Assembly: GCA_016281275.1 (NCBI GenBank)
Contig: JAEEIH010000006.1
Location: 1 to 44,662, forward strand
DNA from: Lachnospiraceae bacterium
Lineage (GTDB): Bacteria; Bacillota; Clostridia; Lachnospirales; Lachnospiraceae
Length of the DNA: 44,662 nt
Direction of reading: 5' to 3'
Of this stretch, positions 1 to 44,662 are shown piece after piece. Made by a program: the position numbers and the translations under genes. The notes beneath the pieces are model-generated. The model had not been told where the DNA came from. It worked only from the letters and a program-made list of their open reading frames with translations, and ran no database searches. Every line of letters starts with the position of its first letter. The stretch's first letter is position 1.

Positions 1-2
1 AA

Positions 3-3000
3 CAGCGCCTCGCACAGGAAGAGGCTGACAGACTTGCTGAAGAAGCACGTCTCGCACAGGAACAAAAGGATCGTGAGGAAGCGGAACGTCTCGCCGAGGA
101 AGCACGTCTCGCGCAGGAAGAGGCAGATCGCCTCGCTGAGGAAGCACGCCGCGCGCAGGAGGAAGCTGACAGACTTGCAGAAGAACAGCGTCTCGCAGCA
201 GAGGAAGCGGAACGTCAGAGACTCGCGGAAGAGGAAGCACGTCTCGCGCAGGAAGAGGCCGATCGCCTCGCTGAAGAAGCACGGCGTGCGCAAGAGGAAG
301 CCGACCGTCTCGCCGAAGAGCAGCGTCTCGCTGAAGAAGCTGAACAACAGAGACTTGCTGAAGAGGCAGCGGAAGCAGAGAGGCAGAGGATAGCGGCAGA
401 GGAAGAGGCTGCCCGAATTGCCGAAGAGCAGAGACTGGCAGAAGAAGCTGCCCGTCAACAGCAGCAAACCAATCCGTCGCAAGGCGGCGGAGGAACCTCC
501 GAAATACAAGAGACCATTGAAACAGCACAGTACTCGGATACTTTCTGGGAAATATCGGAAACTACAGCATCCTCAAGCATAGGTTGGAGAGTCGATCTTA
601 AGTTCCGTGACAGCAATCAAAATGTGCTCTCTATCAGTGACCTCCCCACAACGAAGGGAGCAGCACTTCCTGCGGCTTCGTCGGGATCGTCGGGAGGAAC
701 AGGCGGGATCACGGTTACGGTAGAGACGTCCAATACCTGTCCGAGTAATTACGCATATGAGTTTGCCGGATGGTATTCAAGTTCGGCTGCTGCCGATAAC
801 CTGAACCCGGAGTATCTTCTCACGGAAGTGCCCGAGACGGGGACGATCTATCCCGGTATCAGAAGGACGATCACAAGTACCATATACATTTGTCATGATT
901 TCAGGAAGGATGCCTTTGATTTTGCGGACAGCCACTATCAGATCGGACTCAGGTATTATGGGGCAAACAATACCGAGATCGGGATCGACGACCTTTCGGC
1001 GGCGATCAGTTCGCTTTCGCCCGGAACGCTTTTGCCCGGATATAAAACTTATGACGGAAGCGCGGATGTGAGCATCGATGAGGATGCCTTTAACGCACAG
1101 ACGGAAACATGGGCCGAGTCTTCGGTAATGGAGAATTACGACCGCTATTATGCATTCACGGGCTGGTACAGTACCGAAGAGGCCGCGCGGACCTCGGATC
1201 ACCGCTACCGTGTTACCAATGTGGCGTCTACGCCTCAGGAACACCCGGTTGATATCTACGCCGGAATCGATCTGATCACGACTGTGCGCATACCGTCCAC
1301 ACAGACCGCGCATGTGGTGGTTCCTACGGGATGGAATCCCCAGGGAACCGACGCCATAGTCGATTATGAAGTGAACAGTGAATACGTTGATTTCTATGTG
1401 ATCTCCGGTAAGGATGTGATCCTTCCCGATGAAGCGAGTGACACCACGAATCACGATTATCCTTATATTGCAAAGGAAAGCGGAGTCGGCAGATATACGC
1501 AGTTCTATTGCTACATGGACAGCTCCGAATTCGATGAGGCCGAGATCGATCCTTACAGTTATGTGCTTGAGCAGTGTCTGAGAGAGAACACGTATTCCCA
1601 GATCACGGCTTATTCGAGCTCGAATCCGAGCGGAAAGATCTTGAGGCTCTATTACACGGATAACAATACCTCCGGTAATTTTACCTGCCGTACGGGATCG
1701 GATGAGGACAATGTACACAGTCTTGACATGATCTTTTCTTCGCCCGTTAAGGTGAGAATTGCGGTCGGAGGATCGGATTATTTGTCAAGGTTTTACATAC
1801 ACGAAAACAATAATGATGTTGATAATGATGTAACGGGTCTTGCCGAATTCATCGGTGGTGCACTGCAGGGACCTGCAAGACTTCCGGGAGCCGGTGAAGA
1901 CGGACAGCTTTGGCATGTCACGGAGGCACAGAATTATGTGTACACATTGGAAACTGTGTACTTCGATCATTTTGCATCGGACCATTCTTTCGCTCTTCCT
2001 TATGTGAATTACCAGCATAATTATTCAGCAGACTACGACAAGTATATGCTCTGCAGTTATAAGACTTCGAGAGACGGACTCGTGACCACATTTTTGGCCG
2101 ACGATGTTGAGCATGTGATCGCTTTCAATAATGAGAATTCGGGAAGTTCTCCCATGTCTATAACGGACACATCGACAGACGGCAGGTTTATTGCGACCAT
2201 GCAGCTTGTCGACTGGGTGATGCTTGATCTGTCGGTGGACTCGAGTTTTTTGGAAACGAATTATGTATTCAGTATCGGCGAGAATAATCCTTATGTGATC
2301 CCGACAGGATCCGGATCATCGTCTGATTTTTACTTCTGCCTTGCTGTCAATCCGAAGGACCTTTATAAGGAGCCGAATACAGAACCCTCGTTCCCTTATA
2401 ATGTTACGGTTCAGACTGCAAAATTTGATTCCTCGACAAGTCATGATATGACGATCTTCGCACCCGACGATGTGATCTATCCTTGGAACAGCGCGGGACA
2501 AAAGAGGACCGGAGTCAGTGTCAATAACCCTCAGATCGTGTTCAACGCAATGGATGAGAACATCAGAAAGTCTTATTCCTTCGTGGGAGTGGAAGGATAC
2601 AGACTTTCGGGATTCGATGTCAGCTTTTTCTACAACATTAACAATACCAAAGAATTCAGGCTTAATGAAACGGAAGATGATATTAAATGGACGGCTGCTC
2701 CGTGCACGGATCAGTCGGGCAACAGCTGCGGAAGTGTTCTCCCTCTCGACAATCTGGCTCCGATAGGTACATACCCGGTCACAGTCAAACCTGTGTTTAC
2801 TCCTGTCAGAAAGGTTACGGCGAGCCTGCAGTACGTCAGTCCGCAGATCGACCCGAGCGGATATTACGGCGGATATCCTTCGCAGACAGATTTTGCTTTG
2901 AGGGCAGACGACGGATTTATGCTCCAGCTTGAGGGATTCTACGGTGATGATACCGGCACTGTCGATATAGAGAGCCTTAAGCTCGATTATTGCATGATCG

Positions 3001-4076
3001 ATTCTGCGGAAAACAGCATTACGCCTTTTATCGAGCAGAACATATCATCCGTATTGGGCAAGGAGGAAAGCAGTTGGCATTATTCCAACCCGTACGGTGT
3101 TGAGTCGAACCCTCATGACCCGACTTCTTTAAGCAGTGTTAAGATTTGTAAATTAAGAGAAATGGCTGTTAATAAATCTTCTTCGGAACTTGGAGAAAAA
3201 GCCTTCATCAGAGGTCTCGCAAAAACACCTGTCACTTATTCGACCTATTGTCCCGGCAAGATCGATGTGGAGGTTGCTTCGGGACAGGAGAAGAAATATT
3301 CGTGCTTTGTTTATACCGACAATAATGTTAAAAAGATCGGACGTGTGTTTGACAATACAGAAACATTTACAGTGGCTGATGCGGCCTTCCCGAAGCCTGC
3401 GTTCACAGGTATGATGTGGGATTTTGTCGGTGTGGATCAATATGATATATCGCGCTACGGCGGAAATATAAAGCCTTATTACAGAGGCAACGAACTCTGG
3501 GCGGGTGGCGATGACTACAGGACGGCGTACACGACCGAAACCGGATTGTTGATTTCGGGAATGGATCTGAACAGATTTTATTTGACTTCCGAATTCATGC
3601 CCGGAAGCAGTCAGACGATACTCAAATACATTCTCGGAAACTTTAGTGACGACGGCGCCGGAATCTTTGAATATAGGCCGTACAGATCGGTAACGATATT
3701 TAACTGCGATACGGCACATGCATATTCGTATTCGCAGACTAATCCCGATTGGGACGGCAGTTATAACGGGCTGAGCCAGGGAACAAGTGTAAGGCTGTTC
3801 TCACCGGTGCTGAGTCAGGATACGTCATTTAGCCAAATCTTTTCCACACCTATTGAAAACGGCGAAGGAACATTTAACCTGAATCTTTATGCTCCCACCG
3901 ATGATGTCGGAACCGATAATTTCATCGCTTATTGGGACGGCGGCAGCAGCTTCTACCTCTTCTATGTCGGAGAAAACATTGATTGTGCGGTAAGCTCATT
4001 TGGCGGTCAGTCATCCGAAAATGCCAAAGATTATGCCGTACAATATGAATTCGGCTTTGAGCCTGTCACATATTGA
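3..4076 (+). CDS. Large coiled-coil / InlB-repeat surface protein, 5' end missing
   Basis: The frame is open from the first bases of the window to the TGA at 4074-4076 (1357 codons), so the gene starts upstream and the ATG at 624 is only an internal methionine. Codons 1 to about 155 form a highly charged Ala/Glu/Arg/Leu/Gln coiled coil with a 14-residue period built on units like QEEADRLAEEARRA. A Gln- and Gly-rich hinge follows, then about 1200 residues of Ser/Thr/Tyr/Asp-rich sequence. Two segments, FAGWY (about residue 254) and FTGWY (about 384), sit in repeats resembling the InlB B-repeat (Listeria-Bacteroides repeat) of adhesins. No LPXTG-type anchor is visible at the C-terminus, which ends EFGFEPVTY. 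A signal peptide cannot be judged because the N-terminus is outside the window. Extracellular or cell-surface location is inferred from composition and repeats; the function is unknown, adhesion being the obvious guess. Confidence 0.8.
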   Translation, partial: QRLAQEEADRLAEEARLAQEQKDREEAERLAEEARLAQEEADRLAEEARRAQEEADRLAEEQRLAAEEAERQRLAEEEARLAQEEADRLAEEARRAQEEADRLAEEQRLAEEAEQQRLAEEAAEAERQRIAAEEEAARIAEEQRLAEEAARQQQQTNPSQGGGGTSEIQETIETAQYSDTFWEISETTASSSIGWRVDLKFRDSNQNVLSISDLPTTKGAALPAASSGSSGGTGGITVTVETSNTCPSNYAYEFAGWYSSSAAADNLNPEYLLTEVPETGTIYPGIRRTITSTIYICHDFRKDAFDFADSHYQIGLRYYGANNTEIGIDDLSAAISSLSPGTLLPGYKTYDGSADVSIDEDAFNAQTETWAESSVMENYDRYYAFTGWYSTEEAARTSDHRYRVTNVASTPQEHPVDIYAGIDLITTVRIPSTQTAHVVVPTGWNPQGTDAIVDYEVNSEYVDFYVISGKDVILPDEASDTTNHDYPYIAKESGVGRYTQFYCYMDSSEFDEAEIDPYSYVLEQCLRENTYSQITAYSSSNPSGKILRLYYTDNNTSGNFTCRTGSDEDNVHSLDMIFSSPVKVRIAVGGSDYLSRFYIHENNNDVDNDVTGLAEFIGGALQGPARLPGAGEDGQLWHVTEAQNYVYTLETVYFDHFASDHSFALPYVNYQHNYSADYDKYMLCSYKTSRDGLVTTFLADDVEHVIAFNNENSGSSPMSITDTSTDGRFIATMQLVDWVMLDLSVDSSFLETNYVFSIGENNPYVIPTGSGSSSDFYFCLAVNPKDLYKEPNTEPSFPYNVTVQTAKFDSSTSHDMTIFAPDDVIYPWNSAGQKRTGVSVNNPQIVFNAMDENIRKSYSFVGVEGYRLSGFDVSFFYNINNTKEFRLNETEDDIKWTAAPCTDQSGNSCGSVLPLDNLAPIGTYPVTVKPVFTPVRKVTASLQYVSPQIDPSGYYGGYPSQTDFALRADDGFMLQLEGFYGDDTGTVDIESLKLDYCMIDSAENSITPFIEQNISSVLGKEESSWHYSNPYGVESNPHDPTSLSSVKICKLREMAVNKSSSELGEKAFIRGLAKTPVTYSTYCPGKIDVEVASGQEKKYSCFVYTDNNVKKIGRVFDNTETFTVADAAFPKPAFTGMMWDFVGVDQYDISRYGGNIKPYYRGNELWAGGDDYRTAYTTETGLLISGMDLNRFYLTSEFMPGSSQTILKYILGNFSDDGAGIFEYRPYRSVTIFNCDTAHAYSYSQTNPDWDGSYNGLSQGTSVRLFSPVLSQDTSFSQIFSTPIENGEGTFNLNLYAPTDDVGTDNFIAYWDGGSSFYLFYVGENIDCAVSSFGGQSSENAKDYAVQYEFGFEPVTY

Positions 4077-4092
4077 TGTATTACAATGAATC

Positions 4093-4131
4093 GATGACCG
4101 GATACCGGGGGGACGGGGGTTGTGGGTCATC
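4093..4131. repeat. GGGGACGGGGG palindromic repeat, single copy
   Basis: A 39-bp unit bounded by the inverted heptamers GATGACC (4093-4099) and GGTCATC (4125-4131), with GGGGGGACGGGGGTTGTGG between them. It belongs to the family also seen at 10990, 11091, 28711 and 31137. It fills most of the gap between the large surface protein and the next secreted protein. Confidence 0.75.
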
Positions 4132-4184
4132 TACATTGCTACATAGTGTCGAGCCTAAGTTACAAAATCTATAGAGGAGGGCAT

Positions 4185-5525
4185 ATGGATCGTTTTAAAA
4201 AATATGTAATGCGGATCGCGTCGATCGTTCTTTCGGCAGCAATCGTTATGACGCTCGGAGAAAGCGCCGCGGTAAAAGCGGCATCGAAATATGTCAAGGA
4301 TCTCACCGTTTCTTCCGAAAAGGTTGTGCTTACGGGAGAAGGCGCGAAAATTGTTGTTCAGGCGAAGGTCGCGACATCGGGAAAAGCTTCGAAGAAGGTG
4401 TCTGTAACGTCTTCCGACAGTTCCGTGGCAACGGTTTGGGTATCGAAGGTTTCGAAGGGAACAACGGACATCACGATCACATCGTGGACCGGCGGAGAGT
4501 GCGTTGTGACCGTTAAAACGAAAGGAAAGGATGCTTCGGGAAAGAAGCTTACACGGAAGATCAAGGTTGTTGTCGGAGCAGAAAGCGCCGGGCAGGAAGA
4601 AAGCACCCACGATGATGAAAGTAAAAGCAAGGCTGAAGCAGGAAAGAACGGAGCAAACAACAGCAATGAGGACGGAAAGAACGAAACAAACAACGGCGGT
4701 AAAGCCGGAAAGGACGAAAAAGCTATGGCAGACGAGAAAGTGGTTGTTACTGTGACATCGGAGACATTCTCCGGCAAGTATGCGGTTAAGAACGATTCTA
4801 CGGGAAAGACGGATGTTCTCGAGGCGAATGACCTCACACGCAAGTACATAAGCTTTGCACCCTGGCCGACAACGGTTGCTCAGGTTGAGTACGTCATAAA
4901 GAATTATTCCGATCCCTACGTGATCGCAGCGCTCTTCGTCGTTGCTGCCGACAACTATGAAAAGGGCAAGGACATGAACGATCGCTCGCCTGTCACTTTC
5001 GCCATGATCGAAGCCATCAACACGGGCGCCGGCATTCTCGACGGGAGCGCCTATAAGCTTGACAACTTTGCTGTGGGACGCATAAACGTCAATTACGGCA
5101 TGGGCAGAGTCGTCGTTGACGGCGGTTCGACGGTTGATGTGAGAGACTTTGCTCCGCGTGCATATATGAAAGGCGCAACGCCGGAAAACAACTACACTCC
5201 CGCCGGCGGCAGCGATAAAACGAAGTGGCAGATAGTGGTTGATGAATATGTTTACAACGGCGACATTGACAACGGATATATAACGGTTTGCCCCCAGCGC
5301 TACAGCATGGAGCAGGATACCGAGACGGCAAAGCCCGTTTATATCGAGCACAATCAGGTCTTAAGGATCGGTTTCCGCAGACACAAAGCAACGGGGATCT
5401 GGGTTCCCACGCCCGTGTCGGCTCTCTCGGGCGAAGTGAGCGGAAACGTCAAGCCTTTTGATATTTCATCGACGGGGCTCTTCTCGAATAATTATGTACC
5501 TCCGGTGATCGATCAGGGATTCTGA
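4185..5525 (+). CDS. Secreted protein with Ig-like (Big) domain
   Basis: Start chosen at ATG 4185 because AGAGGAGG lies at 4173-4180; an ATG at 4122 gives a longer frame but has no Shine-Dalgarno and falls inside a repeat. The product is 446 aa. Residues 1-33 are a classic signal peptide (basic MDRFKKYVMR, hydrophobic core, Ala-rich cleavage zone near VKAASK). Residues about 35-130 resemble a bacterial Ig-like (Big_2) domain: LTVSSEKVVLTGEGAKIVV, then SDSSVATVWVSK and ECVVTVK. A low-complexity Lys/Glu/Asn/Gly linker (about 135-185) leads to a C-terminal region of about 250 residues that I do not recognise. It probably works outside the cell and may be partnered with the preceding surface protein. 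It is separated from the hydrogenase operon by that operon's own promoter. Confidence 0.75.
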   Translation: MDRFKKYVMRIASIVLSAAIVMTLGESAAVKAASKYVKDLTVSSEKVVLTGEGAKIVVQAKVATSGKASKKVSVTSSDSSVATVWVSKVSKGTTDITITSWTGGECVVTVKTKGKDASGKKLTRKIKVVVGAESAGQEESTHDDESKSKAEAGKNGANNSNEDGKNETNNGGKAGKDEKAMADEKVVVTVTSETFSGKYAVKNDSTGKTDVLEANDLTRKYISFAPWPTTVAQVEYVIKNYSDPYVIAALFVVAADNYEKGKDMNDRSPVTFAMIEAINTGAGILDGSAYKLDNFAVGRINVNYGMGRVVVDGGSTVDVRDFAPRAYMKGATPENNYTPAGGSDKTKWQIVVDEYVYNGDIDNGYITVCPQRYSMEQDTETAKPVYIEHNQVLRIGFRRHKATGIWVPTPVSALSGEVSGNVKPFDISSTGLFSNNYVPPVIDQGF

Positions 5526-5539
5526 GCATTTGTTTTTTA

Positions 5540-5568
5540 TTGATTTCTTATTTCCACCGTGATATACT
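5540..5568 (+). promoter_or_regulatory. Sigma-A-type promoter of the hydrogenase operon
   Basis: TTGATT (5540-5545) and TATACT (5563-5568) are separated by exactly 17 bp. The predicted start near 5575 gives a leader of about 345 nt before hydC. The spacer end (CGTGA before TATACT) is the same as in the PilZ promoter at 11124-11152. Confidence 0.75.
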
Positions 5569-5574
5569 GACTAT

Positions 5575-5921
5575 AACTGTGGATTCTCCTAATAATCTAC
5601 CCTTATGCCCTCACTCCGTGTGGGCTTCGAAACTGCGTGTAAAGCGCGTTTCCTTTGTTCCGCAGGATGAAACCGATATTTGGTCGGATGATGGCGCGAC
5701 GGCGGTATGGAGCGGTCGGAGCCGTTTGAAAGCCGGTGTGCGGTCATGGTTTTGGGCCTAAAGGCCTGTTACAGTTCCTTCGGGAATTGCGGAGGCGAGA
5801 AAACGGAAGCGGAAAACCGCTTCGAAAGATAAGCCCGGAACACGATTTGGGCGAGGAATCAGCGGCAAACGCCGCTAAAGAGGAGAATCAGTTGATGATT
5901 TTATCACAAGGAGGTTTGACA
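5575..5921 (+). promoter_or_regulatory. Long structured 5' leader of the hydrogenase operon
   Basis: This stretch of about 345 bp has no convincing gene; the frames through it have no recognisable protein. It is rich in self-complementary segments: GCCC/GGGC around 5608-5626, GGGCCT/AGGCC around 5754-5765, a GTTCC-TTCG-GGAAT type hairpin around 5774-5788, GAAGCGG-AAAA-CCGCTTC (5806-5823) and AGCGGC-AAAC-GCCGCT (5861-5876). The last two form a tandem pair that recurs upstream of crh. The second hairpin is followed directly by AAAGAGGAG (5877-5885). I do not recognise it as a known riboswitch class. A regulatory role is inferred from length and structure. Confidence 0.5.
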
Positions 5922-6413
5922 ATGGGTTCAAAGAAGAAAATCCCGTTTAACGGCACAGCCGACCAGGAGGCCGCTCTCCGCAGAGTCGTTGCTGAGCTGA
6001 AGAACGAAAAAGGCGCGCTCATGCCGATTCTTCAAAAAGCACAGGACATCTATGGATATCTTCCCTACGAGGTTCAGAAGATCATCTCCGATGAGATGAA
6101 CATCCCCATCGAGAAGATTTACGGTGTCGTTACATTCTACTCACAATTCTCACTTTATCCGAAGGGAAAATACAAGATTTCTGTCTGTCTCGGAACAGCC
6201 TGCTATGTTAAGGGCTCCGGTTCCGTGTTCGACAAGCTTGTTGAAAAGCTTGGAATCGAAGGCGGTGAGTGTACGGCAGACGGCAAGTTCTCACTTGAGG
6301 CCTGCAGATGTGTCGGCGCTTGTGGTCTTGCGCCCGTCATGACCATTAATGATGATGTTTACGGAAGGCTTACTCCCGACCAGATCGACGGGATTCTTTC
6401 CAAGTATAACTGA
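5922..6413 (+). CDS. hydC: NADH-linked [FeFe]-hydrogenase subunit HydC / NuoE-like
   Basis: A 163-aa NuoE/HydC-family subunit with a thioredoxin-like [2Fe-2S] fold. Start ATG 5922 has AAGGAGG at 5908-5914 with 7-nt spacing; an in-frame ATG at 5895 (or TTG 5892) has a second ribosome-binding site, AGAGGAG, so a nine-residue longer form is possible. The N-terminal helical part (LMPILQKAQDIYGYLP, IYGVVTFYSQFSLYP) is typical of the family. Four cluster ligands are visible: the pair in CLGTACYVKG and the pair in CRCVGACGLAP. In trimeric bifurcating hydrogenases this subunit relays electrons between HydB and HydA. It is the first gene of a five-gene operon with very short gaps. Confidence 0.93.
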   Translation: MGSKKKIPFNGTADQEAALRRVVAELKNEKGALMPILQKAQDIYGYLPYEVQKIISDEMNIPIEKIYGVVTFYSQFSLYPKGKYKISVCLGTACYVKGSGSVFDKLVEKLGIEGGECTADGKFSLEACRCVGACGLAPVMTINDDVYGRLTPDQIDGILSKYN

Positions 6414-6415
6414 CC

Positions 6416-6973
6416 ATGATGCCTGAGATCTCCCTCAACATTCTCGACGTTACCATGAATTCGGTGAAAGCCGGCGCAAGCCTTGTGCACATTAGCGTTA
6501 AGGCGGACACATCGGCTGACACGCTCACCGTGTGCATCGAAGACAACGGCTGCGGGATGACTGAGGAACAGGTGGCACGTGTTACCGATCCTTTTTATAC
6601 CACCCGGACCACGAGAAAGGTCGGACTCGGAGTACCTTTCTTCAAGATGGCGGCGCTGCAGAGCGGCGGGTCGTTCGACATCAGGTCCGAACCCGGAAAG
6701 GGCACGGTGGTGACCGCGGTTTTCGGTCTTTCAAACATTGACCGAATGCCTCTCGGTGATATGGCCGGGACGATCCACATGATCGTCACCCAGAACGAAG
6801 AAACGGATTTTGTTTATTCGCATCACATTGATGACAGGGGATTTGAGCTCGACACACGTGAAATGCGTGAGATCCTCGGCGGCGTTTCGTTTAAGGAACC
6901 CGAGGTGTCGGAGTACATAAAAGAGTATCTCAGAGAGAATATCAAAGAGTCAGAAAACGGAACAGTACTATAA
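6416..6973 (+). CDS. HATPase-fold ATP-binding protein in hydrogenase operon
   Basis: A 185-aa protein made almost entirely of a GHKL/HATPase_c domain. The N box (LNILDVTMNSVKAGA), G1 box (EDNGCGM), an F-box-like DPFYTTR, a G2-like stretch (GLGVPFFK) and GKGTVV follow in order. No histidine dimerisation domain, sensor or membrane segment is present, so it is not a conventional sensor kinase. Its start lies 2 nt after the hydC stop (MM start, 6416). Similar stand-alone ATPase genes sit inside hydrogenase operons of other Clostridia, from general knowledge. The role is unknown; a serine/threonine-kinase or regulatory role in the complex is only a guess. About 50 C-terminal residues lie outside the ATPase core. 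Confidence 0.8.
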   Translation: MMPEISLNILDVTMNSVKAGASLVHISVKADTSADTLTVCIEDNGCGMTEEQVARVTDPFYTTRTTRKVGLGVPFFKMAALQSGGSFDIRSEPGKGTVVTAVFGLSNIDRMPLGDMAGTIHMIVTQNEETDFVYSHHIDDRGFELDTREMREILGGVSFKEPEVSEYIKEYLRENIKESENGTVL

Positions 6974-6994
6974 GATTTTTAAGGAGGAATCCAC

Positions 6995-7366
6995 ATGAAG
7001 TCTCTTGAAGAATTAAAAGCTATCAGAGAAAAGATGCAGGGCAGCGTTGCATTTCGCAGTGATGACTCTAACCAGACAAGAGTAGTAGTCGGTATGGCTA
7101 CCTGCGGTATCGCAAGCGGTGCGCGTCCTGTTCTTACCGCCCTTTCGGATGCTGTCCAGAACAAGGCCGTTAAGAATGTGGCAGTTACACAGACAGGATG
7201 CATCGGTCTTTGCCAGTACGAGCCCATCGTTGAAGTATATGAGCCCGGAAAAGAAAAAGTAACCTATGTAAAGATGACACCTGAGAAGGCTCTCGAGGTG
7301 GTTGACCGTCATCTTATCGGCGGCAATGTAGTTACTGAATATACAATCGGCGCACTTGCCAAATAA
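6995..7366 (+). CDS. HydD-like (2Fe-2S) ferredoxin-domain protein
   Basis: A 123-aa thioredoxin-like [2Fe-2S] ferredoxin-family protein, preceded by AAGGAGG (6980-6986) and placed between the ATPase gene and hydB. Visible cysteines are Cys37 (MATCGIASGAR) and Cys69/Cys73 (TQTGCIGLCQYEP). The second cysteine of the first pair is replaced, as I recall is usual in this short subfamily, so cluster binding is uncertain. It resembles the N-terminal domain of the HydB protein encoded next. It is probably an accessory electron-transfer or assembly subunit of the hydrogenase; the exact role is not established. Confidence 0.85.
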   Translation: MKSLEELKAIREKMQGSVAFRSDDSNQTRVVVGMATCGIASGARPVLTALSDAVQNKAVKNVAVTQTGCIGLCQYEPIVEVYEPGKEKVTYVKMTPEKALEVVDRHLIGGNVVTEYTIGALAK

Positions 7367-7386
7367 TTACGAGAGAGAGGTATCAT

Positions 7387-9201
7387 ATGTATCGTTCACA
7401 TGTTTTGGTCTGCGGCGGAACAGGATGTACTTCCTCGGGAAGCCAGAAGATTCAGGAAAAGCTCAAGGCAGAGCTTGCTGCTGCCGGCCTTACCGAAGAG
7501 GTAGCAATCGTTCAGACCGGTTGCCACGGACTGTGCGCCCTTGGCCCCATCATGATCGTTTATCCCGACGCAACATTTTATTCAATGGTTAAGGAAGAGG
7601 ATGTTCACGAGATCGTTACTGAGCATCTTTTGAAAGGTAGAGTTGTTGAGCGCCTTGTTTATCACGAGGATAAGGCAGGCGAAGGCATCAAGTCCCTCAA
7701 CGACACTGCATTCTATAAAAAGCAGCACCGTATCGCGCTCCGCAACTGCGGTGTTATCAATCCCGAGAATATTGATGAATATATCGGAACACGCGGATAT
7801 GAAGCACTCGGCAAGGTTCTCACCGAGATGACCCAGGATGAAGTTATCGACTGCATCCTTGCATCGGGCCTCAGAGGACGTGGCGGCGCCGGTTTCCCCA
7901 CAGGAAAGAAGTGGCAGCTCGCAAAGAACCTCGTTCAGGACGGCGGACAGAAGTATGTTTGCTGTAACGCTGACGAAGGCGATCCCGGTGCATTCATGGA
8001 TCGTTCCGTTCTTGAGGGTGATCCTCATGCCGTACTTGAGGCAATGGCGATCGCCGGCTACGCTATCGGCGCTTCACAGGGTTATATCTACGTTCGTGCG
8101 GAGTATCCCATCGCTGTAGAGCGTCTTAACATCGCGATCAAGCAGGCAAGAGAGTACGGCCTTCTTGGCAATAACATCTTCGGAACAGATTTCTGCTTCG
8201 ACATTGAGCTCAGACTCGGTGCCGGCGCATTCGTTTGCGGCGAGGAGACAGCGCTCATGACCTCCATCGAAGGTAACCGCGGTGAGCCTCGTCCCCGTCC
8301 TCCGTTCCCTGCAGTCAAGGGTCTTTTCGAGAGACCTACGATTCTCAACAACGTTGAGACCTACGCTAATATCGCTCAGATCATCCTTAACGGACCCGAG
8401 TGGTTCGCATCGATGGGTACAGAGAAGTCGAAGGGCACCAAGGTGTTCGCTCTCGGCGGCAAGATCAAGAACACAGGTCTTGTTGAGATTCCCATGGGTA
8501 CAACACTTCGTGAGATCATCGAGGATATCGGCGGCGGCATCCCGAACGGCAAGAAATTCAAGGCTGCTCAGACAGGCGGACCTTCAGGCGGATGTATCCC
8601 TGCAGAGCACCTCGACATCCCGATCGACTACGACAACCTTATCTCCATCGGTTCCATGATGGGATCGGGCGGACTCATCGTTATGGACGAAGACAACTGT
8701 ATGGTTGATATCGCCAAATTCTTCCTTGAGTTCACTGTTGACGAGTCATGTGGTAAGTGTACGCCTTGCCGTATCGGTACAAAGCGTCTTTACGAGATGC
8801 TCGACAAGATCACAAAGGGCCAGGGCACACTCGAAGACATCGACAAGATGGAAGAGCTTTGCTACTACATCAAGGACAACGCACTTTGCGGTCTTGGTCA
8901 GACAGCTCCCAACCCCGTACTTTCAACACTTCGTTACTTCCGCAATGAGTACATCGCTCACGTGGTTGACAAGAAGTGTCCCGCAGGCGTTTGCAAGAGC
9001 CTTCTTTCCTATGTCATCGACAGAGAGAAGTGTATCGGATGCGGCGCTTGTGCAAGACAGTGCCCCGCTAACGCTATCGTTAAAACAGACTACATCGGCG
9101 AAGGCAAGAAGCTTCCCGCTATGGAAATCCAGAAAGATAAGTGCCTTAAGTGCGGCGCTTGTATGGATAAGTGTAAGTTTGGCGCTATTTCAAAGAAGTG
9201 A
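7387..9201 (+). CDS. hydB: NADH-linked [FeFe]-hydrogenase flavin subunit HydB / NuoF-like
   Basis: A 604-aa NuoF/HydB-type subunit, the diaphorase module of a trimeric NAD(H)- and ferredoxin-linked hydrogenase. Domains in order: N-terminal thioredoxin-like [2Fe-2S] domain (VCGGTGCTSSGS; TGCHGLC), the FMN/NADH-binding NuoF core with GRGGAGFPTGKKW, a soluble-ligand-binding (SLBB) region, a [4Fe-4S] site (SCGKCTPCR plus CGLGQ), and a C-terminal 2[4Fe-4S] ferredoxin (CIGCGACARQC, CLKCGACMDKC). The C-terminal ferredoxin is what separates HydB from respiratory NuoF. The start ATG follows GAGAGAGG. The stop at 9199-9201 lies 14 nt before the hydA start. Codon use looks strongly biased, suggesting high expression. 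Confidence 0.95.
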   Translation: MYRSHVLVCGGTGCTSSGSQKIQEKLKAELAAAGLTEEVAIVQTGCHGLCALGPIMIVYPDATFYSMVKEEDVHEIVTEHLLKGRVVERLVYHEDKAGEGIKSLNDTAFYKKQHRIALRNCGVINPENIDEYIGTRGYEALGKVLTEMTQDEVIDCILASGLRGRGGAGFPTGKKWQLAKNLVQDGGQKYVCCNADEGDPGAFMDRSVLEGDPHAVLEAMAIAGYAIGASQGYIYVRAEYPIAVERLNIAIKQAREYGLLGNNIFGTDFCFDIELRLGAGAFVCGEETALMTSIEGNRGEPRPRPPFPAVKGLFERPTILNNVETYANIAQIILNGPEWFASMGTEKSKGTKVFALGGKIKNTGLVEIPMGTTLREIIEDIGGGIPNGKKFKAAQTGGPSGGCIPAEHLDIPIDYDNLISIGSMMGSGGLIVMDEDNCMVDIAKFFLEFTVDESCGKCTPCRIGTKRLYEMLDKITKGQGTLEDIDKMEELCYYIKDNALCGLGQTAPNPVLSTLRYFRNEYIAHVVDKKCPAGVCKSLLSYVIDREKCIGCGACARQCPANAIVKTDYIGEGKKLPAMEIQKDKCLKCGACMDKCKFGAISKK

Positions 9202-9215
9202 TCGAGGAGGATATT

Positions 9216-10964
9216 ATGGCTGACATTAATTTAAAGATTAACGGCATGGAATGTAAGGCACCCGCCGGTTCAACGATCCTTCAGGCTGCCAAGCTCAACA
9301 ACATCGACATTCCTACCCTTTGCTACATGAAAGAGATCAACGAGATCGGCGCTTGCCGTATCTGCGTTGTTGAAGTCAAGGGAGCACGTTCCCTTGTCGC
9401 TGCCTGCGTTTATCCTATAAACGAAGGCATGGAAGTTTTGACAAACAGTCCCAGAGTCCTGAATGCAAGAAAGAAGACACTGCAGCTCATCCTTTCGGAC
9501 CACAACAAGAGCTGTCTCTCCTGCGTACGCAGCGGTCAGTGCGAGCTTCAGACGCTTTGCAAGCAGTACGGCGTTGATAATGAGCATATGTACGACGGCA
9601 TTGTAAATGAGTCCGAGATCGACGGAACAGCCGCTCACATGATCCGTGACAACAGCAAGTGTATCCTCTGCAGACGCTGTGTTGCAGCATGTGCCAAGAC
9701 TCAGGGTATCGGTGTTATCGGCGCCAACGAGAGAGGATTTAAGACAAATATCGGTTCCGCATTCGAAGTTGGTCTTGCAGAGACATCATGTGTATGTTGC
9801 GGTCAGTGTATCGCTGTTTGTCCCACAGGCGCTCTTTATGAGAAAGACTTCGTTGATCAGGTTGTTGCCGATCTCAACGATCCCGAGAAATATGTTGTTG
9901 TTCAGACAGCTCCCGCAGTTCGTGCAGGTCTCGGCGAAGAATTCGGATACCCGATCGGAACAAACGTTGAAGGCAAGATGGCGGCAGCACTTCGCCGTAT
10001 CGGCTTCAATAAGGTATTTGATACAAACTTCAGTGCCGACCTTACCATCATGGAAGAAGGCACAGAATTTATCGAGAGAGTACAGAATGGCGGCAAGCTT
10101 CCTCTGATCACATCCTGCTCACCCGGATGGATCAAGTTCTGCGAGCATTATTATCCCGACATGATCGACAACCTCAGCTCCTGCAAGTCTCCCCAGCAGA
10201 TGTTCGGTGCTGTTACAAAGACATACTTCGCAGAGAAGATGGGCATCGATCCCAAGAAGATCGTGTGCGTCAGCGTAATGCCTTGTACAGCCAAGAAGTT
10301 TGAGGTTGGTCGTGCAGATCAGTCCGCAGCAGGTGTGCCTGATGTTGACTACTCGCTCACAACCCGTGAACTTGCAAGACTCATCAAGCGTTACGGTATC
10401 GACTTCAATAACCTTCCCGATGAAGGCTTTGACGATCCGCTCGGTGAGGGCTCTGGTGCAGCAGTTATCTTCGGTGCAACCGGCGGCGTTATGGAGGCTG
10501 CTCTTCGTACAGTTGTATTTAAGCTCACTGGCGAGAAGGACGGCAGCCCGATCGAATTTAAGGAAGTTCGTGGCGTGGAAGGCATCAAGGAAGCTACATA
10601 CGACGTTGCAGGTATCAAGGTTAATATCGCGGTTGCTTCGGGTCTTGCAAATGCACGCAAGGTTCTCGACATGGTTAAGTCAGGTGAGAAGAACTACCAC
10701 TTCATCGAAATCATGGCTTGTCCCGGCGGTTGCGTAAACGGTGGCGGACAGCCCAGAGTTCCCGCAAACATCCGCAACTTCAACGACATCCGTGAGATGC
10801 GTGCTAAGGCACTCTACAGTATCGACGAAGCTAACACGATCCGCTTCTCGCATGAGAATGAGTCGGTTAAGAAGCTCTATGCCGAGTATCTCGAGAAGCC
10901 CGGCAGCCACAAGGCTCATGAGATTCTTCATACATCGTATGTAAAGAGAACTATCAATAAGTAA
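9216..10964 (+). CDS. hydA: [FeFe]-hydrogenase catalytic subunit HydA (group A)
   Basis: A 582-aa catalytic subunit. Start ATG 9216 is preceded by GAGGAGG (9204-9210); a GTG at 9198 in the same frame overlaps the hydB stop and is unlikely. Modules in order: plant-type [2Fe-2S] ferredoxin (about residues 1-75, GACRICVVEVKG), His-ligated [4Fe-4S] (HNKSCLSCVRSGQC, about 95), 2[4Fe-4S] ferredoxin (CILCRRCVAAC, CVCCGQCIAVC), then the H-cluster domain with L1 TSCSPGW (about 300), L2 MPCTAKKFE (about 355) and L3 MACPGGCVNGGGQP (about 499). L1 has Ser where the common TSCCP motif has the proton-transfer Cys. It evolves or oxidises H2 in the cytoplasm together with HydB and HydC. Confidence 0.95.
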   Translation: MADINLKINGMECKAPAGSTILQAAKLNNIDIPTLCYMKEINEIGACRICVVEVKGARSLVAACVYPINEGMEVLTNSPRVLNARKKTLQLILSDHNKSCLSCVRSGQCELQTLCKQYGVDNEHMYDGIVNESEIDGTAAHMIRDNSKCILCRRCVAACAKTQGIGVIGANERGFKTNIGSAFEVGLAETSCVCCGQCIAVCPTGALYEKDFVDQVVADLNDPEKYVVVQTAPAVRAGLGEEFGYPIGTNVEGKMAAALRRIGFNKVFDTNFSADLTIMEEGTEFIERVQNGGKLPLITSCSPGWIKFCEHYYPDMIDNLSSCKSPQQMFGAVTKTYFAEKMGIDPKKIVCVSVMPCTAKKFEVGRADQSAAGVPDVDYSLTTRELARLIKRYGIDFNNLPDEGFDDPLGEGSGAAVIFGATGGVMEAALRTVVFKLTGEKDGSPIEFKEVRGVEGIKEATYDVAGIKVNIAVASGLANARKVLDMVKSGEKNYHFIEIMACPGGCVNGGGQPRVPANIRNFNDIREMRAKALYSIDEANTIRFSHENESVKKLYAEYLEKPGSHKAHEILHTSYVKRTINK

Positions 10965-10989
10965 TTTTCACTTCGCGTGATATTGAGGC

Positions 10990-11063
10990 GATGGACCCTT
11001 GGGGACGGGGGGTTGTGGACCATGAAGTGCATGGACCACAACCCCCGTCCCCGAGGGTCCATC
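10990..11063. repeat. Inverted pair of GGGGACGGGGG repeats (long hairpin)
   Basis: Two repeat arms face each other: 10990-11023 and 11031-11063, with a 7-nt loop (GAAGTGC). The arms pair almost perfectly over about 33 bp, with one extra G and one mismatch. The hairpin stands 25 bp after the hydA stop and is followed by TTTT, so it may also serve as a transcription terminator for the hydrogenase operon (inference). Confidence 0.85.
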
Positions 11064-11090
11064 TTTTGCCGGGGGTTGGTGAACAGGGGT

Positions 11091-11123
11091 GTGGACCCAT
11101 GGGGACGGGGGTTATGGGTCCAC
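11091..11123. repeat. GGGGACGGGGG palindromic repeat, single copy
   Basis: One 33-bp unit bounded by the perfect 9-bp inverted arms GTGGACCCA (11091-11099) and TGGGTCCAC (11115-11123). It shows the minimal form of the family: a 9-bp stem with a G-rich 15-nt centre (TGGGGACGGGGGTTA). It abuts the -35 element of the PilZ promoter. Confidence 0.8.
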
Positions 11124-11152
11124 TTTACATAAGGGCGTCCACGTGATATACT
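11124..11152 (+). promoter_or_regulatory. Sigma-A-type promoter of the PilZ gene
   Basis: TTTACA (11124-11129), 17-bp spacer, TATACT (11147-11152). The predicted start near 11159 leaves a leader of about 90 nt before ATG 11251. Confidence 0.7.
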
Positions 11153-11250
11153 TATCACGACTGAGCAGAGCTCGGTAGTGTGTATGAGGGTACGCGGGGG
11201 CAAGGTTTGTTGCATCTATCGTCCGGTTTTCATGGTGAAGGGGGAAAACC

Positions 11251-11895
11251 ATGGATTATTCAATCATTGAAGCGGGCCAAACCCTGTTGATACAGGTTAA
11301 ACGCGGAGAAAACGAAACAGAGTTCCCGACGACAGTCGTTGACAGGTTCGACAATTCGGTAGTTGTCGAGCCGGTTCTGTATGAAGGGAAAATGGTTAAT
11401 TTTAATATTCCCGGCATCGGAAAGAATATATCCCTGTTTCATGAGCCCATCGGTAAGATGATCATTTGGAAAGATATCGAGATCAAAGCCGGGTATTATA
11501 AGAAAAAGAAGCTTTGCCATGTTATTTACGTAAACGGTGAAGGCATTGAATTCAACCGCAGAAAAGACTACAGACAATATATCGGTGTCGAAGGAAAAGC
11601 GGAGCATTTCGGTTCCGAAAAGGTTCCGGTGATCGTCAGAGATGTCAGCAACAACGGAATCGGTCTTATCGTTGATAATGTCGCCGGATTTGAAAACGGA
11701 AGAAGAATGATAGTCTATTTTACCGATGAGAACGGTAAATATCGTTTTTCGCTTGAATGCAAGCAGGTTCGTTCACGCGTCATGCAGAATGGGCGTATCG
11801 AAGTGGGATGCCTTGTGGTCAATGCACCTCAGGTATTGTCGCAGTATGTGGCTTTTAAGCAGCTTGCCGAAAAACGCAGGATGCTGGGCGAGTGA
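11251..11895 (+). CDS. PilZ-domain c-di-GMP-binding protein (YcgR-like)
   Basis: A 214-aa soluble protein with the YcgR-like arrangement: an N-terminal beta-barrel-like region (about 1-95) and a C-terminal PilZ domain (about 105-205). The two c-di-GMP signatures are present in order: RRKDYR (RxxxR type, about residue 108) and DVSNNGIGL (D/NxSxxG type, about 130). It is therefore expected to bind c-di-GMP and act as a cytoplasmic effector. The target is unknown; in this family it is often motility or envelope polysaccharide. The start has a modest GGGGG-type ribosome-binding site. A consensus promoter stands about 100 bp upstream. The next gene follows after 97 bp on the same strand. Confidence 0.88.
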   Translation: MDYSIIEAGQTLLIQVKRGENETEFPTTVVDRFDNSVVVEPVLYEGKMVNFNIPGIGKNISLFHEPIGKMIIWKDIEIKAGYYKKKKLCHVIYVNGEGIEFNRRKDYRQYIGVEGKAEHFGSEKVPVIVRDVSNNGIGLIVDNVAGFENGRRMIVYFTDENGKYRFSLECKQVRSRVMQNGRIEVGCLVVNAPQVLSQYVAFKQLAEKRRMLGE

Positions 11896-11992
11896 TTTAT
11901 TGTAAGCTGCATGATGTCGGGAGGGTGGCAGAGATCACCGATCTGTTTATGGAGTTCGTCGATTGGAAGATTCCGGAATTGCGAGATAAGAT

Positions 11993-13054
11993 ATGGACAA
12001 AAAGCTTCATGACTTGTTTGTTTCAAATATAAAGCTTCTGGCATATGTAGATAGAGCCATATGCTGTTTTCGTATGAGCATGTATGACAGGGCGCTTGAA
12101 ATGATATCCCTTACCGGGGATGGCATCAGCGGTCTTTGCGACGCTGTCATCGGGGACAGGGATTATTTTTGTGATATAGCCACACAATCTGTTGAGGAAA
12201 TTCTAAGTAAGTTACTTGAGGCCAAGAAAGCCCGTGATTACACACTTCTTGCAGATGTTTATGAGATGCAGCTTATTCCGCTGGTCTGCTCCGTTCAGGA
12301 GATGATAATCAAAAGAGAAGATCTCCTTGTTTTTGACGAGGATACATATAAAAAGAACATCAAAACCATGCGTGCGAAGCTTGATATATCAATGCTCCGC
12401 TACGATCAGATTTTTTCCGCGCCCACAGAGCACGGCTCAGAAGAACACCTCGCGCACGAGGATGACCGCGAAAGGTTCAGGGTGAATCGAAACGCTCTTC
12501 TTGAGGAACCCATGATTCCCGAACAGCTTCTGTATCAGGGTTATACGGTGGAATTCACCTCTTCGGGGCTTATGACGCTTAAGGCTCCGCTCAAATCGGG
12601 TACGTTCGGTGACAGGCGCGAAAAGAGAAGAGGTACTTCCGACGATAACGCAGGAAGCATATATCTTCACACAAATATGCGTGTGGTGAGCGAAGGATTT
12701 TTACTTGCGAATTCGTGGTATGACGAGGAAACCCGGGAATATGCCGTTCTTGGTCTCGGACTCGGGTATCATGTTGCTGAGCTCGCCGGTCTTGCTCCGT
12801 CGGCACGTATCACTGTTTTTGAAAGCGACATGAACATCATAAAGCTTTACTGTGCATTTACGGATGCCGGTTTGCTGTCGGAGCAGAATGTTTTTATTGT
12901 TTATGATCCCGAAATGAAGCTTCTTGAGAAGAGGCTTGAAACACCCGAAAAATCGGGGAAAACCTGCATTCATTATCCGTCGTTCAGAAGAATGCCGCAT
13001 TTGCGCAAGCTTGCGGATCTTGTACCTTGGAGCGGGCTTGTGGAGAAATGCTGA
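11993..13054 (+). CDS. Unknown protein with Rossmann-like GLGLGYH motif
   Basis: A 353-aa protein I cannot assign firmly. Residues about 1-150 are predicted helical and Leu/Asp/Glu-rich. The C-terminal half contains YAVLGLGLGYHVAEL followed by an acidic strand end, ITVFESD, the pattern of a Rossmann or SAM-type nucleotide-binding loop. This resembles the N-terminal region of the MAF/DUF115 (6-hydroxymethylpterin-kinase-like) proteins, but the protein stops soon after that module. The ATG at 11993 has a poor ribosome-binding site, so it may be translated by coupling to upstream frames. It follows the PilZ gene and precedes lspA by 22 bp, probably in one transcript. Confidence 0.7.
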   Translation: MDKKLHDLFVSNIKLLAYVDRAICCFRMSMYDRALEMISLTGDGISGLCDAVIGDRDYFCDIATQSVEEILSKLLEAKKARDYTLLADVYEMQLIPLVCSVQEMIIKREDLLVFDEDTYKKNIKTMRAKLDISMLRYDQIFSAPTEHGSEEHLAHEDDRERFRVNRNALLEEPMIPEQLLYQGYTVEFTSSGLMTLKAPLKSGTFGDRREKRRGTSDDNAGSIYLHTNMRVVSEGFLLANSWYDEETREYAVLGLGLGYHVAELAGLAPSARITVFESDMNIIKLYCAFTDAGLLSEQNVFIVYDPEMKLLEKRLETPEKSGKTCIHYPSFRRMPHLRKLADLVPWSGLVEKC

Positions 13055-13076
13055 GAGGCGGGCTGAGGAGAAAAGC

Positions 13077-13505
13077 GTGAATTGTCCGATTACTTTTATT
13101 ACTGCCGCGGCGGGGTTCGCTGCCGACAGATTTCTTAAAAAAGCTGCTTCGGGCAGCGATTGTAAACGTACGTACTTAAAAGATAAGGTCACGATCAAAA
13201 AGACGACCAACAAAGGTTTTGCGATGAATAAATGCGAAGGCAGGAGAGGACTTGTCATAGCGGTAAGTATCGTAGCATTTTTGGCCGTTGTTTTTTTGTT
13301 TGGGGTAGCGCTTAAAGATGAAAAAAGCAGAGGAAAGCGTCCCGGGGCGGCACTGCTTTTAGCGGGAGCACTCGGAAATCTCTATGATAGGATACGTCAC
13401 GGATTTGTAGTTGACTATATAAGCATCGCGCCGTTAAAAAAGATCTTCTTTAATCTTGCGGATGTGATGATCGCCGCGGGAGCGCTGCTTTACCTGCTGC
13501 TGTGA
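13077..13505 (+). CDS. lspA: Lipoprotein signal peptidase LspA
   Basis: A 142-aa inner-membrane aspartyl peptidase that removes signal peptides from diacylglyceryl-modified prolipoproteins. The start is GTG 13077, supported by GAGGAG at 13065-13070; the longer frame to 12924 runs through the preceding gene and is not credible. Family signatures are present: AADRFLKK near the N-terminus, GALGNLYDR (residues 97-105, catalytic Asp104), VVDY, and FNLAD (catalytic Asp129). Hydrophobic spans appear at about 58-78, 90-102 and 128-142. The charged stretch at residues 21-58 is unusual, and the protein is slightly shorter than the usual 150-170 aa. It works with Lgt, encoded at 36732, on substrates such as the lipoprotein at 34141. 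Confidence 0.85.
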   Translation: MNCPITFITAAAGFAADRFLKKAASGSDCKRTYLKDKVTIKKTTNKGFAMNKCEGRRGLVIAVSIVAFLAVVFLFGVALKDEKSRGKRPGAALLLAGALGNLYDRIRHGFVVDYISIAPLKKIFFNLADVMIAAGALLYLLL

Positions 13506-13533
13506 TATATAGCTGACACATGGATTAGTTTAC

Positions 13534-13632
13534 GGTGGAACTTGTGACGAAAAACCGCCGCTAAAGTGAATCCGCTGCATGTCATGTATCCGGCGTGGAA
13601 ACGGTGGCGAAAAACCGCGATCAGAGAGGAGA
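13534..13632 (+). promoter_or_regulatory. Duplicated leader segment before hprK
   Basis: Two related segments with offsets of 60-64 bp: CATGGATTAG...GTGACGAAAAACCGC (from 13519) and CATGTATCCG...GTGGCGAAAAACCGC (from 13583). The second ends in GATCAGAGAGGAG, which supplies the hprK ribosome-binding site. The words TGTATCCGGC and AGAGGAG are shared with the crh leader at 18100-18146. The hairpins are weaker than in the crh and hydC leaders. Confidence 0.45.
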
Positions 13633-13639
13633 ATACTTG

Positions 13640-14569
13640 ATGGAAGAAAAAGATAAGGTTGCTTTAACAGAGCTCGTGGAAAAGTTCTCGCTTAAGAATC
13701 TGACTCCCGATGTTGATATTTCCAGTATCTACATTACGAAGCCCGATATCAACAGACCTGCGCTTCAGCTCGCCGGCTTTATGAAGGACTTTGACAAGGA
13801 GCGTGTGCAGATCATCGGAAATGTGGAGCACTCCTACATGCAGGGACTTGATGACGGACTTGAGCGTATGAAGAAGGTTCTGGAACTCGGAATCCCTTGT
13901 GTCGTTTACTGCCGTGGTTTTGAGGTTGAGCAGGAGATAATCGACGAGGCGACAAGGCTCGGCGTTGCGATCTTTCTTACTGACAAAGCAACATCCAACT
14001 TCATGGCTGAGATCATCAGATGGCTCAATGTCCAGCTCGCGCCCAGTATGACGATCCACGGCGTGCTTGTTGATGTTTATGGTGAAGGAATCCTTATCAC
14101 AGGCGAGAGCGGAATCGGTAAGAGCGAGGCGGCTCTTGAACTTATCAAGCGCGGTCACCGACTTGTAAGCGATGACGCCGTCATCATCAAGAAGGTGAGC
14201 GACGATACGCTCATCGGCATGGCACCTGAGATGACAAGACACTTTATCGAGCTGCGCGGAATCGGGATCATTAACGTTAAAGCGCTCTTTGGCGTTGAGT
14301 CGGTTAAGAACACTCAGCAGATCGACCTCGTGATTAATCTTGAAGAATGGAACAGAGATAAGGAATACGACAGAATGGGGCTTGAAGAGCACTACGTGAA
14401 CTTCCTCGGCAACAATGTCGTTGCTCACAACATCCCCATAAGACCCGGACGAAATCTCGCGATCATCTGCGAGTCCGCAGCTGTTAATTGCCGTCAGAAG
14501 AAGATGGGGTACGATGCGGCGAAGGAACTTTATCAACGTGCTTTCGGAGGTGGCGGAATCCAAATGTAA
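13640..14569 (+). CDS. hprK: HPr kinase/phosphorylase
   Basis: A 309-aa bifunctional enzyme that phosphorylates Ser46 of HPr/Crh with ATP and reverses it with phosphate, controlling carbon catabolite repression. Start ATG 13640 follows AGAGAGGAG (13624-13632) and gives the usual family length of about 310 aa. The N-terminal domain spans about residues 1-130. The C-terminal kinase domain has the Walker A GESGIGKS (about 155-162), SDDAVIIKK, the signature LEEWNRDKEYDRMGL, and IPIRPGRNLAIICESAA. The likely substrate, a Crh-like protein with a Ser46 site, is encoded 3.6 kb downstream at 18154. The gene is followed by a 400-bp palindrome-rich gap, then glucokinase. Confidence 0.95.
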   Translation: MEEKDKVALTELVEKFSLKNLTPDVDISSIYITKPDINRPALQLAGFMKDFDKERVQIIGNVEHSYMQGLDDGLERMKKVLELGIPCVVYCRGFEVEQEIIDEATRLGVAIFLTDKATSNFMAEIIRWLNVQLAPSMTIHGVLVDVYGEGILITGESGIGKSEAALELIKRGHRLVSDDAVIIKKVSDDTLIGMAPEMTRHFIELRGIGIINVKALFGVESVKNTQQIDLVINLEEWNRDKEYDRMGLEEHYVNFLGNNVVAHNIPIRPGRNLAIICESAAVNCRQKKMGYDAAKELYQRAFGGGGIQM

Positions 14570-14576
14570 TTTGTTG

Positions 14577-14674
14577 CATACGGATTCTCCTGCCACGCCG
14601 AAATGGTTTGAAAACGCTGACGCCGAATTGTTTTCAAACCATTTGACGGGCGCGGAGAATCCTGCGACGGTATG
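14577..14674. repeat. Nested palindrome A downstream of hprK
   Basis: A three-tier inverted structure: CATAC/GTATG (14577-14581 and 14670-14674), GGATTCTCC/GGAGAATCC (14582-14590 and 14654-14662), and a perfect 15-bp pair AAATGGTTTGAAAAC (14601-14615) with GTTTTCAAACCATTT (14630-14644) around a 14-nt loop. It has the same plan as palindrome B at 14721. There is no T-tract, so it is not an ordinary terminator. Confidence 0.8.
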
Positions 14675-14720
14675 TAAAAGCCGAAAGAAATCGTTTCATA
14701 TCATTATGGTATTTGGATGA

Positions 14721-14815
14721 AGACTTCTCCGCGGCCGCAAAACATTTGAAAACAAATCACGCGAGCAAGCTTGTGCGAGCGGTTTTCAAATGTTTATGCG
14801 TGACAGGAGAAGTCT
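14721..14815. repeat. Nested palindrome B upstream of glucokinase
   Basis: An outer pair AGACTTCTCC (14721-14730) with GGAGAAGTCT (14806-14815), and an inner 14-bp perfect pair AAACATTTGAAAAC (14740-14753) with GTTTTCAAATGTTT (14782-14795). The loop contains AGCAAGCTTGTG. Compared with palindrome A, both tiers differ in sequence while keeping their pairing. The right outer arm is also part of the first 42-bp tandem repeat. Confidence 0.8.
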
Positions 14816-14950
14816 GTAAGAGGAATACAGACATTTTATGAGTGATAGGAGAAGTCTGCAAGAGGAATACAGACATTTTATGCGTGACAGGAGAAGTCTG
14901 TAAGAGGAATACAGACATTTTATGAGTGACAGGAGAAGTCTGTAAGAGGA
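14801..14950 (+). repeat. 42-bp tandem repeat array before glucokinase
   Basis: Four units start at 14801, 14843, 14885 and 14927 with an exact 42-bp period; the fourth is incomplete. Each of the first three holds a small hairpin, GTCTGTA-AGAGGAA-TACAGAC (copy 2 begins GTCTGCA), with a Shine-Dalgarno-like AGAGGA in its loop. In the last copy the right arm is lost (AATATCAC). The real glucokinase ribosome-binding site follows at 14959-14964. Confidence 0.85.
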
Positions 14951-14970
14951 ATATCACAAAGGAGAACAAC

Positions 14971-15918
14971 ATGTCAAAGTTTATCATCGGCACCGACATA
15001 GGCGGCACAACCGTCAAACTCGGTCTTTTTACGAAAGAAGGCCAACTGGTCCACAAATGGGAGATCCGAACCGACAGAAGCGACGGCGGAGAAAGAGTTC
15101 CGCAGGACATCGCGACTACCGTTAAGGAAATGCTCGGGTTGCGGCACATAGACATTAAAGATGTGATCGGTATGGGTGTCGGAGTTCCCGGACCCGTCAA
15201 ATCCGACGGCACGGTCATGAAATGCGCGAATCTCGGCTGGGGCATCTTTAATGTGGGAGATAGAATGAAAGGACTCACCGGAATTAACTGTACCGCCCTT
15301 AATGATGCAAATGCTGCGGCACTCGGTGAAATGTGGATGGGAACCGCAAAAGGCTTCAAAAATCTCGTGTTCGTAACGCTCGGAACGGGTGTCGGAGGCG
15401 GTATCATCATCGACGGAAAGGTTATCAGCGGAACTCACGGCGGTGGCGGCGAGATCGGACATATCCTTGTTGAACCGGACGAAGAAGATGTCTGCGGCTG
15501 CGGATGCAAAGGTCATCTCGAGCAATATGCTTCGGCAACGGGTCTTTGCAGAGTAACACGGAAGCTTATCAAAGAGGGAAAGCTAAAGACTAAACTCAAC
15601 CCTGAAATCATGTCGGCAAAGATCGTGTTTGACGCGGCAAAAGGCGGAGATGAGCTCGCAAAGGAAGCCGTTGAGATAATGTGCAGGTATCTCGCACAGG
15701 CATTCTCCGGGATTGCCGCAACAGTTGATCCCGAGGTGTTCCTCATCGGAGGCGGAGTTTCAAAGGCCGGTTCCATTATCACCGACACTGTTAAGAAGTA
15801 TTACGTTCCGCAGAACATGAATGTCCTGAAGAATCCCGCCTTTGAGCTTGCCACGCTCGGAAACGATGCGGGAATTTTCGGCGCAGCGTACAGTGCGCTT
15901 GACGCCTTCGGTGCTTGA
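14971..15918 (+). CDS. glcK: ROK-family glucokinase
   Basis: A 315-aa cytoplasmic sugar kinase that phosphorylates glucose with ATP to glucose 6-phosphate. Start ATG 14971 is supported by AAAGGAG at 14958-14964; an upstream ATG at 14926 lies in the tandem repeat. The ATP phosphate loop IIGTDIGGTTVKLG opens the protein; GVGVPGPV, ALNDANAAALGE (catalytic Asp region) and TLGTGVGGGIIIDG follow. The ROK zinc-binding motif is present: EIGHI, then CGCGCKGHLEQYAS. Its position beside hprK links it to carbon control, and its product feeds glycolysis through the phosphofructokinase at 24463. Fully free glucose entry by a non-PTS route would need this enzyme (inference). Confidence 0.93.
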   Translation: MSKFIIGTDIGGTTVKLGLFTKEGQLVHKWEIRTDRSDGGERVPQDIATTVKEMLGLRHIDIKDVIGMGVGVPGPVKSDGTVMKCANLGWGIFNVGDRMKGLTGINCTALNDANAAALGEMWMGTAKGFKNLVFVTLGTGVGGGIIIDGKVISGTHGGGGEIGHILVEPDEEDVCGCGCKGHLEQYASATGLCRVTRKLIKEGKLKTKLNPEIMSAKIVFDAAKGGDELAKEAVEIMCRYLAQAFSGIAATVDPEVFLIGGGVSKAGSIITDTVKKYYVPQNMNVLKNPAFELATLGNDAGIFGAAYSALDAFGA

Positions 15919-16010
15919 ATTCAGGAAGAATCCCGCTGTTGATTTCGGGGAAAACCCGTCCGAGAAGGCGGCGGAAAAAGAAAATGTGTGGACGGAGATC
16001 GTTTGACGAT

Positions 16011-16916
16011 ATGAACAAGACAATTGCGTTGTTGGAGGAAAAGATTCCGGGGATGAGGGTTAAGGAAAACCTGCTCCTTTCGTCCTGCACTTCTTTCAGA
16101 ACGGGGGGACCGGCGGATGCAGCTGCTTACCCTCGGGATTGCAGAGAGCTTGGGGAGCTCCTTTCGCTGTGCAGGCAGGAAGGCGTTCCTTTTTATATTC
16201 TCGGTAACGGGACAAACGTGCTCGCATCGGATGAAGGTTACAGGGGAGTTGTGATACTTACTTCGGAACTGCGAGGGATTACCGTTGATGAAGAAACGGG
16301 AATCGCAAAAGCAGGAGCGGGCGTATTGCTTTCGGTGCTCGCGATGGAGTGTGCCAAGTGCAGCCTTAAGGGGCTCGAATACGCCAGAGGAATTCCCGGA
16401 AGCGTCGGAGGGGCGGTAGTTATGAATGCCGGCGCATACGGAGGAGAGATCAAGGATTCCCTTATGTGCGTTACGGTTATGAATAATGAAGGTACCGCTA
16501 CGATAAAAATGGATGCGGATCAGCTTGAACTCGGATATAGGCACAGCATTATTCCCGAAAAGAAGCTTGTTGTGATCGAAGCTGAATTTGGACTTAAGAA
16601 AGGTGAAAAGGAAGGCATTTTCGCGATGATGGATGAGCTCGGCGCGAAGCGCAGAGAGAAACAGCCGCTTGAATATCCGAGCGCGGGAAGTACTTTCAAA
16701 CGTCCGGAAGGATATTTCGCAGGTAAACTTATCGAAGATGCGGGACTTAAGGGCTTCGGTATCGGGGGCGCACAGGTTTCCGAGAAGCATGCGGGATTTG
16801 TGATCAATAAGGGAGGCGCGACCTCGGCCGATATCATGTCTCTTATAGAAGAAGTTCGCAAACGTGTGTTTGAGTACAGCGGCGTGAGACTAGAGCCGGA
16901 AGTAAGGTTTATGTAA
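16011..16916 (+). CDS. murB: UDP-N-acetylenolpyruvoylglucosamine reductase MurB
   Basis: A 301-aa FAD-dependent reductase that converts UDP-GlcNAc-enolpyruvate to UDP-MurNAc with NADPH in peptidoglycan synthesis. The FAD-binding region shows [26 protein letters not shown] and [20 protein letters not shown]. The catalytic serine lies in [15 protein letters not shown], and the C-terminal catalytic glutamate in [10 protein letters not shown]. The start at ATG 16011 fits the family but has only a distant GGAG; ATG 15984 is an alternative. The reading frame continues upstream into the end of the glucokinase gene, which is not meaningful. In related genomes rapZ usually follows murB; here whiA follows after 154 bp. 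Confidence 0.93.
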
Positions 16917-17070
16917 AAGGATGAAAAACGATGAGAAATGTGCATATGCAGATCGAAAAATCAAGAATCATTGTTGATCCAAGTCTTTGACAAGTTGAGC
17001 GAGACAGTGTAAGACCGATTATGAAAAATCGGGGCTGAGAAAAAAGTCTGAGCGAAAGGGAGGTAATGAA

Positions 17071-18021
17071 GTGTCTTTCTCAAACAATGTAAAGGAAGAA
17101 CTTTTCAAAGTGCTCCCGCAGGCACGACATTGCAGAATAGCAGAGCTGGCGGCACTTATCGGCTTCGGAGCGACCGAGGTGAGGGCGGATGCCTTTTGTT
17201 TTGATAATCGGATGACCGGACTGAAAGCTCAAACGCTCATATATAGGATTTTCAAATTCGAGTCAGGGGAAGCTGCAGGGAGAAACCTTTTCACGCTGAG
17301 ATGCTCAAAGCCCGAAATGACGGAGATCTTAGAGGCGCTCAAAGTGAAAAAAGGAGATTCTCAAATATTTTCTGTTGACAAGCAAGGACAAAATATCCAT
17401 AATACTTTGCGAAACGATATTGTGCCCGGGATGCTTGTGTGCACGCAGACATGTTGTAAGCGTGCATTCCTGCGCGGAGCCTTTCTGGCATGCGGGTCGC
17501 TTTCCGACCCCGAGAAGGATTATCATCTTGAGTTCGTTCTGAAAAATGAGAAACAGGCGTTTATGCTGAGGGAGGTTCTTTCTTCGCTTTCTGTCGAAAC
17601 GGGAACTGTTATGCGAAAAAAGACGTATGTTCTTTATATAAAGGACAGCGAGATGATAGCGATGCTGCTCACATTGACCGACGCGCATGTGGCGCTTATG
17701 GATCTTGAAAACATCAGGATCCTCAAGGAAGTGCGCAACGACGTGAACAGACGCGTAAATTGTGAGACGGCGAACATCGAAAAGACTGTTCGCGCGGCAT
17801 CGAAGCAGGTGGAGGATATCAGATTTCTGGCTTCCCAGCCGGGATTTGACGAACTTCCCGAGGAACTTAAGGTTACCGCGGCATTGAGACTCGAACATCC
17901 CGAAGTATCGCTTTCGGAGCTTGCGATGTTGCATCCGACATCGGTGAGCAGATCCGGCATCAACCACAGACTGAGAAGGCTTTGCGAACTCGCGGAAAAA
18001 GCCGGAAAAAGAAGGTCGTAG
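17071..18021 (+). CDS. whiA: WhiA-family DNA-binding protein
   Basis: A 316-aa WhiA protein, a LAGLIDADG-like fold joined to a C-terminal helix-turn-helix that influences cell division or metabolism in Gram-positive bacteria. The start is GTG 17071, directly after GGGAGGT (17058-17064), giving the characteristic N-terminus MSFSNNVKEEL. Family stretches include ELAALIGFGA, CCKRAFLRGAFLACGS, YHLEFVL, NCETANIEKTV and a C-terminal HTH with HPEVSLSELAML and SRSGINHRLRRL. The order whiA then a HPr-like gene is the same as whiA-crh of Bacillus. A CCGATT/AATCGG hairpin lies about 40 bp before the gene. Confidence 0.93.
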   Translation: MSFSNNVKEELFKVLPQARHCRIAELAALIGFGATEVRADAFCFDNRMTGLKAQTLIYRIFKFESGEAAGRNLFTLRCSKPEMTEILEALKVKKGDSQIFSVDKQGQNIHNTLRNDIVPGMLVCTQTCCKRAFLRGAFLACGSLSDPEKDYHLEFVLKNEKQAFMLREVLSSLSVETGTVMRKKTYVLYIKDSEMIAMLLTLTDAHVALMDLENIRILKEVRNDVNRRVNCETANIEKTVRAASKQVEDIRFLASQPGFDELPEELKVTAALRLEHPEVSLSELAMLHPTSVSRSGINHRLRRLCELAEKAGKRRS

Positions 18022-18046
18022 CCGGATTGATAGGGAAATATTGTAA

Positions 18047-18147
18047 CAGATCAGAAGCGGTAAAACCGCTTCTAAAGAGTGGCTTGGTACATGGTTGTGT
18101 ATCCGGCAAGAAATCAGAAGTGGCTGAAGCCACTTCTAAAGAGGAGA
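18047..18147 (+). promoter_or_regulatory. Paired-hairpin leader of crh
   Basis: Two 9-bp hairpins in the gap between whiA and crh: AGAAGCGGT-AAA-ACCGCTTCT (18053-18073) and AGAAGTGGC-TGAA-GCCACTTCT (18116-18137). Both are preceded by ATC and followed by AAAGAG. Stem changes are compensatory between the two. The second is followed by AAAGAGGAG (18138-18146), the ribosome-binding site of crh. The flanks GGC(A/G)AG(A/G)AATCA and TAAAGAGGAGA match the second hairpin of the hydC leader. Confidence 0.65.
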
Positions 18148-18153
18148 TTAAAA

Positions 18154-18420
18154 ATGCTTCGCAAGGAAATGCAAATAGACGTGAGCAGGGAGTCCGAGAA
18201 TCCCCCGATTGCAAAGCTTGTACAGGAGGCGAGCAGGTTTTCGAGCTCTATCTTTTTTGAGTACAAGGACAAAAACGTTAATGCCAAAAGCATTATGGGG
18301 ATGATGACCTTTATCGGCATCATGAAGAAAGCACTCGAGGCAAACGATAAGATCACGCTCAGCGTCGACGGAACCGATGAAGATGATGCATTAAAGAGCA
18401 TGAGTTCATTCTTCAATTAA
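18154..18420 (+). CDS. crh: Crh-like HPr homologue lacking His15
   Basis: An 88-aa HPr-fold protein that aligns without gaps to Bacillus Crh through the first 49 residues. The regulatory phosphorylation site is intact (NAKSIMG, Ser46), as are LVQEASRF and VNAK. The PTS phosphocarrier histidine is absent: position 15 is Glu, and Arg17 is Pro, in the stretch SRESENPPIAK. It therefore cannot carry PEP-derived phosphate and should act only as a substrate of HprK and a corepressor of CcpA-type regulation. Start ATG 18154 has GAGGAG at 18141-18146. It is the last gene of a whiA-crh unit closed by the terminator at 18481. It could be named as an HPr-family protein instead. Confidence 0.88.
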   Translation: MLRKEMQIDVSRESENPPIAKLVQEASRFSSSIFFEYKDKNVNAKSIMGMMTFIGIMKKALEANDKITLSVDGTDEDDALKSMSSFFN

Positions 18421-18480
18421 CACCCCCGTGACTAAAATCGGGGAACCGCTTTTTCGATGAGAAATACTTGTTTTTTTGGG

Positions 18481-18511
18481 ACGCACTGCCGGTTTGCGGC
18501 GGTGCGTTTTT
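18481..18511 (+). terminator. Intrinsic terminator after crh
   Basis: An 11-bp stem ACGCACTGCCG (18481-18491) with CGGCGGTGCGT (18497-18507), one T-G pair, a 5-nt loop and a following T-run. It closes the whiA-crh transcript. Confidence 0.85.
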
Positions 18512-18525
18512 GTGCGATAAACGAA

Positions 18526-18634
18526 AGCCGTCTGTTGCAAGCTTGCTTGTGAACAGACGGCTGAGTGAACGGACATCGAGCGGACTTGTACGCGAGATGT
18601 CCCGTCGAATCGAGTAGGAGTCAGCCTACTCGAT
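18526..18634. repeat. Cluster of three hairpins downstream of crh
   Basis: Three consecutive inverted repeats: AGCCGTCTGTT/AACAGACGGCT (18526-18536, 18552-18562) with the palindrome GCAAGCTTGC in its loop; GGACATC/GATGTCC (18571-18577, 18596-18602); and ATCGAGTAGG/CCTACTCGAT (18609-18618, 18625-18634). None has a T-tract. No coding potential is seen. Confidence 0.7.
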
Positions 18635-18677
18635 CTGTGTTATCTGTTCTTCCGGTGATGGTTCTTTTATATTGCTT

Positions 18678-18813
18678 CTCATTTTTACCGATGAAATTAT
18701 GCTTTTTCACCTCATTTTACCCATGTATTTTTATTTGTTATTTCTGTAGCAGTCAAGATTTACCGATGTAATTTAACATTTTATTCATCTCATTTTACCG
18801 ATGTTATTTTTAT
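18678..18813. repeat. AT-rich direct repeats (TTTACCGATG type)
   Basis: Four copies of a motif close to CTCATTTTACCGATGTTATT begin near 18678, 18711, 18756 and 18789. Spacing is about 33, 45 and 33 bp. They precede a TATAAT box at 18843-18848. They could be binding sites for a repressor or activator; nothing else supports that. Confidence 0.5.
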
Positions 18814-18817
18814 TTTT

Positions 18818-18848
18818 TTGTGGTAATGGATTGTTTTTTTACTATAAT
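18818..18848 (+). promoter_or_regulatory. Possible promoter of the 18.85-19.02 kb RNA
   Basis: TATAAT at 18843-18848 with a weak TTGTGG (18818-18823) at 19-bp spacing. It would start a transcript near 18855. Confidence 0.4.
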
Positions 18849-18854
18849 ATTATG

Positions 18855-19021
18855 TAGGGAAATTGCTGTGAAATCGCTGGTGACTTTTCAGGTTTTTTCG
18901 CACTCTCGGTGATACCGCGACCGTTCGGCCTGGAAGTATCCCGGATGTCGGGGAATCCTACCACATGTGAAAAGTGCCGCGAAGCCTTGAGTGAAGCGGA
19001 TTTGACGGCAGTCGAGCCTTA
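18855..19021 (+). ncRNA. Candidate structured RNA of about 167 nt
   Basis: This region between the promoter-like TATAAT and the deacetylase gene has no credible gene but can fold end to end. TAGGG (18855-18859) can pair with CCTTA (19017-19021). CTGTGAAATC near 18866 can pair with GATTTGACGGCAG near 18999. ACTTTTCA near 18884 can pair with TGAAAAGT near 18968. Inner hairpins include CGGT-GAT-ACCG and CCCGG-ATGT-CGGGG. Length and end-to-end pairing recall 6S RNA, but I do not recognise 6S signature sequences. It could instead be the distal leader of the next gene. Confidence 0.3.
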
Positions 19022-19048
19022 AAAATATAAATAACAAAAAAATATATA

Positions 19049-19078
19049 TTGCAATAATATATATTTGTGTGATATTAT
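19049..19078 (+). promoter_or_regulatory. Promoter of the polysaccharide deacetylase gene
   Basis: TTGCAA (19049-19054), 18-bp AT-rich spacer, TATTAT (19073-19078). The predicted start near 19085 is about 20 nt before the ATG. Confidence 0.55.
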
Positions 19079-19104
19079 TCTGTATCGACAGAGAAAGAGG
19101 CAGT

Positions 19105-20715
19105 ATGAGCAAAGACAGGATCAGGATACTTGTTATTTTGGGTGAGCTTGTTGTTATCTGTGTTTTGGCACTTGTGATCTTGACTCCGAAGAATTCCGTG
19201 ACATCGGTAAATGCGGATACCGTTGAGGTCGTCAGGGCTTCGCATGAAGGCGGTATTCTGCCGCCGGGGGAGGAACGGACTGCCGGAGTCACAGCGGAAG
19301 ATGAGGAGACCTCGGATGTAAAAGAGGGAGAGGATGAAGCTCTCGACACATCTGTCCTTCGTGAAAATTCCACGGACAAAGCATATCCCACAAGAGATTC
19401 TGCCACCGGCATGGAAATTCCTTACAGAGCCGGCGGAATTCCCGGTAATCCGGGCCATGGCGGGGGCATAATGTCCGAAGAAACCACGATTGAAGTCGAA
19501 GTCGGGAATGCCGACGTCGGCAAATACATGTCTTCGGGGATAGGTGTTACGGGAGGATCCGCACCGGAGAACGAAGCAGCGCTCAAGGCAGCGATGTATG
19601 ACTACGACGCCGCCATAGACATCATTAAAGCGATTCCCGATTTTGATAAGAGCGAGGAGCTCAAGGCGACCGTTCGCGAGTACGAGGCTGCGCGCGACAA
19701 GCTGGTTCAATGGGAGGACAATACTCAGATCAGCCATTTGTTTGTTCACTCACTTATCGTCGATACGGCGAGGGCATTCAGAAAAGGGAGTTCTCAGCCT
19801 GTCGGCTACAATAAGTACATGACCACGGTCGGAGAATTTAAGGCAATGCTTGAGTCTCTTTACGAGAAAGGCTACGTGCTTGTCAGCATGCATGATATCG
19901 CCGAGCGTTACGTTGATGCCGACGGAGTTGAGAAGCTTCGCAAGAAGCCGATTTACCTTCCCGCAGGCAAGACGCCTTTTGTTCTGTCGCAGGACGATGT
20001 TAATTATTATGCATATATGGATAATGACGGGTTCGCCGACAGACTCGTGATCGGCGAGGACGGAAGACCGACCTGTCAGTACACAGACACGGACGGCACC
20101 GTTTCATACGGTGAATATGATGTTCTTCCGATAGTTGACAATTTCCTTCTTAAGCATCCGGATTTTTCGTACAGAGGAGCAAAAGGAATACTCGCTGTAA
20201 CCGGTTATGAGGGTGCGCTCGGATATGATACGGGATGGCACATGTACGATCGTGACAACCCCGAAGAGGCTGCCAAGCTTAAAGAGCAGCAGGAAGCGGC
20301 AAAAGCGGTTGCGGACGCCATAAAGGCGGACGGCTGGGAATTCGCAAGCCACAGCTACACGCACACCGACATGAAGACAAATTCCTTGGATAAGGTTAAA
20401 TATGACACCGACAAGTGGGAGCGCGAGGTAGAGCCGATCCTCGGTGAAACGGATCTCTACATTTACCCCTTCGGAAGTGACATCTGTGACTGGAGAGGCT
20501 ACAAGGGCGATAAATATGAGTACCTTAAAAAGGCCGGTTTCTGGTACTTCTGCAATGTTGATGCATCAAGATACTGGATCCAGATCAAGGATGGCTACAT
20601 GCGCATGGGTCGCATCAATGCGGATGGCGAAAGAATGGTCAAGACGCCGAACAAGCTTGATTATTTCTTTGACTCGGCTAAGATCCTCGATAAAACCAGA
20701 CCCGCTCTTGAGTAA
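19105..20715 (+). CDS. Membrane-anchored polysaccharide deacetylase
   Basis: A 536-aa protein with an N-terminal hydrophobic anchor (residues about 7-27), a Glu/Gly-rich linker of about 110 residues, a helical segment (about 155-205), and a C-terminal carbohydrate esterase 4 (NodB-like) domain. The catalytic motifs are visible: SQDD (about residues 295-298, Asp pair), SHSYTHT (about 414-420, metal-binding His pair) and YIYPFGSD. It should remove acetyl groups from cell-wall GlcNAc or another external polysaccharide. ATG 19105 follows AGAGG and is preferred over the frame's first start at 19069. A 48-bp repeat array separates it from dnaE. Confidence 0.85.
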   Translation: MSKDRIRILVILGELVVICVLALVILTPKNSVTSVNADTVEVVRASHEGGILPPGEERTAGVTAEDEETSDVKEGEDEALDTSVLRENSTDKAYPTRDSATGMEIPYRAGGIPGNPGHGGGIMSEETTIEVEVGNADVGKYMSSGIGVTGGSAPENEAALKAAMYDYDAAIDIIKAIPDFDKSEELKATVREYEAARDKLVQWEDNTQISHLFVHSLIVDTARAFRKGSSQPVGYNKYMTTVGEFKAMLESLYEKGYVLVSMHDIAERYVDADGVEKLRKKPIYLPAGKTPFVLSQDDVNYYAYMDNDGFADRLVIGEDGRPTCQYTDTDGTVSYGEYDVLPIVDNFLLKHPDFSYRGAKGILAVTGYEGALGYDTGWHMYDRDNPEEAAKLKEQQEAAKAVADAIKADGWEFASHSYTHTDMKTNSLDKVKYDTDKWEREVEPILGETDLYIYPFGSDICDWRGYKGDKYEYLKKAGFWYFCNVDASRYWIQIKDGYMRMGRINADGERMVKTPNKLDYFFDSAKILDKTRPALE

Positions 20716-20727
20716 CATGCTGCAGTC

Positions 20728-20898
20728 GGTACGCCGGGGGTCCGTGCAGTTCCGACAGAAACGGCACCTTGGAACGGTACGCCGGGAGTCCGTGCAGTTC
20801 CGACAGAAACGGCACCATGGAACGGTACGCCGGGGGTCCGCGCAATTCCGACAGAAACGGCACCTTGGAACGGTACGCCGGGAGTCCGTGCTTTCCGG
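20728..20898. repeat. 48-bp tandem repeat array between deacetylase gene and dnaE
   Basis: Units begin with GGTACGCCGGG at 20728, 20776, 20824 and 20872, an exact 48-bp period; the fourth is truncated after about 25 bp. Differences between copies are few (GGG or GAG, CCTT or CCAT). Each unit holds GTTCC...GGAAC and CCG...CGG complements. No spacer variation is present, so it is not a CRISPR array. Confidence 0.9.
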
Positions 20899-20964
20899 AT
20901 CGCAGAACAATTACCTCAGGATCCGCGGCGTTGGAACGGAAGCCTAAAAAGGAGTTTTGTACAT

Positions 20965-23900
20965 ATGGCGTTTACACACCTTCATGTCCATACGGAATAC
21001 AGTCTTCTTGACGGCTCATCCAAGATAGATGAGATCGTCAGGCATGCAAAGGAGCTTGGGCAGGATTCGCTTGCCATAACTGACCACGGGGTCATGTATG
21101 GAGCCATTGCGTTTTATAAAAAGTGTCTTGAGCAGGAAATAAAGCCGATCATCGGTTGCGAGATCTATGTCGCTCCGGGATCGCGCTTTGAAAAGGAAGG
21201 AAGTACCGGAGATGACCGGTACAGGCATCTGATACTTCTTGCGAAGGACAATGACGGTTATAAAAATCTTATCAAGATCGTTTCGAAGGGCTTTACGGAA
21301 GGCTTTTATTATAAACCGAGAGTGGACCTGGAAGTGCTTCGCGAATACCATGAGGGAATCATTGCGCTTTCAGCCTGCCTTGCGGGAGAGGTTGCTTATT
21401 ACCTTCGACGGCAGCTTTATGATGAGGGCAAAGAAGCGGCGCTGAGGCTGCTTGATATATTCGGAGAAGGAAATTTCTTCCTCGAGCTTCAGGACCACGG
21501 TATACCCGAGCAGGCGCTTGTAAACGAACAACTTGTCAGGATGTCAAACGAAACCGGGATCCCGCTCGTTGCGACAAACGACGTGCATTATACATATGCG
21601 GAGGATGCGGGACCGCATGATGTGCTTCTTTGCATCCAGACCCAGCGAAAGGTCAGCGACACAGACAGAATGCGATATGACGGAGGACAGTTTTTCCTCA
21701 AATCAGAGGATGAGATGAGAAGCTTGTTCCCATACGCGCCGGAAGCGATCGACAATACAGCGGGGATTGCGGAAAGGTGCAATGTCACGTTCACCTTCAA
21801 TGAGTACAAGCTCCCGCATTTTGATGTTCCGGACGGATTCACTCCGTACACATATCTCGAGAGCCTTTGCAGGAAGGGACTCAAGGAGAGGTACGGCAAA
21901 GAGACCGGGGAGAAATTTGCTTCCCTTGAGGAAAGGCTCGAATTCGAGCTTAAGACCATCAGCAATATGGGATTCGTCGATTATTTCCTGATCGTTTGGG
22001 ACTTCATTCATTTTGCGCGTGAAAATGACATAGCGGTCGGACCCGGTCGTGGAAGTGCGGCGGGAAGCGTTGTGGCATATACGCTTGGAATAACAAACAT
22101 TGATCCCATCAAATTTTCGCTCTTTTTTGAGAGATTCCTCAATCCCGAGCGTGTTACGATGCCGGATATCGACATTGACTTCTGTTATGTGCGCAGACCC
22201 GAAGTTATCGATTATGTTACACGAAAATACGGCGCCGACAGAGTTGTCCAGATCGTTACTTTCGGTACGCTCGCGGCTCGAGGCGTGATAAGGGATGTCG
22301 GACGAGCAATGGACATGACCTACGCGCAGACCGATAGGATCGCAAAGATGATCCCGATGGAACTCAATATGACGCTCGACAAGGCGCTCAGCGTTAATCC
22401 GCAGCTGCGCGAGGCCTACGAGAAAGAACAGGATGTTCACACTCTCATCGATACCTCTAAGAGACTCGAAGGGCTGCCGCGTCATACATCGATCCATGCA
22501 GCCGGAGTGGTTATAGCGCCGGCTCCCGCGGATGAATTTGTTCCGCTTTCGAGGTCGGGCGACGGAGCAATAACAACACAATATACGATGACAACTCTTG
22601 AGGAGCTCGGGCTGCTCAAGATGGACTTCCTGGGGCTCAGGACGCTGACCGTTATACAGGACACAGTCCGCGCGGTAAACGAGACCTACCCCGACAGAAA
22701 CCTTGATATAAATGAGATCGACCTTGCCGACCCGAACATCTACGAGCTCATCTCGCAAGGCAGGACGGAGGGCGTTTTCCAGCTTGAAAGCAGCGGAATG
22801 ACTTCGTTCATGAAGGAGCTTGCGCCCTCGTGCATTGAGGATATTATCGCAGGCATCGCGCTTTATCGTCCGGGACCGATGGATTTTATCCCCAAATATC
22901 TCGCGGGAAAGAAGAATCCGGAAAGCGTTATGTACGAATGTGAGGAGCTCAGACCGATCCTTTCGCCGACCTACGGTTGTATAGTTTATCAGGAGCAGGT
23001 CATGCAGATAGTGCGAAACCTTGCGGGATACAGCTTTGGTCGCTCGGATCTTGTGCGACGCGCCATGTCAAAAAAGAAGCAGTCGGTCATGGATAAGGAG
23101 AGAGCGAATTTCGTCGGCGGGAATGAGGCGGAAGGCGTTCCGGGATGTAAAGCAAACGGAATCCCGGAGAAGATCGCCAATAAGATATTCGACGAAATGA
23201 TCGACTTCGCAAAATATGCGTTCAATAAAGCGCATGCGGCGGCATATGCGGTGGTCGCGATGCAGACGGCATTCCTCAAATGCTACTACCCGGTTGAATT
23301 CATGGCAGCGCTCTTGACGTCCGTCACGGAAAATTCCGACAAGGTTGCCAATTACATCTTTATATGCAGAAAGATGGGGATCAGGCTTCTGCCTCCGGAT
23401 GTCAATGAGGGAGGAAGCACTTTTACAGCCTGCGGAAAAGATGTGCGATATTCGCTTTCCGCCATTAAGGGGCTCGGTACGGCTGTTGTTGATGTGATCG
23501 TTGAGGAAAGATCCCGCGGCGGGAAATTTAAGAGCCTGAGGGATTTCATGGAGAGGCTCTCGTCAAAGGAGAGCAATAAACGTGTTATAGAAAGTCTTAT
23601 CAAGGCCGGCGCGCTGGACAGTCTGCCGGGTTCGAGAAGACAGAAGATGGTTGTTTATACGGACATTCTTGAAGGCGTTGCGATCGAAAAGAAAAAGACC
23701 GTTACCGGTCAGATGAACATGTTTGACCTCGGCGACGCGGGGCTGGCACGGGAGAATACAGAGGAATTTCCGGATATTCCGGATTACGATGTTTCCGAAA
23801 AGCTTGAGCTTGAAAAGGAAGTGCTCGGAATCTACGTCAGCGGTCATCCGCTCGATGCCTACAAGGAAATCCTTGATAAGAACGTTACTGCGACTAGCCT

Positions 23901-24447
23901 TAATTTCCTGCTTGATGAGGAAACGGGAGAGGTTGATCTTGAAGACAGGCAGAAAGTCGTGATCGGAGGGATCGTTTCGAACAAAAGTGTTAAGACCACA
24001 AGATCCGGTTCTCTCATGGCGTTCCTTACGGTTGAGGACCTTTACGGAAAGGTCGAGGTGCTCATGTTCCCGAAGGATTACGAAAAGTACGGGGACAAGC
24101 TCGATGTGAACGACAAGGTGCTTATAAAAGGAACCGCAAGCGTGGATGAGGAAAAAGGCTCGACTCTTTTGTTCTCGGACTTCACAGACCTCACCTCGTA
24201 CCCGAAGACGATCTGGGTGAAATTTAACGACGAGGCGGCCTTTGAAAACGGCAGAGTATTTCTCGGAACAGAGCTTGAGGATCGGCTCGGACACGATAAA
24301 TGCATTGTTTACATTGAAGAAACGAAGAGAAAGATCCTGTTCGATGACAGCGGGACGCTTGCCACTCCGCAATTGCTGGAAGCGCTGAGAAAAAAGTTCG
24401 GAGAGGAAAATGTGGTCGTGTCGGTCGGCAAATATTGGAAGAACTGA
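20965..24447 (+). CDS. dnaE: DNA polymerase III alpha subunit DnaE
   Basis: A 1160-aa replicative polymerase alpha subunit. ATG 20965 follows AAAAAGGAG and opens with the PHP domain motif HLHVHTEYSLLDG. The palm region has GPGRGSAAGSVVAYTLG and PDIDIDF (about residues 395-401, catalytic Asp residues), with LPRHTSIHAAGVVIAP, DFLGLRTLTVI and RPGPMDFIP further on. The fingers and helix-hairpin-helix regions follow, then an OB fold near residues 1000-1075 (VVIGGIVSNKSVKTTRSG, MAFLTVEDLYGKVEVLMFP). Length and lack of an exonuclease insert place it in the DnaE rather than PolC class. It precedes phosphofructokinase by 15 bp, the common dnaE-pfkA order of Firmicutes. Confidence 0.96.
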   Translation: MAFTHLHVHTEYSLLDGSSKIDEIVRHAKELGQDSLAITDHGVMYGAIAFYKKCLEQEIKPIIGCEIYVAPGSRFEKEGSTGDDRYRHLILLAKDNDGYKNLIKIVSKGFTEGFYYKPRVDLEVLREYHEGIIALSACLAGEVAYYLRRQLYDEGKEAALRLLDIFGEGNFFLELQDHGIPEQALVNEQLVRMSNETGIPLVATNDVHYTYAEDAGPHDVLLCIQTQRKVSDTDRMRYDGGQFFLKSEDEMRSLFPYAPEAIDNTAGIAERCNVTFTFNEYKLPHFDVPDGFTPYTYLESLCRKGLKERYGKETGEKFASLEERLEFELKTISNMGFVDYFLIVWDFIHFARENDIAVGPGRGSAAGSVVAYTLGITNIDPIKFSLFFERFLNPERVTMPDIDIDFCYVRRPEVIDYVTRKYGADRVVQIVTFGTLAARGVIRDVGRAMDMTYAQTDRIAKMIPMELNMTLDKALSVNPQLREAYEKEQDVHTLIDTSKRLEGLPRHTSIHAAGVVIAPAPADEFVPLSRSGDGAITTQYTMTTLEELGLLKMDFLGLRTLTVIQDTVRAVNETYPDRNLDINEIDLADPNIYELISQGRTEGVFQLESSGMTSFMKELAPSCIEDIIAGIALYRPGPMDFIPKYLAGKKNPESVMYECEELRPILSPTYGCIVYQEQVMQIVRNLAGYSFGRSDLVRRAMSKKKQSVMDKERANFVGGNEAEGVPGCKANGIPEKIANKIFDEMIDFAKYAFNKAHAAAYAVVAMQTAFLKCYYPVEFMAALLTSVTENSDKVANYIFICRKMGIRLLPPDVNEGGSTFTACGKDVRYSLSAIKGLGTAVVDVIVEERSRGGKFKSLRDFMERLSSKESNKRVIESLIKAGALDSLPGSRRQKMVVYTDILEGVAIEKKKTVTGQMNMFDLGDAGLARENTEEFPDIPDYDVSEKLELEKEVLGIYVSGHPLDAYKEILDKNVTATSLNFLLDEETGEVDLEDRQKVVIGGIVSNKSVKTTRSGSLMAFLTVEDLYGKVEVLMFPKDYEKYGDKLDVNDKVLIKGTASVDEEKGSTLLFSDFTDLTSYPKTIWVKFNDEAAFENGRVFLGTELEDRLGHDKCIVYIEETKRKILFDDSGTLATPQLLEALRKKFGEENVVVSVGKYWKN

Positions 24448-24462
24448 GAAACGGAGGTTGCT

Positions 24463-26541
24463 ATGGCTAAAGCAAAGACAACAAAGGCAGTTACGGAAGA
24501 AGTTGAGAATGCAATAAAGACTTATGAGAAAATCCCCATGGGTGAGGGAAAAACGGTTAAGAAGATCGGAGTTTTGACGAGCGGCGGCGACGCGCCCGGC
24601 ATGAACGCAGCGGTGCGCGCGGTGGTCAGAACCGCGATAAATTACGGGATGGAGGTTGTCGGCATTAAGCGCGGATTCTCGGGACTCATCGAGAACGACT
24701 ATGTTCCTCTTACCGGCAGAAGCGTCGCGGACACGATCTCAAAGGGCGGAACTTTCCTTTTTACTGCAAGATGTCCCGAGATGATCACCAAAGAGGGGCA
24801 GGATCTTGCGGCGAAGAATTGCATCGAGCAGGGAATAGATGCGCTCGTCGTTGTAGGCGGCGACGGTTCGTTCAAGGGCTGCCTGTCGCTCGCGGAGCGG
24901 GGCATAAACGTTATCGGGATCCCCGGAACGATCGACCTTGACATAGCATGCACAGAATACACTATCGGCTTCGATACGGCGATAAACACAGCCATGGAAG
25001 CCATTGACAAGATCAGAGACACCTCGACATCACGTGAGAGATGCTCGATCATCGAGGTTATGGGACGCCACGCCGGCTACATCGCGCTCTGGTGCGGTCT
25101 CGCAAACGGCGCGGAAGCGGTGCTCACGACAGAACTTTATAATTACGAAGAAAAGAAACTTATTGACGATATAGAGCTTAAGCGCAAGAACGGCAGACAG
25201 CATTACATAATCATCAATGCCGAAGGCATCGGCGATTCCGAGGGCATGGCAAAGCGCATCGAGTACGCGACCGGTATGTCCACTTCGGCGACGATCCTCG
25301 GTTATCTGCAGCGCGGCGGCAGTCCTACATGTAAGGACAGAGTGTATGCTTCGGCCATGGGTGCGAAAGCGGTCGACATCCTTTACAAGGGCGGAAGCAA
25401 CAGGGTTGTTGCCTACAAAAACGGCGGCTTCTGTGATTTTGACATGAAGGAAGCGCTCGCAATGAAAAAGAACCTCGATCCGTTCCTTGTCGATATGCTC
25501 GGCAAGCTGACGAGAAAGGGTGAGGGCAAGGGTCTCCTCAGAGAGGGCATGCTTCCTTCGGATGCGACCACCGGGAAATGCAAGACCATCGGCGTGCTCA
25601 CGAGCGGTGACGACGCGCCCGGAATGAACGCAGCCATCCGCGCTGTCGTCAGATCGGCAATCGGCTACAACATGAGAGTTTTCGGATTCCGCAGAGGTTT
25701 TGCCGGTCTCATCGAGAAGGATTACATTGAGATGACGAACAAGACCATGTCCGAGACGGTACAGCTCGGAGGAACACAGCTTCTCGCTTCGGACTGTCCC
25801 GAATTCCTCACGGATGAAGGACAGGAAAAGGCCGTGGAGACTCTTAAAGAACTCAAGATTGACGCGCTCATCGTCCTCGGAGGAAACGGAACTATGAGAG
25901 GTGGGCTCGACCTCATCAAGAAGGGCGTCAATGTTATCGGTATTCCCGCGACCATCGACTGTGAGGTTGCGTGTACAGAATATACTATCGGTTTTGACAC
26001 CGCAGTAAATACTGCGATGCAGGCCATTGACAAGATCAGAGATACATCCCAGTCGCATGAGCGCTGCAGCGTGATCGAAGTTGCGGGAAAGCGCTCGGGA
26101 TTCAATGCGCTTTGGTGCGGTATCGCAAACGGCGCTGAGGAGATCATCATCCCCGAGTATTATGACAGGGATGAGCAGCGCATTATAAGCGAGATCATCA
26201 GCAAAAAGAAGCTCGGAAAGAGGCTTCATCTGATCGTCAATGCTCACAGTGTGGGCAGGTCCGGCGCGCTTGCGAAAAACATCGAATTCGCAACCGGGCT
26301 CGAGACACGCGCCAACATTCTCGGCCTTGTAGAGAGTGGCGGACGTCCGACCTGTATGGACAGGGTGTTCGCATGTGCTATGGGAGGAAAAGCTGTCGAG
26401 GCGCTTAACAAGGGGGGTCGTAACAGGATCGTCGCATTCTGTAACGGTGAATTTGTCGATTTCGATTTCGAAAAGGCTATGCGTATGGAAAAGACGCCCG
26501 ACACTTACCTTTATACCATGTCAAAGAAGCTTTCGAGATAA
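24463..26541 (+). CDS. pfkA: Double-length phosphofructokinase (two fused PFK domains)
   Basis: A 692-aa protein with two complete phosphofructokinase domains, residues about 33-347 and 374-692; bacterial PfkA is normally one domain of about 320 aa. The N half keeps the catalytic set: TSGGDAPGMNA, Arg103, GGDGS (132-136, ATP type), PGTID with Asp158, MGR (200-202), Glu254 and Arg284. The C half has TSGDDAPG, Asp444 instead of Arg, GGNGT, PATIDCE, AGK, His595 and Ser625 at the matching places, so it should not catalyse. The inter-subunit Arg that binds substrate phosphate (E. coli Arg243) is Ser275 in the N half but kept as Arg616 in the C half. It catalyses fructose 6-phosphate phosphorylation; the C half is probably structural or allosteric. 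Start follows GGAGG. Confidence 0.95.
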   Translation: MAKAKTTKAVTEEVENAIKTYEKIPMGEGKTVKKIGVLTSGGDAPGMNAAVRAVVRTAINYGMEVVGIKRGFSGLIENDYVPLTGRSVADTISKGGTFLFTARCPEMITKEGQDLAAKNCIEQGIDALVVVGGDGSFKGCLSLAERGINVIGIPGTIDLDIACTEYTIGFDTAINTAMEAIDKIRDTSTSRERCSIIEVMGRHAGYIALWCGLANGAEAVLTTELYNYEEKKLIDDIELKRKNGRQHYIIINAEGIGDSEGMAKRIEYATGMSTSATILGYLQRGGSPTCKDRVYASAMGAKAVDILYKGGSNRVVAYKNGGFCDFDMKEALAMKKNLDPFLVDMLGKLTRKGEGKGLLREGMLPSDATTGKCKTIGVLTSGDDAPGMNAAIRAVVRSAIGYNMRVFGFRRGFAGLIEKDYIEMTNKTMSETVQLGGTQLLASDCPEFLTDEGQEKAVETLKELKIDALIVLGGNGTMRGGLDLIKKGVNVIGIPATIDCEVACTEYTIGFDTAVNTAMQAIDKIRDTSQSHERCSVIEVAGKRSGFNALWCGIANGAEEIIIPEYYDRDEQRIISEIISKKKLGKRLHLIVNAHSVGRSGALAKNIEFATGLETRANILGLVESGGRPTCMDRVFACAMGGKAVEALNKGGRNRIVAFCNGEFVDFDFEKAMRMEKTPDTYLYTMSKKLSR

Positions 26542-26682
26542 CCTGATTTACGGCATGATCATCAGTCCGGTCCGATCAATCGGCCGAGGGACGGGGCTTT
26601 TGGCTTTCGGTGTTTCAGTTGCCTTGATCGCTTTGATTAACGTGGAAAAATAATTTATGTAAGGACAGGAGTTTTCAAAATT

Positions 26683-27432
26683 ATGATCATGTTCGATTTT
26701 TCGCTTTCCAAACTTGGGGACGCGATCACAGGAAACATCGGCACCGTTGCCATCTTCGTTTCCATCATTGTAGCGGTTTTTCTCATCGCTTTTCAGGCTG
26801 AGAAGATCATCAACAGGGCAAATGAGAGAGTTGAAAAGAAAAGCTTCAAAATCCACCGCATCACCATTATTGCGATGCTTTCGGCGGTAGCGGTCATTCT
26901 TAATCTTCTGAGTTTCCCGCTTTGGTTTGCCCCCGGCTTTTATAAGCTTGACTTTAGTGAGCTTCCCGTGCTTGTCGGCGCATTTGCGCTCGGACCGGTT
27001 GCCGGAACAACGATCGAGGCTGTCAAAATTCTTCTCAATCTCGTTATAAACGGCACTGCAACCGCATTTATCGGTGAAATTGCCAATTTTGTTGTGGGAT
27101 GTGCATTTGTAATCCCGGCCGCAATAGTGTATTATCATAAGCGTACCAAAAAAGGAGCGCTTGTTGCGCTTTCTGTCGGTACGGTGGTAAATCTTATCGT
27201 GGCTTGTTGTATGAATGCTTTCGTGCTCATACCCGTATATGCGAACATGTTCCACATGGACGTTATAGGAGCCGGAACTGCCGTTAATTCGCTTATCACG
27301 GACATGACGACATTCGTGCTTCTTGCGGTGGCGCCTTTCAATCTTCTTAAGGCTGCAGCGGTATCGCTTGTTACGGCATTCATTTATAAGCCGATCAGTA
27401 AGCTTATCACAAGTGTTAAAGACAAGCAGTGA
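26683..27432 (+). CDS. ECF transporter S component, RibU-like
   Basis: A 249-aa membrane protein with about six hydrophobic spans. After an N-terminal helix (about 20-40) comes FKIHRITIIAMLSAVAVIL, LDFSELPVLVGAFALGPVAG and a long conserved helix, typical of the substrate-binding S component of energy-coupling-factor importers. The LDFSELP motif resembles the riboflavin transporter RibU. No ECF ATPases are encoded nearby, consistent with group II ECF systems that share one energising module. I see no FMN riboswitch in the 140 bp upstream, so the riboflavin assignment is a family-level guess. The ribosome-binding site CAGGAG is about 11 nt before ATG 26683; ATG 26689 is an alternative. Confidence 0.82.
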   Translation: MIMFDFSLSKLGDAITGNIGTVAIFVSIIVAVFLIAFQAEKIINRANERVEKKSFKIHRITIIAMLSAVAVILNLLSFPLWFAPGFYKLDFSELPVLVGAFALGPVAGTTIEAVKILLNLVINGTATAFIGEIANFVVGCAFVIPAAIVYYHKRTKKGALVALSVGTVVNLIVACCMNAFVLIPVYANMFHMDVIGAGTAVNSLITDMTTFVLLAVAPFNLLKAAAVSLVTAFIYKPISKLITSVKDKQ

Positions 27433-27468
27433 TTGTCTAAAAATCAGCTAAAGCAAGGAAGAATTGTA

Positions 27469-28188
27469 ATGAACGGACAGGAAGAAACAAAGAAATCATT
27501 TTCAATCAGCGATCTGGCTCACATGTCCACTCTTTCGGAAGAGGAAGCGGAAGATGCAAGAGCGCAGGCAGACGCAATTGAGAATGGGGAAGCCATGGAA
27601 GGATCTCAGATCGATGTCACCGCCGGCGTACCCGGAGCAGAACAGGAAAAAGAGCCCGAGAAGCTTGTTCACAGGGGTCAGATCTTTACGGCGGATGTTA
27701 AGCCCACAGCGCGTGACACGTACGGGTTCATGTTTTATCACACGTATATGAACCTCATGGGCGTGTTTGCCGTACTTGTCGGTATTGCGGCGATCGTGAT
27801 GGTGGTCATAAGCGTTATGGATAAGGAGATCTTCCAGATCATTCTTTTCTCACTCGCAGCGCTCATCTTCATAGTCAACAGTCCCATCAGTCTGTACCTT
27901 CGCGCGAAGAAATATGCGGAGAGCTGCAAGCTGCCCGAGAACCGTACGGTGTACAGGTTCAGTGATGCGGGATTTGATGTGCAGAGGGGCGAGGACACCT
28001 ACAAAGCATTTGATTACGGCAAGATCACAAAGTGCCACGAGGGACGCTCCGGATTCTTTATTTATTTCGCGAAGAGTTCGGCATTCCTTGTTACGAAAGC
28101 CGATATTGAGGGAGGGACTCTTGATGAATTCAGAAGCCTTCTCGCACAGCGCGTCACAGGCAAGCTTTCACTTAAGTACGATAAATGA
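27469..28188 (+). CDS. YcxB-like membrane protein
   Basis: A 239-aa protein. ATG 27469 follows AAGGAAG; the frame extends to a TTG at 27433 without a ribosome-binding site. An acidic, probably disordered N-terminal region (residues 1-75) precedes two hydrophobic helices (about 100-122 and 128-147). The C-terminal part, with VYRFSDAGFDVQRGED, YGKITKCHEGRSGFFIYF and FLVTKADI, resembles the YcxB-like C-terminal domain. The function of this family is unknown. It follows the ECF S component by 36 bp and is probably co-transcribed with it. Confidence 0.75.
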   Translation: MNGQEETKKSFSISDLAHMSTLSEEEAEDARAQADAIENGEAMEGSQIDVTAGVPGAEQEKEPEKLVHRGQIFTADVKPTARDTYGFMFYHTYMNLMGVFAVLVGIAAIVMVVISVMDKEIFQIILFSLAALIFIVNSPISLYLRAKKYAESCKLPENRTVYRFSDAGFDVQRGEDTYKAFDYGKITKCHEGRSGFFIYFAKSSAFLVTKADIEGGTLDEFRSLLAQRVTGKLSLKYDK

Positions 28189-28274
28189 TCATGTACATGG
28201 AAAGAGGTCATATGCACGGTGAATGCGCAGGCACATGTACGGACAAAGTATGGAAAGCGTGTGCTGAGAGGTGA
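28185..28274 (+). CDS. Possible 29-aa small ORF between ycxB-like gene and tsaE
   Basis: An ATG at 28185 overlaps the preceding stop (ATGA) and gives 29 codons ending at 28272-28274, a few bases before the tsaE GTG. The peptide has three Cys (residues 14, 18, 26) and four Met. The ATGA overlap suggests translational coupling, but there is no family evidence and the length is near chance. Confidence 0.2.
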   Translation: MIMYMERGHMHGECAGTCTDKVWKACAER

Positions 28275-28277
28275 AAA

Positions 28278-28709
28278 GTGATAAAGGAGTTTTATAGCGC
28301 AAGCAGCGCTGATACATTTAACATCGGTGCCGGGTTTGGCGAGTCAGCCACCCCCGGCACCGTGTTGTGCCTTGACGGGGATTTGGGAGCCGGCAAGACG
28401 GTATTTACGAAAGGATTCGCACAGGGGCTCGGTTCGAAGGCTCTTGTTACGAGTCCGACTTACACATTGATGCACATCTACGATGACGGGCGGCTTCCGC
28501 TTTATCACTTTGATGTGTACAGGATCGATGATGAGGACGAGATGGAGGAGATCGGATTCTCGGAATACCTGCGCGGAGACGGTGTCACGATCATCGAGTG
28601 GTCGACGCTGATTCCCGGGTTGATCCCCAAGGATGCGATCAAAGTCACGATAAACCGCGACCCCCATGGTGACGCGGACGCAAGAATAATCACAGTGGAT
28701 GGAAACTAG
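28278..28709 (+). CDS. tsaE: tRNA t6A biosynthesis ATPase TsaE
   Basis: A 143-aa P-loop ATPase that drives turnover of the TsaB-TsaD complex making N6-threonylcarbamoyladenosine at position 37 of ANN-decoding tRNAs. Walker A GDLGAGKT lies at about residues 34-41. SPTYTLMHIY, YHFDVYRI and the C-terminal IIEWS also match the family. The start is GTG 28278, supported by GAGAGG at 28266-28271. The partner genes tsaB (28800) and tsaD (31992) lie downstream. A long GGGGACGGGGG hairpin stands immediately after the stop. Confidence 0.93.
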   Translation: MIKEFYSASSADTFNIGAGFGESATPGTVLCLDGDLGAGKTVFTKGFAQGLGSKALVTSPTYTLMHIYDDGRLPLYHFDVYRIDDEDEMEEIGFSEYLRGDGVTIIEWSTLIPGLIPKDAIKVTINRDPHGDADARIITVDGN

Positions 28710-28710
28710 G

Positions 28711-28762
28711 GGACCCTTGGGGACGGGGGTTGTGGTCCACCAACCCCCGTCCCCAAGGGTCC
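28711..28762. repeat. Inverted pair of GGGGACGGGGG repeats after tsaE
   Basis: A perfect 21-bp inverted repeat: GGACCCTTGGGGACGGGGG plus TT (28711-28731) and its complement (28742-28762), around a 10-nt centre GTGGTCCACC. It begins one base after the tsaE stop codon and lies 37 bp before tsaB. Confidence 0.9.
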
Positions 28763-28799
28763 ATCCGCTACCACAAATATAAAACAGAGGTGACAGCAT

Positions 28800-29627
28800 A
28801 TGTACATACTCGCCATAGAAAGTTCCGGAAATGTGGCTTCGGCTGCTGTAGCGGAAGACAGTAAGATCCTTGCAGAGTATACCGTGAATATCGGGAAGAC
28901 GCACTCGCAGACGCTGCTTCCCATGATCGACCGTGTTCTTACGGATGCGGAGATGAGCGTGAACGATGTGTCCGCGATCGCGGTATCGAGAGGTCCGGGA
29001 TCGTTTACGGGTTTGAGGATTGGGAGCGCTACGGCAAAGGGGCTTGCGGCATCCGCGGGGATTCCGATCGCTGATGTTCCCACTCTTGAAGCTCTCGCGG
29101 TCGGGGTCGGTAATGCAGGCGGAAGGCTTATCTGTCCGGTGATCGATGCCAGGAGAAACGAGGTTTATACAGCGCTTTACGAAGAAGTACTCCCGGACAA
29201 TGTCGAAAATCCGGAAGATAGTACATATAAAGGCAAAGCAAGTCAATCTGTCTCCGATGAAAGCGATGATAAAGCGGGCGGGAAGAAGAGCGCATGCACT
29301 GCGAGCGGACTTCTCAGGCAAATAGGAGAAGAGCGGGCGTTAAGCATGGAAGCACTTCTTGAGAAACTTATGACCATGAACAGAGATGTCGTGTTTGTCG
29401 GTGACGCGCTGAGAATCCATAAAGAGAGGATCAAGTCTGTGGGACGGGACAGGTTCACGATCGCGCCTCTTTCGGCATGGGATCTGAGGGCAGGATGTGT
29501 TGCGACCGTGGGGCTTAACATGCTTAAAGAAGGGAAATCCATCGAAAGCTCAGATCATACTCCCGTTTATCTGAGGCTTTCAAGCGCAGAACGCGAAAGG
29601 CTCGAGCAAGGGAAAACGATTGAATGA
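28800..29627 (+). CDS. tsaB: tRNA t6A biosynthesis protein TsaB
   Basis: A 275-aa ASKHA-fold protein, the non-catalytic partner of TsaD in t6A synthesis. The N-terminus MYILAIESSGNVASAAV and the motifs KTHSQTLLPMIDRVL, GPGSFTGLRIG and PVIDARRNEVYTALY are characteristic. An insertion rich in Ser/Asp/Lys (about residues 138-165) is longer than usual and probably a disordered loop. The ATG at 28800 follows GAGGTGA. The last codons overlap rimI by 4 nt (ATGA), indicating coupled translation. Confidence 0.93.
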   Translation: MYILAIESSGNVASAAVAEDSKILAEYTVNIGKTHSQTLLPMIDRVLTDAEMSVNDVSAIAVSRGPGSFTGLRIGSATAKGLAASAGIPIADVPTLEALAVGVGNAGGRLICPVIDARRNEVYTALYEEVLPDNVENPEDSTYKGKASQSVSDESDDKAGGKKSACTASGLLRQIGEERALSMEALLEKLMTMNRDVVFVGDALRIHKERIKSVGRDRFTIAPLSAWDLRAGCVATVGLNMLKEGKSIESSDHTPVYLRLSSAERERLEQGKTIE

Positions 29628-30091
29628 TAAAAAAATATGCAGAGGAAAAGGTCGGCTTGGAAATAAGAAAAGCACGGGAAGGTGACATATCAGGGATCGC
29701 GGCGCTCGAGCGGGAGTGCTTTTCGGATCCGTGGTCGGAGGAGTCGCTGTGTGACACCTTTGGGACACTGACGCTTATAGCCACGGACGGCAGCTCCCTC
29801 TTGGGATATATCGTCACGAGATGTCTGGCAGGGGAAGCCGAACTTTTCAGGATATGCGTTAAAAGTGAAGCACGCAGACAGGGAATAGGCCGACTGCTTT
29901 TGGAAAGAGGACTTGAAGCTGCCGCTGCTGACGGAGCAGAGAAGATGTTCCTCGAGGTGAGGTCGCACAACTCACCGGCAAGAGCGCTCTACGCCGGCGT
30001 GGGATTCAAAGAGGCGGGGCTTAGGAAGAACTATTATTCCGAACCTGAAGACGACGCTATTATTATGCTGAGAGAAATTAATTGTCGCTGA
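29624..30091 (+). CDS. rimI: Ribosomal protein N-acetyltransferase RimI-like
   Basis: A 155-aa GNAT-family acetyltransferase. The acetyl-CoA loop RRQGIGRLLLERGL (about residues 85-98), FLEVRSHNSPARALYAGVGF and NYYSEPEDDAIIML match RimI, which acetylates the N-terminus of ribosomal protein S18 in E. coli. Its start overlaps the tsaB stop, the usual tsaB-rimI arrangement of Firmicutes. The substrate in this organism is not known. Confidence 0.88.
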   Translation: MIKKYAEEKVGLEIRKAREGDISGIAALERECFSDPWSEESLCDTFGTLTLIATDGSSLLGYIVTRCLAGEAELFRICVKSEARRQGIGRLLLERGLEAAAADGAEKMFLEVRSHNSPARALYAGVGFKEAGLRKNYYSEPEDDAIIMLREINCR

Positions 30092-30230
30092 TAATACTTC
30101 CGAAATAAAGAACCGTACAATCCGGGCTTTGATTGTATGTAACTCCGTTCGGACGGGATTGAATCGGGAAACCCCGCATATCAGTTTGACAGACAGAAAC
30201 TTACACGATACAGAAATCCGGGAGGTCGGG

Positions 30231-31139
30231 ATGCTTGATATTTGTTTACTTGGAACGGGAGGCATGATGCCGCTCCCCTCGCGCAGGCTTACTGCTCTCA
30301 TGGCGAGATATAACGGCAGCAGCATCCTCATCGATTGCGGCGAAGGAACACAGGTTGCCATCCGTGAGCAGGGCTGGAGCTTTCATGATATAGACGTTAT
30401 TCTGCTCACGCACTTTCACGCCGATCATGTGAGCGGACTGCCGGGACTTCTTCTTTCAATAGGAAATGCCCAGAGGACAGAACCTCTTTATATATACGGA
30501 CCGAAAGGGGCGGCGAGGATCGTCGGTGCATTACGTACGATCGCTCCCGAGCTGCCTTACGATATATACATAAATGAGATCGGCGGCGATAAGACCGCGT
30601 TTGAGGCTGGCGGATGCAGGATTGAAGCCTTTAGATTGAATCACAATGTTGTCTGCTATGGATATTCTATTGTTGTAGAACGTGCGGGGAAGTTTGACCC
30701 CGAGAAGGCGAAAGCAAACGATGTGCCGCTTAAGTGTTGGAGCAGACTTCAGAAGGGTGAAGAGGTTGACTTTGAAGGAAGGCACTATACTCAGGACATG
30801 ATCCTCGGACCTGCCCGCAAGGGTCTTAAAGTGACGTACTGCACAGATACAAGACCTGTTGCCGGAATCGTGACGGCAGCTAAGAACGCTGATCTTTTCA
30901 TCTGCGAGGGCATGTACGGCGAAGAAGGAAGCGAAGACAAAGCCAGAGAGCACAAGCATATGACATTTGCCGAGGCGGCAACTCTCGCAAAGAAGGCAAA
31001 TGTCCGTAAACTGTGGCTCACGCATTACAGTCCGTCGCTCGTCAGAGCCAAGGACTATATCGGAGTGGCAACCGCCATCTTCCCGGGTGCATGGGCGGCC
31101 CGCGATCTTGAGAGCCTGACGCTCAAATTCGAAGACTGA
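30231..31139 (+). CDS. rnz: Ribonuclease Z (tRNA 3' endonuclease)
   Basis: A 302-aa metallo-beta-lactamase-fold nuclease that trims the 3' end of tRNA precursors lacking encoded CCA. ATG 30231 follows GGGAGG (30219-30224). The metal-binding motif is HFHADHVSG (about residue 62). YGYSIVVERAGKFDP, ILGPARKGLKVTYCTDTRP, HMTFAEAATLA and LTHYSPS follow in family order, and the length fits the short bacterial RNase Z. The two tRNA-Ser genes in this window lack encoded CCA, which suits its role. Its stop codon lies within the left end of a compound palindromic repeat. Confidence 0.88.
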   Translation: MLDICLLGTGGMMPLPSRRLTALMARYNGSSILIDCGEGTQVAIREQGWSFHDIDVILLTHFHADHVSGLPGLLLSIGNAQRTEPLYIYGPKGAARIVGALRTIAPELPYDIYINEIGGDKTAFEAGGCRIEAFRLNHNVVCYGYSIVVERAGKFDPEKAKANDVPLKCWSRLQKGEEVDFEGRHYTQDMILGPARKGLKVTYCTDTRPVAGIVTAAKNADLFICEGMYGEEGSEDKAREHKHMTFAEAATLAKKANVRKLWLTHYSPSLVRAKDYIGVATAIFPGAWAARDLESLTLKFED

Positions 31140-31340
31140 CCCATGGGGACGGGGGTTGTGGACCACACAAATCTCCGCGCCCGAAGTGTTTTCCGAAAGC
31201 TCTGTCGAGCGTCGGCACTTAGCGCCCGTATTCAAGGGCGCTTATGTACCGTTACGCGAGACCGAGAGTGAAAACGACTTTCGGAAAACAGTTCGTGGCA
31301 GGAGACGGGTTGTGGACCACCCCCCCGTCCCCATGGGTCA
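31137..31340. mobile_element. About 204-bp compound palindrome with GGGGACGGGGG ends (MITE-like)
   Basis: The ends are perfect 19-bp inverted repeats, TGACCCATGGGGACGGGGG (31137-31155) and its complement (31322-31340). Inside are a near-perfect 13-bp pair TGTTTTCCGAAAG (31187-31199) with CTTTCGGAAAACA (31278-31290), and a central AGCGCCC/GGGCGCT hairpin (31221-31227, 31236-31242). The whole segment can fold as one long branched hairpin. There is no gene inside. The left end overlaps the rnz stop, the right end reaches the promoter of the next operon. Non-autonomous mobility is inferred from structure. Confidence 0.65.
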
Positions 31341-31349
31341 TATTCACCC

Positions 31350-31377
31350 TTGCCATATTTTATTAATCAGGTACAAT
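31350..31377 (+). promoter_or_regulatory. Promoter of the 31424-tsaD-ispD operon
   Basis: TTGCCA (31350-31355), 16-bp spacer, TACAAT (31372-31377). The predicted start is about 40 nt before the ATG at 31424. Confidence 0.6.
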
Positions 31378-31423
31378 AAGTGTAAGAAAGTTTGTTAGTT
31401 CCGCTACGTAGAGGAGGTGCCAC

Positions 31424-32005
31424 ATGCGTACGATACCGGCTAAGAAAAAAAAGATGAGTTTATCATCAACGGCAATTCTTGTGGCTTTCATTATCTGTGC
31501 GGGGATCGTTATCTATTATAATGCCATCAGACCTGCAGTGAATCACACATCGGGTGCGACGCTTTTCGAGGAAGTGACGAGTCGGGATCTCTCGAAGGAC
31601 TATCCTCAGACACCCGCGGAGGTGGCAAACGTTTATTGTTCGATCGTCAAATGCATGTACACGCAGGATCTTACCGAGGATCAACTCTTTACTTTGTGCG
31701 GACAGATGCGCGCGCTTTATTCCAAGGAACTTCTTGAAAGCAATCCTCTTAATGACATGCTTTACAGACTCGAGAAAGAAATAGACGAATTTAATGACAA
31801 AGGGATCAAGATCGCATCGTTCGTCGTTGAACCGGCGGAAGATGTAGAATATACAACGGTTTCAGGTAAAAAGAGAGCCAATGTGGAATTTCATTTTACT
31901 CTGAGGGGAAAGGCAAATTCGAGAATTCCCAAGGAAATCTTTCTTGAAGAAGACGACAACAGAGAATTTAAGATCATTGGCTGGAGGGATCATGAATCAG
32001 AATGA
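31424..32005 (+). CDS. Single-pass membrane-anchored protein of unknown function
   Basis: A 193-aa protein with a Lys-rich N-terminus (AKKKKMS), one transmembrane helix (residues about 13-32, [18 protein letters not shown]) and an external alpha/beta domain of about 150 residues ([49 protein letters not shown]). The order of helices and strands loosely suggests an NTF2-like fold. I think it matches a Lachnospiraceae-specific domain of unknown function but cannot confirm this. Its last 14 nt overlap the tsaD start, so the two are co-translated. AGAGGAGG precedes the ATG. Confidence 0.75.
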
Positions 32006-33164
32006 TACGTCCGCGCAGATTGCGGGGAACCCGTGTGCCGAAAGCGTTCCGGAAAAGGGAAAAAAAGACACGCTCATACTTGCTGTTGAGAGTTCTTGTG
32101 ATGAAACAGCGGCTGCGGTTGTGAAAAACGGGAGGGAGGTCCTCTCGAATGTCATATATTCCCAGATCGACATACACACGATGTACGGCGGAGTTGTTCC
32201 GGAGATCGCTTCGCGTAAGCACATAGAGAAGATAGACCCGGTTGTTGCTTCTGCGCTCAGGGAAGCGGGAGTGAAAAAAGAAGAATTGAGCGCCGTGGCG
32301 GTCACAGCCGGTCCCGGACTTGTGGGATCGCTGCTCGTCGGTGTTGCATATGCGAAAGCTTATGCATATGCCGCAGGGCTTCCGATCATCGGTGTACATC
32401 ATATCGAGGGACATATCGCAGCCAATTATATCGAAAGTAAAGAGCTTGAGCCGCCGTTCCTTTGTCTTGTTGTTTCGGGAGGACACACAGAGCTTGTTGT
32501 GGTAGAGGATTACGGGAAGTTCAGGCTTATCGGAACCACCCATGACGATGCGGCGGGCGAAGCCTTTGACAAGGTTGCGAGAGCTATCGGACTCGGTTAT
32601 CCCGGAGGTCCGAAGGTTGACAGGTGCGCACGTGCGGGGGGACGAAAGGATGCGATCGCATTCCCCAGAGGGCATGTGGACGGCAACGATTTTGATTTCA
32701 GCTTCAGCGGTCTTAAATCAGCGGTGCTTAATTACCTCAATTCTTGCGCAATGAAGCAGGGCGGACCCGTGAAGGACCTCAGGGAGAAGCGTGAAGGAGA
32801 CGCGGATTTTGATCCCGATGCACTTATCGATGAGGAAACGGGTGTTACGGTTGCCGATGTTGCGGCTTCGTTTCAGGAGGCGGTCGTCGATGTGCTTGTG
32901 ACACACACTATCGAGGCGGCAAAGAGCCTTGGGATAAAAAAGGTGGCCATGGCGGGAGGTGTTGCCGCCAACGGTGCGCTCAGAGAAAGGATGAGGTGCG
33001 ACTGCGAGAAAGAAGGTTTGAAGCTTTTTTATCCGTCACCGGTTTTATGTACCGATAATGCGGCAATGATTGGGTGCGCCGCTTATTATGATTACCTTGA
33101 GGGAAAGTGTCACGGACTTGACCTTAATGCAGTGCCGGGTCTCGGTCTCGGACAGAAACTGTAA
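31992..33164 (+). CDS. tsaD: tRNA t6A threonylcarbamoyltransferase TsaD
   Basis: A 390-aa ASKHA-fold enzyme that transfers the threonylcarbamoyl group to A37 of tRNA. ATG 31992 is preceded by GGAGGG and overlaps the upstream gene by 14 nt. The N-terminal extension of about 25 residues precedes the standard opening [16 protein letters not shown]. The metal ligands are in [62 protein letters not shown] and [12 protein letters not shown] follow. A charged insertion (about residues 255-280) is not typical. TsaB and TsaE partners are encoded just upstream. Confidence 0.95.
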
Positions 33165-33204
33165 TGAATGCGAGAAATTCGCGGTTTTCACGGAGGGGGA
33201 TCGG

Positions 33205-33900
33205 ATGAAAAACGTCGGAATCGTACTTGCTGCGGGAAGCAGCACAAGAATGGGCGGAACAACGAAGAAACAGTACAGGATGTTACTTGGGCATCCTGTG
33301 CTGTTTTATAGTCTGATGGCATTTGAACAGAGCTATGTGAGTGATGTTATCATCGTTTGTTCGGATGGCGAAGAAGAATTTGTTTGGGCAGAGATAGTCG
33401 AAAAGTATGAGCTTCGAAAAGTAAGATCTGTGATCACCGGAGCAAAAGAGAGAAGTGGGTCGAGTTTTCTCGGGATAAAAGAAGCAATCAGGATCGCGGG
33501 CAGGCTTGGTACGAATGTACTGATTCACGATGCGGCCAGACCGCTCCTTAATCCGCTCCTCATAAACAGCATCATTTCCGATCTTGAAAGCGGGCAGCGG
33601 GCAGTTATCCCTGCGGTAGCTCCTGCGGATACGATACGCCTCGAAGGAGATGAAGGCGTTGTGACCTTTGAAAGGGAGAAGGTAAGGCTGGTCCAGACAC
33701 CCCAGGGTTTTGAGGCGGGGCTTATCTGCGATGCGTATGAAAAGCTTAAGGGCTCGGTGACAGATGATGCCGAGGCTGTGATGAAATTTGACGGAAGCGT
33801 TCATATTAATTTTACCGAAGGGGACAGAAGAAACTTCAAACTCACATATCCGACGGACTTTGAACTTGCGGAATGTATGTTGAAAAACGCGACGTGGTGA
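33205..33900 (+). CDS. ispD: 2-C-methyl-D-erythritol 4-phosphate cytidylyltransferase IspD
   Basis: A 231-aa enzyme of the MEP isoprenoid pathway that joins CTP to methylerythritol phosphate. ATG 33205 follows GGAGGGGG; the frame continues upstream into tsaD and that part is not used. The nucleotide-binding loop is VGIVLAAGSSTRMGG, with KKQYRMLLGHPVLFYSL, a GAKERSGSSFLGI segment, HDAARPLLNP, VPA-type AVAPADTIR, QTPQGFEAGL, DDAEAVM and the C-terminal FKLTYPTDFELAE. It is the last gene of the tsaD transcript. A 31-bp degenerate repeat array starts at its stop codon. Confidence 0.93.
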   Translation: MKNVGIVLAAGSSTRMGGTTKKQYRMLLGHPVLFYSLMAFEQSYVSDVIIVCSDGEEEFVWAEIVEKYELRKVRSVITGAKERSGSSFLGIKEAIRIAGRLGTNVLIHDAARPLLNPLLINSIISDLESGQRAVIPAVAPADTIRLEGDEGVVTFEREKVRLVQTPQGFEAGLICDAYEKLKGSVTDDAEAVMKFDGSVHINFTEGDRRNFKLTYPTDFELAECMLKNATW

Positions 33901-34103
33901 GAACGTGAGGCGTAGAAAGCGTGACGCATGAGAACGTGAGGCGTCGAAAGCGTGGCGCGTGAGAACGCGAGGCGTTGAAAGCGTGACGCGGTGAAATGCA
34001 AGGCATTGAAAAAACGTAAGGCGTTCAAAAGCGTGACGCGTCGAAAGCGTGACGCGTGAGAACGTGAGGCGTCGAAAGCGTGGCGCGGGAAAAAAAGCGA
34101 CGC
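33899..34103. repeat. Degenerate ~31-bp repeat array between ispD and the CotH-like gene
   Basis: Units of the type GAGAACGTGAGGCGT plus CGAAAGCGTGACGCGT start at 33899, 33930 and 33961 (31-bp period). After a diverged middle part (33992-34045), a further good copy starts near 34056. The period is not a multiple of three and contains many GCGTGACGC words. No gene is apparent in this 240-bp gap. Confidence 0.75.
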
Positions 34104-34140
34104 GGTTTGAAATATCGGGAAACAGGACAGAATTAAATAG

Positions 34141-36543
34141 ATGAAGAAATACAGGATTTGGAAAAGAAGAGCGGTCACAGCCTGCCTCGTGTCGCTGACT
34201 TTGGTGCTCGCGGGGTGCGGCGCAGGCAGCGGTGATACGGGAAGTGAGACTACAAGTGTAGAGAAGAAACTGCTTACAAAAACCGATAACCGGGCATTAT
34301 CCGAAGCGGACACCGCTTTGTCGGAGAGTGCTGTGACGTCCGGATCAGACATCGGTCAGTCGGAAACCGGAGTGACATCCGCCGGGACAGACACCGGTCA
34401 GTCGAAAAACGGAGCGACTTCCGAAGCGATAAGCGCGGATCAAAACGGAAATGAAAAAAATAAGCCGGATACGACAAATGACGATGTACGCGCGGACAGC
34501 ATCGCCACAGAGAACGAATTAAATGCCGAAACCGGCATGAATACAAGAACTACCGGAGTAGAACACAAGATCGTTATCAACGAAATACTGTCATCAAATT
34601 CGATGTATATGGAGCATGACGGTAAATTCTGCGATATGATCGAGCTTGCCAATATCTCGGACGAGGATGTGAATCTCAGTGACTACCACTTATCCGACAC
34701 TCTTTTTGATCCGATGAAGGCTCAACTCGGCGGTACGATAGAAAAGGGCGGCTTTGCGGTGTTTTACTGCGTAGGAGAAGGCGCGGAGCTTGAAAAGAAC
34801 GAGCTTCCTTTCAAGATTTCGGCATCGGGAGAAACCTTGGTACTGACAAAAGGAGCGGGAAACATCGTCGAGACGGTTGAGGTTCCGGAACTCGAAAAAA
34901 ACGTGAGTTATGCCAGAAAGAGCACTAAAAACCAAATCCCGCAGGGACAGCATGAAACCGCTGCGGGACTGATTGCAGCCGCCGGACAAGGTGCGGGACA
35001 GTCGTCAAACGCAGACCGATCGGGAAGCGATTCCTTCGAAACGGGATTCGAGATAACGGGCTGTGTGACCATGGGTGCGGACAACGTGTTCCGAAGCACA
35101 CAGACCATCCTTCCGGAAGTGACCCCCGAAGACGGAACAAGGGCAGAGGAACCGCTTGAGATCATTTTTTTTCCCCGTGAAGGAACAGAGATCTTTTTTA
35201 CAACCGACGGAAGTGTGCCGCGAGAGTCATCGGGCAGGTACAGCAAACCCTTAAGGATCACGAAAACCACGACGATCCGCATCCTGGTGAGAGAAGCATC
35301 CGAACAGTCGGGCGACGGGAAAGCGGAGGAGACTGCTTCATATACATTCTTCGTAGGGGAGCCCGCGGCAACGCTTGACGATCTGTGCGTCGGGATCAGT
35401 GCATCAAATCTGTCGAGCATCAACGCACATCCCCGCAGCAGCACACGTTACCCTGCCAGCGTTGCCATGTACCATGAAGGGAGCAAGGTCTTCGACGTGA
35501 CATGCGGCATGAATGCAAACGGAAACACTAGTGCCGTTTATGACAAAAAGAGCTACAGGCTCAAGTTCTCAAGAAAGTACGGCGAGAGTAGGCTGCATTA
35601 CAAGGTTTTCGACGACCTCGACATCGACAGCTTTGATTCGCTCGTGCTCCGCGGCGGTTCTCAGGACAATGAGGACGTCATGATGAAAGACGAGCTTGTG
35701 CCTCAGATCCTGAGGCAGGGCGGTCTCGTCGACGAAGTGCTCACGACGCGGTATCGCCCCGTAAATCTCTACATAAACGGTGAATATCGCGGACTCTATT
35801 ACATCCGCGAGCATATCGACGGACCGATGATAGCTTCGCATTACGGATGTGACGAGGAAGATGTGACTGTTGTTGAACAGTGCAAGGAAGTTAAATGCGG
35901 CAGCGCCGGAAAAGAATGGACCGATCTGTGGGACTTTGTCGCGAAGAACGATCTGAAAGAGAAGGAAGCGTACGAGCATGTGGCGTCGATCGTTTCGCTC
36001 GAAAGCGTTGCCGATTATTATGTGCTTCAGATGTGGCTTCACAACATCGATCCGGATAACCTCCGCGTTTATAAAGCAGGAGACGACAAGTGGCGATACG
36101 CCGTTTATGATCTTGATCTGACGCTTAACGATGACGGAACCGATGGACCTTCATTTATACTCGGAAGATACAACAAGGGACTATATACGTTTAATGCACT
36201 TGTTTACAAGCTTTTGCAAAATCCCGAATTCATGGAGCTGTACCTCTCGAGAATGCAGCTGCTTTACGGAACGATCCTTTCGGAGGAAAAGGTTCTGCCG
36301 ATGATCGACGCATTCGTGAACAGGATTGACCACGACATGGAGCGCAGCTGTGAAATGTGGGGACCTCGCAAGGACTCGAGCGGAGGCGTTTACTACGTTA
36401 ATTACTCGACGTGGGAGCGAAGAGTGGAGAAGTTTAAGTCCCGATTCGTCGGAAGAACTGCGAGGGTTGCTGCCGAATTCGTGAGGCTTAAGGGAGTGAG
36501 CGATGAACTTGCGGAGAAATACCTTAAAGACATTATGGAGTGA
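34141..36543 (+). CDS. CotH-kinase-domain lipoprotein with lamin-tail domain
   Basis: An 800-aa lipoprotein. Residues 1-26 form a signal peptide with the lipobox LAGC (Cys26), so it should be lipidated by Lgt and cut by LspA, both encoded in this window. A Ser/Thr/Asp-rich linker (27-140) leads to a lamin-tail (LTD) domain (about 143-240, VINEILSSNS, DMIELANIS, NLSDYHLSD). A chitobiase-C-terminal-like module follows (about 345-405, IFFTTDGSVPRESSGRYSKP), then a CotH kinase domain (about 430-760: YRLKFSRKYG, LVLRGGSQDNEDVMMKDEL, VNLYINGEYRGLYYIREHI, YDLDLTLND). The start has only a weak AGGA. The 3' end is the first unit of a 44-bp tandem array. Confidence 0.88.
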   Translation: MKKYRIWKRRAVTACLVSLTLVLAGCGAGSGDTGSETTSVEKKLLTKTDNRALSEADTALSESAVTSGSDIGQSETGVTSAGTDTGQSKNGATSEAISADQNGNEKNKPDTTNDDVRADSIATENELNAETGMNTRTTGVEHKIVINEILSSNSMYMEHDGKFCDMIELANISDEDVNLSDYHLSDTLFDPMKAQLGGTIEKGGFAVFYCVGEGAELEKNELPFKISASGETLVLTKGAGNIVETVEVPELEKNVSYARKSTKNQIPQGQHETAAGLIAAAGQGAGQSSNADRSGSDSFETGFEITGCVTMGADNVFRSTQTILPEVTPEDGTRAEEPLEIIFFPREGTEIFFTTDGSVPRESSGRYSKPLRITKTTTIRILVREASEQSGDGKAEETASYTFFVGEPAATLDDLCVGISASNLSSINAHPRSSTRYPASVAMYHEGSKVFDVTCGMNANGNTSAVYDKKSYRLKFSRKYGESRLHYKVFDDLDIDSFDSLVLRGGSQDNEDVMMKDELVPQILRQGGLVDEVLTTRYRPVNLYINGEYRGLYYIREHIDGPMIASHYGCDEEDVTVVEQCKEVKCGSAGKEWTDLWDFVAKNDLKEKEAYEHVASIVSLESVADYYVLQMWLHNIDPDNLRVYKAGDDKWRYAVYDLDLTLNDDGTDGPSFILGRYNKGLYTFNALVYKLLQNPEFMELYLSRMQLLYGTILSEEKVLPMIDAFVNRIDHDMERSCEMWGPRKDSSGGVYYVNYSTWERRVEKFKSRFVGRTARVAAEFVRLKGVSDELAEKYLKDIME

Positions 36544-36698
36544 GCGACGAACTTGCGGAGAAATACCTTAAAGACATCATGGAGTGAGCGACGAACTTGC
36601 GGAGAAATATCTTAAAGACATTATGGAGTGAGCGACGGGCTTGTAAAAGAGTATCCGTAAGACATCACGGAGTGAATGACGGGCTTGCGGAGGAATAA
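36496..36698 (+). repeat. 44-bp tandem array running out of the CotH-like gene
   Basis: Copies start at 36496, 36540, 36584, 36628 and 36672, an exact 44-bp period. The first copy encodes the C-terminal residues VSDELAEKYLKDIM, and the next begins at its stop codon. Because 44 is not a multiple of three, the second copy shifts frame and supplies the stop. Copies 4 and 5 have diverged. Each unit carries CTTGCGGAG, which resembles a ribosome-binding site. Confidence 0.9.
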
Positions 36699-36731
36699 TT
36701 GAAAAGACTCGCCCGCAACGGAAGGAAATGT

Positions 36732-37487
36732 ATGTGCCCTGAATTATTTGGAATAGATTCGTACTCTCTGATGTGTGCGATCGGGCTTGCTGCCGCGATC
36801 TCATTTTTGATCATGAGGAGAGAAAGACTTGAGGTCGGCAGAGTGATCCTCGCATCTCTGATCGTTTCGGCGGTTGCCGGGATGATTTTGGGTTCAAAGA
36901 TCGTTTTTTACCTGACTCAGCTGCCCGATATGGTGAAAAACCACGTTACGGCGGGTACATACATCAGTAAATTCATCGAGGCCGGTTATGTTTTCTACGG
37001 AGGGGTTCTCGGAGCCTATGCAGGGCTTCTTGTGTGTTGCAAAATGACTCATATCGCACAGAGTCCTGTTCTCAATTTCTTTACCCCTGCATTCGCATTT
37101 TTTCATGGGTTCGGAAGGATCGGATGTTTTTGTGCCGGCTGCTGCTACGGCATCGAGGTCGAAAGCTTCGGCTTCGTTATGGACGGCGTGAGAAGATTTC
37201 CGGTACAGCTCGCGGAATCGGCTTTTGAGTTTCTTTTGTTTGCCGCGCTTCTCATTGTGGAGAAGAAAGTGGAGAAAAAAAAGAAGAGCCCGAAGCTCTC
37301 CTTTTATTATCTGATGATTTACAGTTTTGCCAGGTTTAATCTCGAATTCCTTCGCGGTGACCTGATCCGCGGAATCTGGGGACCTTTGAGCACATCGCAG
37401 TGGATTGCGCTCGCGATCATCGCGACCGGATCCGTCTCTTTGCCGATCCTCAGGCAACTTCGTCGAGAGGCTCGACAGACGAAGTAG
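36732..37487 (+). CDS. lgt: Prolipoprotein diacylglyceryl transferase (Lgt family)
   Basis: A 251-aa multi-pass membrane enzyme of the LGT family, which transfers diacylglycerol to the lipobox cysteine of prolipoproteins. Signature residues: YVFYGGVLGAYAGLL, HGFGRIGCFCAGCCYG (about 124-139), FPVQLAESAFEFLLF and the C-terminal RFNLEFLRGD. Seven hydrophobic spans are likely. ATG 36732 follows GAAGGA; a TTG at 36699 preceded by GGAGGA (part of the tandem array) would add 11 residues. The Cys-rich central motif suggests a clostridial Lgt-like subfamily, so it might be a paralogue. The 3' end overlaps the convergent membrane-protein gene by 38 bp. Confidence 0.85.
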   Translation: MCPELFGIDSYSLMCAIGLAAAISFLIMRRERLEVGRVILASLIVSAVAGMILGSKIVFYLTQLPDMVKNHVTAGTYISKFIEAGYVFYGGVLGAYAGLLVCCKMTHIAQSPVLNFFTPAFAFFHGFGRIGCFCAGCCYGIEVESFGFVMDGVRRFPVQLAESAFEFLLFAALLIVEKKVEKKKKSPKLSFYYLMIYSFARFNLEFLRGDLIRGIWGPLSTSQWIALAIIATGSVSLPILRQLRREARQTK

Positions 37488-38352
37488 AAACGGCCGTCTT
37501 GGAAAGCCTTAAATATACGAGACCGGAAACGGCATACTTTGCTGCAAAAAGCACAAGCAGGATTATGAAGCCGATCGTGAACGATCCTTCGTTGTAAACA
37601 AGATTTACCAGCGTGACGAGACGATCCTTCTTGGCGACGATATCCCCGGTAATGCTGTTGTATGAGGGATTGAACACAAAAGCGATGATGATGGGAAGTA
37701 CCGCAACGACAAATGAGATATAAGCGGGTACAGCCGAGAACTTCTTGTAGGTGTCCTTGTTATCAAGGATAAGGAGCATAGTCTGTGCCGAAGATTTAAG
37801 GAACATCAACGCAACCACAGCGAGTACCATGCAGACAACGAACAATACAAAAGGAAGATAAGATGCAACAGGGCTGTAAACAGCCTCTTTCGTTTTCTTA
37901 TCGATAAGTGCGTAGAACGAATAACTCATGAGGATTGTGTAGAATCCCCCGAGAGCAAGGACGGCGATGAGCGTGATGCTCTCACCGTTGGTGAACGCCG
38001 AGAAAAGTGAAATACCGGTACGTTTGATCGTGGTGCCTGCCGATGCAGCCTTACGTCCCGAAAAATAAAGAACTAGAGCAGAGACACTTCTGAGCAGACG
38101 CCAGATGGCATAAGGAACAACAAGGAAGATCGAAAGGAAAATGGAATCCGAATCCTGACCGGCCTTAAGCGTTTTCGCAGTATCGGTATAGGAAAAATCC
38201 GATTCCAAAAGACCGTTAAAAACAAAGAAAACTAAATAAGCTATAAAAGCAAGTGAAATGATAGCATAGATCAGATGGAGAATTGAATCGTAATTGCGTG
38301 TGACCGCATTCGCTTGTTTTTGTCTTCTGACGGCGATTTCGTTTGAATTCAT
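37450..38352 (-). CDS. Multi-pass membrane protein of unknown function
   Basis: A 300-aa integral membrane protein and the only clear minus-strand gene here. Hydrophobic spans appear at about residues 27-50, 70-92, 118-142, 160-185, 210-235 and 262-285. The N-terminus is polar and basic (MNSNEIAVRRQKQAN). I recognise no family motif. A consensus promoter lies at 38388-38416 and GGAGGAGG at 38364-38371. Between them and the ATG is a four-codon ORF (ATG at 38360, M-F-R-stop) whose stop overlaps the gene start. The 3' end overlaps lgt by 38 bp in opposite direction. Confidence 0.75.
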   Translation of the reverse strand: MNSNEIAVRRQKQANAVTRNYDSILHLIYAIISLAFIAYLVFFVFNGLLESDFSYTDTAKTLKAGQDSDSIFLSIFLVVPYAIWRLLRSVSALVLYFSGRKAASAGTTIKRTGISLFSAFTNGESITLIAVLALGGFYTILMSYSFYALIDKKTKEAVYSPVASYLPFVLFVVCMVLAVVALMFLKSSAQTMLLILDNKDTYKKFSAVPAYISFVVAVLPIIIAFVFNPSYNSITGDIVAKKDRLVTLVNLVYNEGSFTIGFIILLVLFAAKYAVSGLVYLRLSKTAVSTSSVEPLDEVA

Positions 38353-38387
38353 CTGAACATAGACCTCCTCCGGACAAATTTTAGATT

Positions 38388-38416
38388 ATTATATGTGATT
38401 TTCATGGATGTGTAAA
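38388..38416 (-). promoter_or_regulatory. Promoter of the minus-strand membrane protein
   Basis: Reading the minus strand: TTTACA (38416-38411), 17-bp spacer, TATAAT (38393-38388). Both boxes are close to consensus. Confidence 0.75.
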
Positions 38417-38577
38417 GTAAACTTATTATTGTTGTTTCAGAATTTGAATCTAGAAAAATAGGGGTAAAATGCCGGATTGATAAAAATAAAAACTTGACGA
38501 ACCACGGATGCAATGATAATATTACTGTTGCGTGTTTGAATGAGAGTGTGCGTGCGCACATCGTTCGGATTCAAGAA

Positions 38578-38663
38578 GGAGAGTTGGCCGAGTGGTTGAA
38601 GGCGCTGGTCTTGAAAACCAGTGATCCCGCAAGGGACCGTGGGTTCGAATCCCACATTCTCCG
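38578..38663 (+). tRNA. tRNA-Ser (anticodon TGA)
   Basis: An 86-nt class II tRNA. Acceptor stem GGAGAGT pairs with ATTCTCC, and the discriminator is G. The anticodon loop CTTGAAA sits on CTGGT/ACCAG and gives anticodon TGA. The variable arm is long (GATCCCGCAAGGGACC) and the T arm is GTGGG-TTCGAAT-CCCAC. The 3' CCA is not encoded, so it needs processing by RNase Z. Confidence 0.97.
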
Positions 38664-38666
38664 TAA

Positions 38667-38694
38667 AATGCGGGAACCGAGAGGTTTCCGCATT
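38667..38694 (+). other. Hairpin after tRNA-Ser(TGA)
   Basis: AATGCGG-G-AACC-GAGA-GGTT-T-CCGCATT forms an 11-bp stem with a single mismatch and a GAGA loop. It has no real T-tract; it could help 3' processing or weak termination. Confidence 0.5.
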
Positions 38695-38789
38695 ACATTA
38701 AATATGAATATGCCCGGCGTGCCCCGGGCGACACCGTTCCGCTCGAAGACGGCATTGGATTGTCAAATGAGGCACCACGATCAGTGCAT

Positions 38790-38878
38790 GGAGAAGTACC
38801 CAAGAGGCTGAAGGGGCTCCCCTGGAAAGGGAGTAGGACGTTAATAGCGTCGCATGGGTTCAAATCCCATCTTCTCCG
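38790..38878 (+). tRNA. tRNA-Ser (anticodon GGA)
   Basis: An 89-nt class II tRNA. Acceptor GGAGAAG pairs with CTTCTCC, discriminator G. The anticodon loop CTGGAAA on CTCCC/GGGAG gives anticodon GGA. The variable arm is long (AGGACGTTAATAGCGTCGC) and the T arm ATGGG-TTCAAAT-CCCAT. CCA is not encoded. Together with the upstream TGA gene it forms a serine tRNA pair. Confidence 0.97.
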
Positions 38879-38887
38879 CTCGATAAG

Positions 38888-38919
38888 AAAGACTCATCCT
38901 TGTAGGAAGAGTCTTTTTC
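38888..38919 (+). terminator. Intrinsic terminator after tRNA-Ser(GGA)
   Basis: AAAGACTC (38888-38895) pairs with GAGTCTTT (38909-38916), followed by a short T-run. It closes the tRNA-Ser transcript. Confidence 0.75.
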
Positions 38920-38922
38920 GCT

Positions 38923-39024
38923 TTATTGATTATGCTCAAGAAAATCTGTCATAGTCATAATATGGGGATTATCGATTTCAAGAACCAAAAAATCCTTATC
39001 ACCAGTAATAAAATAGAAATTTTC
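38923..39024 (-). pseudogene. C-terminal remnant of a PIN-domain toxin
   Basis: On the minus strand a 33-codon open stretch ends at TAA (38925-38923). It reads like the end of a PIN-family toxin (COG1569 type): FITGDKDFLVLEIDNPH, then IMTMTDFLEHNQ. The TGDKDF segment corresponds to the fourth conserved acidic motif of PIN domains. An in-frame stop lies just upstream (39027-39025), and the rest of the gene is missing, replaced by the promoter region of the VapBC-like pair. I take it as a decayed toxin gene. Confidence 0.6.
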
Positions 39025-39101
39025 TTATATCCGTGGTATAATGTATATGGGAGAAGTTATGCGTTGCCGATATAATAGGTATACGTGAAAGGAGTTAAGT
39101 T

Positions 39102-39302
39102 ATGGCATATGCAGAGATTATAAAAGAAGCAAAAGAGCTGTCCGAGGAAAGCTCTCAAGAGGTTCTTGATTTTATTCTGTTTCTGAAAGCAAAAGAGAAA
39201 AAAAGCGTAACAGAACGAAAGTCAAACCTTCTTAAGGGCGGTTTGAAGTATATGGCAGATGATTTTGACGAGACCCCTGATTGCTTTAAGGAGTATATGT
39301 AA
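39102..39302 (+). CDS. VapB/DUF2281-like antitoxin
   Basis: A 66-aa acidic protein directly before a PIN toxin. The N-terminal part IIKEAKELSEESSQEVLDFILFLKAKE is the common opening of DUF2281-like antitoxins, followed by a short Arg/Lys linker and an acidic tail (DDFDETPDCFKEYM) that would wrap the toxin. ATG 39102 follows AAAGGAG. A TATAAT-type box stands near 39038. Stop and toxin start overlap by one base (TAATG). It should neutralise the toxin and repress the operon (family knowledge). Confidence 0.85.
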   Translation: MAYAEIIKEAKELSEESSQEVLDFILFLKAKEKKSVTERKSNLLKGGLKYMADDFDETPDCFKEYM

Positions 39303-39679
39303 TGGTATTATTAGACACACATACTTTGATATGGTTTATGTTCGATGACTCAAAACTCTCTGAGACCGCTCTGCAAACCATAAAAACAGAAGATAAGGTC
39401 TTTGTCAGCATCGCTTCTTTATGGGAGTTATCGATTAAGCAATCTCTTGGTAAGATTGATTTAGCTTATTCGGTGAAGGAAATCTCGGAAAAATGCGGTA
39501 ATGCGAACATCCTTATCCTTCCAATCGAACCAGACCATCTGGATTGCATAAAGACGCTGCCGGATATCCATAAAGACCCGTTTGACAGACTGCTCATAGC
39601 ACAAGCGACAGCTGAAGGGATGGCGTTGGTTACCAAAGACACCATCATTCCCAATTATGATATTAAGACTATTTGGTAA
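39302..39679 (+). CDS. PIN-domain toxin (VapC-like)
   Basis: A 125-aa PIN-domain ribonuclease. The four acidic active-site positions are visible: Asp5 (LLDTH), Glu42 (SLWELSIK), Asp92/Asp95 (HKDPFDRLLIAQA) and Asp113 (TKD). Such toxins cleave tRNA or rRNA when freed from antitoxin. It overlaps the antitoxin gene by one base and lies about 420 bp from two tRNA-Ser genes. A remnant of another PIN toxin is on the opposite strand just upstream, suggesting turnover of toxin genes at this site. Confidence 0.92.
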   Translation: MVLLDTHTLIWFMFDDSKLSETALQTIKTEDKVFVSIASLWELSIKQSLGKIDLAYSVKEISEKCGNANILILPIEPDHLDCIKTLPDIHKDPFDRLLIAQATAEGMALVTKDTIIPNYDIKTIW

Positions 39680-39708
39680 ATATAAAAGCACTAAGTTTAT
39701 TACCTGAC

Positions 39709-39745
39709 AATCTCCTCACCTTGATTTATGATGGATGAGGAGATT
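39709..39745 (+). other. Hairpin between vapC-like gene and small ORF
   Basis: AATCTCCTCA (39709-39718) pairs perfectly with TGAGGAGATT (39736-39745) around a 17-nt loop. A weak T-rich tail follows. It may end the toxin-antitoxin transcript. Confidence 0.5.
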
Positions 39746-39769
39746 TCCTTATTAAGGAGAAGGTTGTAT

Positions 39770-39904
39770 ATGGCACGCAAAAAGACACCGGATAAGGGTC
39801 TATCCGAAGCTCAAAGCGCAAGGAAGCGGGAACTTGAGATTCTGACCAAGACCTTTCCAAATACTTACACCGTGTATATTGTAATTGTAAGTTTTCTATG
39901 CTAA
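39770..39904 (+). CDS. Small 44-aa ORF, possibly a truncated gene
   Basis: The ORF starts at ATG 39770 behind a good AAGGAGAAGG (39754-39763). The first 33 residues are Lys/Arg/Glu-rich and look like a genuine protein start (MARKKTPDKGLSEAQSARKR), then the sequence turns hydrophobic (VYIVIVSFLC) and stops. This suggests a gene cut by recombination, with the last codons read from foreign sequence. I do not recognise the family. It lies between the VapBC pair and dihydrofolate reductase; the -35 of the latter's possible promoter overlaps its 3' end. Confidence 0.4.
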   Translation: MARKKTPDKGLSEAQSARKRELEILTKTFPNTYTVYIVIVSFLC

Positions 39905-39907
39905 AAT
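39879..39907 (+). promoter_or_regulatory. Possible promoter of the dihydrofolate reductase gene
   Basis: TTGTAA (39879-39884), 17-bp spacer, TAAAAT (39902-39907). The predicted start near 39914 is followed at once by an intrinsic terminator. Confidence 0.6.
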
Positions 39908-39921
39908 AGCGTCAAGCAACC

Positions 39922-39954
39922 GCTGATAATCTGAAAGATTTTCAGCATTTTTTT
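39922..39954 (+). terminator. Intrinsic terminator just before dihydrofolate reductase
   Basis: GCTGATAATCT (39922-39932) pairs with AGATTTTCAGC (39936-39946) with one T-T mismatch and a GAA loop, followed by ATTTTTTT. It ends 20 bp before the reductase start. It could terminate upstream transcripts or act as an attenuator for the gene. Confidence 0.85.
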
Positions 39955-39973
39955 ACCGAAAGGTCAAATTCCG

Positions 39974-40468
39974 ATGAAACTTATCGCAAGCGTGGACAAC
40001 AATTGGGCAATCGGGTACAAAGGCAATCTGCTCGTGAGCATCCCTTCCGATCAAAGGTTTTTCAAGAACGAAACCGTCGGAAAGACTGTAGTTCTCGGGC
40101 GTAAGACGCTTGACACGTTCCCCGGGGGACGACCTCTTCCGGAGCGTGAGAACATCATTCTCACAAGGGATCATTCCTACACGAATCGTGACGCGATTGT
40201 TGTTCACGGAATGGATGAACTCGAGAAGCTCCTTGAAGAACGTGACGCCGATGGTGTGTACATCATTGGCGGTCAGAGTGTTTATGAGCAGTTCATCGAC
40301 AGATGCGATATTGCATACATAACAAGGATCGATTACGAATTCGCTGCCGATTCCTTCCTTCCGAATCTCGATGACGACCCTGAGTGGGAATGCACGGAGG
40401 AGTCCGAGGAAAAGACGTATTACGATCTTTGCTACAGGTTCTGCACTTATGTAAGGAAAAAGAGTTAA
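39974..40468 (+). CDS. folA: Dihydrofolate reductase
   Basis: A 164-aa NADPH-dependent reductase that regenerates tetrahydrofolate. Family motifs: LIASVDNNWAIGYKGNLL, IPSDQRFFKNET (substrate Asp), VVLGRKTLDTFPGGRPLPER, NIILTRD, VYIIGGQSVYEQFID and AYITRIDYEFAADSFLP. Thymidylate synthase, often its neighbour, is not here. The start at ATG 39974 has GAAAGG about 9 nt upstream. A terminator separates it from the upstream small ORF, and a possible promoter lies before that terminator. Confidence 0.94.
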   Translation: MKLIASVDNNWAIGYKGNLLVSIPSDQRFFKNETVGKTVVLGRKTLDTFPGGRPLPERENIILTRDHSYTNRDAIVVHGMDELEKLLEERDADGVYIIGGQSVYEQFIDRCDIAYITRIDYEFAADSFLPNLDDDPEWECTEESEEKTYYDLCYRFCTYVRKKS

Positions 40469-40528
40469 ACCGGTTGCATGTGCAAAACATGAATGAGCGG
40501 TGCCGGAAGGAAGATTAAACGTAGTTTA

Positions 40529-40558
40529 TTGCATAAGCGTTTTTATGATATGTATATA
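40529..40558 (+). promoter_or_regulatory. Possible promoter of the HPt / triple-receiver genes
   Basis: TTGCAT (40529-40534), 18-bp spacer, TATATA (40553-40558), about 40 bp before the HPt start. Confidence 0.5.
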
Positions 40559-40598
40559 AAGGGTGCATCAATCAGTCTGGGAGAAAAGGGGTGATCGA

Positions 40599-41204
40599 TT
40601 GGCTGACATCAGAGAGTACATGCCATCATACGTTGATGCCGAGATAGGCATGCGTAATTGTGGCGACGAAGAAGAACAGTACAGGGAGGCGGTACGGATC
40701 GTCTGCCGGTACGGGGATGAAAAGAAGCTGCAGCTGTTGAGGCTCATGCAGGAACGGGATTATGAAAAGTTTCTGACGGAGGTTCATGCGCTCAAGAACA
40801 ATTTTGCTACGGTCGGAGCCATGGAGCTTGCGCACAGAGCCAGAGAACTTGAGGAGCGCTGCAGATCGGGCAAACGTGACGGTGTGATCGAGGACGGTTT
40901 GGTACTTGCGGAAGACTACGGCTCCTTTATAGAGGACCTTAAAAAGACCGTTAAGCTGATCGATAAGGAAGAAGGACTTGTCGCGGGAGACGAAGAGATC
41001 GCACGTTCCTTCGAGGAGATTAAAGCTTGCGTCCTGGAAGGTCGCTTTGATGATGCTTCCGATCTTTTTGAGGTGCTTGCTTTCTTTAATCTGCCGAAAG
41101 AAATGGAATCATTTATAGATGAGATGCGACGAGGTCTTCTTGAAGAAGATAAAGACGGTGTACTCCATGCTCTCGGAAAATTTCAGACAGGAGGACTCAC
41201 ATGA
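40599..41204 (+). CDS. HPt-domain protein
   Basis: A 201-aa soluble protein with a histidine phosphotransfer domain near residues 40-105. The likely phosphorylated histidine is His63 in TEVHALKNNFATVGAMELA, followed by HRARELEERC. The C-terminal half (about 125-201) is helical and may be a second, histidine-free HPt-like bundle. The start is read as TTG 40599, which has AAGGGG 7 nt upstream; the frame's first start at 40563 has no ribosome-binding site. Its stop overlaps the start of the triple-receiver gene (ATGA), so the two are translationally coupled and probable relay partners. No histidine kinase is encoded in the window. Confidence 0.8.
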   Translation: MADIREYMPSYVDAEIGMRNCGDEEEQYREAVRIVCRYGDEKKLQLLRLMQERDYEKFLTEVHALKNNFATVGAMELAHRARELEERCRSGKRDGVIEDGLVLAEDYGSFIEDLKKTVKLIDKEEGLVAGDEEIARSFEEIKACVLEGRFDDASDLFEVLAFFNLPKEMESFIDEMRRGLLEEDKDGVLHALGKFQTGGLT

Positions 41205-42319
41205 TACAGTTATTAGTCATCAACGATCCTACGCTGACTACGGGCTTGGGAATGCATTGCGGCGCTGATTTTGAAGTCAGTGTTGCCGATTCTCCGCTCG
41301 CTGCGTTTAACAGCATAATTCACATAAACCCCGATGCGATTGTTATACATACAGGGAACGGGTTCGACCATGTACAGGTTCTTAAAAGGATCAGAAACAT
41401 GCAGGCTTCAAGAAGCGCGCCCGTTCTTGTCATCGCGGACAATGAAGCGATTGTAAAGCTCGGGGAGCGCACGTCCGATGAGATAACCGATTATAAGCTC
41501 GGACCGCTCGACTGGGAAGCAATCTGTCATTGGGCTATCGAAAAGCTTGAGGTTTCGGATGAGGCGGGCCGGAAGGAGATACTGGTTATCGACGATGATC
41601 CTGTTGTTCTCGATCTTACGAGGCTTTACCTCGGTGCCAAATACAACGTCACGACCATGAACAGGTCGTACGATGTACTTGAAAGGCTTGAAAGATATAA
41701 GCCGGATCTTATCCTCCTTGACATCGCCATGCCGGAGATCGACGGCAAGGAGCTTTTCAGGCTGATCAAGGATATCCCGGGATGCGAGTCCATACCGATC
41801 CTTTTCCAGACCGGCATGGCAGGCATCAACACGGTCAGGGAGTGCGTGAAGCTCGGAGCGGCGGGATTCGTCATCAAACCGCTCCAGAAACCCGTGCTTC
41901 TTGAGAGAGTTGAAGAGGCTCTTTCAAATTCGACTGAGGCAAGAAGAACGGTTTATGTGTTCGAGGAAATGGATTTCACATATTCGCTTATAAACGGATT
42001 CCTCAAGGACAGCTGTGATGTTGTCAGAGGTGAGTCGGTTGTCAGCTCGAACAACCATCTCGAAGAGGTAGATCCGGATGTTATAGTGATCGATATCGAC
42101 AACTCGGCGTTTATACTCAATCATGTCAGAAACACGGCCGCACAGCTCTCAATCCCGATCGTTCTTCTGTCGAAAAACATGGACAGTGACATCGTGAAAA
42201 AGGAACGCCTCAGTTCCAATACGGCGATAGTACAGATGCCTCTAAATAAAGATCCTTTCCGCGAGGCTGTTATGCTCATGGCTCAGAAGAAGGTATCGTC
42301 GCCTAAGCTTTTGATCTGA
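41201..42319 (+). CDS. Triple-receiver protein without output domain
   Basis: A 372-aa protein made of three receiver-like domains. The first (about 1-120) is degenerate: the phosphorylation site strand reads IVIHTGNG, without Asp. The second (about 125-240) is canonical, with VIDDDP, phosphoacceptor Asp174 in LLDIAMPEIDG, and the conserved Lys in VIKPL. The third (about 245-372) is partly degenerate, with VIVIDIDNS but MPLNK instead of the usual KP. There is no DNA-binding or enzymatic output domain, so it probably works as a relay or scaffold with the adjacent HPt protein. It is followed by proB after 90 bp. Confidence 0.82.
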   Translation: MIQLLVINDPTLTTGLGMHCGADFEVSVADSPLAAFNSIIHINPDAIVIHTGNGFDHVQVLKRIRNMQASRSAPVLVIADNEAIVKLGERTSDEITDYKLGPLDWEAICHWAIEKLEVSDEAGRKEILVIDDDPVVLDLTRLYLGAKYNVTTMNRSYDVLERLERYKPDLILLDIAMPEIDGKELFRLIKDIPGCESIPILFQTGMAGINTVRECVKLGAAGFVIKPLQKPVLLERVEEALSNSTEARRTVYVFEEMDFTYSLINGFLKDSCDVVRGESVVSSNNHLEEVDPDVIVIDIDNSAFILNHVRNTAAQLSIPIVLLSKNMDSDIVKKERLSSNTAIVQMPLNKDPFREAVMLMAQKKVSSPKLLI

Positions 42320-42409
42320 CAAAACATCGCGTCCGTCCGGAATAAGGACGGAGTCCGAAAAAGAAATAAATACCGCCGGATGCGTCACGGCGGAGGGGAA
42401 GAAAGTATC

Positions 42410-43255
42410 ATGGTTAACGAAACAATGAAAGAGAAGAAGAGGATTGTCGTTAAAGTCGGCACATCCTCTCTTGTTCATGAAGAAACAGGGCTCATGGATC
42501 TCGGAAAGCTCGAAAAACTCGTGAGGGAACTCACGGACCTCCATAACAGCGGAAAGGAAGTCATACTTGTTTCCTCGGGTGCCATCGCTGTCGGCGTGAA
42601 GCGCCTCGGGCTTAAGGAAAAGCCGAAGGAAAAGTCGGGTAAGCAGGCTTGCGCGGCAGTAGGTCAGGCAAACCTCATGATGCTCTACCAGAAGATATTC
42701 GGAGAGTACGGCGTGACCGCAGCTCAGGTTCTCATCACCAAATATACGATGATAGAGGATGTCAGTCGCAGAAATGCAAGAGCTACCTTTTCGGAGCTGT
42801 TGAAGATGGGCGTTATCCCGGTTGTTAATGAGAACGACACGGTATCGACCGATGAGATCGAGTTCGGCGACAATGATACGCTTTCGGCGATTGTTGCTGC
42901 TCTGGTCGGAGCGGATCTTTTGATACTTCTCTCGGATATCGAAGGTCTTTATACCGACGACCCCAAAAAGAGCAAGGATGCACGTTTTATTGATGTGGTC
43001 GAGAAAATCGACGATAAGATACTTGCCATGGGCAAGGGTGCGGGAAGCGCTGTCGGTACAGGCGGCATGTACACAAAGATTGAAGCGGCACGGATTGCGA
43101 CCGATTCCGGAGCGGACATGATCATCGCTCCCGCAGGAGACATGAGCATCATAAGCAGGATACTTAATGGAGAAAGGACAGGAACGCTTTTTGTGTCACA
43201 CAAAAACGAAAGCTTCCATCTGATTGATTATCTCAGTAATTCACGTAAGGAATAG
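42410..43255 (+). CDS. proB: Glutamate 5-kinase ProB, short form without PUA domain
   Basis: A 281-aa amino-acid kinase that phosphorylates glutamate in proline synthesis. Motifs in order: VVKVGTSSLV, VSSGAIAVGVKRLGL, AAVGQANLMMLYQ, RNARATFSELL, VIPVVNENDTVST, FGDNDTLSAIVA, LLILLSDIEGLYTDDP and GTGGMYTKIEAARIA. It ends after the kinase domain; the C-terminal PUA domain found in E. coli ProB is absent. proA, the usual neighbour, is not in the window. ATG 42410 has GGAGGGG 11 nt upstream; ATG 42425 is an alternative. Two GC-rich hairpins lie upstream (near 42333-42355 and 42373-42394), the second touching the ribosome-binding site. Confidence 0.94.
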   Translation: MVNETMKEKKRIVVKVGTSSLVHEETGLMDLGKLEKLVRELTDLHNSGKEVILVSSGAIAVGVKRLGLKEKPKEKSGKQACAAVGQANLMMLYQKIFGEYGVTAAQVLITKYTMIEDVSRRNARATFSELLKMGVIPVVNENDTVSTDEIEFGDNDTLSAIVAALVGADLLILLSDIEGLYTDDPKKSKDARFIDVVEKIDDKILAMGKGAGSAVGTGGMYTKIEAARIATDSGADMIIAPAGDMSIISRILNGERTGTLFVSHKNESFHLIDYLSNSRKE

Positions 43256-43324
43256 AGCCGTGCGGAGCCGTCCGCAAGGCTTCAAGTGATCGGAACGGGC
43301 ATTGTTACAGAAAAAGGAGCGGGT

Positions 43325-44440
43325 ATGGCTGTAAAAACACTCGTAGTTGATGACAATGAGATCAATGCTATGCTGATCCACGACCTTCTTGAAGGCTTTT
43401 CGATCGATTCGGACATTGCCGAGTCCGGAGAACAGGCCATCGACATGGTCTCCAACAATGATTATATCTTTGTCCTGATGGATTATGTCATGCCTGAGAT
43501 GGACGGTATCGAGGCAACGAAGATAATCTGCAGGATCAAACCGCTCATGAGGATCTACGCCATGACAGGCGATCTCGGCTCGGAGTTGCTGCATGATTTT
43601 ATGAATGCCGGTGCGACGGGCGCTCTCACGAAACCTATCAAGCTCACCGAGCTTTTTGACATAATCAGGGACAATCTTTCCGAGTCTGAATACACGATTC
43701 CGGACATTCTTCGTGAAAAATACGGAGACGGCGGAGATTCGGGAGCCACCCAGAGAAGCGGTGAAATCGATTTAAAGGCATATCTTGAAAAGGTGCCGCA
43801 GCTCGACTATAACACAGGACTTTCCAATATAATCGGAAATACGGAAGCGTATAAGCGACTTTTGAGGGCTTCCATCGGCAACATCCGTGAGTACAGCAAG
43901 GTTCTTCGCGGCTATCCCGACACCACGAAGCCTGATCAGGTCAGAATTGCGCTTCACAGCCTTAAAAGCGTGTTCGCTAATATCGGCATTGAAAGCCTGA
44001 GGCTTGAAACGGCGCTCATGGAAAAGATTTCGGTCAAAGAGTTCTCATGTCACGAGAGTGAAAGAACCGACGGTTTCAGAATCGGTCTCGATGCCTATCT
44101 CTCGAAAATCGCCGTAACGCTTGACAGTCTCGAGGATGCCCTTTCGGAATACGAAACGGACTTAAGGATCGCTCATGAAGAAAAATATAACCGTGTTGCT
44201 GAGAAGCCGCTCAGCGATGAGGAATTCGATGAGGTTCTCAAGTACACTTACGAAGCGCTTGAAAGGTTTGAGGTTGATTTTGTACTCGAAGGACTCGATC
44301 ACCTCAAAAAAGCGATGAAGGGTGACACTCGCAGAAGCCTTGAAAAAGCGATCGATGCGGCGAACGAATTTGATTACGATATTGTGAAAGAGATCGTCGA
44401 TGCGGTGGCGGAGAGCAGGAAGAGCGGAGAAATTTCCTGA
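43325..44440 (+). CDS. Receiver-HPt hybrid response regulator
   Basis: A 371-aa protein. The receiver domain (1-118) is canonical: VVDDNE, phosphoacceptor Asp53 (LMDYVMPEMDG), MTG and Lys103 (LTKPIK). A linker leads to an HPt-like domain with His211 in ALHSLKSVFANIGIESLRLE. The remaining C-terminal part is helical and acidic. The architecture is typical of phosphorelay intermediates. ATG 43325 follows AAAAGGAG. With the HPt and triple-receiver genes it makes a set of three relay proteins around proB, but no sensor kinase is in the window. Confidence 0.82.
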   Translation: MAVKTLVVDDNEINAMLIHDLLEGFSIDSDIAESGEQAIDMVSNNDYIFVLMDYVMPEMDGIEATKIICRIKPLMRIYAMTGDLGSELLHDFMNAGATGALTKPIKLTELFDIIRDNLSESEYTIPDILREKYGDGGDSGATQRSGEIDLKAYLEKVPQLDYNTGLSNIIGNTEAYKRLLRASIGNIREYSKVLRGYPDTTKPDQVRIALHSLKSVFANIGIESLRLETALMEKISVKEFSCHESERTDGFRIGLDAYLSKIAVTLDSLEDALSEYETDLRIAHEEKYNRVAEKPLSDEEFDEVLKYTYEALERFEVDFVLEGLDHLKKAMKGDTRRSLEKAIDAANEFDYDIVKEIVDAVAESRKSGEIS

Positions 44441-44468
44441 TAGAATGTCGGTCCCGCGTGATAACCCG

Positions 44469-44611
44469 AAGAGGAAGCATAAACAAAAGGAAGACAATAA
44501 AGTCATTCAGACAGAGAAGACGCACGAAAAAGGAAGATCAAAAGACATTTAAACAGAGGAGAAGCACGGAAAAGAAAGATCAAAAGACATTTAGACAGAG
44601 GAGAAGCCCGG
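44469..44611 (+). repeat. 42-bp tandem array at the right end of the window
   Basis: Units starting ACAGAG lie at 44511, 44553 and 44595, with a degenerate copy at 44469, all with 42-bp period. Typical words are AGAGGAGAAGC and AAAAGACATTT. The last copy is cut by the terminator stem. Period and the words GAGAAG and AGACATTT are shared with the array at 14801. Confidence 0.8.
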
Positions 44612-44644
44612 TAGAGGGGGAGGGTAACTGCCGGGCTTTGTTTT
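44604..44644 (+). terminator. Intrinsic terminator of the phosphorelay operon
   Basis: AAGCCCGG (44604-44611) pairs with CCGGGCTT (44631-44638) around a purine-rich 19-nt loop, followed by a T-rich tail. The left arm grew out of the last tandem repeat (GAGAAGCCCGG). Confidence 0.8.
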
Positions 44645-44662
44645 ATGAAAAAATGTTATTAG

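Follow-up and report, generated by a model that had tools for sequence, protein, structure and literature searches.

A tandem PfkA phosphofructokinase with reciprocal residue loss between its halves, probably of independent origin, in a genus of Lachnospiraceae

In bacterial phosphofructokinase (PFK), Arg243 of each subunit reaches across into the active site of its neighbor. Excerpts of PMC12203962 and PMC12889660 place the active sites at the interface of the tetramer and describe Arg162 as contributed by the neighboring subunit. The eukaryotic tandem PFK-1 proteins (PFKM, PFKL, PFKP and yeast PFK; TIGR02478) are chains of 750-1000 aa that arose by duplication and fusion and combine a live N half with a C half that has no ATP site. 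According to excerpts of PMC12203962 and PMC7702303, the pocket of the eukaryotic C half binds F2,6BP, and the excerpted text of PMC12203962 describes the tandem fusion for eukaryotes only. Among the matches listed from the open-licence literature, no title or abstract start reported a bacterial tandem PFK.

Here we describe a tandem PFK gene in a 44,662-nucleotide stretch of DNA from a Lachnospiraceae bacterium (contig JAEEIH010000006.1 of assembly GCA_016281275.1; hereafter the window). Both halves of its product are PfkA domains like those of Geobacillus stearothermophilus PFK (GstPFK) and EcoPFK, and the gene is found at the same dnaE-pfkA locus. The protein differs from bacterial PfkA in that it is fused and in that its halves reciprocally lack parts of the composite active site. 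Like the eukaryotic tandem proteins, it would combine a live N half with a C half lacking the ATP site, although in a shorter chain of 692 aa.

The tandem gene and its distribution

The tandem PFK ORF (24463..26541, plus strand, as are all features given below) encodes 692 aa and contains two complete, PfkA-type PF00365 domains in one open frame, in agreement with the preliminary description of this DNA. The ORF starts 15 bases past the end of its upstream neighbor dnaE (20965..24447; assigned by its Pfam domains), and inspection by eye showed a GGAGG preceding its ATG. The protein begins with a Lys-rich extension (residues 1-32; 24463..24558), the length of which varies across the genus, followed by the N-terminal PFK domain (24562..25383; 345.9 bits against PF00365), which keeps its own-site residues and is predicted to be the live half. 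A linker at about residues 348-374 (25504..25584), which is longer in the homolog L078, leads to the C-terminal PFK domain (25588..26406; 292.6 bits), which has lost its own-site residues and is predicted to be the dead half. Comparison of the extensions of L070, L078, L089 and L090 revealed very different lengths and, in some species, KKETAKK-like repeats.

Against the ATP-PFK equivalog model TIGR02482 (cut-off 371.35), the N half scored 375.9 and passed, whereas the C half scored 334.4 and fell below; both halves passed NF002872 (388.5 and 341.8, cut-off 253). The tandem protein scored 179.5 bits against the PPi-PFK model TIGR02477, which has a cut-off of 587.95. Additionally, Gly was present at positions 104 and 124 of the N half in 18/18 tandems (MAFFT alignment); we take these glycines to mark the ATP rather than the PPi type, and on that assumption the N half is of the ATP type.

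A gene for an ECF transporter substrate subunit (26683-27432) lies directly after the tandem pfk. The identity of this subunit is 75-86% in some close relatives and 58-59% in others, and in other sub-clades of the genus it is not adjacent to pfk; this uneven identity and missing adjacency suggest that the gene was replaced or moved.

We found the tandem PFK in 23 of the 24 genomes of the window's genus, in two of which it was cut by contig ends, and the sole genome without a match was 71% complete. The 21 genomes with full-length frames encode tandems of 679-756 aa, and a Pfam family search of all 24 genomes turned up no single-domain PfkA. MAG records account for every one of the 18 named tandem loci, 16 titled Lachnospiraceae and two Clostridia, with goat omasum, sheep and yak rumen, horse faeces and buffalo among the sources. 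Outside the genus, no tandem appeared among the matches listed for samples of the family (60 genomes), the order (295), the class (391) and the phylum (398), which overlap and whose listed matches could miss a divergent tandem. Seven rows of the order sample with reported frames above 600 aa were fetched, and all proved to be single-domain PFKs of 324-348 aa. No unfused neighboring pfk duplicate was present at the 62 single-domain loci (L091-L152), each of which had one PfkA match. PFK matches were also present in 75 plasmid records, and the 30 matches listed each spanned about 1 kb at 39-49% identity.

A second PF00365 gene, scoring 58-139 bits, was present in 19 of the 24 genus genomes, so glycolytic flux may be shared between its product and the tandem enzyme rather than running through the latter alone. 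In the window's genome this gene (L003, G000:C158) has a 556-aa frame with GGDD and PKTID motifs, and its first 297 aa pass NF005482 (456.3, cut-off 446). These features point to the long PPi-dependent PFK (PRK07085/NF005482), a member of the same superfamily encoded separately from the tandem; the assignment to the PPi type applies to the window's genome alone among the 19. Acquisition of the C half from this second gene was rejected in view of its PPi type.

Reciprocal loss of residues between the two halves

Residue equivalences were obtained from pairwise HMMER alignments to GstPFK chains and from a MAFFT alignment, and GstPFK numbering is used throughout. Counts for the genus refer to 24 ORFs from 23 genomes, namely 21 full-length ORFs and three pieces (two genomes being cut by contig ends). 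The residues that had previously been mapped by eye fell in the equivalent places assigned to them. As a baseline, Gly11, Arg72, Asp103, His160, Arg162, Met169, Arg171, Arg243 and Arg252 were invariant in 106/106 single-domain relatives, while Ser105 was present in 105/106 and Glu241 in 102/106.

In the N half, the catalytic base Asp127 corresponds to D158 (codon 24934..24936; kept in 22/22), GGDGS 132-136 to positions 101-105, M200-G201-R202 to 169-171, E254 to 222 and R284 to 252. This half retains Gly11 together with Arg72, Asp103, Ser105, Met169, Arg171 and Arg252 (the last six in 22/22 or 23/23). Position 243, however, is S275 in the window (codon 25285..25287) and was Ser in 12 and Thr in 11 of the 23 ORFs. 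His160 and Glu241 were likewise absent from the N half (each of the three residues 0/23), whereas the C half had all three in 23/23. In their place the N half carried Gln (16) or Arg (7) at position 160, and Pro (17), Ser (5) or Thr (1) at position 241. In the window's protein, the equivalents of His160 and Glu241 are R191 and S273 in the N half and H532 and E614 in the C half, the same pattern as for Arg243, and these positions may mark interface contacts that carry the donated arginines.

In the C half, Arg162 and Arg243 correspond to R534 (codon 26062..26064) and R616 (codon 26308..26310), both kept in 23/23, and R616 is predicted to complete the N-half site. The preliminary description had pointed out this retained pair; since Arg162 also remains in the N half (R193, codon 25039..25041; 23/23), the cross-subunit pair is only partly divided between the halves.

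The remaining C-half equivalences are D383 for Gly11, D444 for Arg72, N475 for Asp103, T477 for Ser105, D499 for Asp127, A541-G542-K543 for 169-171, H595 for 222 and S625 for 252. Across the genus, Arg72, Asp103, Ser105, Met169, Arg171 and Arg252 were absent from this half (each 0/23), and Gly11 was retained in one of 24 rows. Position 72 was Asp, Asn or His (Asp in 20/23), position 103 was Asn, Glu or Thr, and Thr at 105 and Ala at 169 were fixed (23/23 each). Lys occupied position 171 in 17 of the 23 ORFs and one of six other residues in the rest; position 252 was Ser, Cys, Asn or Gly, and position 249 was Leu, Ile or Ser. The C half had been described as having lost its catalytic residues; this is true of the residues that bind ATP and phosphate, but the general base is still there, D499 (codon 25957..25959) being kept in 23/23. 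The Thr125 equivalent was also kept in 23/23, and the Asp129 equivalent was Asp (14) or Glu (9). The listed loss at H595 is present in the window, but the change of Glu222 to His was limited to 9/23.

We then scanned the 137 positions that were conserved in 95% or more of 69 single-domain relatives, thinned from the 106. The alignment, the trees and the scan excluded singles below 350 bits, ORFs below 320 aa and L083, which is cut by a contig end, and in one alignment the row of L064 begins inside its N-terminal extension, with its domains unaffected. With loss defined as retention of at most 10%, no position was lost in both halves, while five were lost from the N half alone and 17 from the C half alone. 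The five N-half losses were positions 160, 192, 213, 243 and 296; the change at 213 was only Lys to Arg, and positions 192 and 296 were also half or mostly lost in the C half. Among the 17 C-half losses, positions 96 and 109 were also mostly lost in the N half. With 11 residues that we take to be the PFK own-site residues, 6/11 were among the C-half losses (p 0.0005) and 0/11 among the N-half losses. The scan confirmed that the reciprocal loss between the halves is beyond chance.

Both halves are under purifying selection, and the C half is maintained rather than decaying: the median dN/dS was 0.020 for the N half and 0.031 for the C half, with a highest C value of 0.082. Of 210 pairs, only the 23 whose dS lay between 0.1 and 1.5 entered these values, because synonymous sites were near saturation.

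Predicted assembly of the tandem enzyme

In bacterial PFK the active site is composite, consisting of a subunit's own catalytic residues and Arg162 and Arg243 of its neighbor, and this makes complementary loss possible. In the genus ancestor, the single pfkA downstream of dnaE would have been duplicated in place and then fused, and either copy would have become free to drop residues that its partner went on providing. Catalysis would have stayed with the N half, which would have given up the Arg243 that it donated, together with His160 and Glu241; the donated residues would have stayed with the C half, which would have ceased to bind nucleotide and sugar phosphate. Identical subunits cannot provide a full composite site, as the N half lacks Arg243 and the C half lacks Arg72, Asp103, Met169, Arg171 and Arg252; catalysis is not to be expected of a half that has lost Arg72, Asp103, Arg171 and Arg252. 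Where Arg243 is missing, the partner must supply it, and N-half catalysis with C-half arginines is the sole completing combination, so N:C pairing would be obligate.

In the assembled protein, the N half would therefore face the C half across the active-site interface, giving each chain one live ATP-dependent site, built from N-half catalysis and R534/R616 of the C half, and one dead site. The C half would serve as a scaffold, as an arginine donor and as half of the effector (E) sites. We infer this pairing geometry, together with the activity and regulation of the enzyme, from the residue pattern, which fits within-chain and between-chain N:C pairing alike and supports the earlier proposal that each N/C pair has a single live site. 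Taken as a whole, we consider it likely that in-place duplication and fusion, followed by reciprocal loss, led to obligate N:C pairing with one live site per chain and an arginine-donating pseudo-kinase as the C half.

The bacterial PfkA effector residues Arg21, Arg25, Arg154 and Glu187 are common to both halves, as is a basic residue at position 213. Arg211 was lost in both halves, and it varies in single-domain relatives too. The two effector sites are expected to be unequal, because the C half has lost His215, which the N half retains, and carries Glu in place of Asp59 (18/18).

The dead site had been proposed to be free to become allosteric, and the reciprocal loss had been likened to what happened in animal and fungal PFK. 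For animals, comparison with the mammalian muscle, liver and platelet chains does not bear out this likeness: they keep the Arg243 equivalent in both halves, whereas the bacterial N half has lost it, so reciprocal loss is not the animal pattern. Retention of Arg243 in both mammalian halves fits a C pocket that binds F2,6BP; in the bacterial C half, the sugar-pocket residues are lost. The mammalian C half has Gln at position 252, where the bacterial C half has also lost Arg, and thus a sugar site can persist when Arg252 is the only residue lost. In the bacterial C-half pocket, however, the loss of Arg252 is combined with absence of the facing N-half Arg243 and a hydrophobic residue or Ser at position 249, and an F2,6BP site of the animal type is unlikely there. 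The bacterial tandem has divided its composite site further than mammalian PFK has, and it probably lacks an effector site of that type.

Another ligand in the dead pocket is possible, and the assembly proposed above would then stand with the C-half site serving as a regulatory site for a new ligand. The decay of the C pocket is not random, as the fixed Thr105 and Ala169 and the frequent Asp72 illustrate, the C half is under strong purifying selection, and the eukaryotic F2,6BP site offers a precedent (excerpts of PMC12203962). The sugar-phosphate ligands are gone, however, including Glu222 in 9/23 besides the residues named above, as are Arg72, Asp103 and Arg171 of the ATP site and nearly always Gly11, and the fixed residues may only reflect packing. 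We therefore regard a new ligand as doubtful. An equally tentative proposal goes further: an independently fused PFK with its site divided both ways, more strictly than in mammals, with obligate asymmetric N:C pairing and a new effector in the dead pocket, would mean that regulated PFKs of the tandem type arose on two occasions and by different routes.

Less probable still is an assembly in which N halves pair with each other and are active without Arg243 through local compensation, leaving the C half only a regulatory or stabilizing role. The presence of Arg162 in the N half would allow it, and the Arg that replaces His160 in 7/23 ORFs, including the window's R191, could compensate; but the other 16 have Gln at this position and still lack Arg243, and N:N pairing leaves the full retention of His160, Glu241 and Arg243 in the C half unexplained. 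It is very unlikely that the C half is itself an active enzyme that has acquired an altered donor or substrate. Although the general base D499 and the Thr125 equivalent are fixed and position 129 remains acidic, the C half lacks Arg72, Asp103, Met169, Arg171 and Arg252, and in 23/24 rows Gly11, all of them invariant in the 106 singles, and the partner arginine is missing from the N half.

Origin of the tandem gene

The N and C halves of a tandem are 53-57% identical, and in four tandems compared with their nearest single-domain relatives the N half was 67-68% and the C half 57-58% identical to them. In the phylogeny, the N halves formed one clade (support 100) and the C halves another (100), and the two were sisters among Lachnospiraceae PfkA with support of 90/91; a quick tree with 27 singles gave this sisterhood a support of 89. 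The main tree included nine of the 18 tandems, and in it the N+C sisterhood was not starred and the backbone was unresolved. The C stem was about three times longer than the N stem (0.82 vs 0.27), and the alternative topology with the C halves outside the N halves and singles had an AU p of 0.18, a tree that is not rejected. dnaE adjoins pfk in 36/41 tandem loci, where contig ends limit the other five, and in 56/62 single-domain loci tested; of the six single-domain loci without it, two have about 300-400 bases upstream and four have about 4 kb and no match. Based on the identities, the sister trees of the N and C halves and the shared dnaE locus, in-place duplication and fusion of pfkA is the favored origin.

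A separate origin at the dnaE-pfkA locus had been claimed, together with a tree of halves as its test, and the identities and the locus support the claim. The tree placed the halves as sisters within Lachnospiraceae PfkA, but trees that join them to mammalian halves were not rejected: the C halves with mammalian C halves gave an AU p of 0.53 and the N halves with mammalian N halves 0.076, which is above the 0.05 level. These values come from eight of the 18 tandems and 126 columns, too few columns with too long branches; the branch of the mammalian C halves measured 5.9 changes per column. They are what acquisition of the tandem from a eukaryote or from another tandem family can draw on, a route that we consider very unlikely. 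Over the same stretch, mean identity to Lachnospiraceae single-domain PfkA (N 68%, C 56%) was far above that to the muscle N half (N 40%, C 33%) or the muscle C half (N 31%, C 28%). Moreover, the tandem protein reached 411.7 bits against TIGR02478, whose cut-off is 708.4, and its gene occupies the dnaE locus of the single-domain genes. The tandem thus probably originated separately from eukaryotic tandem PFK.

That the tandem is an assembly or binning artefact is refuted, despite the fragmented assembly of the window's genome (2.43 Mb, 220 contigs, 82.6% complete), by the divergence of its halves and by the recurrence of the fusion across the genus, in 21 genomes within a continuous frame, with goat, sheep, buffalo, yak and horse among the sources of the named MAGs that carry it.

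PFK is a textbook case of duplication and fusion creating new control. A second event, in bacteria and probably independent, with close single-domain relatives and 23 genomes at hand, opens the order and cause of the losses to study. It also raises the question of whether any new regulation comes only after the two copies have been locked to each other, as by a ratchet, through reciprocal loss across the active site that they share.
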